A DNA stretch of 64,000 nucleotides from Phycisphaera sp. GTDB lineage: Bacteria > Planctomycetota > Phycisphaerae > Phycisphaerales > Zrk34. The notes below the pieces were generated by a model, which saw only the letters and a list, made by a program, of their open reading frames with translations, was not told the origin of the DNA and did not search any database. The translations under genes were made by a program, and so were the position numbers. The stretch covers positions 62,001 to 126,000 of the forward strand of contig WGMA01000005.1 in NCBI GenBank assembly GCA_016125285.1, written 5' to 3'. Shown here one piece after another: positions 1 to 64,000 of this stretch (position 1 is the first letter of the stretch; each line of letters opens with the position of its first letter).

Positions 1-577
1 AGTCCGGCTGCGTGAGGAAGGGGTTGCCTGCGCGCTCAGCGCCGATGGTCGAGTGCGAGCTGACGCCGAAGTCATGGCCGGGCCAGACCTCCACCGCGTC
101 GTCGAGCGTCATGAGTTTCTGGTGGAGGCTGTGGTACTGCTGGCGTGCGGAAGACTCGTGCGCGGTGCCGCCGATCTTGCCGACGAACAGCTCGTCGCCG
201 CTGATGAGCTTCGCGTCGTTCAGCAGCAGCGCGATCGAGTCGGGCGAGTGGCCGGGGCAGTGGATCGCGCGGACGGTGATCGAGCCGACGCGCACCACGT
301 CGCCGTCGTCGAGCGGCAGGTCGATATCGGGCACCGTCCTGTACGCCACGAACACCGCGCCGGTCGCGGCGCGCAGCGCGGGGACCGCGTCGACGTGGTC
401 GTAGTGCGAGTGCGTCGCGAAGATGTGCGTCAGCTCCAGGCCCATGTCGACGCAGCGGTCGAGGATCACCTCCGGGCTGTAGCCGACGTCCACCGCCGCC
501 GCGACACCCGCGTCGGCGTCACCGAAGAGATACGCGAAATTCCGATTGCCCCCAATGGCGATCTGTTCGAAAAGCAT
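1..577 (-). CDS. Metallo-beta-lactamase-fold hydrolase, glyoxalase II-like (partial, C-terminus off the left edge)
   Basis: 192 codons are present; the gene runs off the left edge with no stop. The reading frame starts MLFEQIAIGG and contains the zinc-binding HSHYDH motif (about residues 56-61), then CPGHSPDS and GDELFVGKIGG, which match the second histidine and bridging aspartate regions of glyoxalase II-like metallo-beta-lactamase-fold hydrolases. Likely role: zinc-dependent hydrolysis of a thioester or related substrate in the cytoplasm; the exact substrate cannot be told. The start at 577 is supported by a -10-like TACAAT on the minus strand at 584-589, only 6 bases upstream, with AAGGAC between, so the mRNA may be leaderless. 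Persulfide dioxygenase or a generic MBL hydrolase are alternatives. Confidence 0.85.
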   Translation of the reverse strand, partial: MLFEQIAIGGNRNFAYLFGDADAGVAAAVDVGYSPEVILDRCVDMGLELTHIFATHSHYDHVDAVPALRAATGAVFVAYRTVPDIDLPLDDGDVVRVGSITVRAIHCPGHSPDSIALLLNDAKLISGDELFVGKIGGTAHESSARQQYHSLHQKLMTLDDAVEVWPGHDFGVSSHSTIGAERAGNPFLTQPD

Positions 578-583
578 GTCCTT

Positions 584-589
584 ATTGTA
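584..589 (-). promoter_or_regulatory. -10-like TACAAT 6 bases before the hydrolase ATG
   Basis: Reading the minus strand, TACAAT is followed by AAGGAC and the ATG at 577. A sigma70-type start site about 7 bases after the hexamer would fall on the start codon itself. No clear -35 was identified. Confidence 0.5.
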
Positions 590-593
590 GGCA

Positions 594-708
594 TTTTGGG
601 TTTTTGAATTTTGATTTTTGATTGCCTCGGCGCGCAGAGAAAAGCGGCGCCCACCGTTGATGAGCGCCGCTTTAAAATCAAGAATCAGAATTCGAAATTC
701 AAAAATCC
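594..708. repeat. Heptad-periodic array, two facing arms around a hairpin
   Basis: The left arm (about 594-624) is T-rich with G at 599, 606, 613 and 620. The right arm (about 676-708) is A-rich with C at 679, 686, 693, 700 and 707. Both therefore have an exact 7-base rhythm. The arms are roughly reverse complements and enclose the terminator-like hairpin at 641-673. This array is one of several with the same rhythm but different heptad sequences. Confidence 0.7.
641..673 (-). terminator. Rho-independent terminator of htrA
   Basis: A perfect 10-bp stem (AAAGCGGCGC at 641-650, GCGCCGCTTT at 664-673) with a 13-base loop lies 40 bases after the htrA stop. On the minus strand the stem ends in a short T run (TTTTCT). 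Confidence 0.7.
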
Positions 709-712
709 AGCG

Positions 713-2335
713 CTACTCGTTCGGCAGCGTCAGCACGACGAACCGCTTCGCCCCGCCGTACGACACGCGGAACCGCACGCCCTTGGACAGGTCGAGCTTC
801 GCCGTCGCCTGCGCCAGGTCCGTCACGGTCGTCACGTCCTCGCCCTGCACCTGCGTGATGATCACGCCCGGCTGCAGGCCCGCCGTCGCCGCGACGCTGC
901 CCGGACGCACCGACTCGATCACGATGCCCGGCTCGGCGTCGATCTCCAGACGCGCCGCCAAGTCCTTCGTCACCGTCTGCATCCGCTCGATGCCCAGCTT
1001 GCGGAACGTCTCGAGCTTCTCGGCGTCGAGGTCCGCCGGCTTGTCCGGCACGATGCCCGGCCGACCGCCGCGCACCGCCAGCTCGTCCGGCTTCTCCTCC
1101 AGCTTCACCTTCAGCTCGATCCGCTTGCCGTCGCGGAACACGTTGACCGTGATCGTCTGCCCCGGCGGGATCGACGCGACGTTGCGACGCAGCGAGCTGG
1201 CGTCTTCCACGTCGTTGCCGTCGACCTTGTAGATGATGTCGCCGGCCTTCATGCCCGCCTTCGCCGCGGGGCTCGAGCCGTCGGTGATGTTCTCCACCAG
1301 CGCGCCGTGGCCGTCGTAGCCGAACGTCTTGGCCATGTCCGGCGTCAGGTCGCCGATGAACACGCCAAGGTAGCCGCGGCTGACCTTACCCTTGTCGATG
1401 ATCTGCGTGACGACCGCGCGGATCATGTCCGCCGGGATCGCCAGGCCGATGCCGTTGAACGCGCCCGTGCGCGTCGCGATCGCCGAGTTCATACCGACGA
1501 CCTCGCCGTAGATGTTCATCAGCGGGCCGCCCGAGTTGCCGGGGTTGATCGCCGCGTCCGTCTGGATGAAGTTCTCGTAACCGCCCACGCCGCGCAGGAT
1601 GCCGATCTCGCGGCCCTTGCCCGACACGATGCCCTGGCTCATCGAGAACTCGAACTGGAACGGCGAGCCGAACGCGAACACCAGCTCGCCCTGATCGACC
1701 GGCTTGGTCGCCAGCTGCGCCGGGTGCATCTGGATCGCGCCCTTGATCTTGATCACCGCGATGTCCGTCTGCGGGTCCGTCCCCACGACCTCCGCGTCAC
1801 GCGTGGTCTTGTCGAAGAACTTCACCGTGATCTCGTCCGCCTTCTCCACCACGTGGTTGTTCGTGACGATGTAATTCTCGCCGTTGTGCTGGTACACCCA
1901 GCCCGAACCCGAGCCGATCGTCTGAGGCACGTTGTACTCGTCGTACTGATCGTCCTGCTCGTCCGGCTGAGGCGCCTGACCACGCGGGGCGCCGGGGTTC
2001 TGACGCTCGAAGAAACGCCGGAACAGATCCTCAGGCGTCTGCGGCTCGCCCGGCGCGCCCGGGCCGGCGCTCGGCGTCACCATCCGACGAGCGATCTTCC
2101 GCTTGATCGAGATGTGAACCACGCTCGGCTCGGCGACCTTCGCCACCTGCTTGAACGCGTCGCTCATCCCGCTCAGCGGCGCCGCCTTGCTGTGCAGCTG
2201 AGCGCGGGCCTGTTCCAGCTTCGCGTCCTGCTCAGCCCACGCGAACTGACGCATCGCGTAAGGGCCGCCCACCAACACCACGGCGAGCGTGACGATCAGG
2301 ACCAGTGACGGCGCATAAGATCGAATCGATTTCAT
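713..2335 (-). CDS. htrA: HtrA/DegP-family periplasmic serine protease with two PDZ domains
   Basis: 540 aa. The N-terminal hydrophobic segment (about residues 8-25) is a signal or anchor. A trypsin-like domain follows with the catalytic triad in the contexts TNNHVV (His), TDIAVIKI (Asp) and GNSGGPL (Ser). Two PDZ domains follow, each with a carboxylate-binding-loop-like start (GYLGV, and a degenerate one near the C-terminus). Role: quality-control protease/chaperone for envelope proteins, from established DegP/DegQ biology. The start at 2335 (MKSIRSYAPS) is chosen over an ATG 13 codons upstream because GGAGG lies 6 bases before it. A terminator follows at 641-673. Only moderately longer than typical DegP. 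Confidence 0.93.
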   Translation of the reverse strand: MKSIRSYAPSLVLIVTLAVVLVGGPYAMRQFAWAEQDAKLEQARAQLHSKAAPLSGMSDAFKQVAKVAEPSVVHISIKRKIARRMVTPSAGPGAPGEPQTPEDLFRRFFERQNPGAPRGQAPQPDEQDDQYDEYNVPQTIGSGSGWVYQHNGENYIVTNNHVVEKADEITVKFFDKTTRDAEVVGTDPQTDIAVIKIKGAIQMHPAQLATKPVDQGELVFAFGSPFQFEFSMSQGIVSGKGREIGILRGVGGYENFIQTDAAINPGNSGGPLMNIYGEVVGMNSAIATRTGAFNGIGLAIPADMIRAVVTQIIDKGKVSRGYLGVFIGDLTPDMAKTFGYDGHGALVENITDGSSPAAKAGMKAGDIIYKVDGNDVEDASSLRRNVASIPPGQTITVNVFRDGKRIELKVKLEEKPDELAVRGGRPGIVPDKPADLDAEKLETFRKLGIERMQTVTKDLAARLEIDAEPGIVIESVRPGSVAATAGLQPGVIITQVQGEDVTTVTDLAQATAKLDLSKGVRFRVSYGGAKRFVVLTLPNE

Positions 2336-2520
2336 CGGACACCTCCATATCAGGCAAGACGTCAACAAACGCATGAATTATGCAGGCCGGTGTCAGGCAG
2401 GACGCTCGAGGCCGGCCACCTCAGTTTAGTTACGTCACACCCCCGCGTGGGTTCGCGCGATAAATCGTTCGTTACAAAAAGTGCACGCCCGTCCGGGCGA
2501 CGCCTGGGGAGATGTCCTAG

Positions 2521-3369
2521 CTACATCTGCTCAAAACGCTTACGTTCGTCGGCGTCCATCTGATACGGATGGTCGTCGACCAGGTAACGACGCTCACTCA
2601 GTCGTTCGACCCACGCCCCCGCCGCGGCCTCGATCTGCGGCCCGACCTCCGCCTGAGGCTTGGCGAACGGCGGCTGCCAATCGCTCATCCCCAACAAGTC
2701 CTGCAGCACCACCACGTGTCCGTGACACGCAGGCCCCGCCCCGCAGCCGACCACCGGCACGCTCACCCGCTCGACAATCCGCTGGCTGACCTCCGCCGGC
2801 GTCGCCTCAATGAGAATCATCACCGCCCCGCGCTGCTCCATCTCCACCGCCGTGTCGACCAGCTCCGACGCCTCCGCCGCCGTCTTGCCGCGGGCGCGAT
2901 ACCCGCCGGTCTGCCTCACGTGCTGCGGCAGCGACCCCACGTGAGCCACCACCGGCACCCCCGCACGCGTCAGGCGCTCCACCAGGCCCGCGTAACGCAT
3001 GTCGACCTCGAGCTTCACCGCGTCGGCCAGGCCCTCGGTCAGAAACCGCCCGGCGTTACGCACCGCCTCGGCGTCGTCCGCCTGGTAGCTCATGAACGGC
3101 ATGTCCGCCATCACGAAGCACCGCGGCGCCCCCCGCTTCACCGCCGCGGTGATCGCGACCATGAAGTCCAGCGGGGCGTGGATCGTCGAGTCGTACCCGA
3201 GGATCACCTCCGCCGCCGTGTCGCCCACCAGCAGCACCGGCACGCCGCCCCGCGCCAGCCAACGAGCCGTGGTCGCGTCGTAGCACGTCAGCACGGCGAA
3301 CGGCTCGCCCGCAGCCCGCCGCTTGCGCAACGTCGCGAGGGTGATCGGTTTGTCACTCGAACTCGCCAT
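2521..3369 (-). CDS. panB: 3-methyl-2-oxobutanoate hydroxymethyltransferase
   Basis: 282 aa. Catalyses transfer of a hydroxymethyl group from 5,10-methylenetetrahydrofolate to 2-oxoisovalerate, giving ketopantoate in pantothenate/CoA synthesis. Family signatures seen: TCYDATTAR near the N-terminus, GDTAAEVILGYDST, ADMPFMSYQ (metal-binding Asp), KLE, HVGSLPQ and the glutamate in LIEATP. Length is normal for PanB. Start choice: an ATG at 3378 overlaps the -10-like TACAAT (3377-3382), so the ATG at 3369, 7 bases after that hexamer, is the likely start, giving MASSSDKP on a leaderless message. Monocistronic as far as can be seen; htrA lies downstream on the same strand. Confidence 0.95.
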   Translation of the reverse strand: MASSSDKPITLATLRKRRAAGEPFAVLTCYDATTARWLARGGVPVLLVGDTAAEVILGYDSTIHAPLDFMVAITAAVKRGAPRCFVMADMPFMSYQADDAEAVRNAGRFLTEGLADAVKLEVDMRYAGLVERLTRAGVPVVAHVGSLPQHVRQTGGYRARGKTAAEASELVDTAVEMEQRGAVMILIEATPAEVSQRIVERVSVPVVGCGAGPACHGHVVVLQDLLGMSDWQPPFAKPQAEVGPQIEAAAGAWVERLSERRYLVDDHPYQMDADERKRFEQM

Positions 3370-3376
3370 GGCCGGC

Positions 3377-3382
3377 ATTGTA
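3377..3382 (-). promoter_or_regulatory. -10-like TACAAT 7 bases before the panB start
   Basis: Minus-strand TACAAT followed by GCCGGCC and ATG at 3369. It places the transcription start at the start codon and argues against the upstream ATG at 3378. Confidence 0.5.
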
Positions 3383-3386
3383 GCGA

Positions 3387-3420
3387 GTTGAGGTTAGAGG
3401 TTGGGGGTTAGGAGTTCAGG
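3387..3420. repeat. Heptad-periodic array (GTTRRRG type)
   Basis: TT dinucleotides fall at 3388, 3394, 3401, 3408 and 3415, that is every 7 bases apart from one 6-base step, with purine-rich fill. A single arm with no clear facing partner. It lies directly upstream of panB. Confidence 0.6.
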
Positions 3421-3432
3421 CGACGCGCCGTT

Positions 3433-3474
3433 CCCCTCATCCCGCCGGGAGAGGGCGACGGTGAGGCAAACCCC
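3433..3474. repeat. Degenerate REP-like palindrome (CCCCTCA...GTGAGG type)
   Basis: CCCCTCATCCCGCCGGGAG followed by AGGGCGACGGTGAGG resembles the better preserved pair at 33538-33720 (CCCTCACCCC, GGGAGAGG, GGGTGAGGGG). Degenerate, so assignment to that class is tentative. Confidence 0.35.
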
Positions 3475-3550
3475 ATCGCCAACCACAGCCCGCCCGCTCG
3501 ACTATCCAGACGCCAGCTCCCATCTCTGAACCCCGACCATTTATGGTCGC

Positions 3551-3671
3551 TGTGGACAACTTTAAAAAATCCCCACCGCTGAACGCGCGCAGCGATCGCA
3601 CGTGGAGTGGTTTACGTTAAATCCACAGAACACCGTTCCTATGGGGATTTTGTGGATAAAACTGTGGACAA
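3551..3671. other. Cluster of DnaA-box-like sites (possible origin of replication or DnaA-controlled region)
   Basis: TGTGGATAA at 3651-3659 is the exact reverse complement of the TTATCCACA DnaA box. Two one-mismatch copies (TGTGGACAA) lie at 3551-3559 and 3663-3671, and a weaker AAATCCACA at 3619-3627. The surrounding DNA is AT-rich compared with the window. The genes immediately left are all on the minus strand and those immediately right on the plus strand. There is no dnaA, dnaN, rpmH or parAB in view, so an origin is a hypothesis; a DnaA-regulated promoter region for mraZ is the alternative. The rest of 3421-3748 shows no gene. Confidence 0.45.
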
Positions 3672-3748
3672 CCGGGGGATTTGTCCGATAACACATTACA
3701 TATCAGTGAGATGCGCGCGAAAGATTTTTCCATCATTTTCCCTCAAAG

Positions 3749-3779
3749 TGTTGACTTGTGGGGCAAAGTGGGCTAAATT
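3749..3779 (+). promoter_or_regulatory. mraZ promoter with overlapping MraZ-type boxes
   Basis: A textbook sigma70-type promoter: -35 TTGACT (3751-3756), 17-base spacer, -10 TAAATT (3774-3779). Three 5-mers with a 10-base period occupy the same DNA: TGTTG (3749-3753), TGGGG (3759-3763) and TGGGC (3769-3773). The last two match the known MraZ box form TGGGN-N5-TGGGN. MraZ binding here would block RNA polymerase, so negative autoregulation is inferred. Confidence 0.75.
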
Positions 3780-3844
3780 CCCATGTATCACGTTGGGGCA
3801 AGGAAGCCGATACACGAGCACGGAGGCTCAGGGGAAACAATGCC

Positions 3845-4327
3845 TTGCTATTTGTCGGCACCTACGAGCACACGATCGACGCCAAGCAACGCTTGGCCAT
3901 CCCGTCACGGGTTCGAGACAGACTCGACCCCGAAAAGGACGGCGGGACGCTCTACGCGGTAGTCCAGGAAGGACCTACCCTGTGCCTGTACACCCAGCAG
4001 GGCTTCGAGAAGCGGGCCGAGGACTTGGACAACTCGGAACGCTCAGCAGAGGAGATCCTGCTCTTTGAGCAGATCTTCTACTCGAACTCGGAAGAGGTCG
4101 AGATGGACAAGCAGGGCCGCGTCCGCCTGCCCGAGCGACTGCTCAAAATGGCCGGACTGGACAAGGAGATCGTGATCATCGGTGTGAAGGATCACCTCGA
4201 GATTCACGATCGCCAAGAGTGGAATAAGAGAGTCGAGCAGGTCCTGACGCAGCGCCCAGACCTGCTGACCAATCCAAGACGCCTGATGAAGGCACCGGCA
4301 CAGCCTGGCAGCAACACCGGTCCGTAA
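3845..4327 (+). CDS. mraZ: Transcriptional regulator MraZ
   Basis: 160 aa from a TTG start. Two SpoVT/AbrB-like half domains are visible, each with the MraZ DxxxR signature: DAKQRLAIP (about residues 11-19) and DKQGRVRLP (about 84-92). MraZ is a DNA-binding, autoregulatory protein normally heading the division and cell-wall gene cluster. The TTG at 3845 gives the conserved N-terminus MLFVGTYEHTID, with GGGG about 10 bases upstream. An upstream ATG in the same frame lies within the promoter and cannot be used. The usual next gene, rsmH/mraW, is absent; a small unknown gene follows. Somewhat longer than E. coli MraZ because of a proline-rich tail. Confidence 0.92.
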   Translation: MLFVGTYEHTIDAKQRLAIPSRVRDRLDPEKDGGTLYAVVQEGPTLCLYTQQGFEKRAEDLDNSERSAEEILLFEQIFYSNSEEVEMDKQGRVRLPERLLKMAGLDKEIVIIGVKDHLEIHDRQEWNKRVEQVLTQRPDLLTNPRRLMKAPAQPGSNTGP

Positions 4328-4388
4328 AGCTCTTCACCCGACGTTGAGGTTTGAAACCGGCGCAGCAGCGAAGGAAAGCACGGAAGCA

Positions 4389-4598
4389 ATGTCGCCCCGT
4401 ACCGTCAAGCACGATGCCACGAAAGGCCCCGCCAAGGATGAGCGGGATCCCGACTGGTCTCCGGCCCGACTCAGCGATCGGAAGCTACAGGAGCTGAAAC
4501 AAAGCCTGGAACGTGTTCGACGGTACGGCGACTCCTTCGCAAACATCAAGCTCTCGGACTACGTCGCCGCTCGCCTCGGCGAAGTCGACGAATCCTAG
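4389..4598 (+). CDS. Small hypothetical protein downstream of mraZ
   Basis: 69 aa, starting MSPRTVKHDA, charged, with a predicted helical segment around LSDRKLQELKQSLERVRRY and ending in GEVDES. No family recognised. An in-frame ATG 15 codons upstream (4344) is possible, but GGAAG directly before 4389 favours the shorter form. It begins 61 bases after mraZ, has no separate promoter that could be seen and is followed by a terminator, so it is probably co-transcribed with mraZ. It occupies the place where rsmH normally stands. Confidence 0.6.
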   Translation: MSPRTVKHDATKGPAKDERDPDWSPARLSDRKLQELKQSLERVRRYGDSFANIKLSDYVAARLGEVDES

Positions 4599-4651
4599 AG
4601 CCGACGCACTCACGACTCTCCCGCACATAGCTACGCTCATTCTCCTCCTCG

Positions 4652-4690
4652 GCCCCGCATCCACCCCACCAGGATCGGGGCTCTTTTTTT
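4652..4690 (+). terminator. Rho-independent terminator of the mraZ unit
   Basis: GCCCCG (4652-4657) pairs with CGGGGC (4676-4681), followed by a T run (TCTTTTTTT) to 4690. Confidence 0.8.
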
Positions 4691-4699
4691 GCGCTTCGG

Positions 4700-4797
4700 T
4701 TCTTCATTGGTCATTGATCATTTCTCATTTGCCATTTCAGATCACGCCGCTCCGCGCCACAAATGAAAAATGAGAAATGACAAGTGAAATATGAAAA
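4700..4797. repeat. Heptad-periodic array, two facing arms
   Basis: In the left arm CA dinucleotides fall at 4705, 4712, 4719, 4726 and 4733. In the right arm TG dinucleotides fall at 4764, 4771, 4778, 4785 and 4792. Each arm is therefore five 7-base units (TCATTKR type and its complement). The arms share a perfect 13-base complementary core (TCATTTCTCATTT in the left arm) and would fold into a long imperfect hairpin with a loop of about 20 bases. No gene is present in 4599-4949. Confidence 0.75.
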
Positions 4798-4823
4798 ACC
4801 CCGCGATCACGACCTTCACGCCC

Positions 4824-4853
4824 CTGACGAACAAACGCTCCCGCCGATAGAAT
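4824..4853 (+). promoter_or_regulatory. Candidate promoter of the protein kinase gene
   Basis: CTGACG (4824-4829), 18-base spacer, TAGAAT (4848-4853). It predicts a leader of about 90 bases. Confidence 0.4.
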
Positions 4854-4949
4854 CGACAGCGCACGGCCTGCACGCTGCGCGGGATAAGCATCTTGCACCC
4901 AACGGGGGATTCGGCATTCGCTGGGGCACATTCTCGTGAGGAGCATCCG

Positions 4950-6107
4950 GTGGACGATTTGAGCTATTGCCCGTCGTGTTGGTCGCGAATCAAATCACAC
5001 GCGCCATACTGTCTCGATTGCTTCGCCTCACAACCCGAAGGCGGGTGGTTGAAGGAGACGCTGGAGGGCAAGCAGATACTCGGAGGCAAATACCGTGTGA
5101 TCGAGCCGCTGGGCGCCGGTGGGTTCGGTGTGACCGTGCGGGCCGTGCAGAACCTTGACGGCAGACATCTCGGCGTGGTTGCGCTGAAATTCCCATTGTC
5201 CACCGTGGATCCCGCAGCGATCGATCGATTCTACGAAGAGGCGGCGGCGCTGCGGCGCGTTAGCCATCCCAATATCGTCGCATTGTACGACGCCTTCGTC
5301 GAAGACAGCACGCCGTACCTTGTCATGCAATGTGTGGAAGGCGAGACGTTGGGACATGCAGTCGATCATGGAGCGTTTCGGACGTTTGGCAGCGTGCTCC
5401 AGGTAATCCAGCAAGTGGCGCACGCGGTGGATGCGCTGCACAGCAAGGGTGTCATTCATTGCGATCTGAAACCGGCGAATCTGATCCTTGTGCCATGGAT
5501 CAGCGGCGGTCTCTACGAGTTTGTGAAGGTCATCGACTTCGGCGTCGCCAGCCTTTGGAAGCAAGGTGGCGGCTGGCAGTCGACGGGCTGCACTCTAGGG
5601 TTCGCACCTCCCGAACAGATGGCCGGCTATCCAACGCCGCGGAGCGATCTGTTCGCCATTGCCGTCATCTTTTACTGGATGCTGACCGGGAGCCTGCCCT
5701 ACAGCCCCGAGTTGTGCATGCGACCAGACAATTGGCTCCGCGCCACGCCTCCACGACTTCCGGACGCCGTGCCGTCCGAGATGGCCGACCTGATCTACCG
5801 ATGTCTCGAACCGAACGAACAGAAGCGCTACGCCGGTCTGCCAGGGTTCATTGAGCAATGCGCCGCGATGCGAGCGTCCGTTCGCGAGACGGTCGACGCC
5901 GGACAGTCCACACAGGCGAACCAGTCGGCCCTGTTGAAGCTGGCGAAGGAGACGTTTCTGTCGGCAGGGCTGTCGGGAAACGACCAGACGAAGAAGCAAC
6001 TCTATCGCCGAGCTCACGAGTTGTACGAACAGGCGAAGGCAATGGGGCCCGTTCCAGCGAGCATGGCGAGGATTCTCGACCGTGCTGCTCAGTATGGTGG
6101 CATGTGA
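4950..6107 (+). CDS. Serine/threonine protein kinase with N-terminal zinc ribbon
   Basis: 385 aa from a GTG start chosen because GAGGAG lies 6 bases before it. The N-terminus has two CxxC pairs (CPSC about residues 7-10 and CLDC about 19-22), a small zinc ribbon. A Hanks-type kinase domain follows: glycine loop GAGGFGVTV, VALKFP lysine, catalytic loop HCDLKPAN, metal-binding DFG (VIDFGVA) and APPEQ. The catalytic loop has HCD in place of HRD, so this is a non-RD kinase, but the catalytic Asp, Lys and Asn are all present. The C-terminal 80 residues look helical and TPR-like. No transmembrane segment, so probably cytoplasmic. Substrate unknown. Confidence 0.88.
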   Translation: MDDLSYCPSCWSRIKSHAPYCLDCFASQPEGGWLKETLEGKQILGGKYRVIEPLGAGGFGVTVRAVQNLDGRHLGVVALKFPLSTVDPAAIDRFYEEAAALRRVSHPNIVALYDAFVEDSTPYLVMQCVEGETLGHAVDHGAFRTFGSVLQVIQQVAHAVDALHSKGVIHCDLKPANLILVPWISGGLYEFVKVIDFGVASLWKQGGGWQSTGCTLGFAPPEQMAGYPTPRSDLFAIAVIFYWMLTGSLPYSPELCMRPDNWLRATPPRLPDAVPSEMADLIYRCLEPNEQKRYAGLPGFIEQCAAMRASVRETVDAGQSTQANQSALLKLAKETFLSAGLSGNDQTKKQLYRRAHELYEQAKAMGPVPASMARILDRAAQYGGM

Positions 6108-6155
6108 CCATCGACATCTGGTAAACCACATCACATCCCGCTTGTGGAAGTCGCT

Positions 6156-7271
6156 TCACTTCACCCCCGGCCCGTCCCACACCAACATTGCCACGCCCGC
6201 GACGGCGATCAGGGCGCCCAGCACGGCGCGGGGGCTGACGTGTTCCTTGTGGAGGAAGACGGCGAAGGGGATCAGCAGGATCGGGACGGTGGAGATGATC
6301 GTCGCGCTGACGCCGGTGGTGATGTGGTGCAGCGAGTACAGGAACAGGCCCACGCCCATGGCGGTGCCGATGCAGCCGGCGGCGAAGGTGAAGCCCATCG
6401 CGCGGCGGTCGGTCAGCGCGGCGGCGACGCGACGCCAGCGGCCGATCACAGTGAACAGCACGACGAAGCCGAGCATCGCGCCCAGGAAGCGCACCTGCGT
6501 CGCGGCGAAGGCGTCGAGGTCGCCCATGCCCTGCTTGCTCGTGACCGCGCCCACCGCCTGACCCACCGCGCCGCCCAGCGCCAGCAGCACGCCACGCAGC
6601 GTGATCTCCCGATGCCGACGTGCCCGCTGGGTGCCACTGGCGGCTTGTCCGCCAGTGCTCGCGAACGGTCTCATATCGCCATCTGCCGTGCGCACCGCGT
6701 TCGACTGTTGGATACTCGCACTGGTGGGCAAGCCACCAGTGGCACCCTCGCGCCGGCGGGCGAGCATGGCCCGCCGCGCCCGACCCGCATGGTCGCCCGG
6801 CGGGTCGCCGCCGCCTTCGATCACCGCCGTGTCACGCCGCTCCATGATCACCCACACCACGCCGCCGAGCGTGATCGCCATGCACAGCCACTGGAACCCG
6901 CTGTACGACTCGCCGAGCCAGAGGCGGCCGATGATCGCGGTCATCGGCACGTTGAGGGTCATCACGAGCATCGCGACGCGCGGGCCGATCTCCACGAACG
7001 CGCGGAAGAGGCACATGTCGCCGATGAACATGCCGATCAGCCCGGAGACGATCAGCCAGTTCCACGCGTGCGACGGGAAGTCGAGCGGCACGGGCTGCCC
7101 GCGAGCAATCAGGCCGACGACGACCAGCACGACGAAGGCGACGACGAGGCGCAGCAGGTTGACCGTCAGCGACCCGACGCGATGTCCCGCGGCCTCGATG
7201 CACTGCGACCCCACGGTCCAGCACATCGCCGCACCGAACGCCGCCGCCTCACCCGCGAAGGGAATCGCCAT
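6156..7271 (-). CDS. EamA/DMT-family transporter with an in-frame repeat insertion in the central loop
   Basis: 371 aa, against about 290-310 for typical ten-helix drug/metabolite transporters. Two EamA repeats are recognisable: residues about 1-145 and about 228-371, each with five hydrophobic segments. Likely an inner-membrane permease or exporter of unknown metabolite. The extra residues lie between the halves; residues about 175-215 are encoded by a REP-like palindrome pair at 6629-6747, giving glycine/serine-rich, polar sequence (GATGGLPTSA ... STGGQAASGT). The frame is kept through the insertion. A -10-like TAGAAT (minus strand, 7302-7307) and GAGGATC precede the start. Convergent with the kinase gene. 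Confidence 0.85.
   Translation of the reverse strand: MAIPFAGEAAAFGAAMCWTVGSQCIEAAGHRVGSLTVNLLRLVVAFVVLVVVGLIARGQPVPLDFPSHAWNWLIVSGLIGMFIGDMCLFRAFVEIGPRVAMLVMTLNVPMTAIIGRLWLGESYSGFQWLCMAITLGGVVWVIMERRDTAVIEGGGDPPGDHAGRARRAMLARRREGATGGLPTSASIQQSNAVRTADGDMRPFASTGGQAASGTQRARRHREITLRGVLLALGGAVGQAVGAVTSKQGMGDLDAFAATQVRFLGAMLGFVVLFTVIGRWRRVAAALTDRRAMGFTFAAGCIGTAMGVGLFLYSLHHITTGVSATIISTVPILLIPFAVFLHKEHVSPRAVLGALIAVAGVAMLVWDGPGVK
6629..6747. repeat. REP-like palindrome pair inside the EamA gene
   Basis: Unit 1 (6629-6658) has the tail GGGTGC and stem CACTGGCGG / CCGCCAGTG. Unit 2 (6718-6747) is its inverted mate with stem CACTGGTGG / CCACCAGTG and tail GCACCC. Compensating base differences keep both stems perfect. 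The tails match those of the intergenic pair at 13604-13772. Confidence 0.8.
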
Positions 7272-7619
7272 GTTCGTTGATCCTCACCGTGCCGCGGCGG
7301 ATTCTAACACGCGTGCGGATCGCCGCGTGCACCGGTGCGCACCGACGCGCACGCAAAACACCGTCAGCGCGATTCGGTCACCAAAAAGTCAAACCCCTGC
7401 GCCCGCCCCACTCACAACGCCGCCCGCGCGCGTCGCGACACCCCCGTGCGCACCTGCGCGTCGTCGCGTCCTTATATAGAGGGTCCGCGCGCGTCTCTCG
7501 CGACAGACACGCTGCGCGCGCAGCGGATCGAGCAATGAAGAACGGCAAATGGAAACTGGAAAATGACAAATGAAAGCTGAGATCCATCCCGCACCGAAAG
7601 TCCCGACGCCCGCGTCTGC
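7272..7619. other. Intergenic region, mostly without recognisable features
   Basis: High-GC spacer between divergent EamA and the HEAT-like gene. It holds the probable EamA -10 (7302-7307, minus) and one heptad array near its right end. No coding potential or RNA gene was recognised in 7310-7530. Confidence 0.5.
7530..7580. repeat. Heptad-periodic array (AAATGRA type), single arm
   Basis: TG or its equivalent recurs at 7536, 7550, 7557, 7564, 7571 and 7578, all multiples of 7 apart, with A-rich fill. The units resemble the right arm of the array at 4760-4797. Confidence 0.65.
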
Positions 7620-7625
7620 TATAAT
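7620..7625 (+). promoter_or_regulatory. -10-like TATAAT before the HEAT-like gene
   Basis: TATAATCCGC, with the ATG at 7644 18 bases after the hexamer, implies a leader of only about 11 bases. Confidence 0.5.
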
Positions 7626-7643
7626 CCGCCAACCTACCTCCGG

Positions 7644-9257
7644 ATGACCCCCATGCGAATAGACGCCCAACGTCCTTTTTTGATCGCGATGTTCGTGCTG
7701 TGCACCTCCGTCGGCGCCTTCGCCGCCGACAATGACGCCCCGGCCGCCCCGGTCGCCCCCGCGGCGCCCGAGCCGGACCTCGTCGACGATCTATTGAAGC
7801 TACCCCCCCTCCCCCCGCAGAAGGCGTCGGCGCGCCCCGCCGTGAAATCGACGACGCGACTGGTGCTGCCGGGCCTCGGCGCGCCGCCCCAGCCCGGCGT
7901 GACCCCGCCGGCGACTCCGGCGACCCCACCGACGCCCCCCGCGCGCCCCGATGACGCCCCCGCCGCGCCCGCGGCGGACAACGGCGGCCCCCCGGAGGCG
8001 CCGGACGCGCCCGATGCCGACCCCGTGGCCGATTGGCTGAAGATGCTCGACGAGCGCGGCCTCGAAGCCACGCTCGAGATCAAGCAGCAGCTCAAGACGC
8101 ACGCGACGGACTGGGAACTGCTGGCCCGCGCGATCCGGAGCAAGAACAACACGCTGCGCGAGCTCGCGATCTCGGTCGCGATCTCCGACAAGTCGCTGGG
8201 CCGGTTGCTGCCGTCCGACAAGCCCGCCGATCTGAACGACCCGCCGATCGACCCGCAAGCGGCGTTGGTGACGATCAAGGCGATGCTGCCGTGGCTGGGC
8301 TATTCGGGTTGGGGCCCGGACGAAGGCGTTTCGCGGTTTCTCGCGTTGCTCGGTCGGATGCGTGTCGAGGGTGCGGCCGCGGCGTTGAACAGCTACGTCA
8401 AGTTTGGCGCCGAGCCGAATATGTGGCGGGCGGCGGCGATCGCGATCGGCGCCCAGCGCGAATACGGGGCGTCGGAGGCGCTGAAGCACATCGTCAACGA
8501 ATCGGCTGGCGACGAGGAGCTGATCCGCATCGCCAAGCTCGCGCAGATCGGGTGCAACACGTTCCCCGAGGGCGATTTCCTCGGCGCGATCACGCAGCTG
8601 GCGCAGGCGATGGCCACGCTGGAGAAGGCGGGCACGCCGCTGCGGATCGATCCATCGGACCCCAAGCCGCTGCACGACTCGGCCGAGCCGGAGGCGTGGC
8701 TGGGCTACTGCTACATCGTCAACCCGCGGGGCATCGTCCACATCCCCGACGCCACGCCGCTGTTCCCGTACGACGAGCCGGTCACGCCGACGCGTCGGCT
8801 GATCACGCGGCTGCTCGAAGAGGTCGTGACGCTGCGGAAGACGGCGCCCGAGGCGACGGTGCAGCTGCGTCGGCTGATCCCGCGGTGGGACGACGGTGCG
8901 GCGAGCCAGTACACGGTGTTCATCATCGGCGAGGGCGAGGCGGACGCGGAGCTGGTGGCGATGGCGATGAGCGCACGCGAGCGGATCGCCGCGGACACCG
9001 ACCGCAAGCTCAAGCGGATCACGCGGCGTGGCGGGATCGCCGCGGGGATCGCCGCGGCGCTGCTCGCGGACGCCGACGTGCAGTCGCACATCCTCACCGG
9101 CGACGACGTGGACGCCCGCCGCGCGCTGCTCGCCGCGGCGCGGCTCGGACACGTGCCGCTCGAGCGGAGCGAGGTCCAGGCGTTGACCCGGTCGGACGAC
9201 GCACGCGTCGCGCACGCCGCGACGATCTACCTCAATTCGGCAGGCGTGGTGAACTGA
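7644..9257 (+). CDS. Exported HEAT-repeat-like protein of unknown function
   Basis: 537 aa (or 534 if the ATG at 7653 is used). The N-terminus is a signal peptide (hydrophobic segment about residues 12-25 ending AFAAD). A proline/alanine-rich spacer covers about residues 28-125. The remainder is alpha-helical with paired-helix units such as ELLARAIRSKNNTLRELAIS and ARRALLAAARLGHVPLE, suggesting degenerate HEAT repeats. No enzyme motif seen. Likely an envelope or periplasmic scaffold. Its 3' end overlaps the convergent downstream gene by 26 bases. Confidence 0.7.
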   Translation: MTPMRIDAQRPFLIAMFVLCTSVGAFAADNDAPAAPVAPAAPEPDLVDDLLKLPPLPPQKASARPAVKSTTRLVLPGLGAPPQPGVTPPATPATPPTPPARPDDAPAAPAADNGGPPEAPDAPDADPVADWLKMLDERGLEATLEIKQQLKTHATDWELLARAIRSKNNTLRELAISVAISDKSLGRLLPSDKPADLNDPPIDPQAALVTIKAMLPWLGYSGWGPDEGVSRFLALLGRMRVEGAAAALNSYVKFGAEPNMWRAAAIAIGAQREYGASEALKHIVNESAGDEELIRIAKLAQIGCNTFPEGDFLGAITQLAQAMATLEKAGTPLRIDPSDPKPLHDSAEPEAWLGYCYIVNPRGIVHIPDATPLFPYDEPVTPTRRLITRLLEEVVTLRKTAPEATVQLRRLIPRWDDGAASQYTVFIIGEGEADAELVAMAMSARERIAADTDRKLKRITRRGGIAAGIAAALLADADVQSHILTGDDVDARRALLAAARLGHVPLERSEVQALTRSDDARVAHAATIYLNSAGVVN

Positions 9258-10770
9258 CGCGCGGCGGCGGGCGTTGCTCGATCAGCTGCGCGTCGATCTG
9301 CCTGCGCGCGGCCCGGACCTCCGCGGCGTGCGGCCAGTCCGGCGGGGCGCGGCGGAGCACGTCGTCGATCTCACGCAGCGCGGTCTGAAGGTCGCCCTGC
9401 TCGGCGCGCACCACGGCGCGGTTGGCGACCGCGGTCAGGTCGCTGGGGTCAATCGCCACGGCGCGATCGAACTCGGTCGCCGCCGTCGCCAGGTCGCCGC
9501 GACGCAACGCCGCGACGCCGAGGTCGTTGCAGATCACCGGGTCGCGATCGGGGCGCCAATAATGACCGATCGCCGTGGGGAGCATCACGATGGGCACGCG
9601 GCGCGATCCGAACACGTGCTTCGTCGGCAGCAACAGCTGCGTGACGACGATCAGCCCCAGCACGACGGCCAGGCGCCGGGGCGCGTCGCGCCACAGGCGT
9701 ATCCCGCACGCGACGATCACGCCGGCCACCACCGCCGGCGTCAGCATCGAGACCGTGCGGCTCGGGTCGCCGCTGATCACGAGACTGAACACCAGCGTCG
9801 TGACGAGTCCGATCCACAGCAACGCGGTGCGGGCGAGGCGGCGGCGGTCGGAACGGAGGCCGAGGAACAGCGCGATCAATCCCCACGCGAGCGCCAGGCC
9901 GTTCCACGCGCCGGCCGCGACGTCGCCGGGACGTTGGAGCTCGCCGCGCAGGCCGCCCTCGAAGATCGACACGCTCTGCGCGTCGTGGCCGGTGATCATC
10001 GCCGGCAACCGCAAGGCCAGGTGCGGCAGCAAGCCGGCGATCACGACGGCCGCGTCGAGTAGGATCGGTCGCCAGCGGTTGTCGTCGACGCGGCCGAGGC
10101 ACACCGCCCGCACGGCCATCGCGCCGGGCAGCCCGAAGACGAAGCGCTCGTCGATCCACACGCAGCCCAGCGCCGCGACGCACAGCGCGAAGCGTGACGG
10201 CACGAACGCCACGACGACCAGGCCGAGCACGTACCACGCGTCGAAGTACGCCAGCCAGCCGGTGCCGACCGCGAACCACGACAGCGACCCGACGAGCACC
10301 GCGGCCAGCGCCGCTGCGCTCCACCGCCGCACGTGCGCCTGCACGACGTGCGCCACCATTGCCAGCAGCAGCAGCGCGCCGACGTACGGCAGCGTGAGGT
10401 ACAGCGTGAAGGGCATGTGCGTGTAATGGGCGATCAGCGGGAACAGCAGCCGCCACCGGATCACGCGGTTGGACGGGTTTTCGACCGGCGCGAAGGGATC
10501 TTCGATCTGCACTTCGGTGGAGATCGCGCGGTTGATCTCCGGGCGGTGCGCCAGCAGCGGGTCGTGCAGGTGCGACCAGTAGACGAGGTTCGGCGCGTGA
10601 AAGAACAGGCAGACGGCGAACGCGCCGACGGCGATGGCCAGCAGCGTCAGCGCGTGACGCAGGGGCGACCGCGGCGGCGCGGCGAGCGCGGCGTCGGGCG
10701 GTGCAATCGATGACACATCCGACGGCGTCGGGGTTTCGGAGGATTCGGCGACGGACCTGAGCTCGCTCAT
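9232..10770 (-). CDS. Polytopic membrane protein with C-terminal TPR
   Basis: 512 aa. About ten hydrophobic segments lie between residues about 38 and 395. A C-terminal soluble part (about 415-500) has TPR-like units (NDLGVAALRRGDLATAATEFDRAVAIDP and a following repeat). The topology resembles glycosyltransferase-like or O-antigen-type membrane proteins with TPR tails, but no catalytic motif was recognised. TATCCT lies 12 bases upstream on the minus strand. Tail-to-tail overlap of 26 bases with the preceding plus-strand gene. Confidence 0.7.
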   Translation of the reverse strand: MSELRSVAESSETPTPSDVSSIAPPDAALAAPPRSPLRHALTLLAIAVGAFAVCLFFHAPNLVYWSHLHDPLLAHRPEINRAISTEVQIEDPFAPVENPSNRVIRWRLLFPLIAHYTHMPFTLYLTLPYVGALLLLAMVAHVVQAHVRRWSAAALAAVLVGSLSWFAVGTGWLAYFDAWYVLGLVVVAFVPSRFALCVAALGCVWIDERFVFGLPGAMAVRAVCLGRVDDNRWRPILLDAAVVIAGLLPHLALRLPAMITGHDAQSVSIFEGGLRGELQRPGDVAAGAWNGLALAWGLIALFLGLRSDRRRLARTALLWIGLVTTLVFSLVISGDPSRTVSMLTPAVVAGVIVACGIRLWRDAPRRLAVVLGLIVVTQLLLPTKHVFGSRRVPIVMLPTAIGHYWRPDRDPVICNDLGVAALRRGDLATAATEFDRAVAIDPSDLTAVANRAVVRAEQGDLQTALREIDDVLRRAPPDWPHAAEVRAARRQIDAQLIEQRPPPRVSSPRLPN

Positions 10771-10812
10771 GGCGCCACCATCAGGATACCCGAACGGCGG
10801 CGCGGTCCAAGC

Positions 10813-12300
<1,488 letters not shown>

Positions 12301-12348
12301 GATGGAAGAAGTGTAGACGCGCGATCGGCGCAGGTCACGTGTAGGCGG

Positions 12349-13575
12349 TCAACGGGTTTTGGCGGCGTCGAGCTCGGCGGAGGTCAGGCCGCCGTGTTGG
12401 CGGAGGAGTTCGGCGCATCGGTCCTGGCGGCGCAGCAGCAGGTCGACGCCGAAGCCGATGTCCGGATACCACATCGCGTCGGGAAACACGCTGTCCGCGT
12501 GTCGCATGGCAGAGGTGAATTGTTTGACCATCGCGTCGGCGTCGGCGGCGTCCTGACTGCCGCGCGTTACTACGTCCAGCGCCGTGCGTCCGTGACTATC
12601 TCGCATGTTCGGGTCTGCCCCATAGCGGAGCAGAAGCATCAGAGAAGTATGGAGTCCGTGCCGAGCGGTGAAGTGCAGGACGTGCTCTCGACCGCCGTAC
12701 ACGCAGTCGAACGTTGCGCCCTGTTTCAGCAGGAACCGCGCCATTTCGTCGCGGTCGTGGAGCACCGCGTCGATCAGTGGCGTCACGCCACGGTCGTCCG
12801 CAGCATCGACATTCGCTCCGGCGTTCAGCAGCAGGCGGACCATGTCGAGGTCGTCGCGCTGCTCGGCCAGGTGCAACGGCGAGCGGCCGTCGTCCATTGC
12901 TTCGGCCGTGAGGCGAGTGTTGGGTGTCGCACCGTGGCTCAGCAGTACGTCAGCCTGGTCATAGTTGGACATCTCAATCGCGGTGAACAGCGGGGTCCAG
13001 CCACTTGTGACATGGTCGTCGTTACGCGGGGCGTGCGACGAAGCGTTCGGGTCGGCGCCGTGGTCGAGAAGATACTCGGTCATATCGCGATTCGGGTCGA
13101 TGTTGCAGGCCGCGAAGTGCAGGGACGTGAAGCCCGAGTCGGTCCTTGCATTCGGGTCGGCGCCGTGCGCCACCAGATACGTGACCATGTCCATGTCGCA
13201 ATGCTGCACGGCCAGATGGAGCGGGGCATAACCTTCAGATGCCCGACTTAGCGCGTTGATGTCCGCCCCATGGCTGAGCAGCAGATCAAGAAGCCGAAAC
13301 CGGATCGAACTATCCACGCCGAAGTTAGACGCGACGACCATGACAAGCGTCTGGCCCCTAATCAGGGTGTGCACCGCCTGCGGATTCCGACGAAAAAACC
13401 GTGCAAGGTCGCACGTGGCCTCAACGTCACCGGCCAGCGCAGCATCCATCGCCGCCTCGACACTTGCCGCCCGCGGCACGTACAGGTCGTACACCATCCA
13501 GCCGAGCCCGGCGATACTGGCGAAGGCGATCAGGCCCGCCCAGATCCACAGCGATTTACGTCGCTCCCCGGTCAT
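12349..13575 (-). CDS. Membrane-anchored ankyrin-repeat protein
   Basis: 408 aa. One N-terminal transmembrane helix (about residues 9-29) is followed by at least seven ankyrin repeats between about 80 and 345, with clear consensus units such as GYAPLHLAVQHCDMDMVTYL, HGADPNARTDSGFTSLHFAA and GRSPLHLAEQRDDLDMVRLL. Probably a protein-binding module on one membrane face; ligand unknown. A minus-strand TATAAT at 13584-13589 lies 8 bases before the ATG, so the message is probably leaderless. The repeat element at 13604-13772 lies immediately upstream. Confidence 0.85.
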   Translation of the reverse strand: MTGERRKSLWIWAGLIAFASIAGLGWMVYDLYVPRAASVEAAMDAALAGDVEATCDLARFFRRNPQAVHTLIRGQTLVMVVASNFGVDSSIRFRLLDLLLSHGADINALSRASEGYAPLHLAVQHCDMDMVTYLVAHGADPNARTDSGFTSLHFAACNIDPNRDMTEYLLDHGADPNASSHAPRNDDHVTSGWTPLFTAIEMSNYDQADVLLSHGATPNTRLTAEAMDDGRSPLHLAEQRDDLDMVRLLLNAGANVDAADDRGVTPLIDAVLHDRDEMARFLLKQGATFDCVYGGREHVLHFTARHGLHTSLMLLLRYGADPNMRDSHGRTALDVVTRGSQDAADADAMVKQFTSAMRHADSVFPDAMWYPDIGFGVDLLLRRQDRCAELLRQHGGLTSAELDAAKTR

Positions 13576-13583
13576 GATGGGGC

Positions 13584-13589
13584 ATTATA
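13584..13589 (-). promoter_or_regulatory. -10-like TATAAT 8 bases before the ankyrin gene start
   Basis: Minus-strand TATAAT, then GCCCCATC, then ATG at 13575. The predicted start site falls at or within 2 bases of the start codon. Confidence 0.55.
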
Positions 13590-13603
13590 TGGGGCGGCGA
13601 CGG

Positions 13604-13772
13604 GGGTGGCACTGACAAGCGCAGCGCCGCGAAGCTTGTCAGTGGCGGAGGTCACGCCGATCGGGAACGACTTGAATCGCGGCTTTCTGGGACCACACAG
13701 CCCACACCATACGCCGCGCACGCGGCACAGCGCCACTGACAAGCTCGCTGTGCTCCCTTGTCAGTGCCACCC
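13604..13772. repeat. REP-like palindrome pair (GGGTGGCACTG class)
   Basis: Unit 1 (13604-13646): tail GGGTGG, stem CACTGACAAGC / GCTTGTCAGTG. Unit 2 (13732-13772): stem CACTGACAAG / CTTGTCAGTG, tail GCCACCC. The units are mutually inverted, 85 bases apart, and share the tail sequence with the pair inside the EamA gene. The rest of 13576-13925 holds the ankyrin promoter and the gltA leader, which has a small hairpin (TCTGCCG / CGGCAGA, about 13831-13851). Confidence 0.75.
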
Positions 13773-13925
13773 GAAATCCGCACCCAATCGGGGCAACTTG
13801 GCCGCCGCGTCGCGCCGTGCTAATCTACGCGTCTGCCGCTGTAGTCGGCAGATATCTCGTCAGGTGGGACGACACAACCAGCGACGCCGCCAGGCAACCA
13901 ACCGCAATCTCGCAAGGAGTGACGG

Positions 13926-15206
<1,281 letters not shown>

Positions 15207-15251
15207 TGAGAGGCGAGAATTGCAGCCCGGACAGTTTCCGAGAGTACTGCA

Positions 15252-15596
15252 ATGAATCACCTTTTCGCGTATGTGCTGGGATGGTTCCTTGATAGAAACA
15301 GCTATCAGACTAACAAGAGGATTGCCTACATTACGACGTGCCTCGCAGTCATCTGCTGCACGCCGTATGTACTGAAGTTAGCCGAATTCATTTCAGTCGA
15401 ACCAAAGAGTTTCACCGACTCATGCCTGTTGGCATTTTTTGTCGGAGGACTGATTCTGCTGATGATCGGCTTGGGCGCTTGGAAGTTCACTTGGATCGAA
15501 TACAAGGAACGCAGGGAAGCCCAACAAGCCCTGCCAGGACGTTCGACAACGGAATCGAAATCAAGCGATGGAACGCGGAAGAAAGAGCGGTATTGA
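15252..15596 (+). CDS. Small two-helix membrane protein, unknown
   Basis: 114 aa, starting MNHLFAYVLG. Two transmembrane segments are predicted (about residues 25-43 and 58-79), with a charged, lysine-rich C-terminus (SSDGTRKKERY). No family recognised. Its codons are visibly AT-richer than the flanking gltA and hom genes (ATT, ACA, AAG, TTA used freely), which suggests recent acquisition or weak codon selection. No strong ribosome binding site was seen. It lies 45 bases after gltA and before hom on the same strand. Confidence 0.5.
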   Translation: MNHLFAYVLGWFLDRNSYQTNKRIAYITTCLAVICCTPYVLKLAEFISVEPKSFTDSCLLAFFVGGLILLMIGLGAWKFTWIEYKERREAQQALPGRSTTESKSSDGTRKKERY

Positions 15597-15604
15597 CCGC
15601 TGAA

Positions 15605-15636
15605 GTGCGCGCTAAGCCGCGAGCGGCTCGGCGCAC
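15605..15636. repeat. Nested hairpin, single REP-like unit before hom
   Basis: Outer arms GTGCGC (15605-15610) and GCGCAC (15631-15636) enclose AGCCGC-GA-GCGGCT (15615-15628). The core and its CGGC tail resemble the AGCCGC-TT-GCGGCT units at 20310-20369. It ends one base before the AGGTG that serves as the hom ribosome binding site, so it could also affect hom translation or end the upstream transcript. Confidence 0.5.
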
Positions 15637-15645
15637 AGGTGCATC

Positions 15646-16980
15646 ATGAGTGACAAGGCTATTGGTGTCGGTCTGATCGGCTGCGGGACCGTGGGGTCCG
15701 GCGTGGTCAAGCTCCTCGTCGAGGAGGCCGACGTGTACGCGCAGCGGCTCGGTCGGCCGATCGTGATCCGCAAGGTGCTCGTCCGCGAGCAGGACAAGGA
15801 CTACAAGACCGAGCAGGTGCCGAAGGGCGCGCTCGTGCATGACCCCGACGCGTTTTTCGCCGACGATGGCATCGACGTGGTGATCGAGCTGGCGGGCGGC
15901 AAGGGCGCGGCGCTGACGTTCGTGAAGCGGGCGCTGGAGGCGGGCAAGCACGTGGTCACGGCGAACAAGGCGCTGCTGGCGGCGCACGGGCCGGAGCTTT
16001 TTCCGCTGGCGCGGAAGCACGGCGTGGCGCTGGCGTTCGAGGCGTCGTGCGGCGGCGGCATCCCGTTCATCACGGCGCTGCAGCACAACCTCACGGCCAA
16101 CCGCAACGTCGCGATGTACGGCATCCTCAACGGCACGTGCAACTACATCCTCACGCAGATGATCGACAACGGCGCGCCCTACGAGGCGGCGCTGGCCGAG
16201 GCGCAGGCCGCGGGGTTCGCCGAGGCCGACCCGACGCTCGACGTGTCCGGCGGCGACTCGGCGCACAAGCTGGCGGTGCTCGCGTCGCTGGCGTTCGGCG
16301 TGAGCCTCACCGACGACGAGGTGCCGTGCGAGGGCATCGACACGCTGGACCTGACCGACGTGCGGTTCGGCACGGAGCTGGGCTACACGGCCAAGCTGCT
16401 GGCGATCGCCGAGCGGTTCAACGGCAAGCTCGCGCTGGGCGTGGCGCCGTGCTTCCTGCACGACGACGACCCGCTGGCGCGGATCGGCGGGTCGTTCAAC
16501 GCGATCAGCCTGTTCGGGCACGCGGTGGGCCACACGCTGTACAGCGGGCGCGGCGCGGGCATGATGCCCACGGCCAGCGCGGTGGTCGGCGACCTGATCA
16601 ACATCGCCTGCGGTGCGTACACCGCGGCGTTCGCGAACCTGCGCATCTGGCCGGACCAGCACGAACCGGCCGACCGCATGGACCCCAACGACATCACCAC
16701 GCGGTTCTACCTGCGTGTGAACGTGGTGGACGTGCCGGGCGTGATGGGCCGGCTGACCACGATCCTCGGCGAGCACGACATCAGCATCTCCGCGGTGATG
16801 CAGCACGAGCCGCAGGAGGACGACGAGGTGCACGGCGGGGGCGATATCGTGCCGGTGGTGATCACGACGCACGACGCGAAGGCGGGCGCGCTGCGGGCGG
16901 CGGTGAGGAAGATCGCGGCGCTGGATTCGACGCGCGGCGAGCCGGTGGTGATCCGCATCGTCGATCTGCCCGAGGGCTGA
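15646..16980 (+). CDS. hom: Homoserine dehydrogenase with ACT domain
   Basis: 444 aa. Reduces aspartate semialdehyde to homoserine on the threonine/methionine branch. Domains: NAD(P)-binding fold with GLIGCGTVGSGVV (about residues 8-20), catalytic domain with TANKALLA, FEASCGGGIPFI and GILNGTCNYILTQM, the conserved lysine region GDSAHKLAVLA, and a C-terminal ACT domain (about 350-430, VNVVDVPGVMGRLTTILGEH), the usual site of threonine feedback. Length matches the single-function ACT-containing form. Confidence 0.96.
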   Translation: MSDKAIGVGLIGCGTVGSGVVKLLVEEADVYAQRLGRPIVIRKVLVREQDKDYKTEQVPKGALVHDPDAFFADDGIDVVIELAGGKGAALTFVKRALEAGKHVVTANKALLAAHGPELFPLARKHGVALAFEASCGGGIPFITALQHNLTANRNVAMYGILNGTCNYILTQMIDNGAPYEAALAEAQAAGFAEADPTLDVSGGDSAHKLAVLASLAFGVSLTDDEVPCEGIDTLDLTDVRFGTELGYTAKLLAIAERFNGKLALGVAPCFLHDDDPLARIGGSFNAISLFGHAVGHTLYSGRGAGMMPTASAVVGDLINIACGAYTAAFANLRIWPDQHEPADRMDPNDITTRFYLRVNVVDVPGVMGRLTTILGEHDISISAVMQHEPQEDDEVHGGGDIVPVVITTHDAKAGALRAAVRKIAALDSTRGEPVVIRIVDLPEG

Positions 16981-17080
16981 TCGCGACAAACCGAGGCGGC
17001 GAGAATGCAGCCGGGTGACGCGGCGGACCGATGAAACATACTCGGGCGGCGCGACGAGGTGGCTGGAGAACAGGTCTGAT

Positions 17081-18874
17081 ATGGCCGACTACCGAAAATC
17101 ACGAGGCGAGCCGCTGCTGGTCGAGACCGCATGGGAAGTGGTCAACCCGGTGGGCGGCATCTACACGGTCATCCGCTCGAAGCTCGCGGCGATGGGCGAG
17201 AAGTGGGGTCGGCGGTACCTGCTGGTCGGGCCGTGGATGCCGCAGGTCGCCGCGGTCGAGTTCCAAGAGGCGCGTCCGCCGCAGTACCTCGCGCCGGTGC
17301 TCGACGCGCTGAAGTCCATCGGCATTATCGGTCACTACGGACGCTGGCTGGTCGTCGGTCGCCCCAACGTGCTGCTGTTCGAGATGGACGGCGGACGGTC
17401 GCACCTCGACGCGGCCCGGTGGAACCTGTGGGAGCACCACAAGATCCCCGTGCCGACCGGCGACGCGATGATCAACGACGTCGTGGCGTTCGGCTACATG
17501 CTCGAGCGGTTCCTCGACGAGCTGGCCAAGCGGGAGACGCGTCCGGTCATCGCGCACTTCCACGAGTGGATGGCCGGCTCGGCGATCCCCGAGCTGCGCC
17601 GCCTCAACGTGCCGATCACCACGGTGTTCACCACGCACGCCACGCTGCTGGGGCGCTACATCGCCGCGAGCGACGTGTGGTACTACGACCACGTGCCGTT
17701 CATCGACTGGGCGAAGGACGCGGCCCGGTTCAACATCGAGCCGCAGGTCCGCATCGAACGCGCCGCGGCGCACGGGGCGCACGTGCTGACGACCGTGTCG
17801 AACATCACCGGGTTCGAGTGCGAGCACATCCTCGGCCGGAAGGTCGACGTCGTGACGCCCAACGGCCTGAACATCGAGCGCTTCACCGCGCTGCACGAGT
17901 TCCAGAACCTCCACCGCCGCTACAAGGAGAAGATCCACGAGTTCGTGATGGGTCACTTCTTCCCGAGCGGCGCGTTCAACCTCGACCGCACGCTCTACTT
18001 CTTCACGTCCGGCCGGTACGAGTACCGCAACAAGGGCTACGACCTGACGATCGAGGCGCTCGCCCGGCTGAACCACCGGCTCAAGCACGCGGGGACCGAC
18101 CGCACGGTCGTGGCGTTCCTGATCACCAAGCAGCCGACGCGCGGGCTCAACGCCGAGGCGCTGCGCACGCGTGCGGTGATGGACGAGCTGCGGCAGGTGT
18201 GCGACGCGATCAAGGACCAGGTCGGCGAGCGGCTGTTCTTCGCCACCGCGGAGGGCAACGTGCCGCGCATCGACACGCTGGTCGACGACTACTGGAAGCT
18301 GCGCCTCCGCCGGACGCTGCAGGCGTGGAAGACCGGCCGCTGGCCCGGCGTGATCACGCACGACCTGCTCGACGAGGCCAACGACGAGGTGCTCAACAAG
18401 CTGCGCGAGTGCCGCCTGTTCAACAACCCCGACGACCCGGTCAAGATCGTCTACCACCCCGACTTCATCGCCGCGACGAACCCGCTGTGGGGCATCGACT
18501 ACGACCAGTTCGTGCGCGGCTGCCACCTGGGCATCTTCCCGTCGTTCTACGAGCCGTGGGGCTACACGCCGCTGGAGTGCATCGCCCGCGGCATCCCGAC
18601 GGTGACGTCCGACGTGTCCGGCTTCGGCAGCTACGTCCTGCAGAACGTCGCCGAGCCCGAGCAGTCGGGCATCCACGTGCTGCGTCGCCGGTACACCGGC
18701 TTCGACAAGACCGCCGCGCACCTCGCCGAGTACCTGTTCCGGTTCTGCCAGCCCGAGCGCCGCGACCGCATCGAGATGCGTTACAAGGTCGACCGCGCGT
18801 CGGAGCAGTTCGACTGGTCCAACCTCGTGCGCTTCTACGACGCGTCGTACGAGCTGGCGCTGAGCCGGGCGTAA
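17081..18874 (+). CDS. Glycogen synthase, GT3 (eukaryote-type) family
   Basis: 597 aa. Resembles fungal/animal glycogen synthase, not bacterial GlgA: ETAWEVVNPVGGIYTVI near the N-terminus, HFHEWMAG, TTHATLLGRY, FFTSGRYEYRNKGYD and FPSFYEPWGYTPLEC near the C-terminus. These are GT3 signatures; the two glutamates in YEPWGYTPLE are the catalytic region. Likely reaction: elongation of alpha-1,4-glucan from UDP-glucose. The ATG at 17081 is preferred to an upstream in-frame start (17015) because the conserved domain begins directly after it and AGGTCTG precedes it. No branching enzyme or phosphorylase is adjacent. Confidence 0.9.
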   Translation: MADYRKSRGEPLLVETAWEVVNPVGGIYTVIRSKLAAMGEKWGRRYLLVGPWMPQVAAVEFQEARPPQYLAPVLDALKSIGIIGHYGRWLVVGRPNVLLFEMDGGRSHLDAARWNLWEHHKIPVPTGDAMINDVVAFGYMLERFLDELAKRETRPVIAHFHEWMAGSAIPELRRLNVPITTVFTTHATLLGRYIAASDVWYYDHVPFIDWAKDAARFNIEPQVRIERAAAHGAHVLTTVSNITGFECEHILGRKVDVVTPNGLNIERFTALHEFQNLHRRYKEKIHEFVMGHFFPSGAFNLDRTLYFFTSGRYEYRNKGYDLTIEALARLNHRLKHAGTDRTVVAFLITKQPTRGLNAEALRTRAVMDELRQVCDAIKDQVGERLFFATAEGNVPRIDTLVDDYWKLRLRRTLQAWKTGRWPGVITHDLLDEANDEVLNKLRECRLFNNPDDPVKIVYHPDFIAATNPLWGIDYDQFVRGCHLGIFPSFYEPWGYTPLECIARGIPTVTSDVSGFGSYVLQNVAEPEQSGIHVLRRRYTGFDKTAAHLAEYLFRFCQPERRDRIEMRYKVDRASEQFDWSNLVRFYDASYELALSRA

Positions 18875-18900
18875 CGCATACCCACACCACACGCGTGTCC

Positions 18901-18980
18901 GTTTAGCGACGCCCCGAAGGGGCGTGCTTCTCACGATGACGGCGCACCGATAACACGCCCCTTGCGGGGCGTCGCTAAAC
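18901..18980. repeat. REP-like palindrome pair (GTTTAGCGACGCCCC class)
   Basis: Unit 1 (18901-18926) has tail GTTTAGCG and stem ACGCCCC / GGGGCGT. Unit 2 (18954-18980) is the same sequence inverted, with one extra base in the loop. The units are separated by 27 bases. It sits between the convergent ends of the glycogen synthase and mutarotase genes, so it may also terminate both. Confidence 0.8.
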
Positions 18981-18994
18981 ATCAATCGCCAACA

Positions 18995-20230
18995 TTACTC
19001 CGCGGTGAACTTGTGGACCATGATGTGCGAGTAGGTCTCGCCGGGCCACAGCACGGACTTGGGCCACGCCGGGTCGTCCTGGTGATGGATCGCGTCGGGG
19101 AACACCTGCGTCTCGAGGCACACGCCGTTGTGCTGGTTGTACACCGCGCCGCCCTTGCCCTTGACGCCGTCGAGCCAGTTGCCGGTGTACAGCTGCACGC
19201 CGGGCTGGTTGGCGTAGAGCGTCATCGTGCGGCCGGACTTCGGGTCGTGCAGGATCGCGACCTGACGCATCTGGCCTTCCTGCGGGACCTTGGTCAGCAC
19301 GAAGTTGATGTCGTAGCCGCCGCCGGAGGGGTGACGGTTCTCGTTGTCGTAGCCCTTCTTGAACGCGTCGATGTCCTTGCCGAGCGGCTTGGCGTCGCGG
19401 AAGTCGTACGGCGTGCCCTCGACGCTGGCGAACTCGCCGGTCGGGATCAGCGTGTCGTCGGTCGGCGTGTACTTCTCGGCGCTGATCTGCAGCGTCTCGT
19501 CGAGCACCGAGCCCGAGTCGTGCCCGCCGAGGTTCCAGTACGTGTGGTGCGCGAGGTTGATCGGCGTGGCCTTGTCGGCCGTCGCGGAGAACTCGATCTT
19601 CAGCTCCTGGTCGTCGGTCAGCGTGTACTGAACCGTCGCGGTGACCGTGCCCGGGTAGCCCTCTTCGCCGTCGGCGCTGAGGTACTTGAACTTCACGGAC
19701 GACGGCGTGCTGTCGACGATGTCCCACACGCGGCGGTCGAAGCCGTCCTCGCCGCCGTGCAGGTGGTTCGGTCCGTTGTTGGTCGCGACGGTGTAATCGA
19801 CGCCGTCGACGGTGAACTTGCCCTTGGCGATGCGGTTGGCCACACGCCCGGCGGTCGCGCCGAAGTAGGGGTGGCGGTTCTCCTTCACGACGTAGGGCTC
19901 GAGCGTGTCAAAGCCGAGCACGACGTCGGCGAGCTTGCCTTCCTTGTCGGGCGCCTGCAGCGACGTAAGGATCGTGCCCCAGTTGGTGATCTTCGCGGTC
20001 ATCTTGCCGTTGGTGATGGTCACGAGCTTGACGGGCTTGCCGTTGGCCTCGCCCCAGTCTTCGATCTTGGCCGGCTCGGCCTTGGTCGCGCTGCCGCCGG
20101 AGGGCTTGGCCGCCCCGCCGCCGCCGGCGCTGCCGCTGCCGGAGCCGCCCGAGTCGCCGCATCCGGTCATCGCACACAGCATGAGGCCGACACCCAATAC
20201 GCACGCAAACGTGATGATCATCGTTTTCAT
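18995..20230 (-). CDS. Aldose 1-epimerase (galactose mutarotase) lipoprotein
   Basis: 411 aa. Interconverts alpha and beta anomers of aldoses. Family signatures: NWGTILTSL, FGATAGRVANRIAKGKF, NGPNHLHGG with catalytic His, NLAHHTYWNL with second His, and TNFVLTK-like DINFVLTK. The N-terminus is a lipoprotein signal (hydrophobic stretch, MTGC with Cys at about residue 24) followed by a Gly/Ser-rich linker, so it is an exported, membrane-anchored form; galM is usually cytoplasmic. Start at 20230 chosen because an upstream in-frame ATG (20356) would read through the palindrome pair, and AAAGGG precedes 20230. Confidence 0.93.
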   Translation of the reverse strand: MKTMIITFACVLGVGLMLCAMTGCGDSGGSGSGSAGGGGAAKPSGGSATKAEPAKIEDWGEANGKPVKLVTITNGKMTAKITNWGTILTSLQAPDKEGKLADVVLGFDTLEPYVVKENRHPYFGATAGRVANRIAKGKFTVDGVDYTVATNNGPNHLHGGEDGFDRRVWDIVDSTPSSVKFKYLSADGEEGYPGTVTATVQYTLTDDQELKIEFSATADKATPINLAHHTYWNLGGHDSGSVLDETLQISAEKYTPTDDTLIPTGEFASVEGTPYDFRDAKPLGKDIDAFKKGYDNENRHPSGGGYDINFVLTKVPQEGQMRQVAILHDPKSGRTMTLYANQPGVQLYTGNWLDGVKGKGGAVYNQHNGVCLETQVFPDAIHHQDDPAWPKSVLWPGETYSHIMVHKFTAE

Positions 20231-20309
20231 TCCTGTACCCTTTACCCGCGGTCCGTGAACGTGTCCGAATTGACGGGTGTGAGTATAGCGGCGTGGCGCA
20301 GCGGCGCGA

Positions 20310-20369
20310 AGCCGCTTGCGGCTTGGCATTACGCAGGACGCCGCGCTGTTTGCCAAGCCGCAAGCGGCT
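20310..20369. repeat. REP-like palindrome pair (AGCCGCTTGCGGCT class)
   Basis: Unit 1 (20310-20328) and unit 2 (20351-20369) are perfect 19-base inverted copies. Each is itself a hairpin (AGCCGC-TT-GCGGCT) with a TGGCA tail. It lies between divergent mutarotase and apgM and ends 11 bases before the apgM -10 box. Confidence 0.85.
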
Positions 20370-20379
20370 GCCGACCCTG

Positions 20380-20385
20380 TATAAT
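20380..20385 (+). promoter_or_regulatory. -10-like TATAAT 9 bases before apgM
   Basis: TATAAT then CGCGGGTCT then ATG at 20395. No Shine-Dalgarno sequence is present, consistent with a leaderless message. No convincing -35 was found; the repeat pair occupies that area. Confidence 0.55.
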
Positions 20386-20394
20386 CGCGGGTCT

Positions 20395-21609
20395 ATGAAA
20401 TACGCGATCATCATCCCCGACGGAGCGGCGGACTACCCGCTGGAGGCGCTGGACGGCAAGACGCCGTTCGAGGCCGCCGAAAAGCCGAACATCGACACGA
20501 TCTCGCTGGAGGGTCGCCAGGGCACCGTGGCCACGACGCCCGAGGGCTACAGCGCCGGGTCGGACGTGTGTTCGATGTCGCTGCTGGGTTACGACCCGAA
20601 CCGCTATCACCCCGGCCGCGCGCCGCTCGAGGCCGCGGCGATGGGGCTCGACATGAAGCCCGGCGAGTGGGTGTTCCGCTGCAACCTGGTGACGGTGATC
20701 GACGGCAACATGATGGATCACTCGGCGGGGCACATCTCCAGCGGTGAAGGACGCAAGCTGCTGGAGGACTTCGCGGCGGCGGCGGACGAGGCCGGGCTCG
20801 CGGAGGGCATGCACTTCTACCCCGGCGTGAGCTACCGCAACATCATGATCGACCGGTCGGGGCGCGAGTACGGCGAGCTGAACAGCGTGCCTCCGCACGA
20901 CGTGCCGGGCGAGCCGTGGACGCGTCACCTGCCGCGCGGCGGGGCGAACGCCGAGCGCATCGTGAAGCTGATCGAGCTGAGCGAGAAGCTGTTCGCGGAC
21001 CACGAGATCAACATCGCGCGTCGTGAGAACGGCGAGTCGCCCGCGACGCACGTGTGGCTTTGGGGCCAGGGCACGCCGCGCCAGATCGAGTCGTTCCAGA
21101 GCCGCTTCGGGCTGCGCGGGGCGATGATCACGGCGGTGGACCTGCTGGCGGGCATCGCGTCGCTGATCGGGTGGGACCGCCTCGAGGTGCCGGGCATCAC
21201 GGGGTACCACGACACGGATTACGCCGCGAAGGGGCGCTACGCGTGTGACGCTTTGGACGAGTACGACATCGTATGTGTACACGTCGAGGCGCCGGACGAG
21301 GCGTCGCACCAGGCGGACGCGAAGACGAAGCTGGCGAGCATCGAGGCGATCGACGAGCACGTGGTGGGTCCGGTAATGGACAAGCTGCGGAGCTACGACG
21401 GAGGCTGGCGCGTGTTGTGTCTGCCGGACCACTACACGTGCGTGGAGACGCGTAAGCACGACGCGACGCCGCCGCCGTTCTGCATGGCGGGCACGGGCGT
21501 GCGGGCGGTGCTGCACGACCGGTTCACCGAGGCGAACTCGATGGCGTCGGATCTGCACATCCACGAGGGGCACCTGCTGATGGAGTATTTCCTCCGCAGC
21601 GGGCTGTGA
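20395..21609 (+). CDS. apgM: Cofactor-independent phosphoglycerate mutase, archaeal-type
   Basis: 404 aa. Interconverts 3- and 2-phosphoglycerate in glycolysis; member of the alkaline phosphatase superfamily. Signatures: IIPDGAADYPLEALDGKTP at the N-terminus with the first metal Asp, TTPEGYSAGSDVCSMSLLGYD with the catalytic Ser region, RCNLVTV, VHVEAPDEASHQAD and LPDHYTCVETRKHDATPPPF with metal-binding His residues. Related phosphonopyruvate-type homologues are a remote alternative. The start at 20395 gives the conserved MKYAIIIPDG; earlier in-frame codons pass through a repeat and the promoter. Confidence 0.93.
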   Translation: MKYAIIIPDGAADYPLEALDGKTPFEAAEKPNIDTISLEGRQGTVATTPEGYSAGSDVCSMSLLGYDPNRYHPGRAPLEAAAMGLDMKPGEWVFRCNLVTVIDGNMMDHSAGHISSGEGRKLLEDFAAAADEAGLAEGMHFYPGVSYRNIMIDRSGREYGELNSVPPHDVPGEPWTRHLPRGGANAERIVKLIELSEKLFADHEINIARRENGESPATHVWLWGQGTPRQIESFQSRFGLRGAMITAVDLLAGIASLIGWDRLEVPGITGYHDTDYAAKGRYACDALDEYDIVCVHVEAPDEASHQADAKTKLASIEAIDEHVVGPVMDKLRSYDGGWRVLCLPDHYTCVETRKHDATPPPFCMAGTGVRAVLHDRFTEANSMASDLHIHEGHLLMEYFLRSGL

Positions 21610-21708
21610 TTACACGGCTTGCGAACGCGGGCCGGGCTTGACCCACGTTGTGATGTAGCGACAATCTGTAAGAGCGGGGGTGAAGATCAACCGGTCTGTG
21701 GAGTGTTT

Positions 21709-22707
21709 ATGGCTGCGTATTTCTACTGCGACAAGTGCGGACGACAGCACAACTGGGCAGAGAAGTTTGCGGGGAAGGTCGCCCAGTGCAAGTGCAAGGC
21801 GAAGGTACGCGTGCCTGACAAGGCGGTGCCCGACGCGGCGCGTCCGGTGTTTCTGGAAAGCGCGGACCGTGCCTACGTTTACTGCAATCAGTGCGGGCGT
21901 CAGTACAAGTGGCAGGCGGAGGCGGCGGGCCGCACGTTCCGCTGCGGCTGCGGCAACACGCTGCGCGCCCCGACGCTGAGGCCGGGCTCGAAGCCGACGA
22001 GCGTGGACGATCCGGCGGACAGCGATTTCGACCTGTTCGGCGATGACGACATGCCGTCGCCGCCGGTGCAGCGTCCGGCGGCGCGACCGCCGGTCAAGCC
22101 CGCGGCGCAGACGCCGACCGGCACACCCGGATCGCAATCCCCCACCGGCACACCCGGCGGCGCGTCCGGCGTGTCCAACCTCGCCAGCGGCAGCGACAGC
22201 GAAGAGGTCGACCTGCTCAGCGCCACGGACCAGGGCGGCGTCGAGGATATCGGCGAACGCAGCACGCTGGTCAAGGAGCCGATCCGCGGCGGCCCGGACG
22301 ACGACGACGATTCCGACTTCGACCTCGGCGGCGGGCTCGGCGACTCGGGAGGCAAGGACGAAGAAGACTCCGAGGTCGACTTCTTCAGCGACGAACCCGC
22401 CGAGGTTCCGGCGACGGTGGCGTGTCCGGGCTGCGGCAAGCAGTACGTCTGGAAGCCGGAGGTCGCCGGTTTGGCCGCCCCCTGCCGCTGCGGCGCGAAG
22501 ATCGTCATGCCCGCGCACAAGCCCGGCACCAGTCCGGACGACAGCAGCGAGATGGAGTTCGACGAAAAGGAAAAGGAAAACCTCATGGCGTCGACCAGCG
22601 CCAAGGGCGGATTCATCTGCGACGAGTGCGGCAACATGATTCCGCCCGGCAAGGTGATCTGTAAGAAATGCGGTTACAACAGCGAGACGGGTGAGATGAC
22701 GCGATAA
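21709..22707 (+). CDS. Multi-zinc-ribbon protein, paralogue 1 of 3
   Basis: 332 aa, no membrane segment. Three copies of one unit are visible: CDKCGRQHNW...CKCKAK (about residues 6-33), CNQCGRQYKW...CGCGN (about 51-76) and CPGCGKQYVW...CRCGAK (about 240-265), each CxxCG-x4-W-x4-AG-x4-CxC. A different C-terminal ribbon (CDECGNMIPPGKVICKKCGY) ends the protein. Between them is a proline-rich and acidic low-complexity stretch. Function unknown; metal binding and protein or nucleic-acid contact are inferred. GGAG lies 6 bases before the ATG. Followed by two paralogues on the same strand. Confidence 0.75.
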   Translation: MAAYFYCDKCGRQHNWAEKFAGKVAQCKCKAKVRVPDKAVPDAARPVFLESADRAYVYCNQCGRQYKWQAEAAGRTFRCGCGNTLRAPTLRPGSKPTSVDDPADSDFDLFGDDDMPSPPVQRPAARPPVKPAAQTPTGTPGSQSPTGTPGGASGVSNLASGSDSEEVDLLSATDQGGVEDIGERSTLVKEPIRGGPDDDDDSDFDLGGGLGDSGGKDEEDSEVDFFSDEPAEVPATVACPGCGKQYVWKPEVAGLAAPCRCGAKIVMPAHKPGTSPDDSSEMEFDEKEKENLMASTSAKGGFICDECGNMIPPGKVICKKCGYNSETGEMTR

Positions 22708-22809
22708 CCGGGACTGCCGAGGTTGAATCGTCGCACGTCTACGACGCACGGCAACATCGCGATACGGACAGCGGGCACTACGAAACCTCACCGAAGGGGT
22801 TCAACGTCC

Positions 22810-23340
22810 ATGGATGATCCGATCGTCATCTGCGCGGGTTGCGGCAAGAAGTACAAATGGACCCCCAAGGTCGCGGGGATGTCGGCCAACTGCCGCTGCG
22901 GCATGATGGTGGTGATGCCGTCGTCACCCCCCGCCACGTCGTACGAACGACCGGCCCCGAAACCTCCCAAGCCCGTCGCCGCCCCGCCCGCCGAGGAGGA
23001 CGGCGGCCTGTCTCTCGGCGAGAACCCGCTGTTCTCGCTCGACACGCCGATGAGCGAGATCGAAGAGTCCACCGGCGCGCCCGCCAAGCCGGCGGCGCCT
23101 GACCTCGTGGGTGACGACGAAGACTCCGACGACTACGACCTCGACGACGGCGGCAAGTCCAAGCCCGCCGCGGGCGCGGGCGCGTGCCCGTCGTGCAGCG
23201 CACCGATCGCCGTCGACGCCGTGATCTGCGTCAAGTGCGGGTTCAACATCAAGACCGGCAAGAAGATGGACACCGCGACCGGCGATGACGCGGGCAAGGG
23301 CGGCATGTTCAAGCGGTGGTTCAAGCGCAAGGAAGAGTGA
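22810..23340 (+). CDS. Double-zinc-ribbon protein, paralogue 2 of 3
   Basis: 176 aa. N-terminal ribbon CAGCGKKYKWTPKVAGM followed by CRCG (about residues 7-33), then a proline-rich linker, the shared phrase NPLFSLDTPMSEIEE (about 75-90), an acidic patch, a C-terminal ribbon CPSCSAP...CVKCGFNIKTGKK (about 125-155) and a basic tail ending FKRWFKRKEE, which could contact membrane or nucleic acid. The N-terminal ribbon and the NPLFSLDTP phrase recur in the next gene. No known function. Confidence 0.7.
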   Translation: MDDPIVICAGCGKKYKWTPKVAGMSANCRCGMMVVMPSSPPATSYERPAPKPPKPVAAPPAEEDGGLSLGENPLFSLDTPMSEIEESTGAPAKPAAPDLVGDDEDSDDYDLDDGGKSKPAAGAGACPSCSAPIAVDAVICVKCGFNIKTGKKMDTATGDDAGKGGMFKRWFKRKEE

Positions 23341-23449
23341 GCGGCGACGCGTCGCGCCCGCGATCTGTGTGCGCCGTATGAATCGGCACGCGCGCCACAG
23401 CCGCCGCGGCGAGACACGTCCATTTTCACCTGTTAAACTGACCGTGGGT

Positions 23450-23468
23450 TTGAACCGGGGTGGTTCAA
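23450..23468. promoter_or_regulatory. Perfect inverted repeat before the third zinc-ribbon gene
   Basis: TTGAACC (23450-23456) and GGTTCAA (23462-23468) separated by 5 bases, 35 bases before the GTG start. It could be an operator or a short hairpin in the leader. Partner unknown. Confidence 0.4.
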
Positions 23469-23502
23469 CCGTTTCGAGGCTGTCGCCCTCAGGGGGAGCG
23501 AC

Positions 23503-25050
23503 GTGAGCGAATCGATCATTACCTGTTCCGGTTGTGGCAAGCAATACAAGTGGACGCCGAAGGTCGCGGGGATGTCCGCCAAGTGCCGCTGTGGCGCGAC
23601 GGTGAAGATGCCGAAGGAGGCGCCGGCCGCAACCGGTGCGCCAGCGCCGCCAACGCCCACCGCGCCGACCGACGCCGCACCCGATGCGGACACCGGCGGC
23701 ATCCCGCTCGGTGACAACCCGCTGTTCTCGCTCGACACGCCGCTGAGCATGACCGAAGAGACCGCCGCGCCGGCCGAGACGCCCGCGCCTCAGGTCGGGG
23801 CCGCGCCGCTCGATCTGTCCGACGACACGGACGGCTACGGCGTCGAGGGCACGGCCGCGAACCTGATCAACCGGGGCGCCCCGCAGCCGTGCCCGTCGTG
23901 CAAGGCCGAGGTCGCGCCGGGCGCGGTGCTGTGCGTCAACTGCGGGTTCAATCTCGCCACCGGCAAGGTCGTCGGCGGCGCCTTGGCCGAGGAGGAGGAA
24001 GAAGAGGAGGACGCCGCCGCGGCCGACGGCTACACCAAGAAGTACTACTTCATGGAGTACTGGCTGCCGACTGGGCTGATCATCGGCGGCTTCATCCTCG
24101 GCGTCATCGGCACGTACGTGCGCGCCGTCGCGGCACAGAACCTGTTCGAGTCCGGCGCCGACACGACGGTCTCCTCGTCGATCAGTCTCACCGGCTACAC
24201 CATCGCCTTCACCGTCAGCACGATCATCGGCACGATCATGATGGTCGCCGCGTGCCTGCTCGCCTCCCACATCGCCGACATCGCCTTCGGCGACGCACGC
24301 AGCGCGATCCTCAAGTTCGCCGCGGTCTACGTCGTGCCGACGTCGCTCAGCCAGTTCGTCTGGGCCCTGTCGCCCGAGTGGGGCCTCGTGCTCCAGTCCG
24401 CGATCTTCGTCATCGGCTGGATCGCGCTGATGCTGTGGCTGTTTGACCTGGACATGTTCGAGATCGGCGTCTGCTTCGCGGTCAGCTACATCGTCGAAAT
24501 GATCACGATCATGTTCCTGTTCACGGGTGTGATCGGCTACTTCACCGAGACCGCCAAGGAGATCGTCAACGGCCCGACGATTCCCTTCGTCCAGGACATC
24601 GACCTCGAGATGACGTCGCCCGACGTGGTGAGCGTCGGCGAGGAGTTCAAGATCGTCGTCACCGTGTCCAACACCGACGCGAAGGACCCGCAGACGCTGT
24701 TCGACATCGACTTCGAGCCCGAGTACCTCGAGGGCATCGAGATCGTCCGCGCCGAGCCGCGGAACGACCGAACCGTCAAGTACACGAACTACACGTCGTA
24801 CGTGTTCAACGACAAGATCGACCCCCACAAGTCGCAGACCGTGACGTTCATCGCCCGCGCCACCAAGCCCGGCGTGTACTACTCCGACATGCGCGTCAGC
24901 ATCAACCTCGAGCAGAGCTTCCGGACGCTGCACGTGCTGACGGCCGTCAAGCCCAAGGGCGACGCGACACCGGCGGCCAAGGCCGAGCGCGGCCCGCCCA
25001 GGGAGGGCGACGCGGCGCCGACGGACGCGAAGCCGGCGGCGACGAAGTGA
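23503..25050 (+). CDS. Zinc-ribbon integral membrane protein, paralogue 3 of 3
   Basis: 515 aa from a GTG start with GGGAG 6 bases upstream. The N-terminal ribbon (CSGCGKQYKWTPKVAGM, CRCG) is nearly identical to that of paralogue 2. The phrase NPLFSLDTPLSM and a second ribbon (CPSCKAE...CVNCGFNLATGK) follow by about residue 165. Then come about five transmembrane helices (about 185-355) and a C-terminal beta-rich domain (about 365-485; VGEEFKIVVTVSN...) resembling DUF11/CARDB-type extracytoplasmic modules. So a cytoplasmic metal-binding head is joined to an outer domain. Function unknown. Confidence 0.75.
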   Translation: MSESIITCSGCGKQYKWTPKVAGMSAKCRCGATVKMPKEAPAATGAPAPPTPTAPTDAAPDADTGGIPLGDNPLFSLDTPLSMTEETAAPAETPAPQVGAAPLDLSDDTDGYGVEGTAANLINRGAPQPCPSCKAEVAPGAVLCVNCGFNLATGKVVGGALAEEEEEEEDAAAADGYTKKYYFMEYWLPTGLIIGGFILGVIGTYVRAVAAQNLFESGADTTVSSSISLTGYTIAFTVSTIIGTIMMVAACLLASHIADIAFGDARSAILKFAAVYVVPTSLSQFVWALSPEWGLVLQSAIFVIGWIALMLWLFDLDMFEIGVCFAVSYIVEMITIMFLFTGVIGYFTETAKEIVNGPTIPFVQDIDLEMTSPDVVSVGEEFKIVVTVSNTDAKDPQTLFDIDFEPEYLEGIEIVRAEPRNDRTVKYTNYTSYVFNDKIDPHKSQTVTFIARATKPGVYYSDMRVSINLEQSFRTLHVLTAVKPKGDATPAAKAERGPPREGDAAPTDAKPAATK

Positions 25051-25067
25051 TCGATGGATGACCGGGC

Positions 25068-26219
25068 CTATCGGCGATGCAGCTTGCGGTACTCGCTGGC
25101 CGTGACGCCTTCCTTCTTCTTGAACACCACGCTGAGGTACTCGCTGTGGCTGAATCCGCAGCGGTGCGCGATGTCGCTGAGCGTCAGGTCGGTCTCGCAG
25201 AGCAGGTCTTTGACGTGGTCGAGCTGCACGCGGACGATCTCTTCGTGGGGCGTGCGGCCGATGAGCTTGCGGAAGCGGCTCTCGAGGATGCGGCGTGACA
25301 GCGGCACCTCGTCCAGCACGCGTTCGACGTTGATCCCCTCGCAGGCGTGCTCGCGGATGAAGCGCACCGCGGCGGACACCTCGTGATCCTCGATCGCCAG
25401 CACGTCGGTCGACAGGCGCGTCGCGACGCCCGCCGGGCGGATCAGGTGCGCCTCGGGTTCGACGTCTTCACCCTTCATCATGCGGTCGAGCAGCTCGGCG
25501 GCGCGGTAGCCGGTGAGGCGGGTGTTGGGCATGACGCTGGACAGCGGCGGGTCGGCCAGGTCGCAGAGCAGCGCGTCGTTGTCGACGCCGAGCACCGCGA
25601 CCTCGTCGGGCACGGCCACGCCCGCGTCGCGGCACGCCTCGAGGATCTGCCGGCCTCGCACGTCGTAGCACGCCAGCACGCCGATCGGCTTGGGCAGCTC
25701 CCTGATCCACTCGACCAGCCGGGCGCGCTCACGGTCCCACGTGTGGGTCACCTTGCCGTTGGACGAGGTAAAGACGTTGACCTTGTGACCGGCCTCGCCG
25801 AGGAAATGGCTGAAGTTCTGCGCCCGCCAGGTCGACCAGTTAAACGTGTCGTCGCCGCAGTACGCGAAGTGCTTGAACCCGCGTTCGAGCAGGTGCTCGG
25901 CGGCGGTCTTGGCGATGGCGCGGTCGTCGGTCTCGACCCACGGCAGGGTCTTGACCAGCCGGGCGGCGCTGACGTCGACGACGGGCAGCTTCGAGCGGGT
26001 CACGGCGTCGGCGATCTTGCGGTTCTCGATGCGCGCGATGATGCCGTCGCCCTTCCACCGGCTCAGCCACGCCGGGGCCGCGGCGCCACGCTCGTGCTCG
26101 CCGAGGTAGATCGCCCACGGCTCGTGCTCGCGCATGTACCACTTGATGCCGTGGAGCAGGCCACGGGCGTAGTCGTTCGACGTCTCGATGATCAGCGCCA
26201 CGTGCCGGCGGTTGTTCAT
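25068..26219 (-). CDS. XylR-type AraC-family regulator (paralogue 1 of 4)
   Basis: 383 aa. The N-terminal two thirds is a LacI/PBP-like sugar-sensing domain (begins HVALIIETSNDYARGLLHGI; phrases GDGIIARI, KPIGVLACYDVRGRQILEAC, VPDEVAVLGVDND). The C-terminal about 100 residues form an AraC double helix-turn-helix (INVERVLDEVPLSRRILESR ... SDIAHRCGFSHSEYLSVVFKK). The architecture is that of E. coli XylR. It is divergent from the ThuA/dehydrogenase/copper gene and probably regulates it. The ligand is probably a sugar or sugar derivative, unidentified. Confidence 0.9.
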   Translation of the reverse strand: MNNRRHVALIIETSNDYARGLLHGIKWYMREHEPWAIYLGEHERGAAAPAWLSRWKGDGIIARIENRKIADAVTRSKLPVVDVSAARLVKTLPWVETDDRAIAKTAAEHLLERGFKHFAYCGDDTFNWSTWRAQNFSHFLGEAGHKVNVFTSSNGKVTHTWDRERARLVEWIRELPKPIGVLACYDVRGRQILEACRDAGVAVPDEVAVLGVDNDALLCDLADPPLSSVMPNTRLTGYRAAELLDRMMKGEDVEPEAHLIRPAGVATRLSTDVLAIEDHEVSAAVRFIREHACEGINVERVLDEVPLSRRILESRFRKLIGRTPHEEIVRVQLDHVKDLLCETDLTLSDIAHRCGFSHSEYLSVVFKKKEGVTASEYRKLHRR

Positions 26220-26318
26220 CTGGCTATCCCTTTTTTTTGCCGGCTCTGCGGCGTGAAAAACCTCAGTCGAGGTTCCGCCAAATAGGAGAGCCGGAGGTTC
26301 GGTAGGCTGCCCGAAACA

Positions 26319-26336
26319 GTATATGTCGACGAATAC
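26319..26336. promoter_or_regulatory. Palindromic operator candidate between xylR-like gene 1 and its divergent target
   Basis: GTAT-N2-GTCGAC-N2-ATAC, an 18-base near-perfect palindrome 100 bases from the regulator start and 108 bases from the target start. The outer GTAT/ATAC halves recur in the operator at 50793-50808. Confidence 0.45.
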
Positions 26337-26443
26337 GCGTCAGACCACACCGTTAAAAGTCAAAGTTAGTAAGCGCAATTCCTCATGTTCTATCACTGGG
26401 ACGGTGGTTAGCATGGACGAAGCAGATCGAACTGGAGGTCCGA

Positions 26444-29400
26444 ATGCACCGTCTTACACGTACGATGACCGCGATAACTGTCCTCATCACCCTTGGGGCG
26501 CTGCTCGGCGGATCAAGTCCCCTGACCGTCGCGCAGGCCGCCAATCCGGGTTTGACGCACGAGCTGCGTGTTTTGTTCCTGGGAGATAACGGACATCACA
26601 AACCTTATGACCGTTTCAGCCAGCTGTACCCCGCGATGGCCCGTCGGGGCGTGTGGATCGACTACACGGACAACCCCGCCGACCTCAACGCCGCGAACCT
26701 CAAGCGGTACGACTGCCTGATGGTCTACGCGAACATCGACAACCTCGCGCCCGAGCAGGCCGAGGCCGTGCTGCAGTATGTCGAGTCAGGCGGAGGATAT
26801 GCGCCGATCCACTGCGCGTCGTACTGCTTCCGCAACCGCCCCGAGCTGGTCAAGCTGCTCGGTGGTCAGTTCCAGCGGCACACCACCGGCACGTTCCGCA
26901 CGGACATCATCGCCCCGGACCACCCGATCATGAAGGGCTTCGCGGGGTTCGAGAGCTTCGACGAGACGTACGTCCACACGCTGCACAACCCCGAGGGCCG
27001 CACGGTGCTGTCGGTCCGCAAGGGTGATCCGCAGGGCGACGGGGCGGAGGCGGGGGGCGAACCGTACACGTGGGTGCGCACGCAGGGCAAGGGCCGCGTG
27101 TTCTACACCGCGTGGGGGCACGACGAGCGGACGTGGTCCAACCCCGGGTTCATCGAGCTCGTGGAGCGCGGCGTGCGTTGGGCGAGCGGCGACAACGAGC
27201 CCGCGGCGACGGTCGCGGCGGTGACCAAGGCTCGCGAGGCGCTGCCCGCGTTCAAATACACCAATCAGAAGGTCGCGTACTACCCGCCGGGCGCGGGGCG
27301 CGGCGGCGACGGCGAGTGGAACAAGATGCAGCTGCCGCTGTCGCCGGAAGACTCGATGAAGCACATGGTCGTCCCACCGGGCTTCGAGGTGAAGCTGTTC
27401 GCCGCCGAGCCGGACATCCGCACGGCGCTGACGATGGCGTGGGACGAGCGCGGCCGGCTGTGGCTGGTCGAGTCCGTCGACTACCCCAACGCGCGCAAGC
27501 CCGAGGGCCAGGGCAGCGACACGATCCGCATCTGTGAGGACACCGACGGCGACGGCAAGGCGGACAAGTTCACGGTGTTCGCCGACAAGCTGTCGATCCC
27601 CACGTCGCTGACGTTCGCCAACGGCGGCGTGATCGTGCACCAGGCGCCCAACACGCTGTTCCTCAAGGACACCGACGGCGACGACAAGGCGGACGTGCGG
27701 CAGGTGCTGTTCAGCGGCTGGGGCACGGGCGACACGCACGCCGGGCCGAACAACCTGCGGTACGGGCCCGACAACTGGATCTGGGGCATGCTCGGCTACG
27801 TCGGCTTCGACGGCGACGTCGGCCGCGACCACCACCGCTTCTCGATGGGCTTCTACCGCTTCAAGCCCGACGGCTCGAAGCTCGAGTACATCCGCTCGAC
27901 GAACAACAACACCTGGGGCCTGGGCTTCAGCGAGGAAGGCGTCGTGTTCGGCTCGACGGCGAACAACAACCCCAGCGTCTACATGCCGATCGCCGACGGG
28001 TACTACGACACCGTGCTCGGGTGGCGCAAGGAGACGAAGCTCGGCGGGATCGCCAACACCGCGCGGTTCATGCCGATCACCGACCGCATCCGCCAGGTCG
28101 ACGTGCACGGCGGGTACACCGCGGGCGCGGGCCACGCGCTGTACACCGCGCGTGTGTTCCCGAAGGAGTACTGGAACCGCACCGCGTTCGTGAACAGCCC
28201 GACGGGCAAGCTCATCGGCACGTTCACCATCGACCCCGACGGGGCCGACTATCACTCGCGGAACCCCGCGAACCTCGTGGCGAGCGACGACGAGTGGACC
28301 GCGCCGATCTGCACCGACGTCGGGCCCGACGGCGAGGTGTGGTTCATCGACTGGTACAACTACATCGTCCAGCACAACCCCACGCCGAAGGGCTACGAGA
28401 CGGGGCCCGGCAACGCGTACCAGACCGACCTGCGTGACAAGACGCACTGCCGGATCTACCGCGTGGTCTACACCGGCTCGAAGCCCGACGCGCCGATCGA
28501 CCTGTCCAAGGCGACGCCGCAGCAGCTCGTCGACACGCTGCGTCACCCGAACATGCTGTGGCGTATGCACGCGCAGCGGCTGCTGGTGGAGCGCGGCAAG
28601 ACGGACGTTGCGCCCGCGCTGTGGAAGCTCGTGCACGACACGAGCGTCGACGACATCGGCCTGAACGTCGGGGCGATCCACGCGATCAACACGCTCAACG
28701 GCCTCGGCGCGATCGAGCTGGACAAGCTGCGTGACGCGCTGCACCACCCGTCGGCGGGCGTGCGGCGCAACGCCGTGGCCGCCCTGCCGCGCAGCATCTC
28801 GAGCGTCGAGGCGATCCTCGCCGCGACGCTGCTGAACGACGACGACGCGCAGGTGCGTCTCGCGACGCTGCTGGCGCTGGCGGACATGCCCGCGTACGAC
28901 CCGGCGGGCGCGGCGGTATACGCGATGCTGCAGGACAAGCGCAACGCCGAGGATCGCTGGATCGTTGACGCCGCGACGATCGCCGCGGCGCGGCACGACG
29001 GCGGGTTCATCAAGGCGGTGCTCCGCGGCGCGCCCGTCAAGACGACCAACGCCCCGGACATCGCCGGGAACGACAACGAGCAGCCGAAGCCGAGCAAGAA
29101 CCTGCTGACCAATCCGTCGTTCGAGGACGTCGACAAGGAGGGCAAGCCTGTCGGTTGGGAGGTGCGGCATTACAGCGGCCAGGCCGAGCACCTGCTGGTC
29201 AGCGGCGGCCGGACGGGCAAGAACGCGATGATGATCCGCTCGAACGACGGCACGGACTCGAGCTGGTTCACCGCGGTGAAGGTCAAGCCGCGGCACCACT
29301 ACCGCCTCAGCGGGTGGATCAAGACGGACAAGGTCGAGAGCACCGGCGGCGGGCTCGGTGCGCTGATGAACGTGCACGAGCTGCAGCTCGGCAAGGGCGG

Positions 29401-30343
29401 CCCGACCAACGCGCTGAAGGCCACGAACGACTGGACGCAGGTGTCGACCGAGTTCGACAGCGGCAACAACCGGCAGTTCACCATCAACCTGCTGATGGGC
29501 GGCTGGGGCCAGATGCGCGGCACGATCTGGTGGGACGACGTCGAGCTGATCGACCTCGGACCGTCGAAGGACATGGAGCCGATCGTCGGCGAGACCGGCC
29601 TGAGCGGCGCGATGGACGAGGTGGTCCGAGCGGTGTTCACGCACCACGCGATGCGCGGCCCGACGACCACCATCGCCGCCACGCTCGCCGCCACCGCCGA
29701 CGCCGACGCCACACTTACCGCCGCGCTGATCGACGCGCTGGCCAAGGGCTGGCCAAAGGACACCCCGCCGCAGCTCACCGCCGCCGACCGCGAGGCGCTG
29801 ACGTCGCTGACCAAGCGGCTTCCGGTGCTGCAGCGCAAGCGGCTCGCGTCGCTGGCGCACACGTGGGGACACGACGAGCTGCTCGCCGGGCTCGTCAACT
29901 ACGACCCGTCGACCGACGCGACGTCGGAGGTGAAGTTCACCGGCCGCGTCATCGAGCTCAGCGTGCTCAAGGGCCAGATGAAGTACGACAAGCCGGAGCT
30001 GAAGGCCAAGGCGGGCGAGAGCCTGAAGATCGTGTTCGACAACGTCGACGACATGCAGCACAACTTCCTGCTGCTGGCCGCGGGCGAGGCCGACGCGACG
30101 GGCGCCATCGACACGATCAACAAAGTCGGCGCCCTCGCCGACGCCATGCTCACCGACCCCCAGGGCATGGCCAAGCACTACATCCCCGACTCGCCGATGG
30201 TCCTGGCGCACACCAAGCTCGTCGACCCGCACAGCAAGGTCGAGCTCGTGTTCAAGGCCCCGGCGAAGCCCGGCCGGTATCCGTACATCTGCACGTTCCC
30301 CGGCCACTGGCGGATCATGCGCGGCGTGATGATCGTCGAGTGA
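26444..30343 (+). CDS. Exported ThuA + PVC-type dehydrogenase + HEAT + CBM-like + type-1 copper fusion
   Basis: 1299 aa. Rough domain order: signal peptide (1-33); ThuA-like domain (about 40-250, VLFLGDNGHHKPYDRF, GWG/AWGHDERTW region); PVC-type membrane-bound dehydrogenase beta-propeller (about 310-690, PPGFEVKLFAAEPDI, DTDGDGKADKFTVF, WIWGMLGYVGF); HEAT repeats (about 700-870); CBM4/9-like beta domain (about 890-1045, NLLTNPSFEDVD); cupredoxin domain (about 1165-1299) with copper ligands in DMQHNF, YICTFPGHW and IMRG. Likely a periplasmic sugar-oxidising enzyme passing electrons to its own blue-copper centre. GGAGGT lies 6 bases before the ATG. Divergent XylR-like regulator. Confidence 0.88.
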   Translation: MHRLTRTMTAITVLITLGALLGGSSPLTVAQAANPGLTHELRVLFLGDNGHHKPYDRFSQLYPAMARRGVWIDYTDNPADLNAANLKRYDCLMVYANIDNLAPEQAEAVLQYVESGGGYAPIHCASYCFRNRPELVKLLGGQFQRHTTGTFRTDIIAPDHPIMKGFAGFESFDETYVHTLHNPEGRTVLSVRKGDPQGDGAEAGGEPYTWVRTQGKGRVFYTAWGHDERTWSNPGFIELVERGVRWASGDNEPAATVAAVTKAREALPAFKYTNQKVAYYPPGAGRGGDGEWNKMQLPLSPEDSMKHMVVPPGFEVKLFAAEPDIRTALTMAWDERGRLWLVESVDYPNARKPEGQGSDTIRICEDTDGDGKADKFTVFADKLSIPTSLTFANGGVIVHQAPNTLFLKDTDGDDKADVRQVLFSGWGTGDTHAGPNNLRYGPDNWIWGMLGYVGFDGDVGRDHHRFSMGFYRFKPDGSKLEYIRSTNNNTWGLGFSEEGVVFGSTANNNPSVYMPIADGYYDTVLGWRKETKLGGIANTARFMPITDRIRQVDVHGGYTAGAGHALYTARVFPKEYWNRTAFVNSPTGKLIGTFTIDPDGADYHSRNPANLVASDDEWTAPICTDVGPDGEVWFIDWYNYIVQHNPTPKGYETGPGNAYQTDLRDKTHCRIYRVVYTGSKPDAPIDLSKATPQQLVDTLRHPNMLWRMHAQRLLVERGKTDVAPALWKLVHDTSVDDIGLNVGAIHAINTLNGLGAIELDKLRDALHHPSAGVRRNAVAALPRSISSVEAILAATLLNDDDAQVRLATLLALADMPAYDPAGAAVYAMLQDKRNAEDRWIVDAATIAAARHDGGFIKAVLRGAPVKTTNAPDIAGNDNEQPKPSKNLLTNPSFEDVDKEGKPVGWEVRHYSGQAEHLLVSGGRTGKNAMMIRSNDGTDSSWFTAVKVKPRHHYRLSGWIKTDKVESTGGGLGALMNVHELQLGKGGPTNALKATNDWTQVSTEFDSGNNRQFTINLLMGGWGQMRGTIWWDDVELIDLGPSKDMEPIVGETGLSGAMDEVVRAVFTHHAMRGPTTTIAATLAATADADATLTAALIDALAKGWPKDTPPQLTAADREALTSLTKRLPVLQRKRLASLAHTWGHDELLAGLVNYDPSTDATSEVKFTGRVIELSVLKGQMKYDKPELKAKAGESLKIVFDNVDDMQHNFLLLAAGEADATGAIDTINKVGALADAMLTDPQGMAKHYIPDSPMVLAHTKLVDPHSKVELVFKAPAKPGRYPYICTFPGHWRIMRGVMIVE

Positions 30344-30351
30344 TTTCAGGA

Positions 30352-30426
30352 GGAGACAGGAGACAGGGGACAGGAGACAGCGGTCGGGCGCTCACGCTGG
30401 TTTCTGTCTCCTGTCTCCTGTCCCCT
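30352..30426. repeat. Heptad-periodic array, two facing arms, before argG
   Basis: The left arm (30352-30380) is four units: GGAGACA, GGAGACA, GGGGACA, GGAGACA. The right arm (30404-30426) is CTGTCTC, CTGTCTC, CTGTCCC, CTTCC. The arms are complementary over more than 20 bases with a 23-base loop. It separates the copper-dehydrogenase stop from the argG -10 box 8 bases beyond, so it may terminate the former or influence the latter. Confidence 0.85.
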
Positions 30427-30433
30427 TCCCTGC

Positions 30434-30439
30434 TATAAT
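30434..30439 (+). promoter_or_regulatory. -10-like TATAAT of argG
   Basis: TATAATCCGC 40 bases before the argG ATG; the -35 position is inside the heptad array and has no good TTGACA match. Confidence 0.5.
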
Positions 30440-30479
30440 CCGCACCTTTCCCGCAAAACCGCGGACCCAGAGGTGCAAG

Positions 30480-31715
<1,236 letters not shown>

Positions 31716-31744
31716 GCGACGCCGCTCAATAATCCGTGATCCAC

Positions 31745-31777
31745 GTTTAACCCCGGCGGCTCCCGTCGGGGTTAAAC
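31745..31777 (+). terminator. Strong hairpin after argG
   Basis: GTTTAACCCCG (31745-31755) pairs perfectly with CGGGGTTAAAC (31767-31777). No T run follows, so it may be an intrinsic terminator of weak type or another REP-like unit. It lies 19 bases before the next -10 box. Confidence 0.5.
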
Positions 31778-31795
31778 ATGCGCCCGGTGCCCGCG

Positions 31796-31801
31796 TATAA
31801 T
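31796..31801 (+). promoter_or_regulatory. -10-like TATAAT 6 bases before the M3 peptidase start
   Basis: TATAAT then CTCCGC then ATG at 31808; the predicted transcription start coincides with the A of ATG. No Shine-Dalgarno sequence. Confidence 0.6.
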
Positions 31802-31807
31802 CTCCGC

Positions 31808-33523
31808 ATGCCTGAAACCGCAGAAAAGCCGTTCGTCCCCGACGATTTCGACCCCACCGACTTCGCCAACATCGAGCCCTTCGCCAAGGAACTGCTCGAC
31901 CGTCAGGTCGGCTCCGTCGAGGCGCTGAACACGTGGGTGCACGACGCCGTCGCGCTCTACGAAGCGATCGACGAGTACGACAGCCGCCTGCACATCGACG
32001 TGTCCTGCCACACCGACGACGCCGAGCTCGAGAAGGCCTACATGCACTGGGTCCGCGAGGTCGAGCCGAAGCTCAAGTCGATGTGGTTCGCGCTGCAGCA
32101 GAAGTACCTGCGTCATCCCGGCCGGCACGATCTCTACGAGCCCGGCTTCGCGATGATGGAGATGCACTGGGGCGCCGACATCCAGATCTACCGCGAGGAG
32201 AACATCCCGCTGCAGACGCGCATCACCGAGCTGACCAACGACTACGGCAAGGTCTGCGGCGCGATGTCCGTGGAGATCAACGGCGAGGAGCTCACGCTGC
32301 CGATGGCGGGCAAGCTGCTCGAGGAGACCGACCGCGACGTCCGCAAGACCGCGTTCGAGGCGATCACCGCACGCCGCCTGCAGGATCGTCAGAAGATCGA
32401 CGACCTGTTCGACGAGATGCTGTCGTTGCGACAGCAGGTCGCACACAACGCCGGGTTCACCGACTACCGCGACTACACGTGGGTCGCCCGCAAGCGTTTC
32501 GACTACCGCGCCGAGGACTGCCTGGCGTTCGGCGACGCCGTCGAGCAGCACATCGTGCCCGTCCTGCGTAAGGTCGACGAGCAGCGGCGCGACGAGATGA
32601 ACCTCGACGCGATGCGTCCGTGGGACACCGGCGTCGACGTGAAGGGCCGCCCGCCGCTGCGCCCGTTCGACGCGAAAGACATCGACGGCTTCGTCAGCAA
32701 GACACGCGAGGTCTTCCGCCGCATCGACCCTCGCCTCGGCGACTGGTTCTGGTCGCTCAAGGAGCACGGCGACCTCGACCTCGACTCGCGAAAGGGCAAG
32801 CGGCCGGGCGGGTTCCAGTCGTCGCTGGAGAAGTCGAAGCGTCCGTTCATCTTCATGAACGCCGCGGGCACGCAGCGTGACGTCGACACGCTGCTGCACG
32901 AGGGCGGTCACGCGTTCCACTACCTCGCGTCGCGCAGCGAGTGGAACGTGTTCGTGCGCCACGCCGCGATCGAGTTCTGCGAGGTCGCCAGCATGTCGAT
33001 GGAGCTGCTGGGCATGGACCACTACGACGTGTACTACAGCGACCCCGGCGAGGCCGCGCGCGCCAAGCGCTTCCAGCTCGAGGGATCGATCCGCACGATG
33101 ATGTGGGTCGCGACGATCGACGGGTTCCAGCACTGGATCTACACGCACCCCGGCCACACCGCCGAGCATCGCACCGCCGCGTGGCTGGAGATCTGCGACC
33201 GATTCACCACCGGCGTGATCGACTGGTCCGGCCACGAGCCCGGCCGGGCGTCGATGTGGCAGCGTCAGCTCCACCTGTTCCACTACCCGTTCTACTACAT
33301 CGAATACGCCATCGCCCAGCTCGGCGCGCTGCAGGTCTGGCAGAACTACGTCGCCGACCCCAAGGCCGCGCTGACGAACCTGCTCGAAGCCTTCGCCCTC
33401 GGCGGCACGCGCCCGCTGCCCGAGCTGTTCAACACCGCGGGGGCACGCTTCGACTTCTCCGCCGCGACCATCGCCCCGCTCATCGAGGCCGTGGAAGCGG
33501 AGCTCGATAAGCTGCCGGCGTAA
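31808..33523 (+). CDS. M3-family oligoendopeptidase
   Basis: 571 aa. Zinc metallopeptidase of the thimet oligopeptidase/PepF group that cleaves short cytoplasmic peptides. The zinc site is LLHEGGHAFHYL (HExxH form, about residues 363-374), with the downstream glutamate in EFCEVASMSMELL. The helical N-terminal half and length fit PepF. No signal peptide. The ATG at 31808 is chosen over one 10 codons upstream because the TATAAT hexamer lies between them. REP-like units follow. Confidence 0.92.
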   Translation: MPETAEKPFVPDDFDPTDFANIEPFAKELLDRQVGSVEALNTWVHDAVALYEAIDEYDSRLHIDVSCHTDDAELEKAYMHWVREVEPKLKSMWFALQQKYLRHPGRHDLYEPGFAMMEMHWGADIQIYREENIPLQTRITELTNDYGKVCGAMSVEINGEELTLPMAGKLLEETDRDVRKTAFEAITARRLQDRQKIDDLFDEMLSLRQQVAHNAGFTDYRDYTWVARKRFDYRAEDCLAFGDAVEQHIVPVLRKVDEQRRDEMNLDAMRPWDTGVDVKGRPPLRPFDAKDIDGFVSKTREVFRRIDPRLGDWFWSLKEHGDLDLDSRKGKRPGGFQSSLEKSKRPFIFMNAAGTQRDVDTLLHEGGHAFHYLASRSEWNVFVRHAAIEFCEVASMSMELLGMDHYDVYYSDPGEAARAKRFQLEGSIRTMMWVATIDGFQHWIYTHPGHTAEHRTAAWLEICDRFTTGVIDWSGHEPGRASMWQRQLHLFHYPFYYIEYAIAQLGALQVWQNYVADPKAALTNLLEAFALGGTRPLPELFNTAGARFDFSAATIAPLIEAVEAELDKLPA

Positions 33524-33537
33524 GGCGCTCGAAAGCT

Positions 33538-33720
33538 CCTCTCCCCCAAGTGGGGGAGAGGTCGGGTGAGGGGGATGGATCGGCGAACGCGTCGAATCCC
33601 TCGCCCAACTGTCCAAACATCGCGTTTTCGGCACTGTATGATCGTGTACGGCCGCGAACCGTCCGCCGTGTACGACGGTTCGACCCTCACCCCAACCCTC
33701 TCCCTGGCAGGGAGAGGGAG
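33538..33720. repeat. REP-like palindrome pair (CTCTCCC / GGGTGAGGGG class)
   Basis: Unit 1 (33538-33574): stem CCTCTCCCCC / GGGGGAGAGG, tail GTCGGGTGAGGGGG. Unit 2 (33684-33720): tail CCCTCACCCCAA, stem CCCTCTCCC / GGGAGAGGG. Inverted relative to each other, 109 bases apart. A degenerate relative lies at 3433-3474. The 33575-33683 spacer contains no recognised gene. Confidence 0.75.
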
Positions 33721-33744
33721 TCGCCGATCCTCACAGGGCACACC

Positions 33745-35016
33745 ATGAATCTCAATCGACGCACGTTCCTCCAGGCGATGTCCGCCGTGATCCTCGCGAG
33801 CCGCGCGCGCGGCGCCGAGTCGCGCCCGCCGCGCATCCTCCTCCGCTCGTCGTGGCAGATGGTCAACATCGGCGACATCGGCCACACGCCCGGCGTCCTC
33901 GCCCTCATCGAGAAACACATCCCCGGCGCCGAGGTCCGCGTGTGGTCGTCCGGCGACAACACCGCCGACCTCGCCGCGCCCGTCGAGGCGATGGAGCACA
34001 AGCGCTTCCCCAACGTCACCATCGTCAAGGGTCGCATCGGCAAGGACGGCAAGGCGACCAGCCCCGAGCTCGCCGCGGCGCTCGAGTGGACCGACTTCCT
34101 GCTGCACGGCTCCGGCGCGTCGTTCGTCGCCGTCAGCGACGTCACCGCGTTCGTGAAACACGTCGGCAAACCCTTCGGCATCTACGGGATCACGTGGAGC
34201 GGTGGCAGCGAGTCCCAACTCGCCCTGATGAGCAGCGCGAAGTTCATCTACTTCCGCGACTCGATCTCGCTCGGCTCGGCGAAGAAGGCCGGGATCACCT
34301 GCCCGATCATGGAGTTCGGCCCGGACGGTGCGTTCGGCGTCGACCTCCGCGACGACGAAACCGCCGAGCGCTTCCTCAAGGACAACGGCCTCGAACCGAA
34401 GAAGTTCGTCTGCTGCATCCCGCGTCTGCGCTACACGCCGTACTGGCTGATCAAGACCGGCCGCAAGCTCGACCCGGTCAAGCACGCACGCAACGAGGAG
34501 ATGAAGGAGCACGACCACGCCCCGCTGCGCGACGCGATCACCGCCGTGGCGCGACGCACCGATCACAAGGTGCTGCTCTGCCCGGAAGACATGACGCACA
34601 TCGCCGTGGGCAAGGAGATGATCTACGACAAGCTGCCCGACGACGTGCGGAAGCGCGTCGTGTGGCGCGACAAGTACTGGCTGACCGACGAGGCGTTGAG
34701 CGTCTACGTGCGCTCGTCCGGCCTGTTCGGCCTCGAGATGCACTCGCCGATCATGTGCATCGGCAACGGCATCCCCGCGCTCGTCGGCCGCTTCGCCGAG
34801 CAGACCACCAAGGGCCTGATGTGGCGCGACATCGGACTCGACGACTGGCTGTTCGACATGGACAACGACGACGACGTCGCGCGTTACACGTCCGTCGTCC
34901 TTTCGCTCGTGCAGCACCCCGACGCCGCCGAGGCGAAGGCCCGCAAGGCGCTGGAGTTCGTCCACCAGCGCCAGGCCGAGACGATGGCGGTCGTGAAACA
35001 GAGCTGCCCCGCGTAG
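33745..35016 (+). CDS. Polysaccharide pyruvyl transferase-like protein with Tat signal
   Basis: 423 aa. The N-terminus (MNLNRRTFLQAMSAVILASR) is a twin-arginine signal. The remainder resembles polysaccharide pyruvyl transferase family proteins: NIGDIGHTPGVLALIEKH near the start, GITWSGGSESQ, RDSISLGSAKKAG, FGPDGAFGVDL, CCIPRLRYTPYW, ALSVYVRSSGLFGLEMHSPIM near the end. Such enzymes normally act in the cytoplasm, so export is unusual. The start at 33745 has AGGG 8 bases upstream. A sulfatase follows 122 bases later; they may act on the same extracellular glycan. Confidence 0.8.
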   Translation: MNLNRRTFLQAMSAVILASRARGAESRPPRILLRSSWQMVNIGDIGHTPGVLALIEKHIPGAEVRVWSSGDNTADLAAPVEAMEHKRFPNVTIVKGRIGKDGKATSPELAAALEWTDFLLHGSGASFVAVSDVTAFVKHVGKPFGIYGITWSGGSESQLALMSSAKFIYFRDSISLGSAKKAGITCPIMEFGPDGAFGVDLRDDETAERFLKDNGLEPKKFVCCIPRLRYTPYWLIKTGRKLDPVKHARNEEMKEHDHAPLRDAITAVARRTDHKVLLCPEDMTHIAVGKEMIYDKLPDDVRKRVVWRDKYWLTDEALSVYVRSSGLFGLEMHSPIMCIGNGIPALVGRFAEQTTKGLMWRDIGLDDWLFDMDNDDDVARYTSVVLSLVQHPDAAEAKARKALEFVHQRQAETMAVVKQSCPA

Positions 35017-35099
35017 GGTCCGGTAGCACTCAGATGCGCATTGATAGCACGGCCCTGCGGCACGTCGCGACACTTCCACCCAATCGGCGTCGCGGCGCG

Positions 35100-35105
35100 T
35101 ATACT
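35100..35105 (+). promoter_or_regulatory. -10-like TATACT of the sulfatase gene
   Basis: TATACTCGCG, 33 bases before the sulfatase ATG. A -35 was not clear. Confidence 0.4.
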
Positions 35106-35138
35106 CGCGTGGTCCAATCCCCGCCCACGGAGCGCCGC

Positions 35139-36617
35139 ATGTTCACACAACCCACGATCACAAGGACGATCTGCGTGCTGGTCACGCTGCTCGCCCTCGC
35201 CCCGCTGACCCGCGCCATGCGTACCGCCCACGCCGCGGACAAGCCCAACATCGTCATCCTGCTCGCCGACGACATGGGCTACGGCGACCCGCACTGCTTC
35301 AACGCCGAGTCGAAGTGTCGCACGCCGCACCTCGACTCACTCGCCGCCGCGGGCATGCGGTTCACCGACGCGCACGCGGCGGGATCGACGTGCATCCCCT
35401 CGCGGTACGGCCTGGTCACGGGGCGATACCCGTTCCGCTGCGAGAACTTCAACCCCTCGAAGGCCGCGCTGATCGAGAACGGGCGGGCGACGATCGCGTC
35501 GGTCCTGCGCGACCGCGGGTATCACACCGCGATGGTCGGCAAGTGGCATCTCGGCTTCGAGGGCGGCGTCGACTTTGATTACAGCAAGCCGCTGCGCGGC
35601 GGGCCGCACGATCACGGCTTCGAGTACTTCTTCGGGCAGCACGCGTCGCTCGACATCCCGCCGTACTTCTACATCGAGAACGACCACGCCGTCGCCGCGC
35701 CGACGAACAAGATCGAGGCGAACAACTCGGAGGGCTGGACGAAGATCCAGGGCGCATTCTGGCGCGCCGGCGGGATCGCGCCGGGCTTCGTGATGGAGGA
35801 GGTGCTGCCGACGTACACGCGCAAGGCCGTGGAATACATCGAGCAGCGGAGCCGCGTCGACGACGACAGGCCGTTCTTTCTCTATCTGGCGATCACCGCG
35901 CCGCACACGCCGTGGCTGCCGACGGAAAAGTTCCGCGGGACGAGCGCGGGCAACTTGTACGGCGACTGGGTCGCGCAGGTGGACGACGCGTTCGGACAGG
36001 TGCTCGCGGCGCTCGACCGCGCGGGCGTTGCGGACAACACGCTGGTGTTGTTCTCCAGCGACAACGGGCCGGTGTGGTATCCGGCGGACGTGGAGAAGTA
36101 CGGGCATTCATCGACCGGCCCGCTGCGCGGCATGAAGGGCGACGTGTGGGAGGGCGGCCACCGCATGCCGTTCATCGCCCGCTGGCCCGGCCACATCAAA
36201 CCCGGCTCGACCAGCGGCAAGCTCATCTGCTTCACCGACGTGCTGGCGACCTTCGCCGACCTGACCGGCGCGACGCTGCCCGACAACGGCGGCGAGGACA
36301 GCTTCACGTTTCTGCCCGAGCTGCTCGGCCAATCCGCCGGTGACAAACCGCAGCGCCAGGACCTGCTGCTCGGCCACGGCAGCAACGGCCTGTTCCTCCG
36401 CCGCGGCGACTGGAAGCTCATCCCGTTCCTCGGCAGCGGCGGGTTCACCAGGCCGTCGCGCATCAAGCCGAAGCCCGGCGAGCCCGGCGGTCAGTTGTAC
36501 AACCTTGCGAAGGACCTCGGCGAGACGACCAACACGTACGCCGAGCACGCCGACATCGTCAAGGAACTAACCACGCGCACCACAGCGATCGTGAACGGCA
36601 CGCGGACGCGGCCGTGA
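35139..36617 (+). CDS. Exported type I sulfatase
   Basis: 492 aa. Signal peptide (about residues 1-30), then NIVILLADDMGYGDPHCFN with the metal-binding Asp pair. The formylglycine motif CIPSR lies in STCIPSRYGLVTGRYP (about residue 85), so it is a Cys-type sulfatase needing a formylglycine-generating enzyme. Further signatures: GKWHLGF, FFLYLAITAPHTPW, SSDNGP and MKGDVWEGGHRMPFIARWPG. Likely desulfates a polysaccharide in the periplasm or outside. GGAG lies 6 bases before this ATG; the frame is open far upstream but only as a shadow of the preceding gene. Confidence 0.94.
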   Translation: MFTQPTITRTICVLVTLLALAPLTRAMRTAHAADKPNIVILLADDMGYGDPHCFNAESKCRTPHLDSLAAAGMRFTDAHAAGSTCIPSRYGLVTGRYPFRCENFNPSKAALIENGRATIASVLRDRGYHTAMVGKWHLGFEGGVDFDYSKPLRGGPHDHGFEYFFGQHASLDIPPYFYIENDHAVAAPTNKIEANNSEGWTKIQGAFWRAGGIAPGFVMEEVLPTYTRKAVEYIEQRSRVDDDRPFFLYLAITAPHTPWLPTEKFRGTSAGNLYGDWVAQVDDAFGQVLAALDRAGVADNTLVLFSSDNGPVWYPADVEKYGHSSTGPLRGMKGDVWEGGHRMPFIARWPGHIKPGSTSGKLICFTDVLATFADLTGATLPDNGGEDSFTFLPELLGQSAGDKPQRQDLLLGHGSNGLFLRRGDWKLIPFLGSGGFTRPSRIKPKPGEPGGQLYNLAKDLGETTNTYAEHADIVKELTTRTTAIVNGTRTRP

Positions 36618-36639
36618 CGCGCGCCATAGCGTGTTCGGC

Positions 36640-37341
36640 TCACGGCCGCGGGTGATAGGTCGGCACGTGATTGGAAAGCTCGTCGGTGTCCGTCTCACGG
36701 TCGACGGGCAAGGCTTCGCGGAGGGTTTCGGTCGCGGTGTGGATCACGCCGATCATCGCGCCGGTATAGTCGCCGGCGCGCAACGATTCGACGGCGGCGT
36801 CGCGCATCGCCGCGATGCGCTGCTCGCCGAGCGCGGCGTTTGTCTCGGCGTCGGCGAGGATGATCACGCGGCGCTCGAACAGTGACACGTAGATCAGCAG
36901 CCCGGTGCGGGCGCTGGTCATGTGCAGCGACGCATCGTTGAACACGTGCGCCGCGGCGCGGCGGGACTCGACGTCCATCTCGCGGGCGCTGGTGAACACG
37001 CGCCGGATCGGGTGACAGTAGCTGGCGAGCACCGAGCCGACGACGAACCCGACGACCACCGCCGCCGACGCCCAGCCGACGTGCAGCCCGGTCCCTGCCG
37101 CGTCGCCCCAGTCGCCGCCGTTCCACGACCCGCCGCTGAGCTGATGGTTCACCGCGTAGGCGACCGACAGCGCCAGCAGCGAACCGAACAGGCCGACGAT
37201 CGACTCGGCGCGGTCGTACCGGCCGGACTCCGTCGACAGCGCGCAGACGAACTCGGCGGACGTCTGCCGCTCGGCGTCGGCGACCGCGTCGACCACCCGC
37301 TGCCGGTCCGCGTCGCTCAGTATTGTCGTGGCGTTTTTCAT
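36640..37341 (-). CDS. TPM-domain membrane protein
   Basis: 233 aa. N-terminal part of a TPM-like domain (SAEFVCALSTESGRYDRAE), two hydrophobic segments (about residues 48-65 and 88-106), then SLFERRVIILAD and a C-terminal helical stretch (TGAMIGVIHTATETLREALP), the usual form of the shorter YgcG-partner proteins. It lies just downstream of the larger TPM gene on the same strand. Role unknown; TPM proteins are linked to membrane maintenance and photosystem repair elsewhere. Confidence 0.75.
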   Translation of the reverse strand: MKNATTILSDADRQRVVDAVADAERQTSAEFVCALSTESGRYDRAESIVGLFGSLLALSVAYAVNHQLSGGSWNGGDWGDAAGTGLHVGWASAAVVVGFVVGSVLASYCHPIRRVFTSAREMDVESRRAAAHVFNDASLHMTSARTGLLIYVSLFERRVIILADAETNAALGEQRIAAMRDAAVESLRAGDYTGAMIGVIHTATETLREALPVDRETDTDELSNHVPTYHPRP

Positions 37342-37344
37342 GTT

Positions 37345-37385
37345 GCGTTTGACCTCTGACTACAGACTGCTGCCCAACGACTACC
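37345..37385. repeat. Heptad-periodic array (TCTGACT type) between the two TPM genes
   Basis: GAC recurs at 37351, 37358, 37365 and 37379, with GCC at 37372, so five units of 7 bases. It begins just upstream of the smaller TPM gene and overlaps the stop of the larger one. Confidence 0.55.
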
Positions 37386-38337
37386 AGCCGCCCGTGGCGC
37401 CCCCACCGCCGGAGAAGCCGCCGGACGAGAACCCGCCTCCGCCGCCGGAGAAGCCGCCTCCGCCGCCAGACCAACCGTTGTCGTTGAGGTATCGGTTGCC
37501 GCGGCCGCCGAAAACCATCGCGAAGATCGCCAGCAGCACGTACAGGAAGAACGCGCCGATGACCAGGCCGATGCCGACCATCATCAGCTTGTCGCCGTGC
37601 CTGGGCACGAAGAACCCGGCGACGAACAGCACGACGCCGAGCCCGGCCATGAGCCACATCACCTGAACCGGCAGCGGCGTCATCGACCACGCGGGCTTCT
37701 TCGTCGGAGCGCCGTGCGACGAACCCGAACCGGGATACGACGCGGAAGGCGAGGCCGTCGACGTCGCGGGCGGCGCGCCCCCCGGGCCGAGCGCCGCCAT
37801 CTCCGCCAGCGCAGACACGCCCTCGCGAATGCCCTGAGAGAACTGCCCGGCCTTGAAGCGCGGCACGATCACGTCTTTCATGATCTGCGCGCTGTGCGCG
37901 TCCCACTTGCGCGACCAGTCGGCGCCGAGCTCGATCCGCGCCTTGCGATCGCCCTTGCTGATCAGCAGCAGGACGCCCTGGTTGATCAGCTCGCCGCTGT
38001 CGCCGCGCTTGCCGATCTGCCACTTGTTGAACCACTCGTAGGCGAAGTGCTCGATCGACATGTCGACGCCGCCGTACATCGTCTTCGACGGGATCGTCAC
38101 GACGATGATCGGCGTGTCGTGCTGCTCGTAGGCGGTCTTCTGGAGTTCGCCGATCGCCTTGACGTCGGCGCCGTTGAGCATCGCGGCGTAGTCCTGCACG
38201 AACATGCCGTCGGGCGGCGCATTCGGCAGACTCAGGTCCGCGGCCTGAACCGGCCGACCCAGCGAGCCGAGCAGCGCGACGATCACCACCGCGATGCGTG
38301 CAGCTGCGTGAGATCGATCGGCGGCGTGAGGTGTCAT
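37381..38337 (-). CDS. YgcG-family TPM-domain protein with glycine-rich C-terminus
   Basis: 318 aa. Signal peptide (to about residue 33, PVQAAD), TPM domain (about 35-190: VQDYAAMLNGADVKAIGEL, TPIIVVTI, GVLLLISKGDRKARIELG), Gly/Ser/Pro linker, two hydrophobic segments (about 225-275) and a glycine-rich tail ending FSGGGGATGGW, the classic YgcG layout. The start at 38337 is chosen for AGGGG 8 bases upstream. Likely envelope-located. Confidence 0.88.
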   Translation of the reverse strand: MTPHAADRSHAAARIAVVIVALLGSLGRPVQAADLSLPNAPPDGMFVQDYAAMLNGADVKAIGELQKTAYEQHDTPIIVVTIPSKTMYGGVDMSIEHFAYEWFNKWQIGKRGDSGELINQGVLLLISKGDRKARIELGADWSRKWDAHSAQIMKDVIVPRFKAGQFSQGIREGVSALAEMAALGPGGAPPATSTASPSASYPGSGSSHGAPTKKPAWSMTPLPVQVMWLMAGLGVVLFVAGFFVPRHGDKLMMVGIGLVIGAFFLYVLLAIFAMVFGGRGNRYLNDNGWSGGGGGFSGGGGGFSSGGFSGGGGATGGW

Positions 38338-38523
38338 GTGCGTCCCCTGTTGCATCGTTGCGTGACCCATGTCAGATGCTAACCGGCTCGCGCGCGGCGA
38401 ATCCGCCAGTCCGCCCGGCGTGTGTGGCGTTTCCGCGAACCCTGGAAAAGGTGGGGTGGATCCGTCAGATTCGCGCGCCCACCGCGCCGCGGGGCGCGTC
38501 GGGCCTCGCGGCCGTGCCAGGCG

Positions 38524-40491
38524 TCACGCCCTGGATTCGTCGTCGCCGTCCAACGATGACGTGTCGGCCTCCGCGGCGTCGCTCGCGGTCTTGAGCGTGT
38601 CGTCGGCGACGTCACCCGATGCGACGACCGCGTCGCTGCTGGTCTCTTCGTCCGCCTTGTCCTCGATGATGTCCGCGGGCGCCTCGCCGGACTCCGCGGC
38701 GGGCGGCATCATGCCCGGACGCGCCGACGGCTCGGCGGTGCGCTCGGCGTCCGGCGGCGTGATGTTCGTGTTCGACGGCACCTCCCAGAACACGCCGTGC
38801 AGGCCGATCACCTTGTCTTCGCCGTCGATGATCGGGCTCTTGAACGTCCGAACGCGCTTGCCGTACGGGTCTTCCTCGATCACGTCGAGCTTCTGACGCA
38901 TCTTCAGTACGCGGTTGTCGTCACGCTCGTATTTGTCGGCCCGGTCGCCGAACAGCTCGCGGTCGTTCTGCCCGAGCACGTCGACGCGGTCCATCTGGAT
39001 CGCCTCGCAGAACCGATCGTTCACGAACGTGAAGTAGCCGTCGTTGTCCTTGCGGAACACGGCGATGGGCAGCGGCTCGACGAGCGACTTGTACACGTAG
39101 CCGATGTCTTTGAGGGCGTCGGCGGAGAGCTGCCGCTGGGTCTCGGACTGCACGAGTTCCTCGGTCTGCGCCTCGAGGCGTTCCTTGGCCTCGAACAGCT
39201 CGGTCACGTCCCACAGCAGCCCGCGCACGCCGACGACTTCGTCCTTGTGATTGATCACCGGCATGATGATGTAGTGCACGAAGCCCTTGCCCGCGTTGAC
39301 GCCGCGGTACGGCTCGATCTTTTCGATCGTCTCGCGTGACTGCATGACCCTGTTATCGGCGGCCTGATACTCGTCGGCCAGCTCGGCGGGGTACACGTCC
39401 TTGTAAGTCATGCCGATCATGTCATCCTTCGACAGCCTTACGAGGTCGCACATGCGCTGGTTGACGAAGTCGAACTTGCCGTCGACGTCCTTGCGGAAGA
39501 TCGCGATGGGCAGAGCCTCAACGAGCTGCTGATAGATGTGCTCGGTCTCGCGCTCGGCCTCCTGAGCGCGGACACGCTCTTCGATCTCGTCCTGCAGCTG
39601 GACGTTCATGTGGCCGATCTCGACGTAGGAGCGCGAGTGGTCGAGGAGGATGCCGCCGAGGCGGGTGAGGTAAGCGATGAGCAGCAGCGACTGGGCGATG
39701 AAGAAGTGCGCGTCAAAGATCGCGCTGGAGAAGAACGCCAGGTGCAGGTGGGCGGCGAGCTCGGGCAGCAGGCTCAGCCACAGCGCGAGGGCGAACAGCG
39801 TGCCGACGCGCTGGTAGAGGAACGGATAGACGAGGGTCGCGGCGATCAGCAGCGCGATCATGGGCATGAGGTCCCAGGGGCGCTTGATCCAGCCGTCCAG
39901 GAAGCCCGTGGTCTGCACGAGATCGCTGCCCGAGCCGAACTTGGCCACGAGATACCCCGCGACGAACAGTAGCGGCGCGACGATGCAGATCGTGGTCATG
40001 TCGGCGCTCTCGACGGCCTTGCCGCCGCGGCGCAGGATGATCACCACCGCGGACAGCATGATCAGCACGGAGGTCGTGCGGCAGACCGCCCACACGAAGG
40101 CCAGCACGTTGGCTTTTTCGATGTCGGTCGCCAGGTCGGCGATCAGGCTGTCGCCCATGACCATGAACATCACGTCGATCGCGCCGGCCCAGACCACCGC
40201 GACGCCGAGCACGGGCGCGGTCACGCGGACGGCCATGCGGACCTGCGCCCAGGCGATCAGGCCGGTGAACACCGCGGTGAAGATCGTACCGGTGGTCAGC
40301 ATCGTCAGGCCGAAGCTGTCCTTGAGGCGCGTGAACATCCACATGCGTTTGCCGAGCTCGGACAGCGCGTCGCCGCCCATGGCCATGAAGCTCAGCGCGG
40401 CCAGCAGCGTCATCGCGATGACGGTCACGGTCAGCGCTTTGGGTTCCCACGTCATCGGCAATGACTTTGCCGCGAGATTCTTCTGATTCAT
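38524..40491 (-). CDS. Membrane PAS-domain sensor without visible output domain
   Basis: 655 aa from the ATG at 40491 (MNQKNLAAKS); an earlier start near 40590 cannot be excluded. About seven or eight transmembrane helices (about residues 15-270) are followed by a coiled-coil stretch and two PAS domains (about 300-430, HIYQQLVEALPIAIFRKDVDG; about 450-570, YVYKSLVEPLPIAVFRKDNDG). The C-terminal 80 residues are acidic low-complexity sequence. No histidine kinase, GGDEF, EAL, STAS or phosphatase motif was found, so it may signal through a partner. No adjacent response regulator. Confidence 0.8.
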   Translation of the reverse strand: MNQKNLAAKSLPMTWEPKALTVTVIAMTLLAALSFMAMGGDALSELGKRMWMFTRLKDSFGLTMLTTGTIFTAVFTGLIAWAQVRMAVRVTAPVLGVAVVWAGAIDVMFMVMGDSLIADLATDIEKANVLAFVWAVCRTTSVLIMLSAVVIILRRGGKAVESADMTTICIVAPLLFVAGYLVAKFGSGSDLVQTTGFLDGWIKRPWDLMPMIALLIAATLVYPFLYQRVGTLFALALWLSLLPELAAHLHLAFFSSAIFDAHFFIAQSLLLIAYLTRLGGILLDHSRSYVEIGHMNVQLQDEIEERVRAQEAERETEHIYQQLVEALPIAIFRKDVDGKFDFVNQRMCDLVRLSKDDMIGMTYKDVYPAELADEYQAADNRVMQSRETIEKIEPYRGVNAGKGFVHYIIMPVINHKDEVVGVRGLLWDVTELFEAKERLEAQTEELVQSETQRQLSADALKDIGYVYKSLVEPLPIAVFRKDNDGYFTFVNDRFCEAIQMDRVDVLGQNDRELFGDRADKYERDDNRVLKMRQKLDVIEEDPYGKRVRTFKSPIIDGEDKVIGLHGVFWEVPSNTNITPPDAERTAEPSARPGMMPPAAESGEAPADIIEDKADEETSSDAVVASGDVADDTLKTASDAAEADTSSLDGDDESRA

Positions 40492-40629
40492 GATGTTGTT
40501 CCCGATTCCCTGAACCAGCTTCGGTTGCGAATGACCGTGCACTGCCCACGTCCCCCGCCGCCCCTGTACGACGCTTCCCCGTTCAGCCATAAGCATAACA
40601 CCTGCAACGCGATCGCGACAGGCAAAGGA

Positions 40630-40659
40630 AAACGCCTCCGAGTCGTATCGGAGGCGTTT
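40630..40659 (-). terminator. Rho-independent terminator of the first glycine-tailed pseudopilin gene
   Basis: AAACGCCTCCGA (40630-40641) pairs with TCGGAGGCGTTT (40648-40659). On the minus strand it is followed by TTCCTTT and lies 35 bases after the pseudopilin stop. Confidence 0.75.
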
Positions 40660-40693
40660 CGTTGATCTGCTCAAGTTGTGTTACGCAGCCCTG

Positions 40694-41689
40694 TTAGTTC
40701 TTCGGGCCACCACCATTGCCGCCGCCATTACCACCACCGTTGCCGCCGCCGGTGCTTCCGCCGCCGTTGCCGCCACCGTTGCCACCGCCGGTACTTCCCC
40801 CGCCGTTGCCGCTGCCGTTGCCACCGCCAGTGCTTCCGCCGCCAGTACCGCCGCCTCCGTTGCCGTTACCGTTACCATTGCCGGCGTTATCGGCGATGCT
40901 GCCGCCGCCGGGGAACAGGAACTGGCTGTCGGTCAGGCTGGGCTTAAACTCGATGTGCCAGTCGGCGAAGATGACGTTGCCTACGCCGTCCTGCAGATCA
41001 TGACGCGCGACGAACGTCGCGGCCGAGGAGCCGCCGACGTCCACGCCGTTGGCATCCAGTTGCCCGAGGATGCAGCCGTGATTCAAGTGCGCGGGAACCG
41101 CGCTGTCGTCGATGGAGATGTTGTGCGCGTTGTCGGGATTACCCGGCGGGATGTGGATCATATTCACCTTCGTCGCACCCTTGCCGTGCGCGTTGGCGCC
41201 ATTGTTAAAGTAGGCAGGGTAGCCGTCGAAATAAACCGAGACATCGTGCGGCCGGCGGACGCGGGCCTGCGAGAGGCGGAACACCAGGAACTCCTGGTTG
41301 AAACCGATGCTGATCGGCAGGTCCGGCACGTCCGTTTGATACGCCTTGTAGGCGCCGATACTCGTGGGTGCGTTCGGATCAAGAAACGTGCCGTTGATGA
41401 CGAACTGCGTCTCGGGGTTGTCCTTGGGGCATGTGAGGATGCCTCCGCCGAACACCCTTCCCCACTGCCCGAGCGGCACAAAGGCGCCGAAGCTGGAAGC
41501 CATGTAGGTCTGCGTCGCCTGCCCCATCTCCTTGAGGTTGCTCTGGCACAACGCCAGGCGGCTGGTCTCCCGGGCGCCGGCGAAGGACGGCAGGATGACC
41601 GCGAGCAGAATCACCACGATGCCGCAGACCACCAGCAGTTCCACCATCGTGAACCCACGCCGGCAAATCCTCTGAGTATTCCGCTTCAT
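40694..41689 (-). CDS. Pseudopilin-like protein (DUF1559 type) with Gly/Asn/Ser-repeat tail, copy A
   Basis: 331 aa. Type IV pilin-like N-terminus: basic leader, prepilin cleavage site in RRGFTMVELLVV, then a hydrophobic helix. The middle resembles planctomycete DUF1559/H-X9-DG proteins, with NVIFADWHIEF near the end. After FLFPGGGSI comes a tail of about 70 residues built from GNGN and GGGSTGGGN repeats, not seen in ordinary pseudopilins. GTGAG precedes the ATG. It is a paralogue of the next gene, lies 161 bases from it and has its own terminator. Likely an inner-membrane pseudopilin; the tail's role is unknown. Confidence 0.85.
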   Translation of the reverse strand: MKRNTQRICRRGFTMVELLVVCGIVVILLAVILPSFAGARETSRLALCQSNLKEMGQATQTYMASSFGAFVPLGQWGRVFGGGILTCPKDNPETQFVINGTFLDPNAPTSIGAYKAYQTDVPDLPISIGFNQEFLVFRLSQARVRRPHDVSVYFDGYPAYFNNGANAHGKGATKVNMIHIPPGNPDNAHNISIDDSAVPAHLNHGCILGQLDANGVDVGGSSAATFVARHDLQDGVGNVIFADWHIEFKPSLTDSQFLFPGGGSIADNAGNGNGNGNGGGGTGGGSTGGGNGSGNGGGSTGGGNGGGNGGGSTGGGNGGGNGGGNGGGPKN

Positions 41690-41850
41690 AATGTTCTCAC
41701 TGAGCTGATCGCGATCTGGCCCGGACACATTGATTTGGCAGATCGCTCACCCCAACGGGATATTGTAGACCCCGAACATATTGAAAGTGAAATGTCAAGA
41801 GAAAAATCATGTTCAGTACAGAGACTGTTGCGCCTCGGCGCGGCATCCGG

Positions 41851-42864
41851 CTACTTGGCCTTGCCCCCTCCATTGCCGCCGTTGCCGCCTCCGTTGCCGC
41901 CTCCATTGCCGCCACCGTTGCCGCCGCCGTTGCCGCTGCCGTTGCCGCTGCCGGTACCACCGCCGGTGCTCCCGCCGCCACTGCCGTTACCGCTGCCGTT
42001 GCCGCCGGTGCCACCACCACCACCGTTGCCACTACCGTTGCCGCCACCGCCGTTACCGTTGCCGTTGCCGTTCGATCCGGGCACGTCATTGATCGAGCCG
42101 CCGCCGGGGAACAGGAAGTTCTTCTGCGCCAGCGTGTCCTGCATGCTGTCGACGTGCCAGTCCGCATAGAGGACGTTGCCGACGTTACGTGTCACGGGAT
42201 GCCGCGGCGTGAAGTACGCGGCGGAACCCGCGCCGACGTCGACGCCGTTGAGGTCCAGTTGGCCGATGATGCAGCCGTGCTTAAGGTGCGCGGGAACCGC
42301 CGGATAAGCGATCGAAATGTTATGGGCGTTGCCCGGGTTGCCCGGCGGGATGTGGATGATGTTAACCTTCGTCGCGCCCTTGCCCTTACCGTTCTTCGAG
42401 CCGTTGAGGCCGTTGTCGGGCAGACCGTCGAAGTAGACCGACACGTCGTAGGGCCGGCGCACGCGCTGGTGACCCAGATTGAACGTGTTGAATTCCTTGT
42501 TGATGCCGATGCTCATCGGCAGGTCGGATTCGAGGTTGTTCAGCTCGGCGAGCAGTTCGAAGGGCGTCTCGTCGTCGGGGCACAAGAGCAGGTCACGACC
42601 GTAGATCTTTTCGTAGACACCGAACACGGGATACGCCCCGAAGGAATCGGCCATGTAATCCTCGGTGCGCACGCCCAACTGCTTCATGTTGCTCGCACAG
42701 ACCGCCAGCTTCGACGCCTCGCGGGCGCCGGAGAACGCCGGGAGAAGGATTGCCAGCAGGATCACGATGATCCCGGCGACAACCATCATTTCCACCATGG
42801 TGAACCCGCGACCCCTTCGCCCGGGAATCGCCCCGCAGCGCTGCAAATGCGTGCACCGTTCCAT
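41851..42864 (-). CDS. Pseudopilin-like protein (DUF1559 type) with Gly/Asn-repeat tail, copy B
   Basis: 337 aa. Leader and cleavage site GRGFTMVEMMVV, hydrophobic helix to about residue 45, then a globular domain sharing long phrases with copy A (HIPPGNPGNAHNISI, HLKHGCIIGQLDLNGVDVG, NVLYADWHVD). The tail after FLFPGGGSI is about 75 residues of GNGNGN, GGGGTGG and GGGNGGG. GAGGAG lies 8 bases before the ATG at 42864, which settles the start; a long upstream extension is not used. The promoter is at 43063-43091. Confidence 0.85.
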   Translation of the reverse strand: MERCTHLQRCGAIPGRRGRGFTMVEMMVVAGIIVILLAILLPAFSGAREASKLAVCASNMKQLGVRTEDYMADSFGAYPVFGVYEKIYGRDLLLCPDDETPFELLAELNNLESDLPMSIGINKEFNTFNLGHQRVRRPYDVSVYFDGLPDNGLNGSKNGKGKGATKVNIIHIPPGNPGNAHNISIAYPAVPAHLKHGCIIGQLDLNGVDVGAGSAAYFTPRHPVTRNVGNVLYADWHVDSMQDTLAQKNFLFPGGGSINDVPGSNGNGNGNGGGGNGSGNGGGGGTGGNGSGNGSGGGSTGGGTGSGNGSGNGGGNGGGNGGGNGGGNGGNGGGKAK

Positions 42865-43062
42865 GTCTGTCTCCTCGCGGTGGGAAAAGGTATGGATAAA
42901 GCCCATCGCATCAGGGGGAGTCGAACCGTCGAGCGACACCGCCCGATCGGTTCGATTGTGATTCGTGTTTTTCGTAATCCTCGCCACCGATTTCAGTCCC
43001 AAAGTCGTCTCAGCGGATCTTCACGCCCGTCGGGGTGTGTCCCTCACCGCTGCGTATGAACC

Positions 43063-43091
43063 ATAGTAGACGCACTACTTAGTGTAGTCAA
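43063..43091 (-). promoter_or_regulatory. Sigma70-type promoter upstream of pseudopilin copy B
   Basis: On the minus strand: -35 TTGACT (43091-43086), 17-base spacer, -10 TACTAT (43068-43063). An inverted repeat TAGTGT-N7-ACACTA overlaps the -35 and could be an operator. The predicted leader is about 190 bases. Confidence 0.65.
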
Positions 43092-43100
43092 GACACTATT

Positions 43101-43399
43101 ATATCTTTTTCCAAGGCCATCAGCCCATGAGTGGCAAATATCGTCGAATAAGAGCCTTACAACCCCCAAATCCACCTTCATCGCTCCTCTCCAAGAGCAC
43201 CGTCACGAAACAACAACTCGTCCGCCGGATCGTGGATGGCTACAACGGGCACCTACTGCTTACTTATCGGCGACAAGAATGTCGACTTGAACTGCTAAGA
43301 CCTGCGAAGCTTCGTTTTCCCCCGAAGCTTCACAAGATTCTATGAACTGCGCGCCGTAGCGATCCACTTTGAATTGCAAAAACGGGGATAAGACCCGGC
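43101..43399. other. AT-rich intergenic stretch, no supported gene
   Basis: Noticeably AT-richer than the window. A 72-codon plus-strand frame (43127-43345) lacks a good ribosome binding site and any recognisable family, so it is not called as a gene. Confidence 0.4.
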
Positions 43400-43699
43400 T
43401 TATTCCAATACCTTGCGTGTCTTGTCCTTGATCCAGTCGATCACGCCGTCGGTGGCGCTCTGGACGACCAGGTCGCCGTGGCCGTTGTCGATCAGCGCTT
43501 TGGTGACTTCGGGGTGTTCCTTGAAATCCGCGGCGGTCCACTCGCGGATGTCGACCCACGTGTCGCTGAGCGTCAGGGACGCCTTGGGCACGGTAACGCT
43601 GCCGGTGGACGCCTTTACGAAGTGATGGCCGAGGGCGTAGTACATGAGCCCTGCGCCGATGAGCAGAACGACCGCGGTGCCGATGAGTTTCCTGATCAT
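43400..43699 (-). CDS. Small membrane-anchored protein, unknown
   Basis: 99 aa. One N-terminal transmembrane helix (about residues 5-22), then a short soluble domain (TGSVTVPKASLTLSDTWVDI, ending DWIKDKTRKVLE). No family recognised. GGAGG lies 8 bases before the ATG. It follows the sigma/FecR/HEAT/pseudopilin operon on the same strand after a hairpin. Confidence 0.6.
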   Translation of the reverse strand: MIRKLIGTAVVLLIGAGLMYYALGHHFVKASTGSVTVPKASLTLSDTWVDIREWTAADFKEHPEVTKALIDNGHGDLVVQSATDGVIDWIKDKTRKVLE

Positions 43700-43763
43700 G
43701 ATCTACCCTCCCACGTCGAATGCGACGTCGGCATCATGCGCGCGCAGATGGGCGAGGTCAAAT

Positions 43764-43804
43764 GATCAGCGACCAGCGGTCCCCGGGAACGCTGGTCGCT
43801 GGTC
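43764..43804. repeat. Heptad-duplicated hairpin (GACCAGC units)
   Basis: The left arm is GATCAGC-GACCAGC (43764-43777) and the right arm GCTGGTC-GCTGGTC (43791-43804), 13 of 14 bases complementary with a 13-base loop. Each arm is a tandem pair of 7-base units. It lies 20 bases after the third pseudopilin's stop and may end that operon. Confidence 0.7.
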
Positions 43805-43824
43805 AAACTCATACGGATCGCGTG

Positions 43825-44799
43825 TTACCGGGGCTCGGTCTGCGTCCGCCACCAGCGGTCGCGGTTGTTGTCGACGTCGAAGTCGATGTCGAACGGCGAC
43901 ATGAGGCGGATGGAACCGTCGCGGAACATCACGTTGCACTGACCGTAGGGGTGACGCCCGAACGCCGGTACGCCCTCGTCGTTGAGCCACAGCGACCAGT
44001 CGTCGAGGTCGGGGTCGGCGGTGGTCTTCTCGACGTAGTCCATGAAGAAGATGGAGTTGGATCGGTCGGAGTCCCTGCGGACGAGGCCGTTGACGGCGTA
44101 GGAGGCGCGGCCGCCGAGGATGACCGAGGCGCCCAGCGGCGTGGCCCGCCCGAGGTCGGGCAGGAGTTCGCGGCCGGACAGGTCATCGAGGTAGAAGTGA
44201 TATCCGGCGGACATGTTGACGAAGGTGATCTTCGCGGTGCCATCGTCGAGCAGGGTCACGTTGACGACGAGGTCGTTGAAGTCCATGTCGCCGCCGGAGG
44301 GACGGATGTCCTCAAACTCCATGTCGTAGGAGTAGCCGGGCTGTCCCGGCGTGCCGGACTCGTTGGCCATGCGCGTGAGGGGGCCGACTTCGAGGGGCAT
44401 GTAATAATTGAACGTGGCGTTGTCGAAGCTCAGGACGCGGATGGTCGCCTCGGGAGCGATGGCGGGGTGGTCGTCTTCGGGACAGATGAAGACCTTGGTC
44501 TGGCCGACGACCGAGCGTCCGAGCACGCCGACCCAGCCGCCCCACCCGCCGATCATCTGGGTGCCGGCCTGTCGCGCCTCGATGGCCTGATCCATCCAGG
44601 CGTGGTGGATCTCGTGCAGGTTGGAGGCGCAGACGGCGGTGCGTGCGGTCTTGCGCGCGGACTTCATCGCCGGCAGCAGCATCGCCAGCAGCAGCGTGAT
44701 GATGGACAGCGTCACGAGCAGTTCCACGAGGGTGAAGCCAACGTGTCGTGTGAGGCGTGTGTGACGGGCGTGGGTGACGTTCATCGTGCGTGCGTTCAT
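43825..44799 (-). CDS. Pseudopilin-like protein with DUF4114-type motif
   Basis: 324 aa. Basic leader, cleavage site HVGFTLVELLVT, hydrophobic helix. The middle contains YDMEFEDIRPSGGDMDFNDL, the FED...GDxDFND pattern of DUF4114/LruC-type calcium-binding-like domains, and the C-terminal part has CNVMFRDGSIRLMSPFD, the usual pseudopilin H/D-G motif. Last gene of the operon starting with the ECF sigma factor. The start at 44799 has GGGG about 10 bases upstream; an ATG five codons later is possible. Confidence 0.82.
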   Translation of the reverse strand: MNARTMNVTHARHTRLTRHVGFTLVELLVTLSIITLLLAMLLPAMKSARKTARTAVCASNLHEIHHAWMDQAIEARQAGTQMIGGWGGWVGVLGRSVVGQTKVFICPEDDHPAIAPEATIRVLSFDNATFNYYMPLEVGPLTRMANESGTPGQPGYSYDMEFEDIRPSGGDMDFNDLVVNVTLLDDGTAKITFVNMSAGYHFYLDDLSGRELLPDLGRATPLGASVILGGRASYAVNGLVRRDSDRSNSIFFMDYVEKTTADPDLDDWSLWLNDEGVPAFGRHPYGQCNVMFRDGSIRLMSPFDIDFDVDNNRDRWWRTQTEPR

Positions 44800-44857
44800 G
44801 ATGGAACCCCGTGGGTGTAAGCGAGGAGTGCGGTGGAGTGGGTGTGGGCGCGGCGTG

Positions 44858-45460
44858 TCAATGGCTGGCTTCGTCCTTGAGGCGTTGCATGTAGGCGAGG
44901 TGCGAACCGTGGAACTGCGGCCACTCGGCCTCGATGCGGCGGACGACCTTTTCGCGGTCGGCGGGCAAGGCGTCGGCGCGGTAGCCGTGATCGACGCCGA
45001 GGATCCGCTGTACGGCCTTGGCGGCGCGGCGGCGGACGGTGAGGTCGGGGTCACGGAGGGCCGCGACGAGTTCGGGCATGCCGTCCCAGGCGTAGAGCGT
45101 GCCGAGCGTCTTGGCAGCGGCGGCGCGCACGTCGGGATCATCGTCCGCACGCAGCGCTTCGGCGACGGGCTGCGGATCGACGCGTTCGCGATCGAAGCGG
45201 CCGAGCGTGGCGACCGCGGCGGCGCGCACTTCCGGTCGAGGGTCACGCACGAGTTGGGTAACCGCGGGGATCGCCTCGTACTGCGTCGGTTGAATCATCT
45301 GCAACGCCTTCGACTCGCCGTTGCCGACACGCACGGCGAGCTGCGCGTCGGACGGACGGATCGGCGGGTCGCTCTGCTGCGCGGTGAGGAACGTAAACGT
45401 CACCAACAGGCCGACAATGAACATCCCGATCCAGAAAAGCTTGGGTTGATTCATGAGCAT
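44858..45460 (-). CDS. Membrane-anchored HEAT-repeat protein
   Basis: 200 aa. An N-terminal transmembrane helix (about residues 8-27) is followed by HEAT repeats such as DPRPEVRAAAVATLGRF, DDDPDVRAAAAKTLGTL and DPDLTVRRRAAKAVQRIL. It lies between the FecR-like gene and the pseudopilin in the same operon. Protein-protein contact is the likely role. Confidence 0.8.
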   Translation of the reverse strand: MLMNQPKLFWIGMFIVGLLVTFTFLTAQQSDPPIRPSDAQLAVRVGNGESKALQMIQPTQYEAIPAVTQLVRDPRPEVRAAAVATLGRFDRERVDPQPVAEALRADDDPDVRAAAAKTLGTLYAWDGMPELVAALRDPDLTVRRRAAKAVQRILGVDHGYRADALPADREKVVRRIEAEWPQFHGSHLAYMQRLKDEASH

Positions 45461-45538
45461 GGTCGTGTCCGTTCGTTGGCGGGTTCGCGTGCGTGGGAAG
45501 CGGTGCGGCGGGTGCTTGCGGCGAGCGCGGCGGCGCGG

Positions 45539-47152
45539 TCAGCGTCCGGGGACGACGGCGCGCCAGGTGGTGCCGATGCGGACTTCGTCGTAGACCGCGC
45601 CGTTGCCGGCGTTGGCTGCGAAGCGAAGGCGATCGAAGGTCAGGTCGGCGGATTCGATCACGGCGTTGGGTGACACGTGCCCCGGGTCACCCTCCGCCGG
45701 ATCGAGATATAGCTGAATGCGATCGTTGCCCGAGCGGAAGTCGATGCGGACGACCCACAGGTGCGTGGCGCGGTCGGTCATCGCGTCGATGGCGTCGATT
45801 TCCGGCGTGGACGGGTCGGCGTCGATGACAACGTCGCCGTCCGGCGTGCGGGCGTGGCTCAGCTGCTGGAGCGCCGACGCCTTGCCGACGAACAGCGGCT
45901 CGTTGGCGGCCAGGTCGTCGCCGGCGTCGAACAGCGACAGGCCGACCGACCCGAGCCCGCCGCCGGGGTGCAGTTCGAACCGCGACAGCCAGCTGATGTA
46001 GAGCGTCGTGCCGGTGGCGCCGATGCGGCCGTTGCCGGCGATGTAGCCTGCGGCGGCGAAGGGGCCGCTGCGTGAGACGTCGAGGTCGACGAACGCGTTG
46101 GTCACGCCGGTCGTACCGCCGAGACGGAGGCTGCCGGCGCTGGAGCGGACGAGCGGCTGCGTGAGGCTGTCGGCATCGATGGTCGGCTGACCGCCCCCGA
46201 GCGTGCGGATCGATCCGGCGTCGTCGAACTTGAACGAAGCGAGCACCTGGTCGCCGCTGGCGGTGATGTCGGCGAAGCGCGCGCCGTCGGCGAATCCTTC
46301 GTTGAGTTTGTCGCCCGTGCGGTCGTCGATCGCCTGACCGGCGTGGAGCGACGCACGCCGATCGTCACCGGCGTCGACATCGACGCGCCCCTCGAGCACG
46401 TGGACCTCGGACTTGCCGTTCTCGTCGACAATGACGCCGAAACGCGTGCCGCGATCGACGATCTTCATGCCCGGCGTGTGCAGCGTGAACCCCGCCGCGG
46501 AATGCGGCACGTAGGCCAACAGCTTGCCGTGACGCAGCGTGCAGGTGTTGTCATCGGTCATCTGCCAGTCGGCGGGGCCGACGACGGTGATCACCGCGCC
46601 CCGGCCGAGCAGCATCTGCGCCCGGCCGGACCGCAGCGCCATGCGACCGGCGTCCAGCGACGTGCCGACGTCGGCGGTCGTCGGGGCCTGCGCGTCGTCC
46701 CACACGGCGTCGACGGCATCGGTGAGCGTGGCGATCGGTGTCGGCGGCGCGGCGAGCTCGGTGTCGCTCGCGACGGGACCACGGTTGAACTGCGCCACCA
46801 ACGTGACGCCGGCGACGAGCGCGACCGCCGCGGCGATCGCCCAGCGACGCCACGCCGACTTGGACGTCGACGAACCGATACGACCCGCGACCGGCGTATC
46901 GAGTGCATACGTGCCCGATGCACTCGCCGTTTCGGCCGGGATCGCCGGCATGATGCCCGCACGCATGCGCCAGTGCAGGTCGGCGTGCATGCCGACGTAC
47001 TCGGCGTAAAACAGGCGCGCCTGTTCGCTCGCGTTGAGCAGTTGCTCAAGCCGCTGACGCCCCGCGTCGTCCAGGTCACCGGCGCAGAGCCGATCCACGA
47101 GGTCGAACAGCTCCTCGCTCGGTTCGCCGTGGATGTGGGGACGGTCGGTCAT
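45539..47152 (-). CDS. FecR-domain anti-sigma-like protein with LamG-like C-terminus
   Basis: 537 aa. A short cytoplasmic N-terminus resembling anti-sigma regions (ELFDLVDRLCAGDLDDAGRQ), a transmembrane helix (about residues 95-115, WAIAAAVALVAGVTLVAQF), a FecR domain (about 155-270; GPADWQMTDDNTCTLRHGKL, TPGMKIVDRGTRFGVIVDE) and a C-terminal beta-sandwich of LamG/concanavalin type (about 320-535). The start codon overlaps the sigma factor stop in ATGA, so translation is coupled. Inferred to hold the sigma factor at the membrane. Confidence 0.88.
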   Translation of the reverse strand: MTDRPHIHGEPSEELFDLVDRLCAGDLDDAGRQRLEQLLNASEQARLFYAEYVGMHADLHWRMRAGIMPAIPAETASASGTYALDTPVAGRIGSSTSKSAWRRWAIAAAVALVAGVTLVAQFNRGPVASDTELAAPPTPIATLTDAVDAVWDDAQAPTTADVGTSLDAGRMALRSGRAQMLLGRGAVITVVGPADWQMTDDNTCTLRHGKLLAYVPHSAAGFTLHTPGMKIVDRGTRFGVIVDENGKSEVHVLEGRVDVDAGDDRRASLHAGQAIDDRTGDKLNEGFADGARFADITASGDQVLASFKFDDAGSIRTLGGGQPTIDADSLTQPLVRSSAGSLRLGGTTGVTNAFVDLDVSRSGPFAAAGYIAGNGRIGATGTTLYISWLSRFELHPGGGLGSVGLSLFDAGDDLAANEPLFVGKASALQQLSHARTPDGDVVIDADPSTPEIDAIDAMTDRATHLWVVRIDFRSGNDRIQLYLDPAEGDPGHVSPNAVIESADLTFDRLRFAANAGNGAVYDEVRIGTTWRAVVPGR

Positions 47153-47685
47153 GCCGGCTCTCCCGCGGTGACGCTCTGACGAATGCAGTCGTACAGCGAT
47201 CGCCTCAGCCGACGCAGCGTCTTGTACAGCGCGTTAGGCGTCATGCCGTGCTGCTCGGCGATCTCGTTGAGTTTCTGTTCCCCGGCGTAGGCCAGTTCGA
47301 TCATCTCGCGCTGCGAGTCCTGGAGTTTCGCCAGGCAGTGCCGCAGGGCTGTCCGCCGCTCTTCCAGCGTGTCGGCCGCGTTGAGCGACGTCTCGGCGAC
47401 GCGCTGCATGACGTCCTCCGAGAGGTACACACGAGCGCCCTGTCGCTGCTGGTACGCGGTGCGGATGAAGTTGCGGACATGATTGTGGGCGATGCCGCAC
47501 GCCCAGCGGACGAAGTCCCGCTGCGGGTCGTACTCTTCCCAACGCTTCCACAGCGTCAGGGCGGTCTGCTGAAAGATCTCTTCGGCGTCATCCCGGTTCG
47601 GCACGAGCGTGAGGATATAGCGGAACACGCGGTTGGACCCGGTGACGAATCGCTCGGCGAACTGTTGGTGGTGATGCTTGTCCAT
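47149..47685 (-). CDS. ECF-type RNA polymerase sigma factor
   Basis: 178 aa. Sigma region 2 (FRYILTLVPNRDDAEEIFQQTALTLWKRW, RDFVRWACGIAHNHVRNFIR) and region 4 (LQDSQREMIELAYAGEQKLNEIAEQ, TPNALYKTLRRLRRSLYDCI) are clear. It belongs to the planctomycete-rich ECF groups paired with FecR/LamG anti-sigma proteins. First gene of a four-gene operon (sigma, FecR, HEAT, pseudopilin). GGGAG lies upstream of the ATG. Target promoters unknown; autoregulation is likely. Confidence 0.92.
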   Translation of the reverse strand: MDKHHHQQFAERFVTGSNRVFRYILTLVPNRDDAEEIFQQTALTLWKRWEEYDPQRDFVRWACGIAHNHVRNFIRTAYQQRQGARVYLSEDVMQRVAETSLNAADTLEERRTALRHCLAKLQDSQREMIELAYAGEQKLNEIAEQHGMTPNALYKTLRRLRRSLYDCIRQSVTAGEPA

Positions 47686-47794
47686 AACGCGGACTCCCGG
47701 TTCATGAACGTATTGTGTGCGGCGGCGCGGATCGGCCGGAAAAATCTGAAAAAATGTCAGCCCGGCGTGCGGCGAGACGCGCGCGTGTACAGAT

Positions 47795-47819
47795 TAACCG
47801 ACTGATCGTCAGTCGGTTA
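47795..47819 (-). terminator. Perfect hairpin after xylR-like gene 2
   Basis: TAACCGACTGA (47795-47805) pairs with TCAGTCGGTTA (47809-47819), 11-bp stem and 3-base loop, 33 bases after the stop. The T run is weak. Confidence 0.55.
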
Positions 47820-47852
47820 GCAAAATCCGGGCATAGGGTGGATAGCGTGGCG

Positions 47853-49028
47853 TCAGCCCGCGGTCTGGCTATCGCGGTATTCGGTCGGCGTCATACCAAA
47901 GTGGTTGCGGAACACCGTGTGCATGTGCTCGGCGTAGACGTAGCCCGACGCCGAGGCGACGTCCTTCATCGGCCAGTTGGTCTGCACGAGCAGCTGCTTG
48001 ACGCGGTCAAGCCGCAGGCGTTGCAGCTCGGCGTGCGGCGTCCGGCCGAACACGCGCTGGAACCGCGTCTCCAGCGTCTTGCGCGACACCGGCACGGTCT
48101 CCAGCACGTCGGTCACGTGGATCGGCTTGTGGTGATTGGCGCGGATGTACCGCACGGCCGTGGCCACGTCCGCGTCGTCCAGGGCCAGCATGTCCGTCGA
48201 TTCTCGTGCGACGACGCCCAGCGGCTCGATCGCGATCGGCTCCTTCGGCGCGGGCTTGCCGCGCATCAGCCGGTCCAGCAGCCCCGCGGCGCGGAAGCCC
48301 AGCAGCTCGGTGTTCAGCGCGATGCTCGTCAGCGACGGCGTCGACATCTCGCAGATCACCTCGTCGTTGTCCACGGCCATCACCGCCATCTCGCCGGGCA
48401 CCTCGATCTCGGCCAGTTCCGCCGCCTCCAACACCTGCCGCCCGCGGTAGTCGTTCGCCGCGAACACGCCGATCGGCTTCGGCAGCGACTCGAGCCACTT
48501 GGCCAGGTGCTCCCGCTCGCGTTCCCACGCGTGGTCGGCCTTCCTGGTCGGCGCGGTGTACTCGTGAAACTCGTAATCGACGTCGGCCAGCCCGTCGCGG
48601 AAGCCCTCGCAGCGTGCGGTCTCCCACGCCTTGGCGGTGCCCTCGTCGGCGCCCGCGAAGCCGCAGTACGCGAAGCGGCGCAGGCCGCAGTTCAGCAGGT
48701 GCTCGGCGGCGAGGCGACCGATCGCCGCGCGGTCGTTGCTGATGCCGTACGGCAGCAGGTCCGGCAGCGCGTACGCCAGGTCCACCACCGGCACGCCCGT
48801 CTCCAGCAGCAGGTCCGCCTGCTTGCGCGACTGGATCCGCGCGATGATGCCCGCCACGCCCCACTGCTTCGGCGGCACCGCGCCCTCGGGATCGAGACCG
48901 CCCGGCTCGCCGTAGAACGCCCACGGCCCGTGCACCCGTGCGTATCGCGCAATGCCACGCAATAACCCGCGTCCGTAAGAGGACGAAGTCTCGATCACCA
49001 ACGCGATCCGTGGTCGCTTAGACCTCAT
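47853..49028 (-). CDS. XylR-type AraC-family regulator (paralogue 2 of 4)
   Basis: 391 aa. Sensor domain starting RIALVIETSSSYGRGLLRGI; C-terminal AraC helix-turn-helix pair (IHVTDVLETVPVSRKTLETR ... VASASGYVYAEHMHTVFRNH). The start at 49028 has AGGAG 8 bases upstream. Very similar to paralogue 3, from which it is separated only by a small membrane protein gene, so the pair probably arose by tandem duplication. Target genes unclear: the divergent neighbour is the small membrane protein gene. Confidence 0.9.
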   Translation of the reverse strand: MRSKRPRIALVIETSSSYGRGLLRGIARYARVHGPWAFYGEPGGLDPEGAVPPKQWGVAGIIARIQSRKQADLLLETGVPVVDLAYALPDLLPYGISNDRAAIGRLAAEHLLNCGLRRFAYCGFAGADEGTAKAWETARCEGFRDGLADVDYEFHEYTAPTRKADHAWEREREHLAKWLESLPKPIGVFAANDYRGRQVLEAAELAEIEVPGEMAVMAVDNDEVICEMSTPSLTSIALNTELLGFRAAGLLDRLMRGKPAPKEPIAIEPLGVVARESTDMLALDDADVATAVRYIRANHHKPIHVTDVLETVPVSRKTLETRFQRVFGRTPHAELQRLRLDRVKQLLVQTNWPMKDVASASGYVYAEHMHTVFRNHFGMTPTEYRDSQTAG

Positions 49029-49255
49029 GCCGAGTGCTCCTGAGATGTCATCCGGAATAGTCTGGGGTTTCGTGCCGGACGTCCGGGCCGAGGGGATCGA
49101 CCGTCCGCGTCCAGCCATAGTGTATGCGAAAAATCGTCGGTCGTCGCAACTCCACGCCGCGCCGCCATACGAATTCGGTTGCCACCCGTTCCCGATCAAT
49201 TTATCGTGATCACCGTGCCGCGAATCGCGCGGTAATCCGGAAACGGGGGTTTCAC

Positions 49256-49564
49256 ATGCTCTTTCTGGTCTTGGATTTCGGCGTGCTGTGGCTGCTGCTG
49301 AACATGATGACTGACGAGAACTGGGACGACCGCAAAGGGCAGATGATCTCGATCGTCGCGATCATCTCCATCGGCGGCGGGTTCCTCACGCGGATCACCG
49401 CGGCCTACCTCGGGTTCATGTCCCTCGGCATCTACTTCGTCGTGGGATTCGGGGCGCTGGCGGCGATCGGATCGCTGACGCCACGCATCTCGGCGATGAT
49501 CATGGGCGCGTTCATGGCCTACAAGATCGGCACGGTGCTGCTGCTCTACAGCATGTTCACCTGA
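49256..49564 (+). CDS. Small polytopic membrane protein, unknown
   Basis: 102 aa, MLFLVLDFGV start, three or four hydrophobic segments covering most of the chain, with DENWDDRKGQ in the first loop. No family recognised. GGGGG lies 8 bases before the ATG. Located between two duplicated regulators, it ends 3 bases before the stop of paralogue 3 on the other strand. Confidence 0.6.
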   Translation: MLFLVLDFGVLWLLLNMMTDENWDDRKGQMISIVAIISIGGGFLTRITAAYLGFMSLGIYFVVGFGALAAIGSLTPRISAMIMGAFMAYKIGTVLLLYSMFT

Positions 49565-49567
49565 CGC

Positions 49568-50740
49568 TCACCCGCCGCTGTGCATCGCACGGTACTCGTT
49601 CGGCGTCATGCCCATGTGGTTGCGGAACACCGCGTGCATGTGCTCGGCGTAGGTAAACCCGCTCGAGTTCGCCACGCGCTTCAGCGGCCAGTCCGTCTGC
49701 ACCAGCAGCTGCTTGACGCGGTCCAGACGCAGACGCTGGATCTCCGCGTGCGGCGTCCGCCCCAGCGCCTTCTGGAAACGCACCTCCAGCGTCTTACGCG
49801 ACACCGGCACCGCGTCCAGCACGTCCGACACCTGGATCGGGCGGTGGCAGTTGTTGCGGATGAAACGCACGGCGTCGGCGATCTGGCGATCGTCCAGCGC
49901 CAGCGTGTCCGTCGACTCACGCGCCACCACGCCCAGCGGCTCGATAATCGCGGGCTTCTCCGGCACCTTGTCGCCGTGGATCAGCTTGCCGAGCAGTTCC
50001 GCCGCCTTGTAGCCGATGCGCCGCGTGTTCAGCGAAACGCTCGACAGCGACGGCGTGCAGATCTCGCACATCACCTCGTCGTTGTCCACGCCCAGCACCG
50101 CGACCTCGTCGGGCACCTTCACACCCGCGATGCGCGCCGCCTCGATCACGTGACGGCCGCGCTGGTCGTTCGCCGCGAGCAGACCGACCGGCTTCGGCAG
50201 GTCCTTCAACCACGCCGCCAGCAGCTTCTGCTCACGCGCCCACTCGCGATCCGCCTTCTTCTTCGGCCACTGATATTCGAACACCTCGAGGCCCGCCTGC
50301 TCGAGCGTCTGGCGGAACTTGCGCTGACGCGCGTTCTCCCAGAACGCCGTCGAATCGTCCGCCAGGCCCCAGCCGCAGTACGCGAAATACTTGAAACCGC
50401 AGTTGATCAGGTGATCTGCCGCAAGTTCGCCGACACCTTCGTCGTTGTTGGCGATGCCCCACGGAAAAAGATCCGGCAGCACGTAGTCGAGGTCGACCGT
50501 CGGCACCTTCGCCTTGAGGATCTGATCGGCGTGCTTACGCGTGTGGATACGCGCGATGATCCCGTCGACGCCCCACTCGTTGAACGGCGCCGCCGCCTGC
50601 CCGTTATCCAGCGCACCCGGCTCCACATAAAACGACCACGGCCCGTGCAGCCGCGCGTACTTCGCGATGCCACGCAGCAACCCGCGACCGTACGACGAGG
50701 AGGTCTCGATCAACAACGCAACTTTCGGTGTGGTGTCCAT
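49568..50740 (-). CDS. XylR-type AraC-family regulator (paralogue 3 of 4)
   Basis: 390 aa. Sensor domain starting KVALLIETSSSYGRGLLRGI with KPVGLLAANDQRGRHVIEAA and VPDEVAVLGVDNDEVMC; C-terminal AraC DNA-binding domain (RPIQVSDVLDAVPVSRKTLE ... VANSSGFTYAEHMHAVFRNH). Divergent from the FAD oxidoreductase gene with nested palindromes between them, so it probably controls that gene and itself. Ligand unknown. Confidence 0.9.
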   Translation of the reverse strand: MDTTPKVALLIETSSSYGRGLLRGIAKYARLHGPWSFYVEPGALDNGQAAAPFNEWGVDGIIARIHTRKHADQILKAKVPTVDLDYVLPDLFPWGIANNDEGVGELAADHLINCGFKYFAYCGWGLADDSTAFWENARQRKFRQTLEQAGLEVFEYQWPKKKADREWAREQKLLAAWLKDLPKPVGLLAANDQRGRHVIEAARIAGVKVPDEVAVLGVDNDEVMCEICTPSLSSVSLNTRRIGYKAAELLGKLIHGDKVPEKPAIIEPLGVVARESTDTLALDDRQIADAVRFIRNNCHRPIQVSDVLDAVPVSRKTLEVRFQKALGRTPHAEIQRLRLDRVKQLLVQTDWPLKRVANSSGFTYAEHMHAVFRNHMGMTPNEYRAMHSGG

Positions 50741-50782
50741 TCAGCTCGGTCCTGATGAGATGGAGATGCGAACAGGCTCAGT

Positions 50783-50808
50783 TACGCCTTTGCGTATACA
50801 TCTATACG
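50783..50808. promoter_or_regulatory. Overlapping palindromes between xylR-like gene 3 and the FAD oxidoreductase gene
   Basis: TACGC-CTTT-GCGTA (50783-50796) overlaps CGTATA-CATC-TATACG (50793-50808). Both are perfect. The location 43-68 bases from the regulator start and about 150 bases from the divergent gene fits an operator. Confidence 0.55.
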
Positions 50809-50958
50809 TATTTCCTTAGCGTCATGCAAGCGCGGACTATGGATTTACGCACCGCCATAATCCCGCCGGGTTGACCGTCGCGCCGCGTCGACAGACCGGC
50901 GTGTCCAAATACGCCGCGGGCGTCTCTTTAGTAGGACACCCCAGAACATGGAGCTGCC

Positions 50959-52422
50959 ATGCAAAAGCCATCCAAGGGTCTGCCGCGTCGTGGGTTTGTG
51001 AAGGGACTTGCCGCAGGGGCCGTGCTCGGACCGTCGGGTCTCCTGTTTACACAAGCACCTTCTGCACAAGCGGTTCCAGCGGCTGAAGCACCGAACATGA
51101 TCAGCGGCGAGGTCGTCCGGACGGGCGGCGTGCTGGCGCCCGACGGGCGGAGTCTCAACGAGGCCGCGCGTCAGGTTCCGATCGGCGGACGCACGCAGGT
51201 GATGGTGTGCGGCGGCGGACCGGCGGGCATCGCGGCGGCGCTGGCCGCGGCGCGGGCGGGCGCGGACGTGCGCCTGATCGAACTCGCCGGGTGCCTCGGC
51301 GGCGTGTGGACGGCGGGCCTGCTGACCAAGATCCTCGACGCCGAGAACAAGCACGGCATCATGGCCGAGCTGCTGCGCGCGTTCTCACAGCGCGGCAGCG
51401 ACGTGGCGAAGAACACCAACGGCACCGTCTACGATCCTGAGATCGCGAAGGTCGTTCTCGAGGAGTTGCTCGTGAAGGCCGGGGTGAAGATCATGCTGCA
51501 CACGCGCGTGGTCGGCGCGGTCACCGACCAGTCGAAACGCATCGTGGCGATCCTCACCGAATCCAAGTCCGGGCGACAGGCGTGGCTCGCCGATCGATTC
51601 GTCGACTGCACCGGCGACGGCGACCTCGCGGCCCAGGCGGGTTGCCAGTTCGAAGTCGGCACCGGGACGGACTGCGCGTGTCAGCCGATGTCAATGCTCG
51701 CGCTGCTGACCGGCGTCGACCCCGAGGCCGTCAAGCCGTACGTCCGCGAGACCGGCACCTCGGCCAAGCCGCTGCTGCGCGACCTCATGGAAAAGCACGG
51801 CATCATGCCGAGCTACCGCGGCCCGACGCTGCGGCACCTGCACAGCGGCGTCTACTCGATCATGACCAATCACGAGTACGGCGTGTCCGCGTTCGACGCC
51901 GAGGCGATCACCGAGGCCACGATCCACGCCCGCCAGGAGATCCACGACATCGTCAACGGCCTCCGCAAGGTCGGCGGCATCTGGAAAGACCTGGCCATCG
52001 TCGCCACCGCCGAGCAGATCGGCATCCGCGAGGGACGACGCATCAAGGGCCGCTACGAGATCACCGCCGAGGATGTGGCCAAGGGCCTGCGCACCGACCA
52101 GGCGATCGCCCGCGCGACGTTCCCCATCGACGTGCACGCGCTGAGCGGCAAGGGCGACAAGCACATCGATCACACGTTCGCCAAGGGCGGGCTCAAGCCG
52201 TACGACATCCCGTTCCCCGCGCTGGTCGCCGCGGACGTCGACAACCTGTTGATGGCCGGTCGCTGCATCAGCGGTGACTTCATCGCCCACGCCAGCTACC
52301 GCGTGACCGGCAACTCCGTGCCGATGGGCGAAGCCGCGGGCATCGGCGCAGCGAAGTCCATCCAGATGAAGGTCATGCCGCACGAACTGGATTGGAAACA
52401 GATCAAGCCTGAGAACAGTTGA
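50959..52422 (+). CDS. Tat-exported FAD-dependent oxidoreductase
   Basis: 487 aa. Twin-arginine signal (LPRRGFVKGLAAGAVLG). FAD-binding Rossmann motif VCGGGPAGIAAALAAARAGA (about residues 83-102) with the acidic end LIE; GCLGGVWTAGLL and FVDCTGDGDLAAQAG follow, and MAGRCISGDFIAHASYR near the C-terminus is the second FAD contact. Fits the FAD-dependent oxidoreductase family of planctomycete sugar-degradation loci. Substrate unknown. GGAG lies 6 bases before the ATG. The stop lies 2 bases from that of the convergent giant fusion gene. Confidence 0.9.
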   Translation: MQKPSKGLPRRGFVKGLAAGAVLGPSGLLFTQAPSAQAVPAAEAPNMISGEVVRTGGVLAPDGRSLNEAARQVPIGGRTQVMVCGGGPAGIAAALAAARAGADVRLIELAGCLGGVWTAGLLTKILDAENKHGIMAELLRAFSQRGSDVAKNTNGTVYDPEIAKVVLEELLVKAGVKIMLHTRVVGAVTDQSKRIVAILTESKSGRQAWLADRFVDCTGDGDLAAQAGCQFEVGTGTDCACQPMSMLALLTGVDPEAVKPYVRETGTSAKPLLRDLMEKHGIMPSYRGPTLRHLHSGVYSIMTNHEYGVSAFDAEAITEATIHARQEIHDIVNGLRKVGGIWKDLAIVATAEQIGIREGRRIKGRYEITAEDVAKGLRTDQAIARATFPIDVHALSGKGDKHIDHTFAKGGLKPYDIPFPALVAADVDNLLMAGRCISGDFIAHASYRVTGNSVPMGEAAGIGAAKSIQMKVMPHELDWKQIKPENS

Positions 52423-52424
52423 AA

Positions 52425-55400
52425 TCAGTTGTTGAGGGGCTGCGACGTCCGCAGATACGCGAACAGGTCGCGCACCTGCTGCTCGCTCAGCGCATCCAGC
52501 AGCTTCTCCGGCATCAGCGAGCGACCGAGTGACGTCATCGACTTCACCTGCTCGCGCTGCACCGTGATGTTCTGCCCGTCGAGCCCCCGCAGCACCACCA
52601 CCGACTTGTCCTGGTCGGCGAGGAACCCGCTCAGCGTCCGCCCGTCGTTCGTCGACACGATGAAGCTCTCGAAGCCCTCGCGGATCTCGGCGTTGGGGTT
52701 GACGATGTTCAGCAGCATCGTGGGGATGTCGTCGCGCTTGAACGTCGTGAGGTCCGGGCCGATGTGTCCGCCGGTGTTGTGCAGCGTGTGACACGCGCCG
52801 CACGTGCCCAGAAAGAGCGCCTTGCCCTTGTAGGGATCGCCCGGCCCGTCCGCGATGGTCTTGCCGAGCTGCGCGATCTGCTGGCGCATCTCGTCGCTGG
52901 TCGGCGCCGTCGGCTTGCCCCACAGCCTGGCGACCATGTCCCGCAGCGAGGCGTCGTCGTGCAGGCGGAGGTTGGCGACCATGTCCGTCGGGATCGCGGC
53001 CTTGTCGATCGCGCCCGACGACACGGCGTTGACGAGCCGCGTCGTCCACGCCGCGCGGCTCGACAGCAGCGTCAGCGCCGCGGCCTGCACGTCGGTCGGC
53101 ATCTTCGCATACGCGCCGAGCACGGCGTCGGCGATCTTCGTGTCATCGTAAGGCTGCAACGCCGTCAGCGCCGCCTTGCGCAGAGACGCGTCGCCGCCGC
53201 TCGTCGCCGCGGTGATCAGCGCCGGGATCGCGTCCGGCGTCGGCGCCTCGCCGAAGATGCGCACGAGTTCGATGCGCTCGGCGGTCTTAGTTTTTGTGTC
53301 GCCGATCTTCGTGACCGCTTCCGCGACAGCCTTCGCGTCGCCCTGCCGGACGCGCAGCGCCAGTGACCCGCCGCCCGCCTTGGCGATCGCGTCGACCAGC
53401 TCACGCGGCAGGCCGCTCAAAGATCGGCCCTCGTACGCCTGCTCGAACCCGCCCATCAGCTGATGCCTCGCGTCGTCCGTCGGCGCGATGTTCAGCAGCT
53501 TCGCGCAGATCAGCAGATCGCTCCGCGACCCCGCCGCCGCGAACCGCCGCATCAACCGCGGCAGGATGTGCACGCGAACGATCGGCCGTGACCAGAGTTC
53601 CGTCTCCTTCTCGAACAGCGCCAGCACCGCGGGCGCGTCCTTCGTGCACGCCGCCTCCAACGCCCACCAGATCTGCAGCGGGATGTACCGGTCGTTGACG
53701 TCCTCGTCGCGTTTCATGAGGTTGGCGATGATCGGCAGCGACTGTTCGGGCGGCAGACGCTTTGCGGAAGCCGCGAGTTGGCTGCGAACTTCGATGTCGG
53801 ATTCCTTACTCGCAACGATTGCCAAGTGCGTAGCTGTCTTATCTGGAATCTCGCCGTCATCACAGAACAGCCGGATCATCCATGTCCGAATCGGCGCGGG
53901 CGTACCGAGAGCCGAGTCGAATGTGACGTGCCCTTCACGGATCACTTCGTGTGCCGAGTCAGGGGACTTCAGGTGTCGAGCCCAGTACAAGTCCAGATTC
54001 CCGCGATCGCCACCGTCGGTTGCAGTGAAAACCTGAGTCATCAATCGCGCGTCGCTTTCGCGGTCAACCGCGACACGTAGCGCGGTCTGCCGTTGCCACC
54101 GATTCTCGCTACGAAGTTGGTCCACCAGGTTTTCGGCCGACATCTTCGCCATATCAAACGGCTCATACCCCGGCTTCCTGTCCGCGGCGCGGATGCGATA
54201 GATGCGGCCGGTGTCGTGGCCGATGAAGCCTTCGTGGTGCTGGCGGTGCGACGGGTGCTGCTCGTAGAAGTCGGCGAAGTAAACCGCGCCGTCGGGGCCG
54301 AGTTTGATGTCGACGGGGCGGCACCACGTGTCGGTCGTCTCCATCGCGTAGCCGATGTCCTGCGTCTTGAACGTCGAGCCGTCGGGCGTGATGTCGGCGA
54401 GGGTGACGTTGCGGTTGAGCGGGTCGATCGCGAAGACCTTGCCGCGATACTTCTCCGGCAGCGAGTCGCCCTCGTAGATGATGAAGTTGTGGCTGAAGCG
54501 TTTGACGTTGTTGTGCGGCATGGCGTCGAAGTAGCCGAACGCGTAGGGGTTCGACAGCGGGCCGTGCTTCGAGAAACCTTTCTGGAGGTACGCCCCCTGC
54601 ACGTAGTGGAAGCCGCGTGTGTTGCCGCCGTTGTGTCCGGAGAAGATGCGGCCCTTCGAGTCGATCTCGACGCCGAACGCGTTGCCGCCGCCCTCCGCGA
54701 AGACCTCGTAGATCTTCCGCTCGGGGTGGTAACGCCAGATGAGCTGCCCCATCGTGTGGATCGGCTCGTCGTCGGTGCCGTAGCGTTTGACGTTGCCAGT
54801 GACGGTCGAGCCCTGCGCCGCGTAGAGCCAGCCGTCGGGCCCCCAGCGCAGAGAGTTGACGCACGAGTGCGTGTCCTCAAGACCGAAGCCTTCAAGCAGC
54901 ACGTCGGGCACGAGCGTGTCGGGCACGTCGTCGTTGTCCTTGTCGGGGTAGAAGAGCAGGTACGGCGGGTTGAGCACGAACACGCCGCCGCGCCCGCGCT
55001 CGACGGCGGTGACGATGTTCAGCCCGTCGAGAAACACCTTGTGTGTCTCAAACGTGCCGTCGCCGTCCTTGTCCTCGTGGATCGTGATGCGATCGGCGCC
55101 CGGTACGAAGCCCGGTCGGCCCGGCGGCTGCGGCACCTTGTCGTACACCGTGCGGAAGTACTTGTCGTGGCTCACTTCCTTCAGGCCCGCGGGGTTCGGG
55201 TACTGGCGATACTCCACGACCCACATCCGCCCGCGCTCGTCGAAGTTAAAGAACACCGGCTGGGCGATCTGCGGCTCGGCGAGCACGAGGTCGATCGCCA
55301 GGTCGTCGGGGTGCGTCATCGCCTTGAGCGAGTCGTCCGGCGTCATGTTCACCTTCGGCGCGTCGTCCGGCACTTCGAGCCCGGCCGCCCAGTAGATGCC

Positions 55401-56963
55401 GTTGCGCAGCAGCCGATCGAACGACGCGTTGGCGAAGTCGTCGACGTGTCCGAGCGACGTATAGAACGCCCGGCCCCCGCCGATGTGCTTGTGCGTCCAC
55501 GCGACGGGCTCGGTGGGATGCCCCTCGACCATGCCGTTGAGGATGACTTCGGTGTCCTTCTCGAGCGGGTTGGCCTTGTAGAGCGAGCCGCCCGCGTCGA
55601 ACGGCGTCGACACGCCGGTCATGATCGGGTGCGTGACGCGGTCGGTCGCCTTGACGCGCGCCTTGAGGTCCTTGCCCCAGTGATTGGTGTAGTTGCCGCC
55701 CCACACTTCGGGGTCGAACTTCTCCCACGTGTCGTGGCCTTCCGGGGCGGGCTTGCCGTGCAGCGAGAACGCGTGCGACGCCGTGCGGATGCCGACGATC
55801 GGCTTGCCCGCCATGACGTACGCCTTGAGCGCCGCCATGTCCGCCGTCGCCGGGGCGCGCCGCCGGGCGCTGATGAGCACGACGTCCGCCGTCTTGATCG
55901 CGTCGGCCATGCCGGGGAACACGTCGCGCCCCGGGCCCTCGTCGCTCTCGGCGACAACGAACGTCACCCGGAAATCCTTGCGCAGGTAGTCCTCGGCGAA
56001 CTTCGTCAGCGACTCGTGCGTGTGGTACTCGCGTTCGCCGACGATCAGCACGATGCGCGGCCGGGTGTCCGACGCGAACCGCGCGGGCTCGCCGCCGATG
56101 ATCTGGCCCGACGTGACGGTCGCGCACACGTGCTTCTCGATGTGCTCGATGATCAGGTCGGTGCCCGAGTGGTGATTGACGAACGGGCGCATCGCGGGGT
56201 TGTACATCGTGTCGGTCAGGTCGCGCATGAGCACGACGTTCTTGCCGTTCTGCGCCATCTGCCGCAGACCGAACGGCCGCCCGAGCACGCACATGTTGGT
56301 GTGCACGCCCATGAGGATCACGTTGTCGATCCCGCGCGATTCGAGCAGGTTCCAGATCTCCACGCCCTTGTCGCTGATCGCGTCCTTCGACTCGTCGATC
56401 TTCAGCGTGTCGATCTCGTGCATCCACGGCCACTTCCTGTCGCCGCGCTCCGCCTTGAGGTGCTCCTTCCACTTCGCCAGCGCCGCGGGGTCATCGTCGG
56501 CCCCGCCGTCGGACTGGTCGAGCGGGTACTCGCCCTTCTCCTCGGCGGGGATCTTGTAGCACCACCGGCCGATCTCCTTCGGCAGGTTCGCCGCGGTCGG
56601 CGCGTCCATCGCGCGCTTGCGCGCGGGGTGGTCCTTGTAGTAGTCCATCGTGTCGGACGGCGCGTGGATGATCAGCACGCCCCTGCTGCGCGCCGCGACG
56701 AGCACGTCGTTCATCCGCGGCGCGATCTCCGCGGTGCGATTCGCGGCGTTCTGCGACGTGTGCGTGTCCCACATGTCACAGACGATGATCGCCGTCTTCG
56801 ACGTGTCCCACGCCTGCTTTTCGAACACGGGGCGGTACAGCCCGTCGTGCCCGTCGACCGGCACGCGTTTGCGCAGCGTGAGGTCGAGCGTGTCGGCGTG
56901 GACGCTGGTGAGGATTGAACTGAAGAGGGTGAATGCGACGATGAGCGCGGCGAACGGGCGCAT
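52425..56963 (-). CDS. Exported isochorismatase-like + ThuA + PVC-type dehydrogenase + HEAT + cytochrome c fusion
   Basis: 1512 aa. Rough order: signal peptide (1-23); isochorismatase-like hydrolase (about 50-270; IIVCDMWDTHTS with catalytic Asp, VHTNMCVLG with catalytic Cys); ThuA-like domain (about 300-545; VLIVGEREYHTHESL); dehydrogenase beta-propeller (about 570-960; DLAIDLVLAEPQIAQP, DKDGDGTFETHKVFLDGLN, FGVEIDSKGRIFSGH); HEAT repeats (about 970-1370); C-terminal cytochrome c (about 1390-1512) with one CGACH haem site. Likely a periplasmic oxidase or hydrolase passing electrons to its own haem. Shares its core with the copper-ending protein at 26444-30343. Confidence 0.88.
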   Translation of the reverse strand: MRPFAALIVAFTLFSSILTSVHADTLDLTLRKRVPVDGHDGLYRPVFEKQAWDTSKTAIIVCDMWDTHTSQNAANRTAEIAPRMNDVLVAARSRGVLIIHAPSDTMDYYKDHPARKRAMDAPTAANLPKEIGRWCYKIPAEEKGEYPLDQSDGGADDDPAALAKWKEHLKAERGDRKWPWMHEIDTLKIDESKDAISDKGVEIWNLLESRGIDNVILMGVHTNMCVLGRPFGLRQMAQNGKNVVLMRDLTDTMYNPAMRPFVNHHSGTDLIIEHIEKHVCATVTSGQIIGGEPARFASDTRPRIVLIVGEREYHTHESLTKFAEDYLRKDFRVTFVVAESDEGPGRDVFPGMADAIKTADVVLISARRRAPATADMAALKAYVMAGKPIVGIRTASHAFSLHGKPAPEGHDTWEKFDPEVWGGNYTNHWGKDLKARVKATDRVTHPIMTGVSTPFDAGGSLYKANPLEKDTEVILNGMVEGHPTEPVAWTHKHIGGGRAFYTSLGHVDDFANASFDRLLRNGIYWAAGLEVPDDAPKVNMTPDDSLKAMTHPDDLAIDLVLAEPQIAQPVFFNFDERGRMWVVEYRQYPNPAGLKEVSHDKYFRTVYDKVPQPPGRPGFVPGADRITIHEDKDGDGTFETHKVFLDGLNIVTAVERGRGGVFVLNPPYLLFYPDKDNDDVPDTLVPDVLLEGFGLEDTHSCVNSLRWGPDGWLYAAQGSTVTGNVKRYGTDDEPIHTMGQLIWRYHPERKIYEVFAEGGGNAFGVEIDSKGRIFSGHNGGNTRGFHYVQGAYLQKGFSKHGPLSNPYAFGYFDAMPHNNVKRFSHNFIIYEGDSLPEKYRGKVFAIDPLNRNVTLADITPDGSTFKTQDIGYAMETTDTWCRPVDIKLGPDGAVYFADFYEQHPSHRQHHEGFIGHDTGRIYRIRAADRKPGYEPFDMAKMSAENLVDQLRSENRWQRQTALRVAVDRESDARLMTQVFTATDGGDRGNLDLYWARHLKSPDSAHEVIREGHVTFDSALGTPAPIRTWMIRLFCDDGEIPDKTATHLAIVASKESDIEVRSQLAASAKRLPPEQSLPIIANLMKRDEDVNDRYIPLQIWWALEAACTKDAPAVLALFEKETELWSRPIVRVHILPRLMRRFAAAGSRSDLLICAKLLNIAPTDDARHQLMGGFEQAYEGRSLSGLPRELVDAIAKAGGGSLALRVRQGDAKAVAEAVTKIGDTKTKTAERIELVRIFGEAPTPDAIPALITAATSGGDASLRKAALTALQPYDDTKIADAVLGAYAKMPTDVQAAALTLLSSRAAWTTRLVNAVSSGAIDKAAIPTDMVANLRLHDDASLRDMVARLWGKPTAPTSDEMRQQIAQLGKTIADGPGDPYKGKALFLGTCGACHTLHNTGGHIGPDLTTFKRDDIPTMLLNIVNPNAEIREGFESFIVSTNDGRTLSGFLADQDKSVVVLRGLDGQNITVQREQVKSMTSLGRSLMPEKLLDALSEQQVRDLFAYLRTSQPLNN

Positions 56964-57104
56964 GCGCAGCTCCTGGAATGACGTGCCTCTGATCGTTCCA
57001 ATACCGATGGCGCGGCGGACACGGAGTCAGCAGAAGGTGCGAGGCTTCTGCGCGTGACTCCGTGCCCCCCGCGGCGTGTGCATGCCGGGTCGATCGGCCG
57101 TGGG

Positions 57105-58481
57105 TTACACGACCGCTTCGATCTCCTGGCCCTTGCGGTACTCACGCTTGACGTACTTGTTGGCGTCGTCGTTGTTGGTGAAGCGCAGGGCCTTGGAGTC
57201 CCACTTCAGCTCGGTCTCGGGGAAGCGCACCGCGACACCGCCGATGATGACGGACTCGGTGAGCGGACCGGCGTAGCCGAAGTGAGCGGTGGTCTTGTCC
57301 TCGCCGCGGATCGCGTCGACGAAGCTGCCCCAGTGATCGCGGCCGGGCAGCTTGGGGTAGTCGTAGTCCTTGTACTGGTCGACGGGCAGCAGCTTCGGCG
57401 CGCCGATGTGCGGCAGCAGCATCATGCCCTTCTCGCCGATGAAGATCGAGCCCTGGCCCGGGATCGACGGCTTCTTGTCCTTGATGCCGCGCTGGTCGTA
57501 TTCCTTCTGCAGCTCGGCGAGGACCTTGTCCTGGATCTCCTTCGGCGGGCGGGCGTCGCCGTCGTACCACGTGACGCGCACCGGGTCGGTGGTGTACTGC
57601 GAGCCGGGGAACACGTAGTCGATGTTCGCGTTGATGCCCCAGTTGTACTCGTTGGGCTTGGGGCTGTGCGACGTGACGCTGATCGGCGCGGTGACGCCGA
57701 GCGAGTTGAACACCGGGTCGTAGATGTGGCAGCCCATGTCGCCGAAGGTGCCGGTGCCGAAGTCGAGGCGCTTGCGCCACGTGCCGGGGTGGTAGTAGCC
57801 GCCGCCGATGAACGGGCGTTCGGTCGCGACGCCGAGCCACAGGTCCCAGTTGAGGTTGTCCGGCACGGGGTCGGACGTGTTGGGCCGCGGCGTCGGGTCG
57901 CCCCACTTCTTGTTGCTGAACGTGTAGACGTAGCTGACCTTGCCGATCGCGCCGTCCTGGATGAGCCGAACGGCGAGGCGGTACTGGACGGACGAGTGGA
58001 TCTGGATGCCCATCTGCGTCACGACGCCGGACTTCGCGGCCATGTTCTGCAGCTGGCGGATCTCGAACAGGTTCTGCGCCAGCGGCTTCTGCCCGTAGAC
58101 GTTCTTGCCGAGTGACATCGCGGCCAGGCCGATCTTGGCGTGCATGTGGTCCGGCGTCGACACGTTGACCGAGTCGATGTTCTTGCCTTCCTTGTCGAGC
58201 AGCTCGCGGTAGTCGGCGTACTTCTTGGCGTCGGGGAACGCCTTGTCGACCTTGTCGAACCGGCTGCGGTCGACGTCGCACACGGCCACGAGTTTCCAGT
58301 TCTTGTTCCGCGAAAAGCTGGACATGTCCGCCCAGCTCATGCCGTTGGCGCCGAACCCGGCGTGGCGGACGATCTCGTTGGGCGAGGCGCCGCGGACGAG
58401 GCGCGGCATGACCAGCGGCAGCGTGAGACCGGCGGTGGAAATCGACGCGATAAACGATCGGCGCGTAAGACGATCAGACAT
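57105..58481 (-). CDS. Gfo/Idh/MocA oxidoreductase with Tat signal (1)
   Basis: 458 aa. Twin-arginine signal TRRSFIASISTAGLTLP. NAD(P)-binding half with KLVAVCDVDRSRFDKVDKAF and VSTPDHMHAKIGLAAMSLGK; the usual EKP is QKP (GKNVYGQKPLAQN), and catalytic-region GTGTFGDMGCH follows. The planctomycete exported subfamily has a long C-terminal region as here. AGGAG lies 8 bases before the ATG at 58481. Divergent from xylR-like gene 4, which probably controls it. Substrate likely a sugar or inositol derivative. Confidence 0.9.
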   Translation of the reverse strand: MSDRLTRRSFIASISTAGLTLPLVMPRLVRGASPNEIVRHAGFGANGMSWADMSSFSRNKNWKLVAVCDVDRSRFDKVDKAFPDAKKYADYRELLDKEGKNIDSVNVSTPDHMHAKIGLAAMSLGKNVYGQKPLAQNLFEIRQLQNMAAKSGVVTQMGIQIHSSVQYRLAVRLIQDGAIGKVSYVYTFSNKKWGDPTPRPNTSDPVPDNLNWDLWLGVATERPFIGGGYYHPGTWRKRLDFGTGTFGDMGCHIYDPVFNSLGVTAPISVTSHSPKPNEYNWGINANIDYVFPGSQYTTDPVRVTWYDGDARPPKEIQDKVLAELQKEYDQRGIKDKKPSIPGQGSIFIGEKGMMLLPHIGAPKLLPVDQYKDYDYPKLPGRDHWGSFVDAIRGEDKTTAHFGYAGPLTESVIIGGVAVRFPETELKWDSKALRFTNNDDANKYVKREYRKGQEIEAVV

Positions 58482-58737
58482 ACAAAAGCTCCTTGGGTTC
58501 CCTAAGCTCCAAACGGCCCGCCGGACCTGCCCGACGGACGAACACGCGATTGTATGTTCACATCGTGTCGCATGGCCACACATTAGGGCGCATCATTTCA
58601 TTTCGGCGACCCGGATTCACATCTTGCTATCCGGTTTTTTCGTCGCTCGATTTTCCCGCCGGGCGGTTCCCGTGTATCCTTATCCGCACTGCTCAGCGGG
58701 TTTAAGGGCCGAAGTTAGAACACATAGAATCGAGCCG

Positions 58738-59913
58738 ATGAGCGAAACACTGCACGTGGCGCTGTTGATCGAGACCTCTCGCGAGTACGGGCGTGCGCTG
58801 CTGCGCGGCGTGGCGCGGTACAACCAGCAGCACGGGCCGTGGTCGCTGTTCTTCAAGCCGCACGGCTGGGGCGATCCCCCGCCGAAGTGGCTCACGGAGT
58901 GGAAAGGCGACGGGATCCTCGCCCGCATCGGCAACAAGCGGATGCTCGAGGCGGTCAAGAAGACGAAGCTGCCCGCGATCGATCTGCAGGGCGTGATGGG
59001 GCCCGCTGCCGGGCTGCCGTTCATCGGCGTCGACAACGCGCAGGTCGCGCGGCACGCGGCGCAGCACCTGCTCGACCGCGGGTTCACGCGGTTCGGATTC
59101 GTCGGCCTGCCGCACGGCGAGCACCCGCACATGGACGAGCGCTGCGAGCATTTCAAGCGGATCGTCGCCGAGGCCGGTCACCCGTGCGACGTGTTCGAGC
59201 CGAAGCGCGTGCGAGGCAAGCCGGTGGCGTGGGAACAGCAGCAGCACGCGATCGCCGACTGGCTCAAGCGGTTGCCCAAGCCGGTGGGCGTGATGGCGTG
59301 TCACGACGACCGCGGGCACCAGGTGATCGACGCGGCGCGCCGCGCAGGCGTGCTGATCCCTGACGAGGTCGCGATTGTCAGTGTCGACAACGACGAGCAC
59401 CTTTGCAGCCTCGCGGCCACGCCGCTGAGCAGCGTCGACGTCAACCCGCAACGCATCGGCTACGACGCCGCGGCGATGCTGCACCAGATGATGACCGACC
59501 GGAAGTTCAAGCCCCCCGCCGAGCCGGTGTTCATTCCGCCGCGCGGCGTGGTGACGCGTCGCTCGACCGAGGTGCTGGCGATGGACGACCGCGAGATCGC
59601 CGCGACCATCCGCTTCATCCGTGAAAACGCCTGCAACGGCATCACCGTCGAGGACGTGCTCGACCAGGTCGCCTTGTCGCGCAGCGTGCTCGAGCGACGG
59701 TTCAAGACACTGCTCGGACGCACGCCGAAGTCAGAGATCATGCGTGTCCAGCTCGAACGCGCCCGCCAGCTGCTCACGCAGACCGACATGCCGCTGACCA
59801 CGATCGCCGAGAAGACCGGCTTCAGCCAGGTCAAATACTTCTGCGAGGTGTTCCGCAAGAAGATCGGCGTCACGCCCGGCGCATTCCGCAAGAAAGATCG
59901 CGGCGAAGCCTGA
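58738..59913 (+). CDS. XylR-type AraC-family regulator (paralogue 4 of 4)
   Basis: 391 aa. Sensor domain LHVALLIETSREYGRALLRGVARY, KPVGVMACHDDRGHQVIDAA, IPDEVAIVSVDND; C-terminal AraC domain ITVEDVLDQVALSRSVLERR ... IAEKTGFSQVKYFCEVFRKK. The ATG at 58738 gives the same N-terminus as the three paralogues; the frame is open upstream but does not align with them. Ten bases before the enolase-superfamily gene, so an operon with it is likely, and divergent from the Gfo/Idh gene. Confidence 0.9.
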   Translation: MSETLHVALLIETSREYGRALLRGVARYNQQHGPWSLFFKPHGWGDPPPKWLTEWKGDGILARIGNKRMLEAVKKTKLPAIDLQGVMGPAAGLPFIGVDNAQVARHAAQHLLDRGFTRFGFVGLPHGEHPHMDERCEHFKRIVAEAGHPCDVFEPKRVRGKPVAWEQQQHAIADWLKRLPKPVGVMACHDDRGHQVIDAARRAGVLIPDEVAIVSVDNDEHLCSLAATPLSSVDVNPQRIGYDAAAMLHQMMTDRKFKPPAEPVFIPPRGVVTRRSTEVLAMDDREIAATIRFIRENACNGITVEDVLDQVALSRSVLERRFKTLLGRTPKSEIMRVQLERARQLLTQTDMPLTTIAEKTGFSQVKYFCEVFRKKIGVTPGAFRKKDRGEA

Positions 59914-59923
59914 GGAACCGTTC

Positions 59924-61324
59924 ATGCCCCACGACCAAGACGTCCGTGTCACCGGCTGCGAGCTGTACTTCCTGCCCGTCACGACCCGCGTGCCGCTGAA
60001 GTTCGGCACCGAGGCGCTGACGAGCGTGACTTGCGCCCGCGCGAAGGTCACTGTCGCAGACGCGACGGGGCGCACGGCGCACGGCTGGGGCGAGACGCCG
60101 CTGAGCGTGCAGTGGGTCTGGCCGTCGACCGATCCCTACGAGCCGCGCCACCAGGCGATCAAGGACTTCACCACGCGTGTCGCCGAGGCGTGGGTCGACA
60201 GCGGGCTGACCGGCCACCCGATCGAGATCGGCTACGACTTTCAGCGTGAGCTGCTGCCGGGCCTGCGCACGGAGTTCAACAAGACGTCCGCCCTGCCGTA
60301 CCTCGCCGCGCTGCTGTGCACGAGCGTGATCGATCAGGCGGTGCACGACGCGTACGGCGTGCTGCACGGCGTCGACATCTACGAGACGTACAACCGCAAC
60401 TACATGACGCGATCGCTCGGCGAGTTCCTCACGCCCGCCGACAACGCCGAGGGACGCGTGAGCTTCGACGGCGTGTTCCCCGACGCGTTCCTCGTTGCCG
60501 ACGCGCCGACGCGCATGATCGCGTGGCACCTCGTCGGCGGGCTCGACGCGCTGACCGACGACGATCTGACCGGCGACGAGCCCGACGACAGCTACCCCGT
60601 CACGCTGCCGCAGTGGATCGACACCGACGGGCTGCGCGCGCTCAAGGTGAAGCTGCGCGGCAACGACGCGGCGTGGGACTACCAGCGGCTCGTGCGCGTG
60701 GGCAGCATCGCCGTCGACCACGCCTGCGACTGGCTCACCGCCGACTTCAACTGCACCGTCACCGATCCGCAGTACGTCAACGCGATCCTCGACCGCCTGC
60801 GTGACGAGCACCCGCGACTGTACGGCATGACGCTCTACGTCGAGCAGCCCTTCCCGTACGACCTCGACGCGCACGCGATCGACACGCACTCGGTGTCGGC
60901 GCGCAAGCCGCTGTTCCTCGACGAGTCGGCGCACGACTGGAAACACGTGAAGCGCGGCCGCGAGCTGGGGTGGACCGGCGTGGCGCTCAAGACGTGCAAG
61001 ACCCAGACCGGCGCACTGCTGTCGCTGTGCTGGGCGAAGGCGCACGGCATGCCGCTGATGGTGCAGGACCTGACGAACCCGATGCTCGCACAGATCCCCC
61101 ATTGCCGCCTCGCGGCGCACGCGGGCACGATCATGGGTGTCGAGACCAACGGCATGCAGTTCTACCCCGACGCGTCGCTGCCCGAAGCGGCGGTGCACCC
61201 GGGGCTTTACCGGCGTCGCGAGGGCCACGTCGACCTCTCCACGCTCGGCGGGCCGGGCTTCGGGTATCGCCTCGACGCGATCGCCCGGGACCTGCCTGCA
61301 GCGGCGGTGAGCTTTTCCGTCTGA
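59924..61324 (+). CDS. Enolase-superfamily (mandelate racemase/muconate lactonising type) enzyme
   Basis: 466 aa, longer than common family members (about 370-400). N-terminal capping domain followed by a TIM barrel: LKVKLRGND (catalytic KxK region, about residue 243), TADFNCTV (first metal ligand Asp), YVEQPFP (second, Glu), FLDESAHD (third) and ALKTCKTQTG (opposite-side lysine). Such enzymes dehydrate or racemise sugar acids; the substrate cannot be told. Co-oriented with the regulator 10 bases upstream and the Gfo/Idh gene downstream. Confidence 0.85.
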   Translation: MPHDQDVRVTGCELYFLPVTTRVPLKFGTEALTSVTCARAKVTVADATGRTAHGWGETPLSVQWVWPSTDPYEPRHQAIKDFTTRVAEAWVDSGLTGHPIEIGYDFQRELLPGLRTEFNKTSALPYLAALLCTSVIDQAVHDAYGVLHGVDIYETYNRNYMTRSLGEFLTPADNAEGRVSFDGVFPDAFLVADAPTRMIAWHLVGGLDALTDDDLTGDEPDDSYPVTLPQWIDTDGLRALKVKLRGNDAAWDYQRLVRVGSIAVDHACDWLTADFNCTVTDPQYVNAILDRLRDEHPRLYGMTLYVEQPFPYDLDAHAIDTHSVSARKPLFLDESAHDWKHVKRGRELGWTGVALKTCKTQTGALLSLCWAKAHGMPLMVQDLTNPMLAQIPHCRLAAHAGTIMGVETNGMQFYPDASLPEAAVHPGLYRRREGHVDLSTLGGPGFGYRLDAIARDLPAAAVSFSV

Positions 61325-61427
61325 CGGGCGAATTCGCCTCGGCGCGGGTATACTTGTGGGCTCCGGGCACATGGAGCACGAGGTACACCTTCCCGATCCA
61401 CCATGGGCAACGTCTAAGGAGACACGA

Positions 61428-62759
61428 ATGTCGAACGATTCCACCCGTCGGACTTTTCTGAAGCAATCCGGGGCGGCGGTCACCGCCTCGGCGCTGGTCG
61501 GGGCGGTCGCCAACACGGCGCACGCCAAGGGCAGCGACGAGATCAAGTTCGCCCTGATCGGCTGCGGCGGTCGAGGCACCGGCGCCTCGAACCAGATCAT
61601 GAACTCCAAGGGCAACACGAAGCTCATCGCCGTGGCCGACGCCTTCCACCACAAGGCCGAGGGCGCCATCAAGAACCTGGCCAAGGCGCATAATGACAAG
61701 GTCGCCGTCCCGGACGATCACATCTTCTCCGGCTTCGACGCCTACAAGTTCGCCATCGACGCCGACCCCGACCTCGTCGTCATCGCCACGCCCCCGGCGT
61801 TCAAGACCCCGCAGTTCGAGTACGCCGTCGAGAAGGGCAAGCACATCTTCTGCGAGAAGCCCCTCGGCACCGACGCCCCGATGATCCGCCGCTTCTTCGC
61901 CGCCAACGAGATCGCCAAGAAGAAGAACCTCATGGTCGCCATCGGCCTGCAGCGCCACCACGAGGAACGCTACCTCGACACCATCAAGCGTTGCCAGGAC
62001 GGCGCGATCGGCGACATCAACCTCGTCCGCGTCTACTGGAACGGCGGCGGCATCTGGTACCGCACACGCGAAGACATCTCCAACAGCCTCGGACGCCCCG
62101 CCACCGAGATGGAGTTCCAGACCAACAACTGGTACCACTTCATCTGGTCCTGCGGCGATCAGATCTGCGAGCAGCACATCCACAACCTCGACGTCGGCTG
62201 CTGGCTCAAGAACATGTACCCCGTCGAGTGCAACGGCATGGGCGGCGGCGAAGAGCGCATGGGTGGCGACGACACCAAGAGCCAGATCTTCGACCACACC
62301 TTCTGCGAGTACACCTTCCCCGACGGCACCAAGATGTACAGCCAGGGGCGCCACCTCGGCGGCAAGAAGACCTACAAGGAAGTCGCCGAGTTCGCGCACG
62401 GGTCCAAGGGCACAGCCCAGCTCGGCGCGTGGATCAAGCCCTTCGAAGGCGACCAGTACCGCACCAAGGGCCGCGGCGACGGTCACCAGCAGGAGCAGCT
62501 CGACCTCATCGATACCCTCATGAAGGGTGAGATCTACAACGAGGGCGACTACGGCGCCAAGTCCACCTTCACCGCGATCCTCGGCCGCGAGGCGTGCTAC
62601 TCCGGCCAGGTCGTCAAGTGGGACGATCTGCTGGCCAAGGGCAAAGACTACTCGCCCGGCATCGACAAGTGGACGCTCGAATCCGCCCCGCCGACCGTGC
62701 CGGGTCCCGACGGCAAGTACTGGACGCCGCATCCCGGCGAGTACGATCCGTTCAGCTGA
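61428..62759 (+). CDS. Gfo/Idh/MocA oxidoreductase with Tat signal (2)
   Basis: 443 aa. Twin-arginine signal TRRTFLKQSGAAVTAS. NAD(P) motif FALIGCGGRGTGA, then VVIATPPAFKTPQFEYAVEK and catalytic EKP (IFCEKPLGTDAP), followed by HHEERYLDTIK and ICEQHIHNLDVGCWL. Fits the planctomycete exported Gfo/Idh subfamily. AAGGAG lies 7 bases before the ATG. A terminator follows at 62788. Together with the upstream regulator and enolase-type gene it may form a sugar-acid degradation unit. Confidence 0.92.
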   Translation: MSNDSTRRTFLKQSGAAVTASALVGAVANTAHAKGSDEIKFALIGCGGRGTGASNQIMNSKGNTKLIAVADAFHHKAEGAIKNLAKAHNDKVAVPDDHIFSGFDAYKFAIDADPDLVVIATPPAFKTPQFEYAVEKGKHIFCEKPLGTDAPMIRRFFAANEIAKKKNLMVAIGLQRHHEERYLDTIKRCQDGAIGDINLVRVYWNGGGIWYRTREDISNSLGRPATEMEFQTNNWYHFIWSCGDQICEQHIHNLDVGCWLKNMYPVECNGMGGGEERMGGDDTKSQIFDHTFCEYTFPDGTKMYSQGRHLGGKKTYKEVAEFAHGSKGTAQLGAWIKPFEGDQYRTKGRGDGHQQEQLDLIDTLMKGEIYNEGDYGAKSTFTAILGREACYSGQVVKWDDLLAKGKDYSPGIDKWTLESAPPTVPGPDGKYWTPHPGEYDPFS

Positions 62760-62787
62760 TCCGACCGACATCGTCACGCACCACTCA

Positions 62788-62819
62788 AGCCCACGGGTTC
62801 CGCCCCGTGGGCTTTTTTT
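62788..62819 (+). terminator. Rho-independent terminator of the Gfo/Idh gene
   Basis: AGCCCACGGG (62788-62797) pairs with CCCGTGGGCT (62804-62813), followed by a run of T. Confidence 0.9.
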
Positions 62820-62848
62820 ATGCACACGTCGTACGCAACGTAAGCGCG

Positions 62849-62883
62849 CAAAAAAGGCCCGGCGATTGTCGTCGCCGGGCCTT
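62849..62883 (-). terminator. Rho-independent terminator of the DUF1501 gene
   Basis: AAGGCCCGGCGA (62854-62865) pairs with TCGCCGGGCCTT (62872-62883); on the minus strand it continues into a run of T. With the previous entry it forms a back-to-back pair between convergent genes. Confidence 0.9.
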
Positions 62884-62917
62884 CGTTCGGTGTGCGTTGA
62901 TCCAAACGCTGTGGCGT

Positions 62918-64000
62918 TTACGCGAACAGCTCTTTGATCACCTTGCCGTAGCGGACGATCATCACGGGGCGGCCGCTGGGCGTGTTGTATTCCTTGGTGT
63001 GGTCGATGCCCAGCGAGTGGTAGAACGACGCGGCGACGTTGTCGGGGCTGATGCCCACGTCGTCGGCCGGGCCCGTGCCCAGGTCATTGGACGCGCCGAT
63101 GACCTGGCCGCCCTTCATGCCGCCGCCCGCGAGCAGGCAGAACATCGCACGCGGGTAGTGGTCGCGGCCGCCGCGCTGGTTGATCTTCGGCGTGCGCCCG
63201 AACTCGCCGGACACCATCACGCTCGTCGAATCCAGCAGCCCCTTGGCGTGCAGCGCGTTGAACAGGCCCGCGAGCCCGCCGTCGAGCTTGGGCAGGTTCG
63301 TGTCCTTGAGCTTGTTGAAGTTATCCTGGTGCGTGTCCCAGCCGCCGATCTGGATCGTCACGAACCTCACCCCCGCCTCGACGAGCCGCGTGGCCAGCAG
63401 ACACGATTGCGCGAAGTCGTCCTGGGTGAACATCGACGTGATCGACGCCGACTCTTTCGACAGGTCGAACGCCGTGCGCGTCCGCTCGCTGCGGAGCATC
63501 TCGTAGGTGCGCTGGCTGAACTTGTCGAGGCCCTGGAGCAGCTTGTCCTCCTCTTCGACCTTGCCGAACGCGTTGTCGAACTTGTTGAGCAGGTTCTGAC
63601 GGCGGTCGATGTCCTCGAGCTTCACGCCGTTGGTCAGCGCGAGCCCGCGGATGTCCATCCGCTGCCCGGGCTTCGGCGAGGCGCCCGTGCTGAACGGGCC
63701 GTACTCGACGGACATGTAGCCCGAGCCCTGGCCGAAGTTCGGGATGGCGACGAACGGCGGGATGTCGCGCGGCGCGACCATCTCGCGCGCCACGACCGAG
63801 CCGTACGTCGGGAACTCGAGCGACGGGATCGGGCGGTTGCCGGTGTTGAGATACTCCGAGCCCAGCCCGTGAGCGCCGAGCGAGTGCGACACGCCGCGGA
63901 GGATCGCGAACTTGTCGGCGCACTGCGCGAGACGCGGCATGTGCTCGCAGATCTCGATGCCGGGCACGTTGGTCTTGATCGGGTTGAACTCGCCGCGGTG
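62918..64000 (-). CDS. DUF1501 family protein (partial, N-terminus off the right edge)
   Basis: 361 codons present; the frame is open to the last base, so the Tat signal expected at the N-terminus is outside. Signatures: ADKFAILRGVSHSLGAHG, VTIQIGGWDTHQDNF, MVSGEFGRTPKINQRGGRDH and AMFCLLAGGGMKGG, ending VRYGKVIKELFA. Same family as the protein at 10813-12300. Planctomycete DUF1501 genes are usually co-transcribed with DUF1549/DUF1553 genes, which may lie to the right. Confidence 0.92.
   Translation of the reverse strand, partial: HRGEFNPIKTNVPGIEICEHMPRLAQCADKFAILRGVSHSLGAHGLGSEYLNTGNRPIPSLEFPTYGSVVAREMVAPRDIPPFVAIPNFGQGSGYMSVEYGPFSTGASPKPGQRMDIRGLALTNGVKLEDIDRRQNLLNKFDNAFGKVEEEDKLLQGLDKFSQRTYEMLRSERTRTAFDLSKESASITSMFTQDDFAQSCLLATRLVEAGVRFVTIQIGGWDTHQDNFNKLKDTNLPKLDGGLAGLFNALHAKGLLDSTSVMVSGEFGRTPKINQRGGRDHYPRAMFCLLAGGGMKGGQVIGASNDLGTGPADDVGISPDNVAASFYHSLGIDHTKEYNTPSGRPVMIVRYGKVIKELFA

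Follow-up and report, generated by a model that had tools for sequence, protein, structure and literature searches.

Our results indicate that a REPIN, probably moved by a RAYT, has very probably been inserted into the gene of an EamA transporter, where it is read as a linker and tolerated. The window analyzed here comprises 64,000 nt (contig 55, positions 62001-126000) of a 6.09-Mb genome in 90 contigs (G000), and the element occupies positions 6629-6747 of it. It consists of two inverted REP units, both of which form a perfect hairpin of a 9-bp stem and a 5-nt loop (stems CACTGGCGG/CCGCCAGTG and CACTGGTGG/CCACCAGTG), and its two 30-nt arms show 90% mutual complementarity. The coordinates of these and the neighboring features are collected in the table.

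Features of the element, its host gene and the second repeat pair in the window
Feature	Position	Strand	Remarks
EamA (DMT) transporter gene	6156..7271	-	371 aa; open through the REPIN
REP unit 1 (A type)	6629..6658	+	GGGTGCCACTGGCGG-CTTGT-CCGCCAGTGC; stem 6635-6643 / 6649-6657
REPIN spacer	6659..6717	.	61 nt between the 27-nt cores; longest of 27 A-type pairs (range 15-61)
REP unit 2 (A type, inverted)	6718..6747	-	GGGTGCCACTGGTGG-CTTGC-CCACCAGTGC; stem 6719-6727 / 6733-6741
Remaining N-terminal-side part of the unusually long linker	6748..6833	-	residues 147-174; palindromes at 6753-6803
B-type REP unit of intergenic pair	13604..13644	+	tail GGGTGSCACTG as in A type; different stem CACTGACAAGC
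Inverted partner B-type REP unit	13734..13772	-	pair with 13604..13644

A search with the REP unit pattern gave two matches in the window, compared to 0.00 per shuffle of the window, and 64 matches in the genome (up to three mismatches), compared to one for a reversed-pattern control. The folding z-score of the element relative to shuffled sequences was -6.2 as DNA and -7.6 as RNA. These counts and z-scores rule out a chance hairpin and uphold the view of the element as a REP-type mobile repeat, which had been proposed in a preliminary description of this DNA; the repeat core is widely present elsewhere in the genome. In a fuzzy scan of the fetched loci, the 27-nt core was recognized in 67 units; clean head-to-head pairs, 73-119 nt long, numbered 27. 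With 64 units and 27 clean +/- pairs, the repeat forms the over-represented inverted REP doublet that characterizes a REPIN.

The unit also has the general properties of a REP, i.e. a palindrome of 20-40 bp with a stem kept by compensating changes. Over the 67 units, the stem showed a T-A to G-C double change five times, a C-G to T-A change twice (REP unit 2 bears such a change) and a G-C to A-T change once. The eight double changes, found alongside four broken cells, were not reached in any of 2000 shuffles (maximum 4); the shuffles leave the relatedness of the copies in place, yet the changes span several pairs and several genomes. Thus, the compensating changes that had been read from the two stems of the element alone hold for the repeat as a whole. 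Compensated stem variants were also found in related genomes, where they occur as whole populations (GGCTG/CAGCC, GGCAG/CTGCC and GGTGG/CCACC). Of 120 related genomes, 12 had the A-type unit, with a patchy distribution across the order. The A-type core showed the same patchiness by copy number (G006, G017, G081, G105, G114, G120), with 31-155 copies in a few genera and few or none in most.

A second REP family, GTGGCACTGACAAGC...GCTTGTCAGTG (B type), includes the intergenic pair at 13604-13772, the tails of which had been said to match those of the element; the GGGTGSCACTG tail is indeed common to both. The guide preceding the 9-bp stem, determined from column counts, is GTGC in the A type, and that of the B type is GTGG. 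According to a home-made codon-usage gene caller, most copies of both families are close to gene ends, at distances between a few and a few tens of bases, and only about 5 of 40 A-type loci in the genome are intragenic.

The genome has four Y1_Tnp matches. One of them, a 209-aa ORF on contig 31, narrowly passes the NCBIfam RAYT model NF047646 (81.2 bits, cut-off 80), has TnpArep (4er8; E 0.0047) as its sole PDB match, and carries motifs EHVH, WQ and YVHANP that resemble those tabulated for TnpA-REP class 2 (PMC6006769). A-type units stand in inverted orientation on both sides of this ORF (locus L030: units at 182-210(-) and 833-861(+), ORF at 212-841(-)), which is the arrangement of REPs bordering a RAYT gene described by Nunvar et al. 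(PMC2817692). The genome therefore contains the RAYT gene, bordered by its REPs, that belongs to a REPIN system, and this RAYT would have mobilized the REPIN at 6629-6747.

The product of the host gene matches PF00892 (EamA) in two stretches (E 6e-35), as befits a transporter with two EamA domains. The REPIN codes for about residues 175-215, within a linker (residues 147-225) between the two halves, in a phase that reads GATGGLPTSA...STGGQAASGT. We compared this linker to those of 27 aligned EamA relatives, even the closest of which share no more than about 30-50% identity per half. Between the equivalents of residues 146 and 226, 26 of the 27 have 9-34 residues and the transporter studied here has 79. 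The exception (L056, 81 residues) is due to an alignment offset, and its stretch is mostly hydrophobic and without REP-derived sequence. REP-derived sequence at the linker position was found in none of the 27, and the nearest relative (L150, 45% identity overall) has 20 residues there. No close relative of the host genome was found in the searched genome contigs. In this alignment, a shorter EamA form without the element is the rule, and an unrelated loop of equal length in the relatives is ruled out. The EamA matches and the alignment thus support the earlier placement of the element in the loop between the halves. Without the REPIN, the linker would still have about 39 residues, more than in nearly all relatives, so that some 20-25 residues are of other origin and something else must also have lengthened it. 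The palindromes in this remaining part were considered as a second repeat family and rejected, since no other good copy was found in the genome. An AlphaFold2 model of the transporter, made from a three-row alignment, had a mean pLDDT of 52.7, which is too low for conclusions on the linker or the topology.

The preliminary description had further stated that the element keeps the frame and encodes about 40 polar residues. The open frame does run through the element, but at 119 nt its length is no multiple of three, and the frame can have been kept only with other changes. Likewise, the count of residues stands (about 41), but they are rich in Gly, Ala, Ser and Thr, i.e. small rather than strongly polar. 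Long open frames arise by chance in high-GC DNA, and the translation of EamA is predicted; accordingly, the frame might be accidental and the gene broken and decaying. This is very improbable in light of the codon-position G+C on the two sides of the element (0.67/0.50/0.93 and 0.70/0.50/0.94), the recognition of both EamA halves, and the recurrence of the pattern in four further genes, including mnmG.

These genes came from a search for other in-gene copies, as suggested in the preliminary description, which yielded at least four further in-frame copies in the same genome. In MnmG (TIGR00136, 693 bits) the REP insert lies ahead of the C-terminal helical bundle. A glycogen debranching enzyme carries one that separates GDE_N (55-282) from GDE_C (364-721), and an FG-GAP/DUF7133 protein has one in the spacer that follows its FG-GAP part. 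In a Peripla_BP_2 (periplasmic binding) protein the insert is in the C-terminal tail, where the stop overlaps the next predicted gene. The insert is absent from aligned relatives of the first three proteins, and an insert-free relative of the debranching enzyme (58% identical) comes from G006, a genome that itself has 31 A-type units. Two related genomes, G081 and G017, add five copies, in genes named from our reading of domain hits and motifs, with the G017 copies fetched in part: a MurQ/GKRP-like SIS protein, a cytidylyltransferase, a dihydrouridine synthase, a DHH/DHHA1 protein and an MnmE-like GTPase. In the GTPase (L337, G017 contig 41), an in-frame REPIN lies between the G4 and G5 motifs (between NKCD and SALTGEG), and the dihydrouridine synthase of G017 (L344) has a full REPIN inside the gene. 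The lengths of the in-gene copies were 119, 87, 80, 76 and 79 nt in the genome of the window, 77 and 74 nt in G081, and 77, 78 and 78 nt in G017. Most of these are no multiple of three, which speaks against clean insertion and implies that small changes in the flanks must accompany or follow it.

Three other features were noted. In G000, a dihydrouridine synthase gene (L090, 6277-7362) has a single A-type unit at its predicted start, MnmG (L071) has a second, unrelated repeat-like insert at residues 298-309, LPLPPGEGRGEG (CTCCCTCTCCCCCCGGGAGAGGGCCGGGGTGAGGG), and the MnmE-like GTPase of L337 also has PLPQPLPLKGEG and a PQQA tandem tract.

A single A-type unit is free of stops in every phase. 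In 8 of the 10 in-gene copies from the three genomes, the upstream unit is read as GGT GCC ACT GGC, giving GATGG[LS]PAS; the other two are VPLAACPPV-like, and none uses the Cys/Trp phase (GCHWRLVRQC). A bias of 8/8 was dropped, as the DHH/DHHA1 (L260) and GTPase (L337) copies are in another phase. The one-sided binomial probability of at least 8 of 10 in one phase is about 0.003 with equal phases and 0.010 with phases weighted by openness, or about 0.01-0.03 when corrected for the choice of phase. The phase of the downstream unit is free (TGGQAASGT, HWRASRQWHP or KPPVAPQ). That the bias reflects selection for small flexible residues is suggested, although not conclusively, by these counts. A broader reading, which we consider rather unlikely, is that the REP has become a reading-frame-safe sequence, without a stop in any phase, the surviving in-gene copies of which are mostly in the GATGGLPAS phase upstream, and that it thereby provides unrelated proteins across a bacterial order, among them core enzymes such as MnmG and the MnmE-like GTPase, with ready-made flexible linkers.

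A nearly fixed phase of unit 1 beside a free phase of unit 2 would also be seen if the RAYT or the target DNA imposed the phase, through a sequence preference falling in one codon position, and tolerance merely followed. Of the 67 units, 35 are preceded by C, as such a preference would have it; however, this preference is weak, and the base falls in codon position 2, which is not C-rich in the genes of this genome (G+C about 0.5). We consider an imposed phase unlikely. It is less likely still that the repeat is retained for a useful peptide, i.e. that REPIN-coded Gly/Ala/Ser-rich linkers between domains are in adaptive use. The prevailing phase, the avoidance of the Cys/Trp phase and the location of several inserts between domains would suit such a use, but unit 2 occurs in any phase, which is unexpected of a useful linker, in-gene loci make up just the small share given above, and purifying selection against harmful phases gives an identical bias.

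For a REPIN that was inserted, read and tolerated, the following course seems plausible. The two inverted REP hairpins would move as a single non-autonomous unit. Acting on single-stranded DNA, the RAYT (TnpA-REP) most likely recognizes the shared 5' tail together with the hairpin, which it would cut and join. Cutting and joining of single-stranded DNA is the mode of IS200/IS605-type HUH transposases. One copy would then have entered the sequence for the loop between the EamA halves, with some flanking bases gained or lost. As the unit is stop-free and has a phase of small residues, the insertion would have lengthened the linker of the protein by a flexible segment of about 41 residues and would have been tolerated. 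The segment is presumably neutral for the transporter, and selection may act on the phase.

The Rickettsia palindromic elements had been regarded in the preliminary description as the sole well-known parallel, but a 2013 catalogue contradicts this. Di Nocera (2013, PMC3733652) reported intragenic GTAG/CGTC REPs in many genera, with dimers or grouped repeats accounting for more than half and with a coding length of mostly 20-30 residues; Opitutus terrae (PVC) had the highest number of GTAG cases, some intragenic REPs were in tRNA-modification genes, and a location in flexible linkers or loops was proposed. Our finding is therefore a well-documented case of an already known kind. It shares with those repeats REPs and dimers read in frame in genes, and it differs in coding for 25-41 residues, in a non-GTAG guide, in an insert shown against aligned relatives, and in a phase count over three genomes. 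The GTAG superfamily is defined by an unpaired GTAG or GTGG directly 5' of the stem (canonical GT[AG]G), and the GTGC guide of the A type places the window element outside it as strictly defined. Compared to REPIN/RAYT systems (Bertels and Rainey 2011, PMC3116915; Nunvar 2010, PMC2817692), the repeat is alike in forming an inverted doublet (roughly 70-120 nt), in its many copies and hairpins and in a RAYT with inverted REP borders, and different in the A-type guide GTGC and in having some copies in genes, whereas the REPIN study (PMC3116915) concerned extragenic space. Rickettsia palindromic elements measure about 150 bp, and nearly half of them or more are located within genes (Ogata 2000, 2002, summarised in PMC10969869). 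They too are palindromic repeats in frame in unrelated genes, but by description they are set apart from the present repeat, with its 73-119 nt, its low proportion of in-gene loci and its cognate RAYT. The present repeat is a clear multi-gene case in which proteins that apparently work have gained sequence from a RAYT-type repeat and relatives lack this sequence. Its phase bias is testable, and the case makes the 2013 idea that intragenic REPs are harmless in flexible linkers countable across genomes.

REP units near contig ends had raised the suspicion that the contig-end repeats are a multicopy RAYT, which was rejected, as the shared ends belong to an IS3-type element. This element (loci L125-L149, e.g. 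L138, L139, L140, L144, L146 and L147) has a transposase ending in ...YIDNYYNPQRRHSALGYLSPVEYEQSAA and the terminus CCACC[AG]TTCGTGGGGAACCTCA; its right end is present 25 times in the genome, in most cases at a contig break. The REP-tail motif TG[GC]CAC[ACG]C occurs within 100 nt outside the IS3-type end in 16 of the 25 (chance 2.5%), and in 8 it starts exactly 24-25 nt from the end, across several REP stem families. By analogy, the element looks like REP-targeting IS such as IS1397, ISKpn1 and ISPsy8 (PMC1525189). The IS flanks (L131, L132, L137, L140, L142 and L149) also contain further REP-like stems with a GGGTGSC tail, e.g. TGTGGCAAAGCGAAGC and CACGGGC...GCCCGTG, which suggests that this genome harbors several REP populations side by side.
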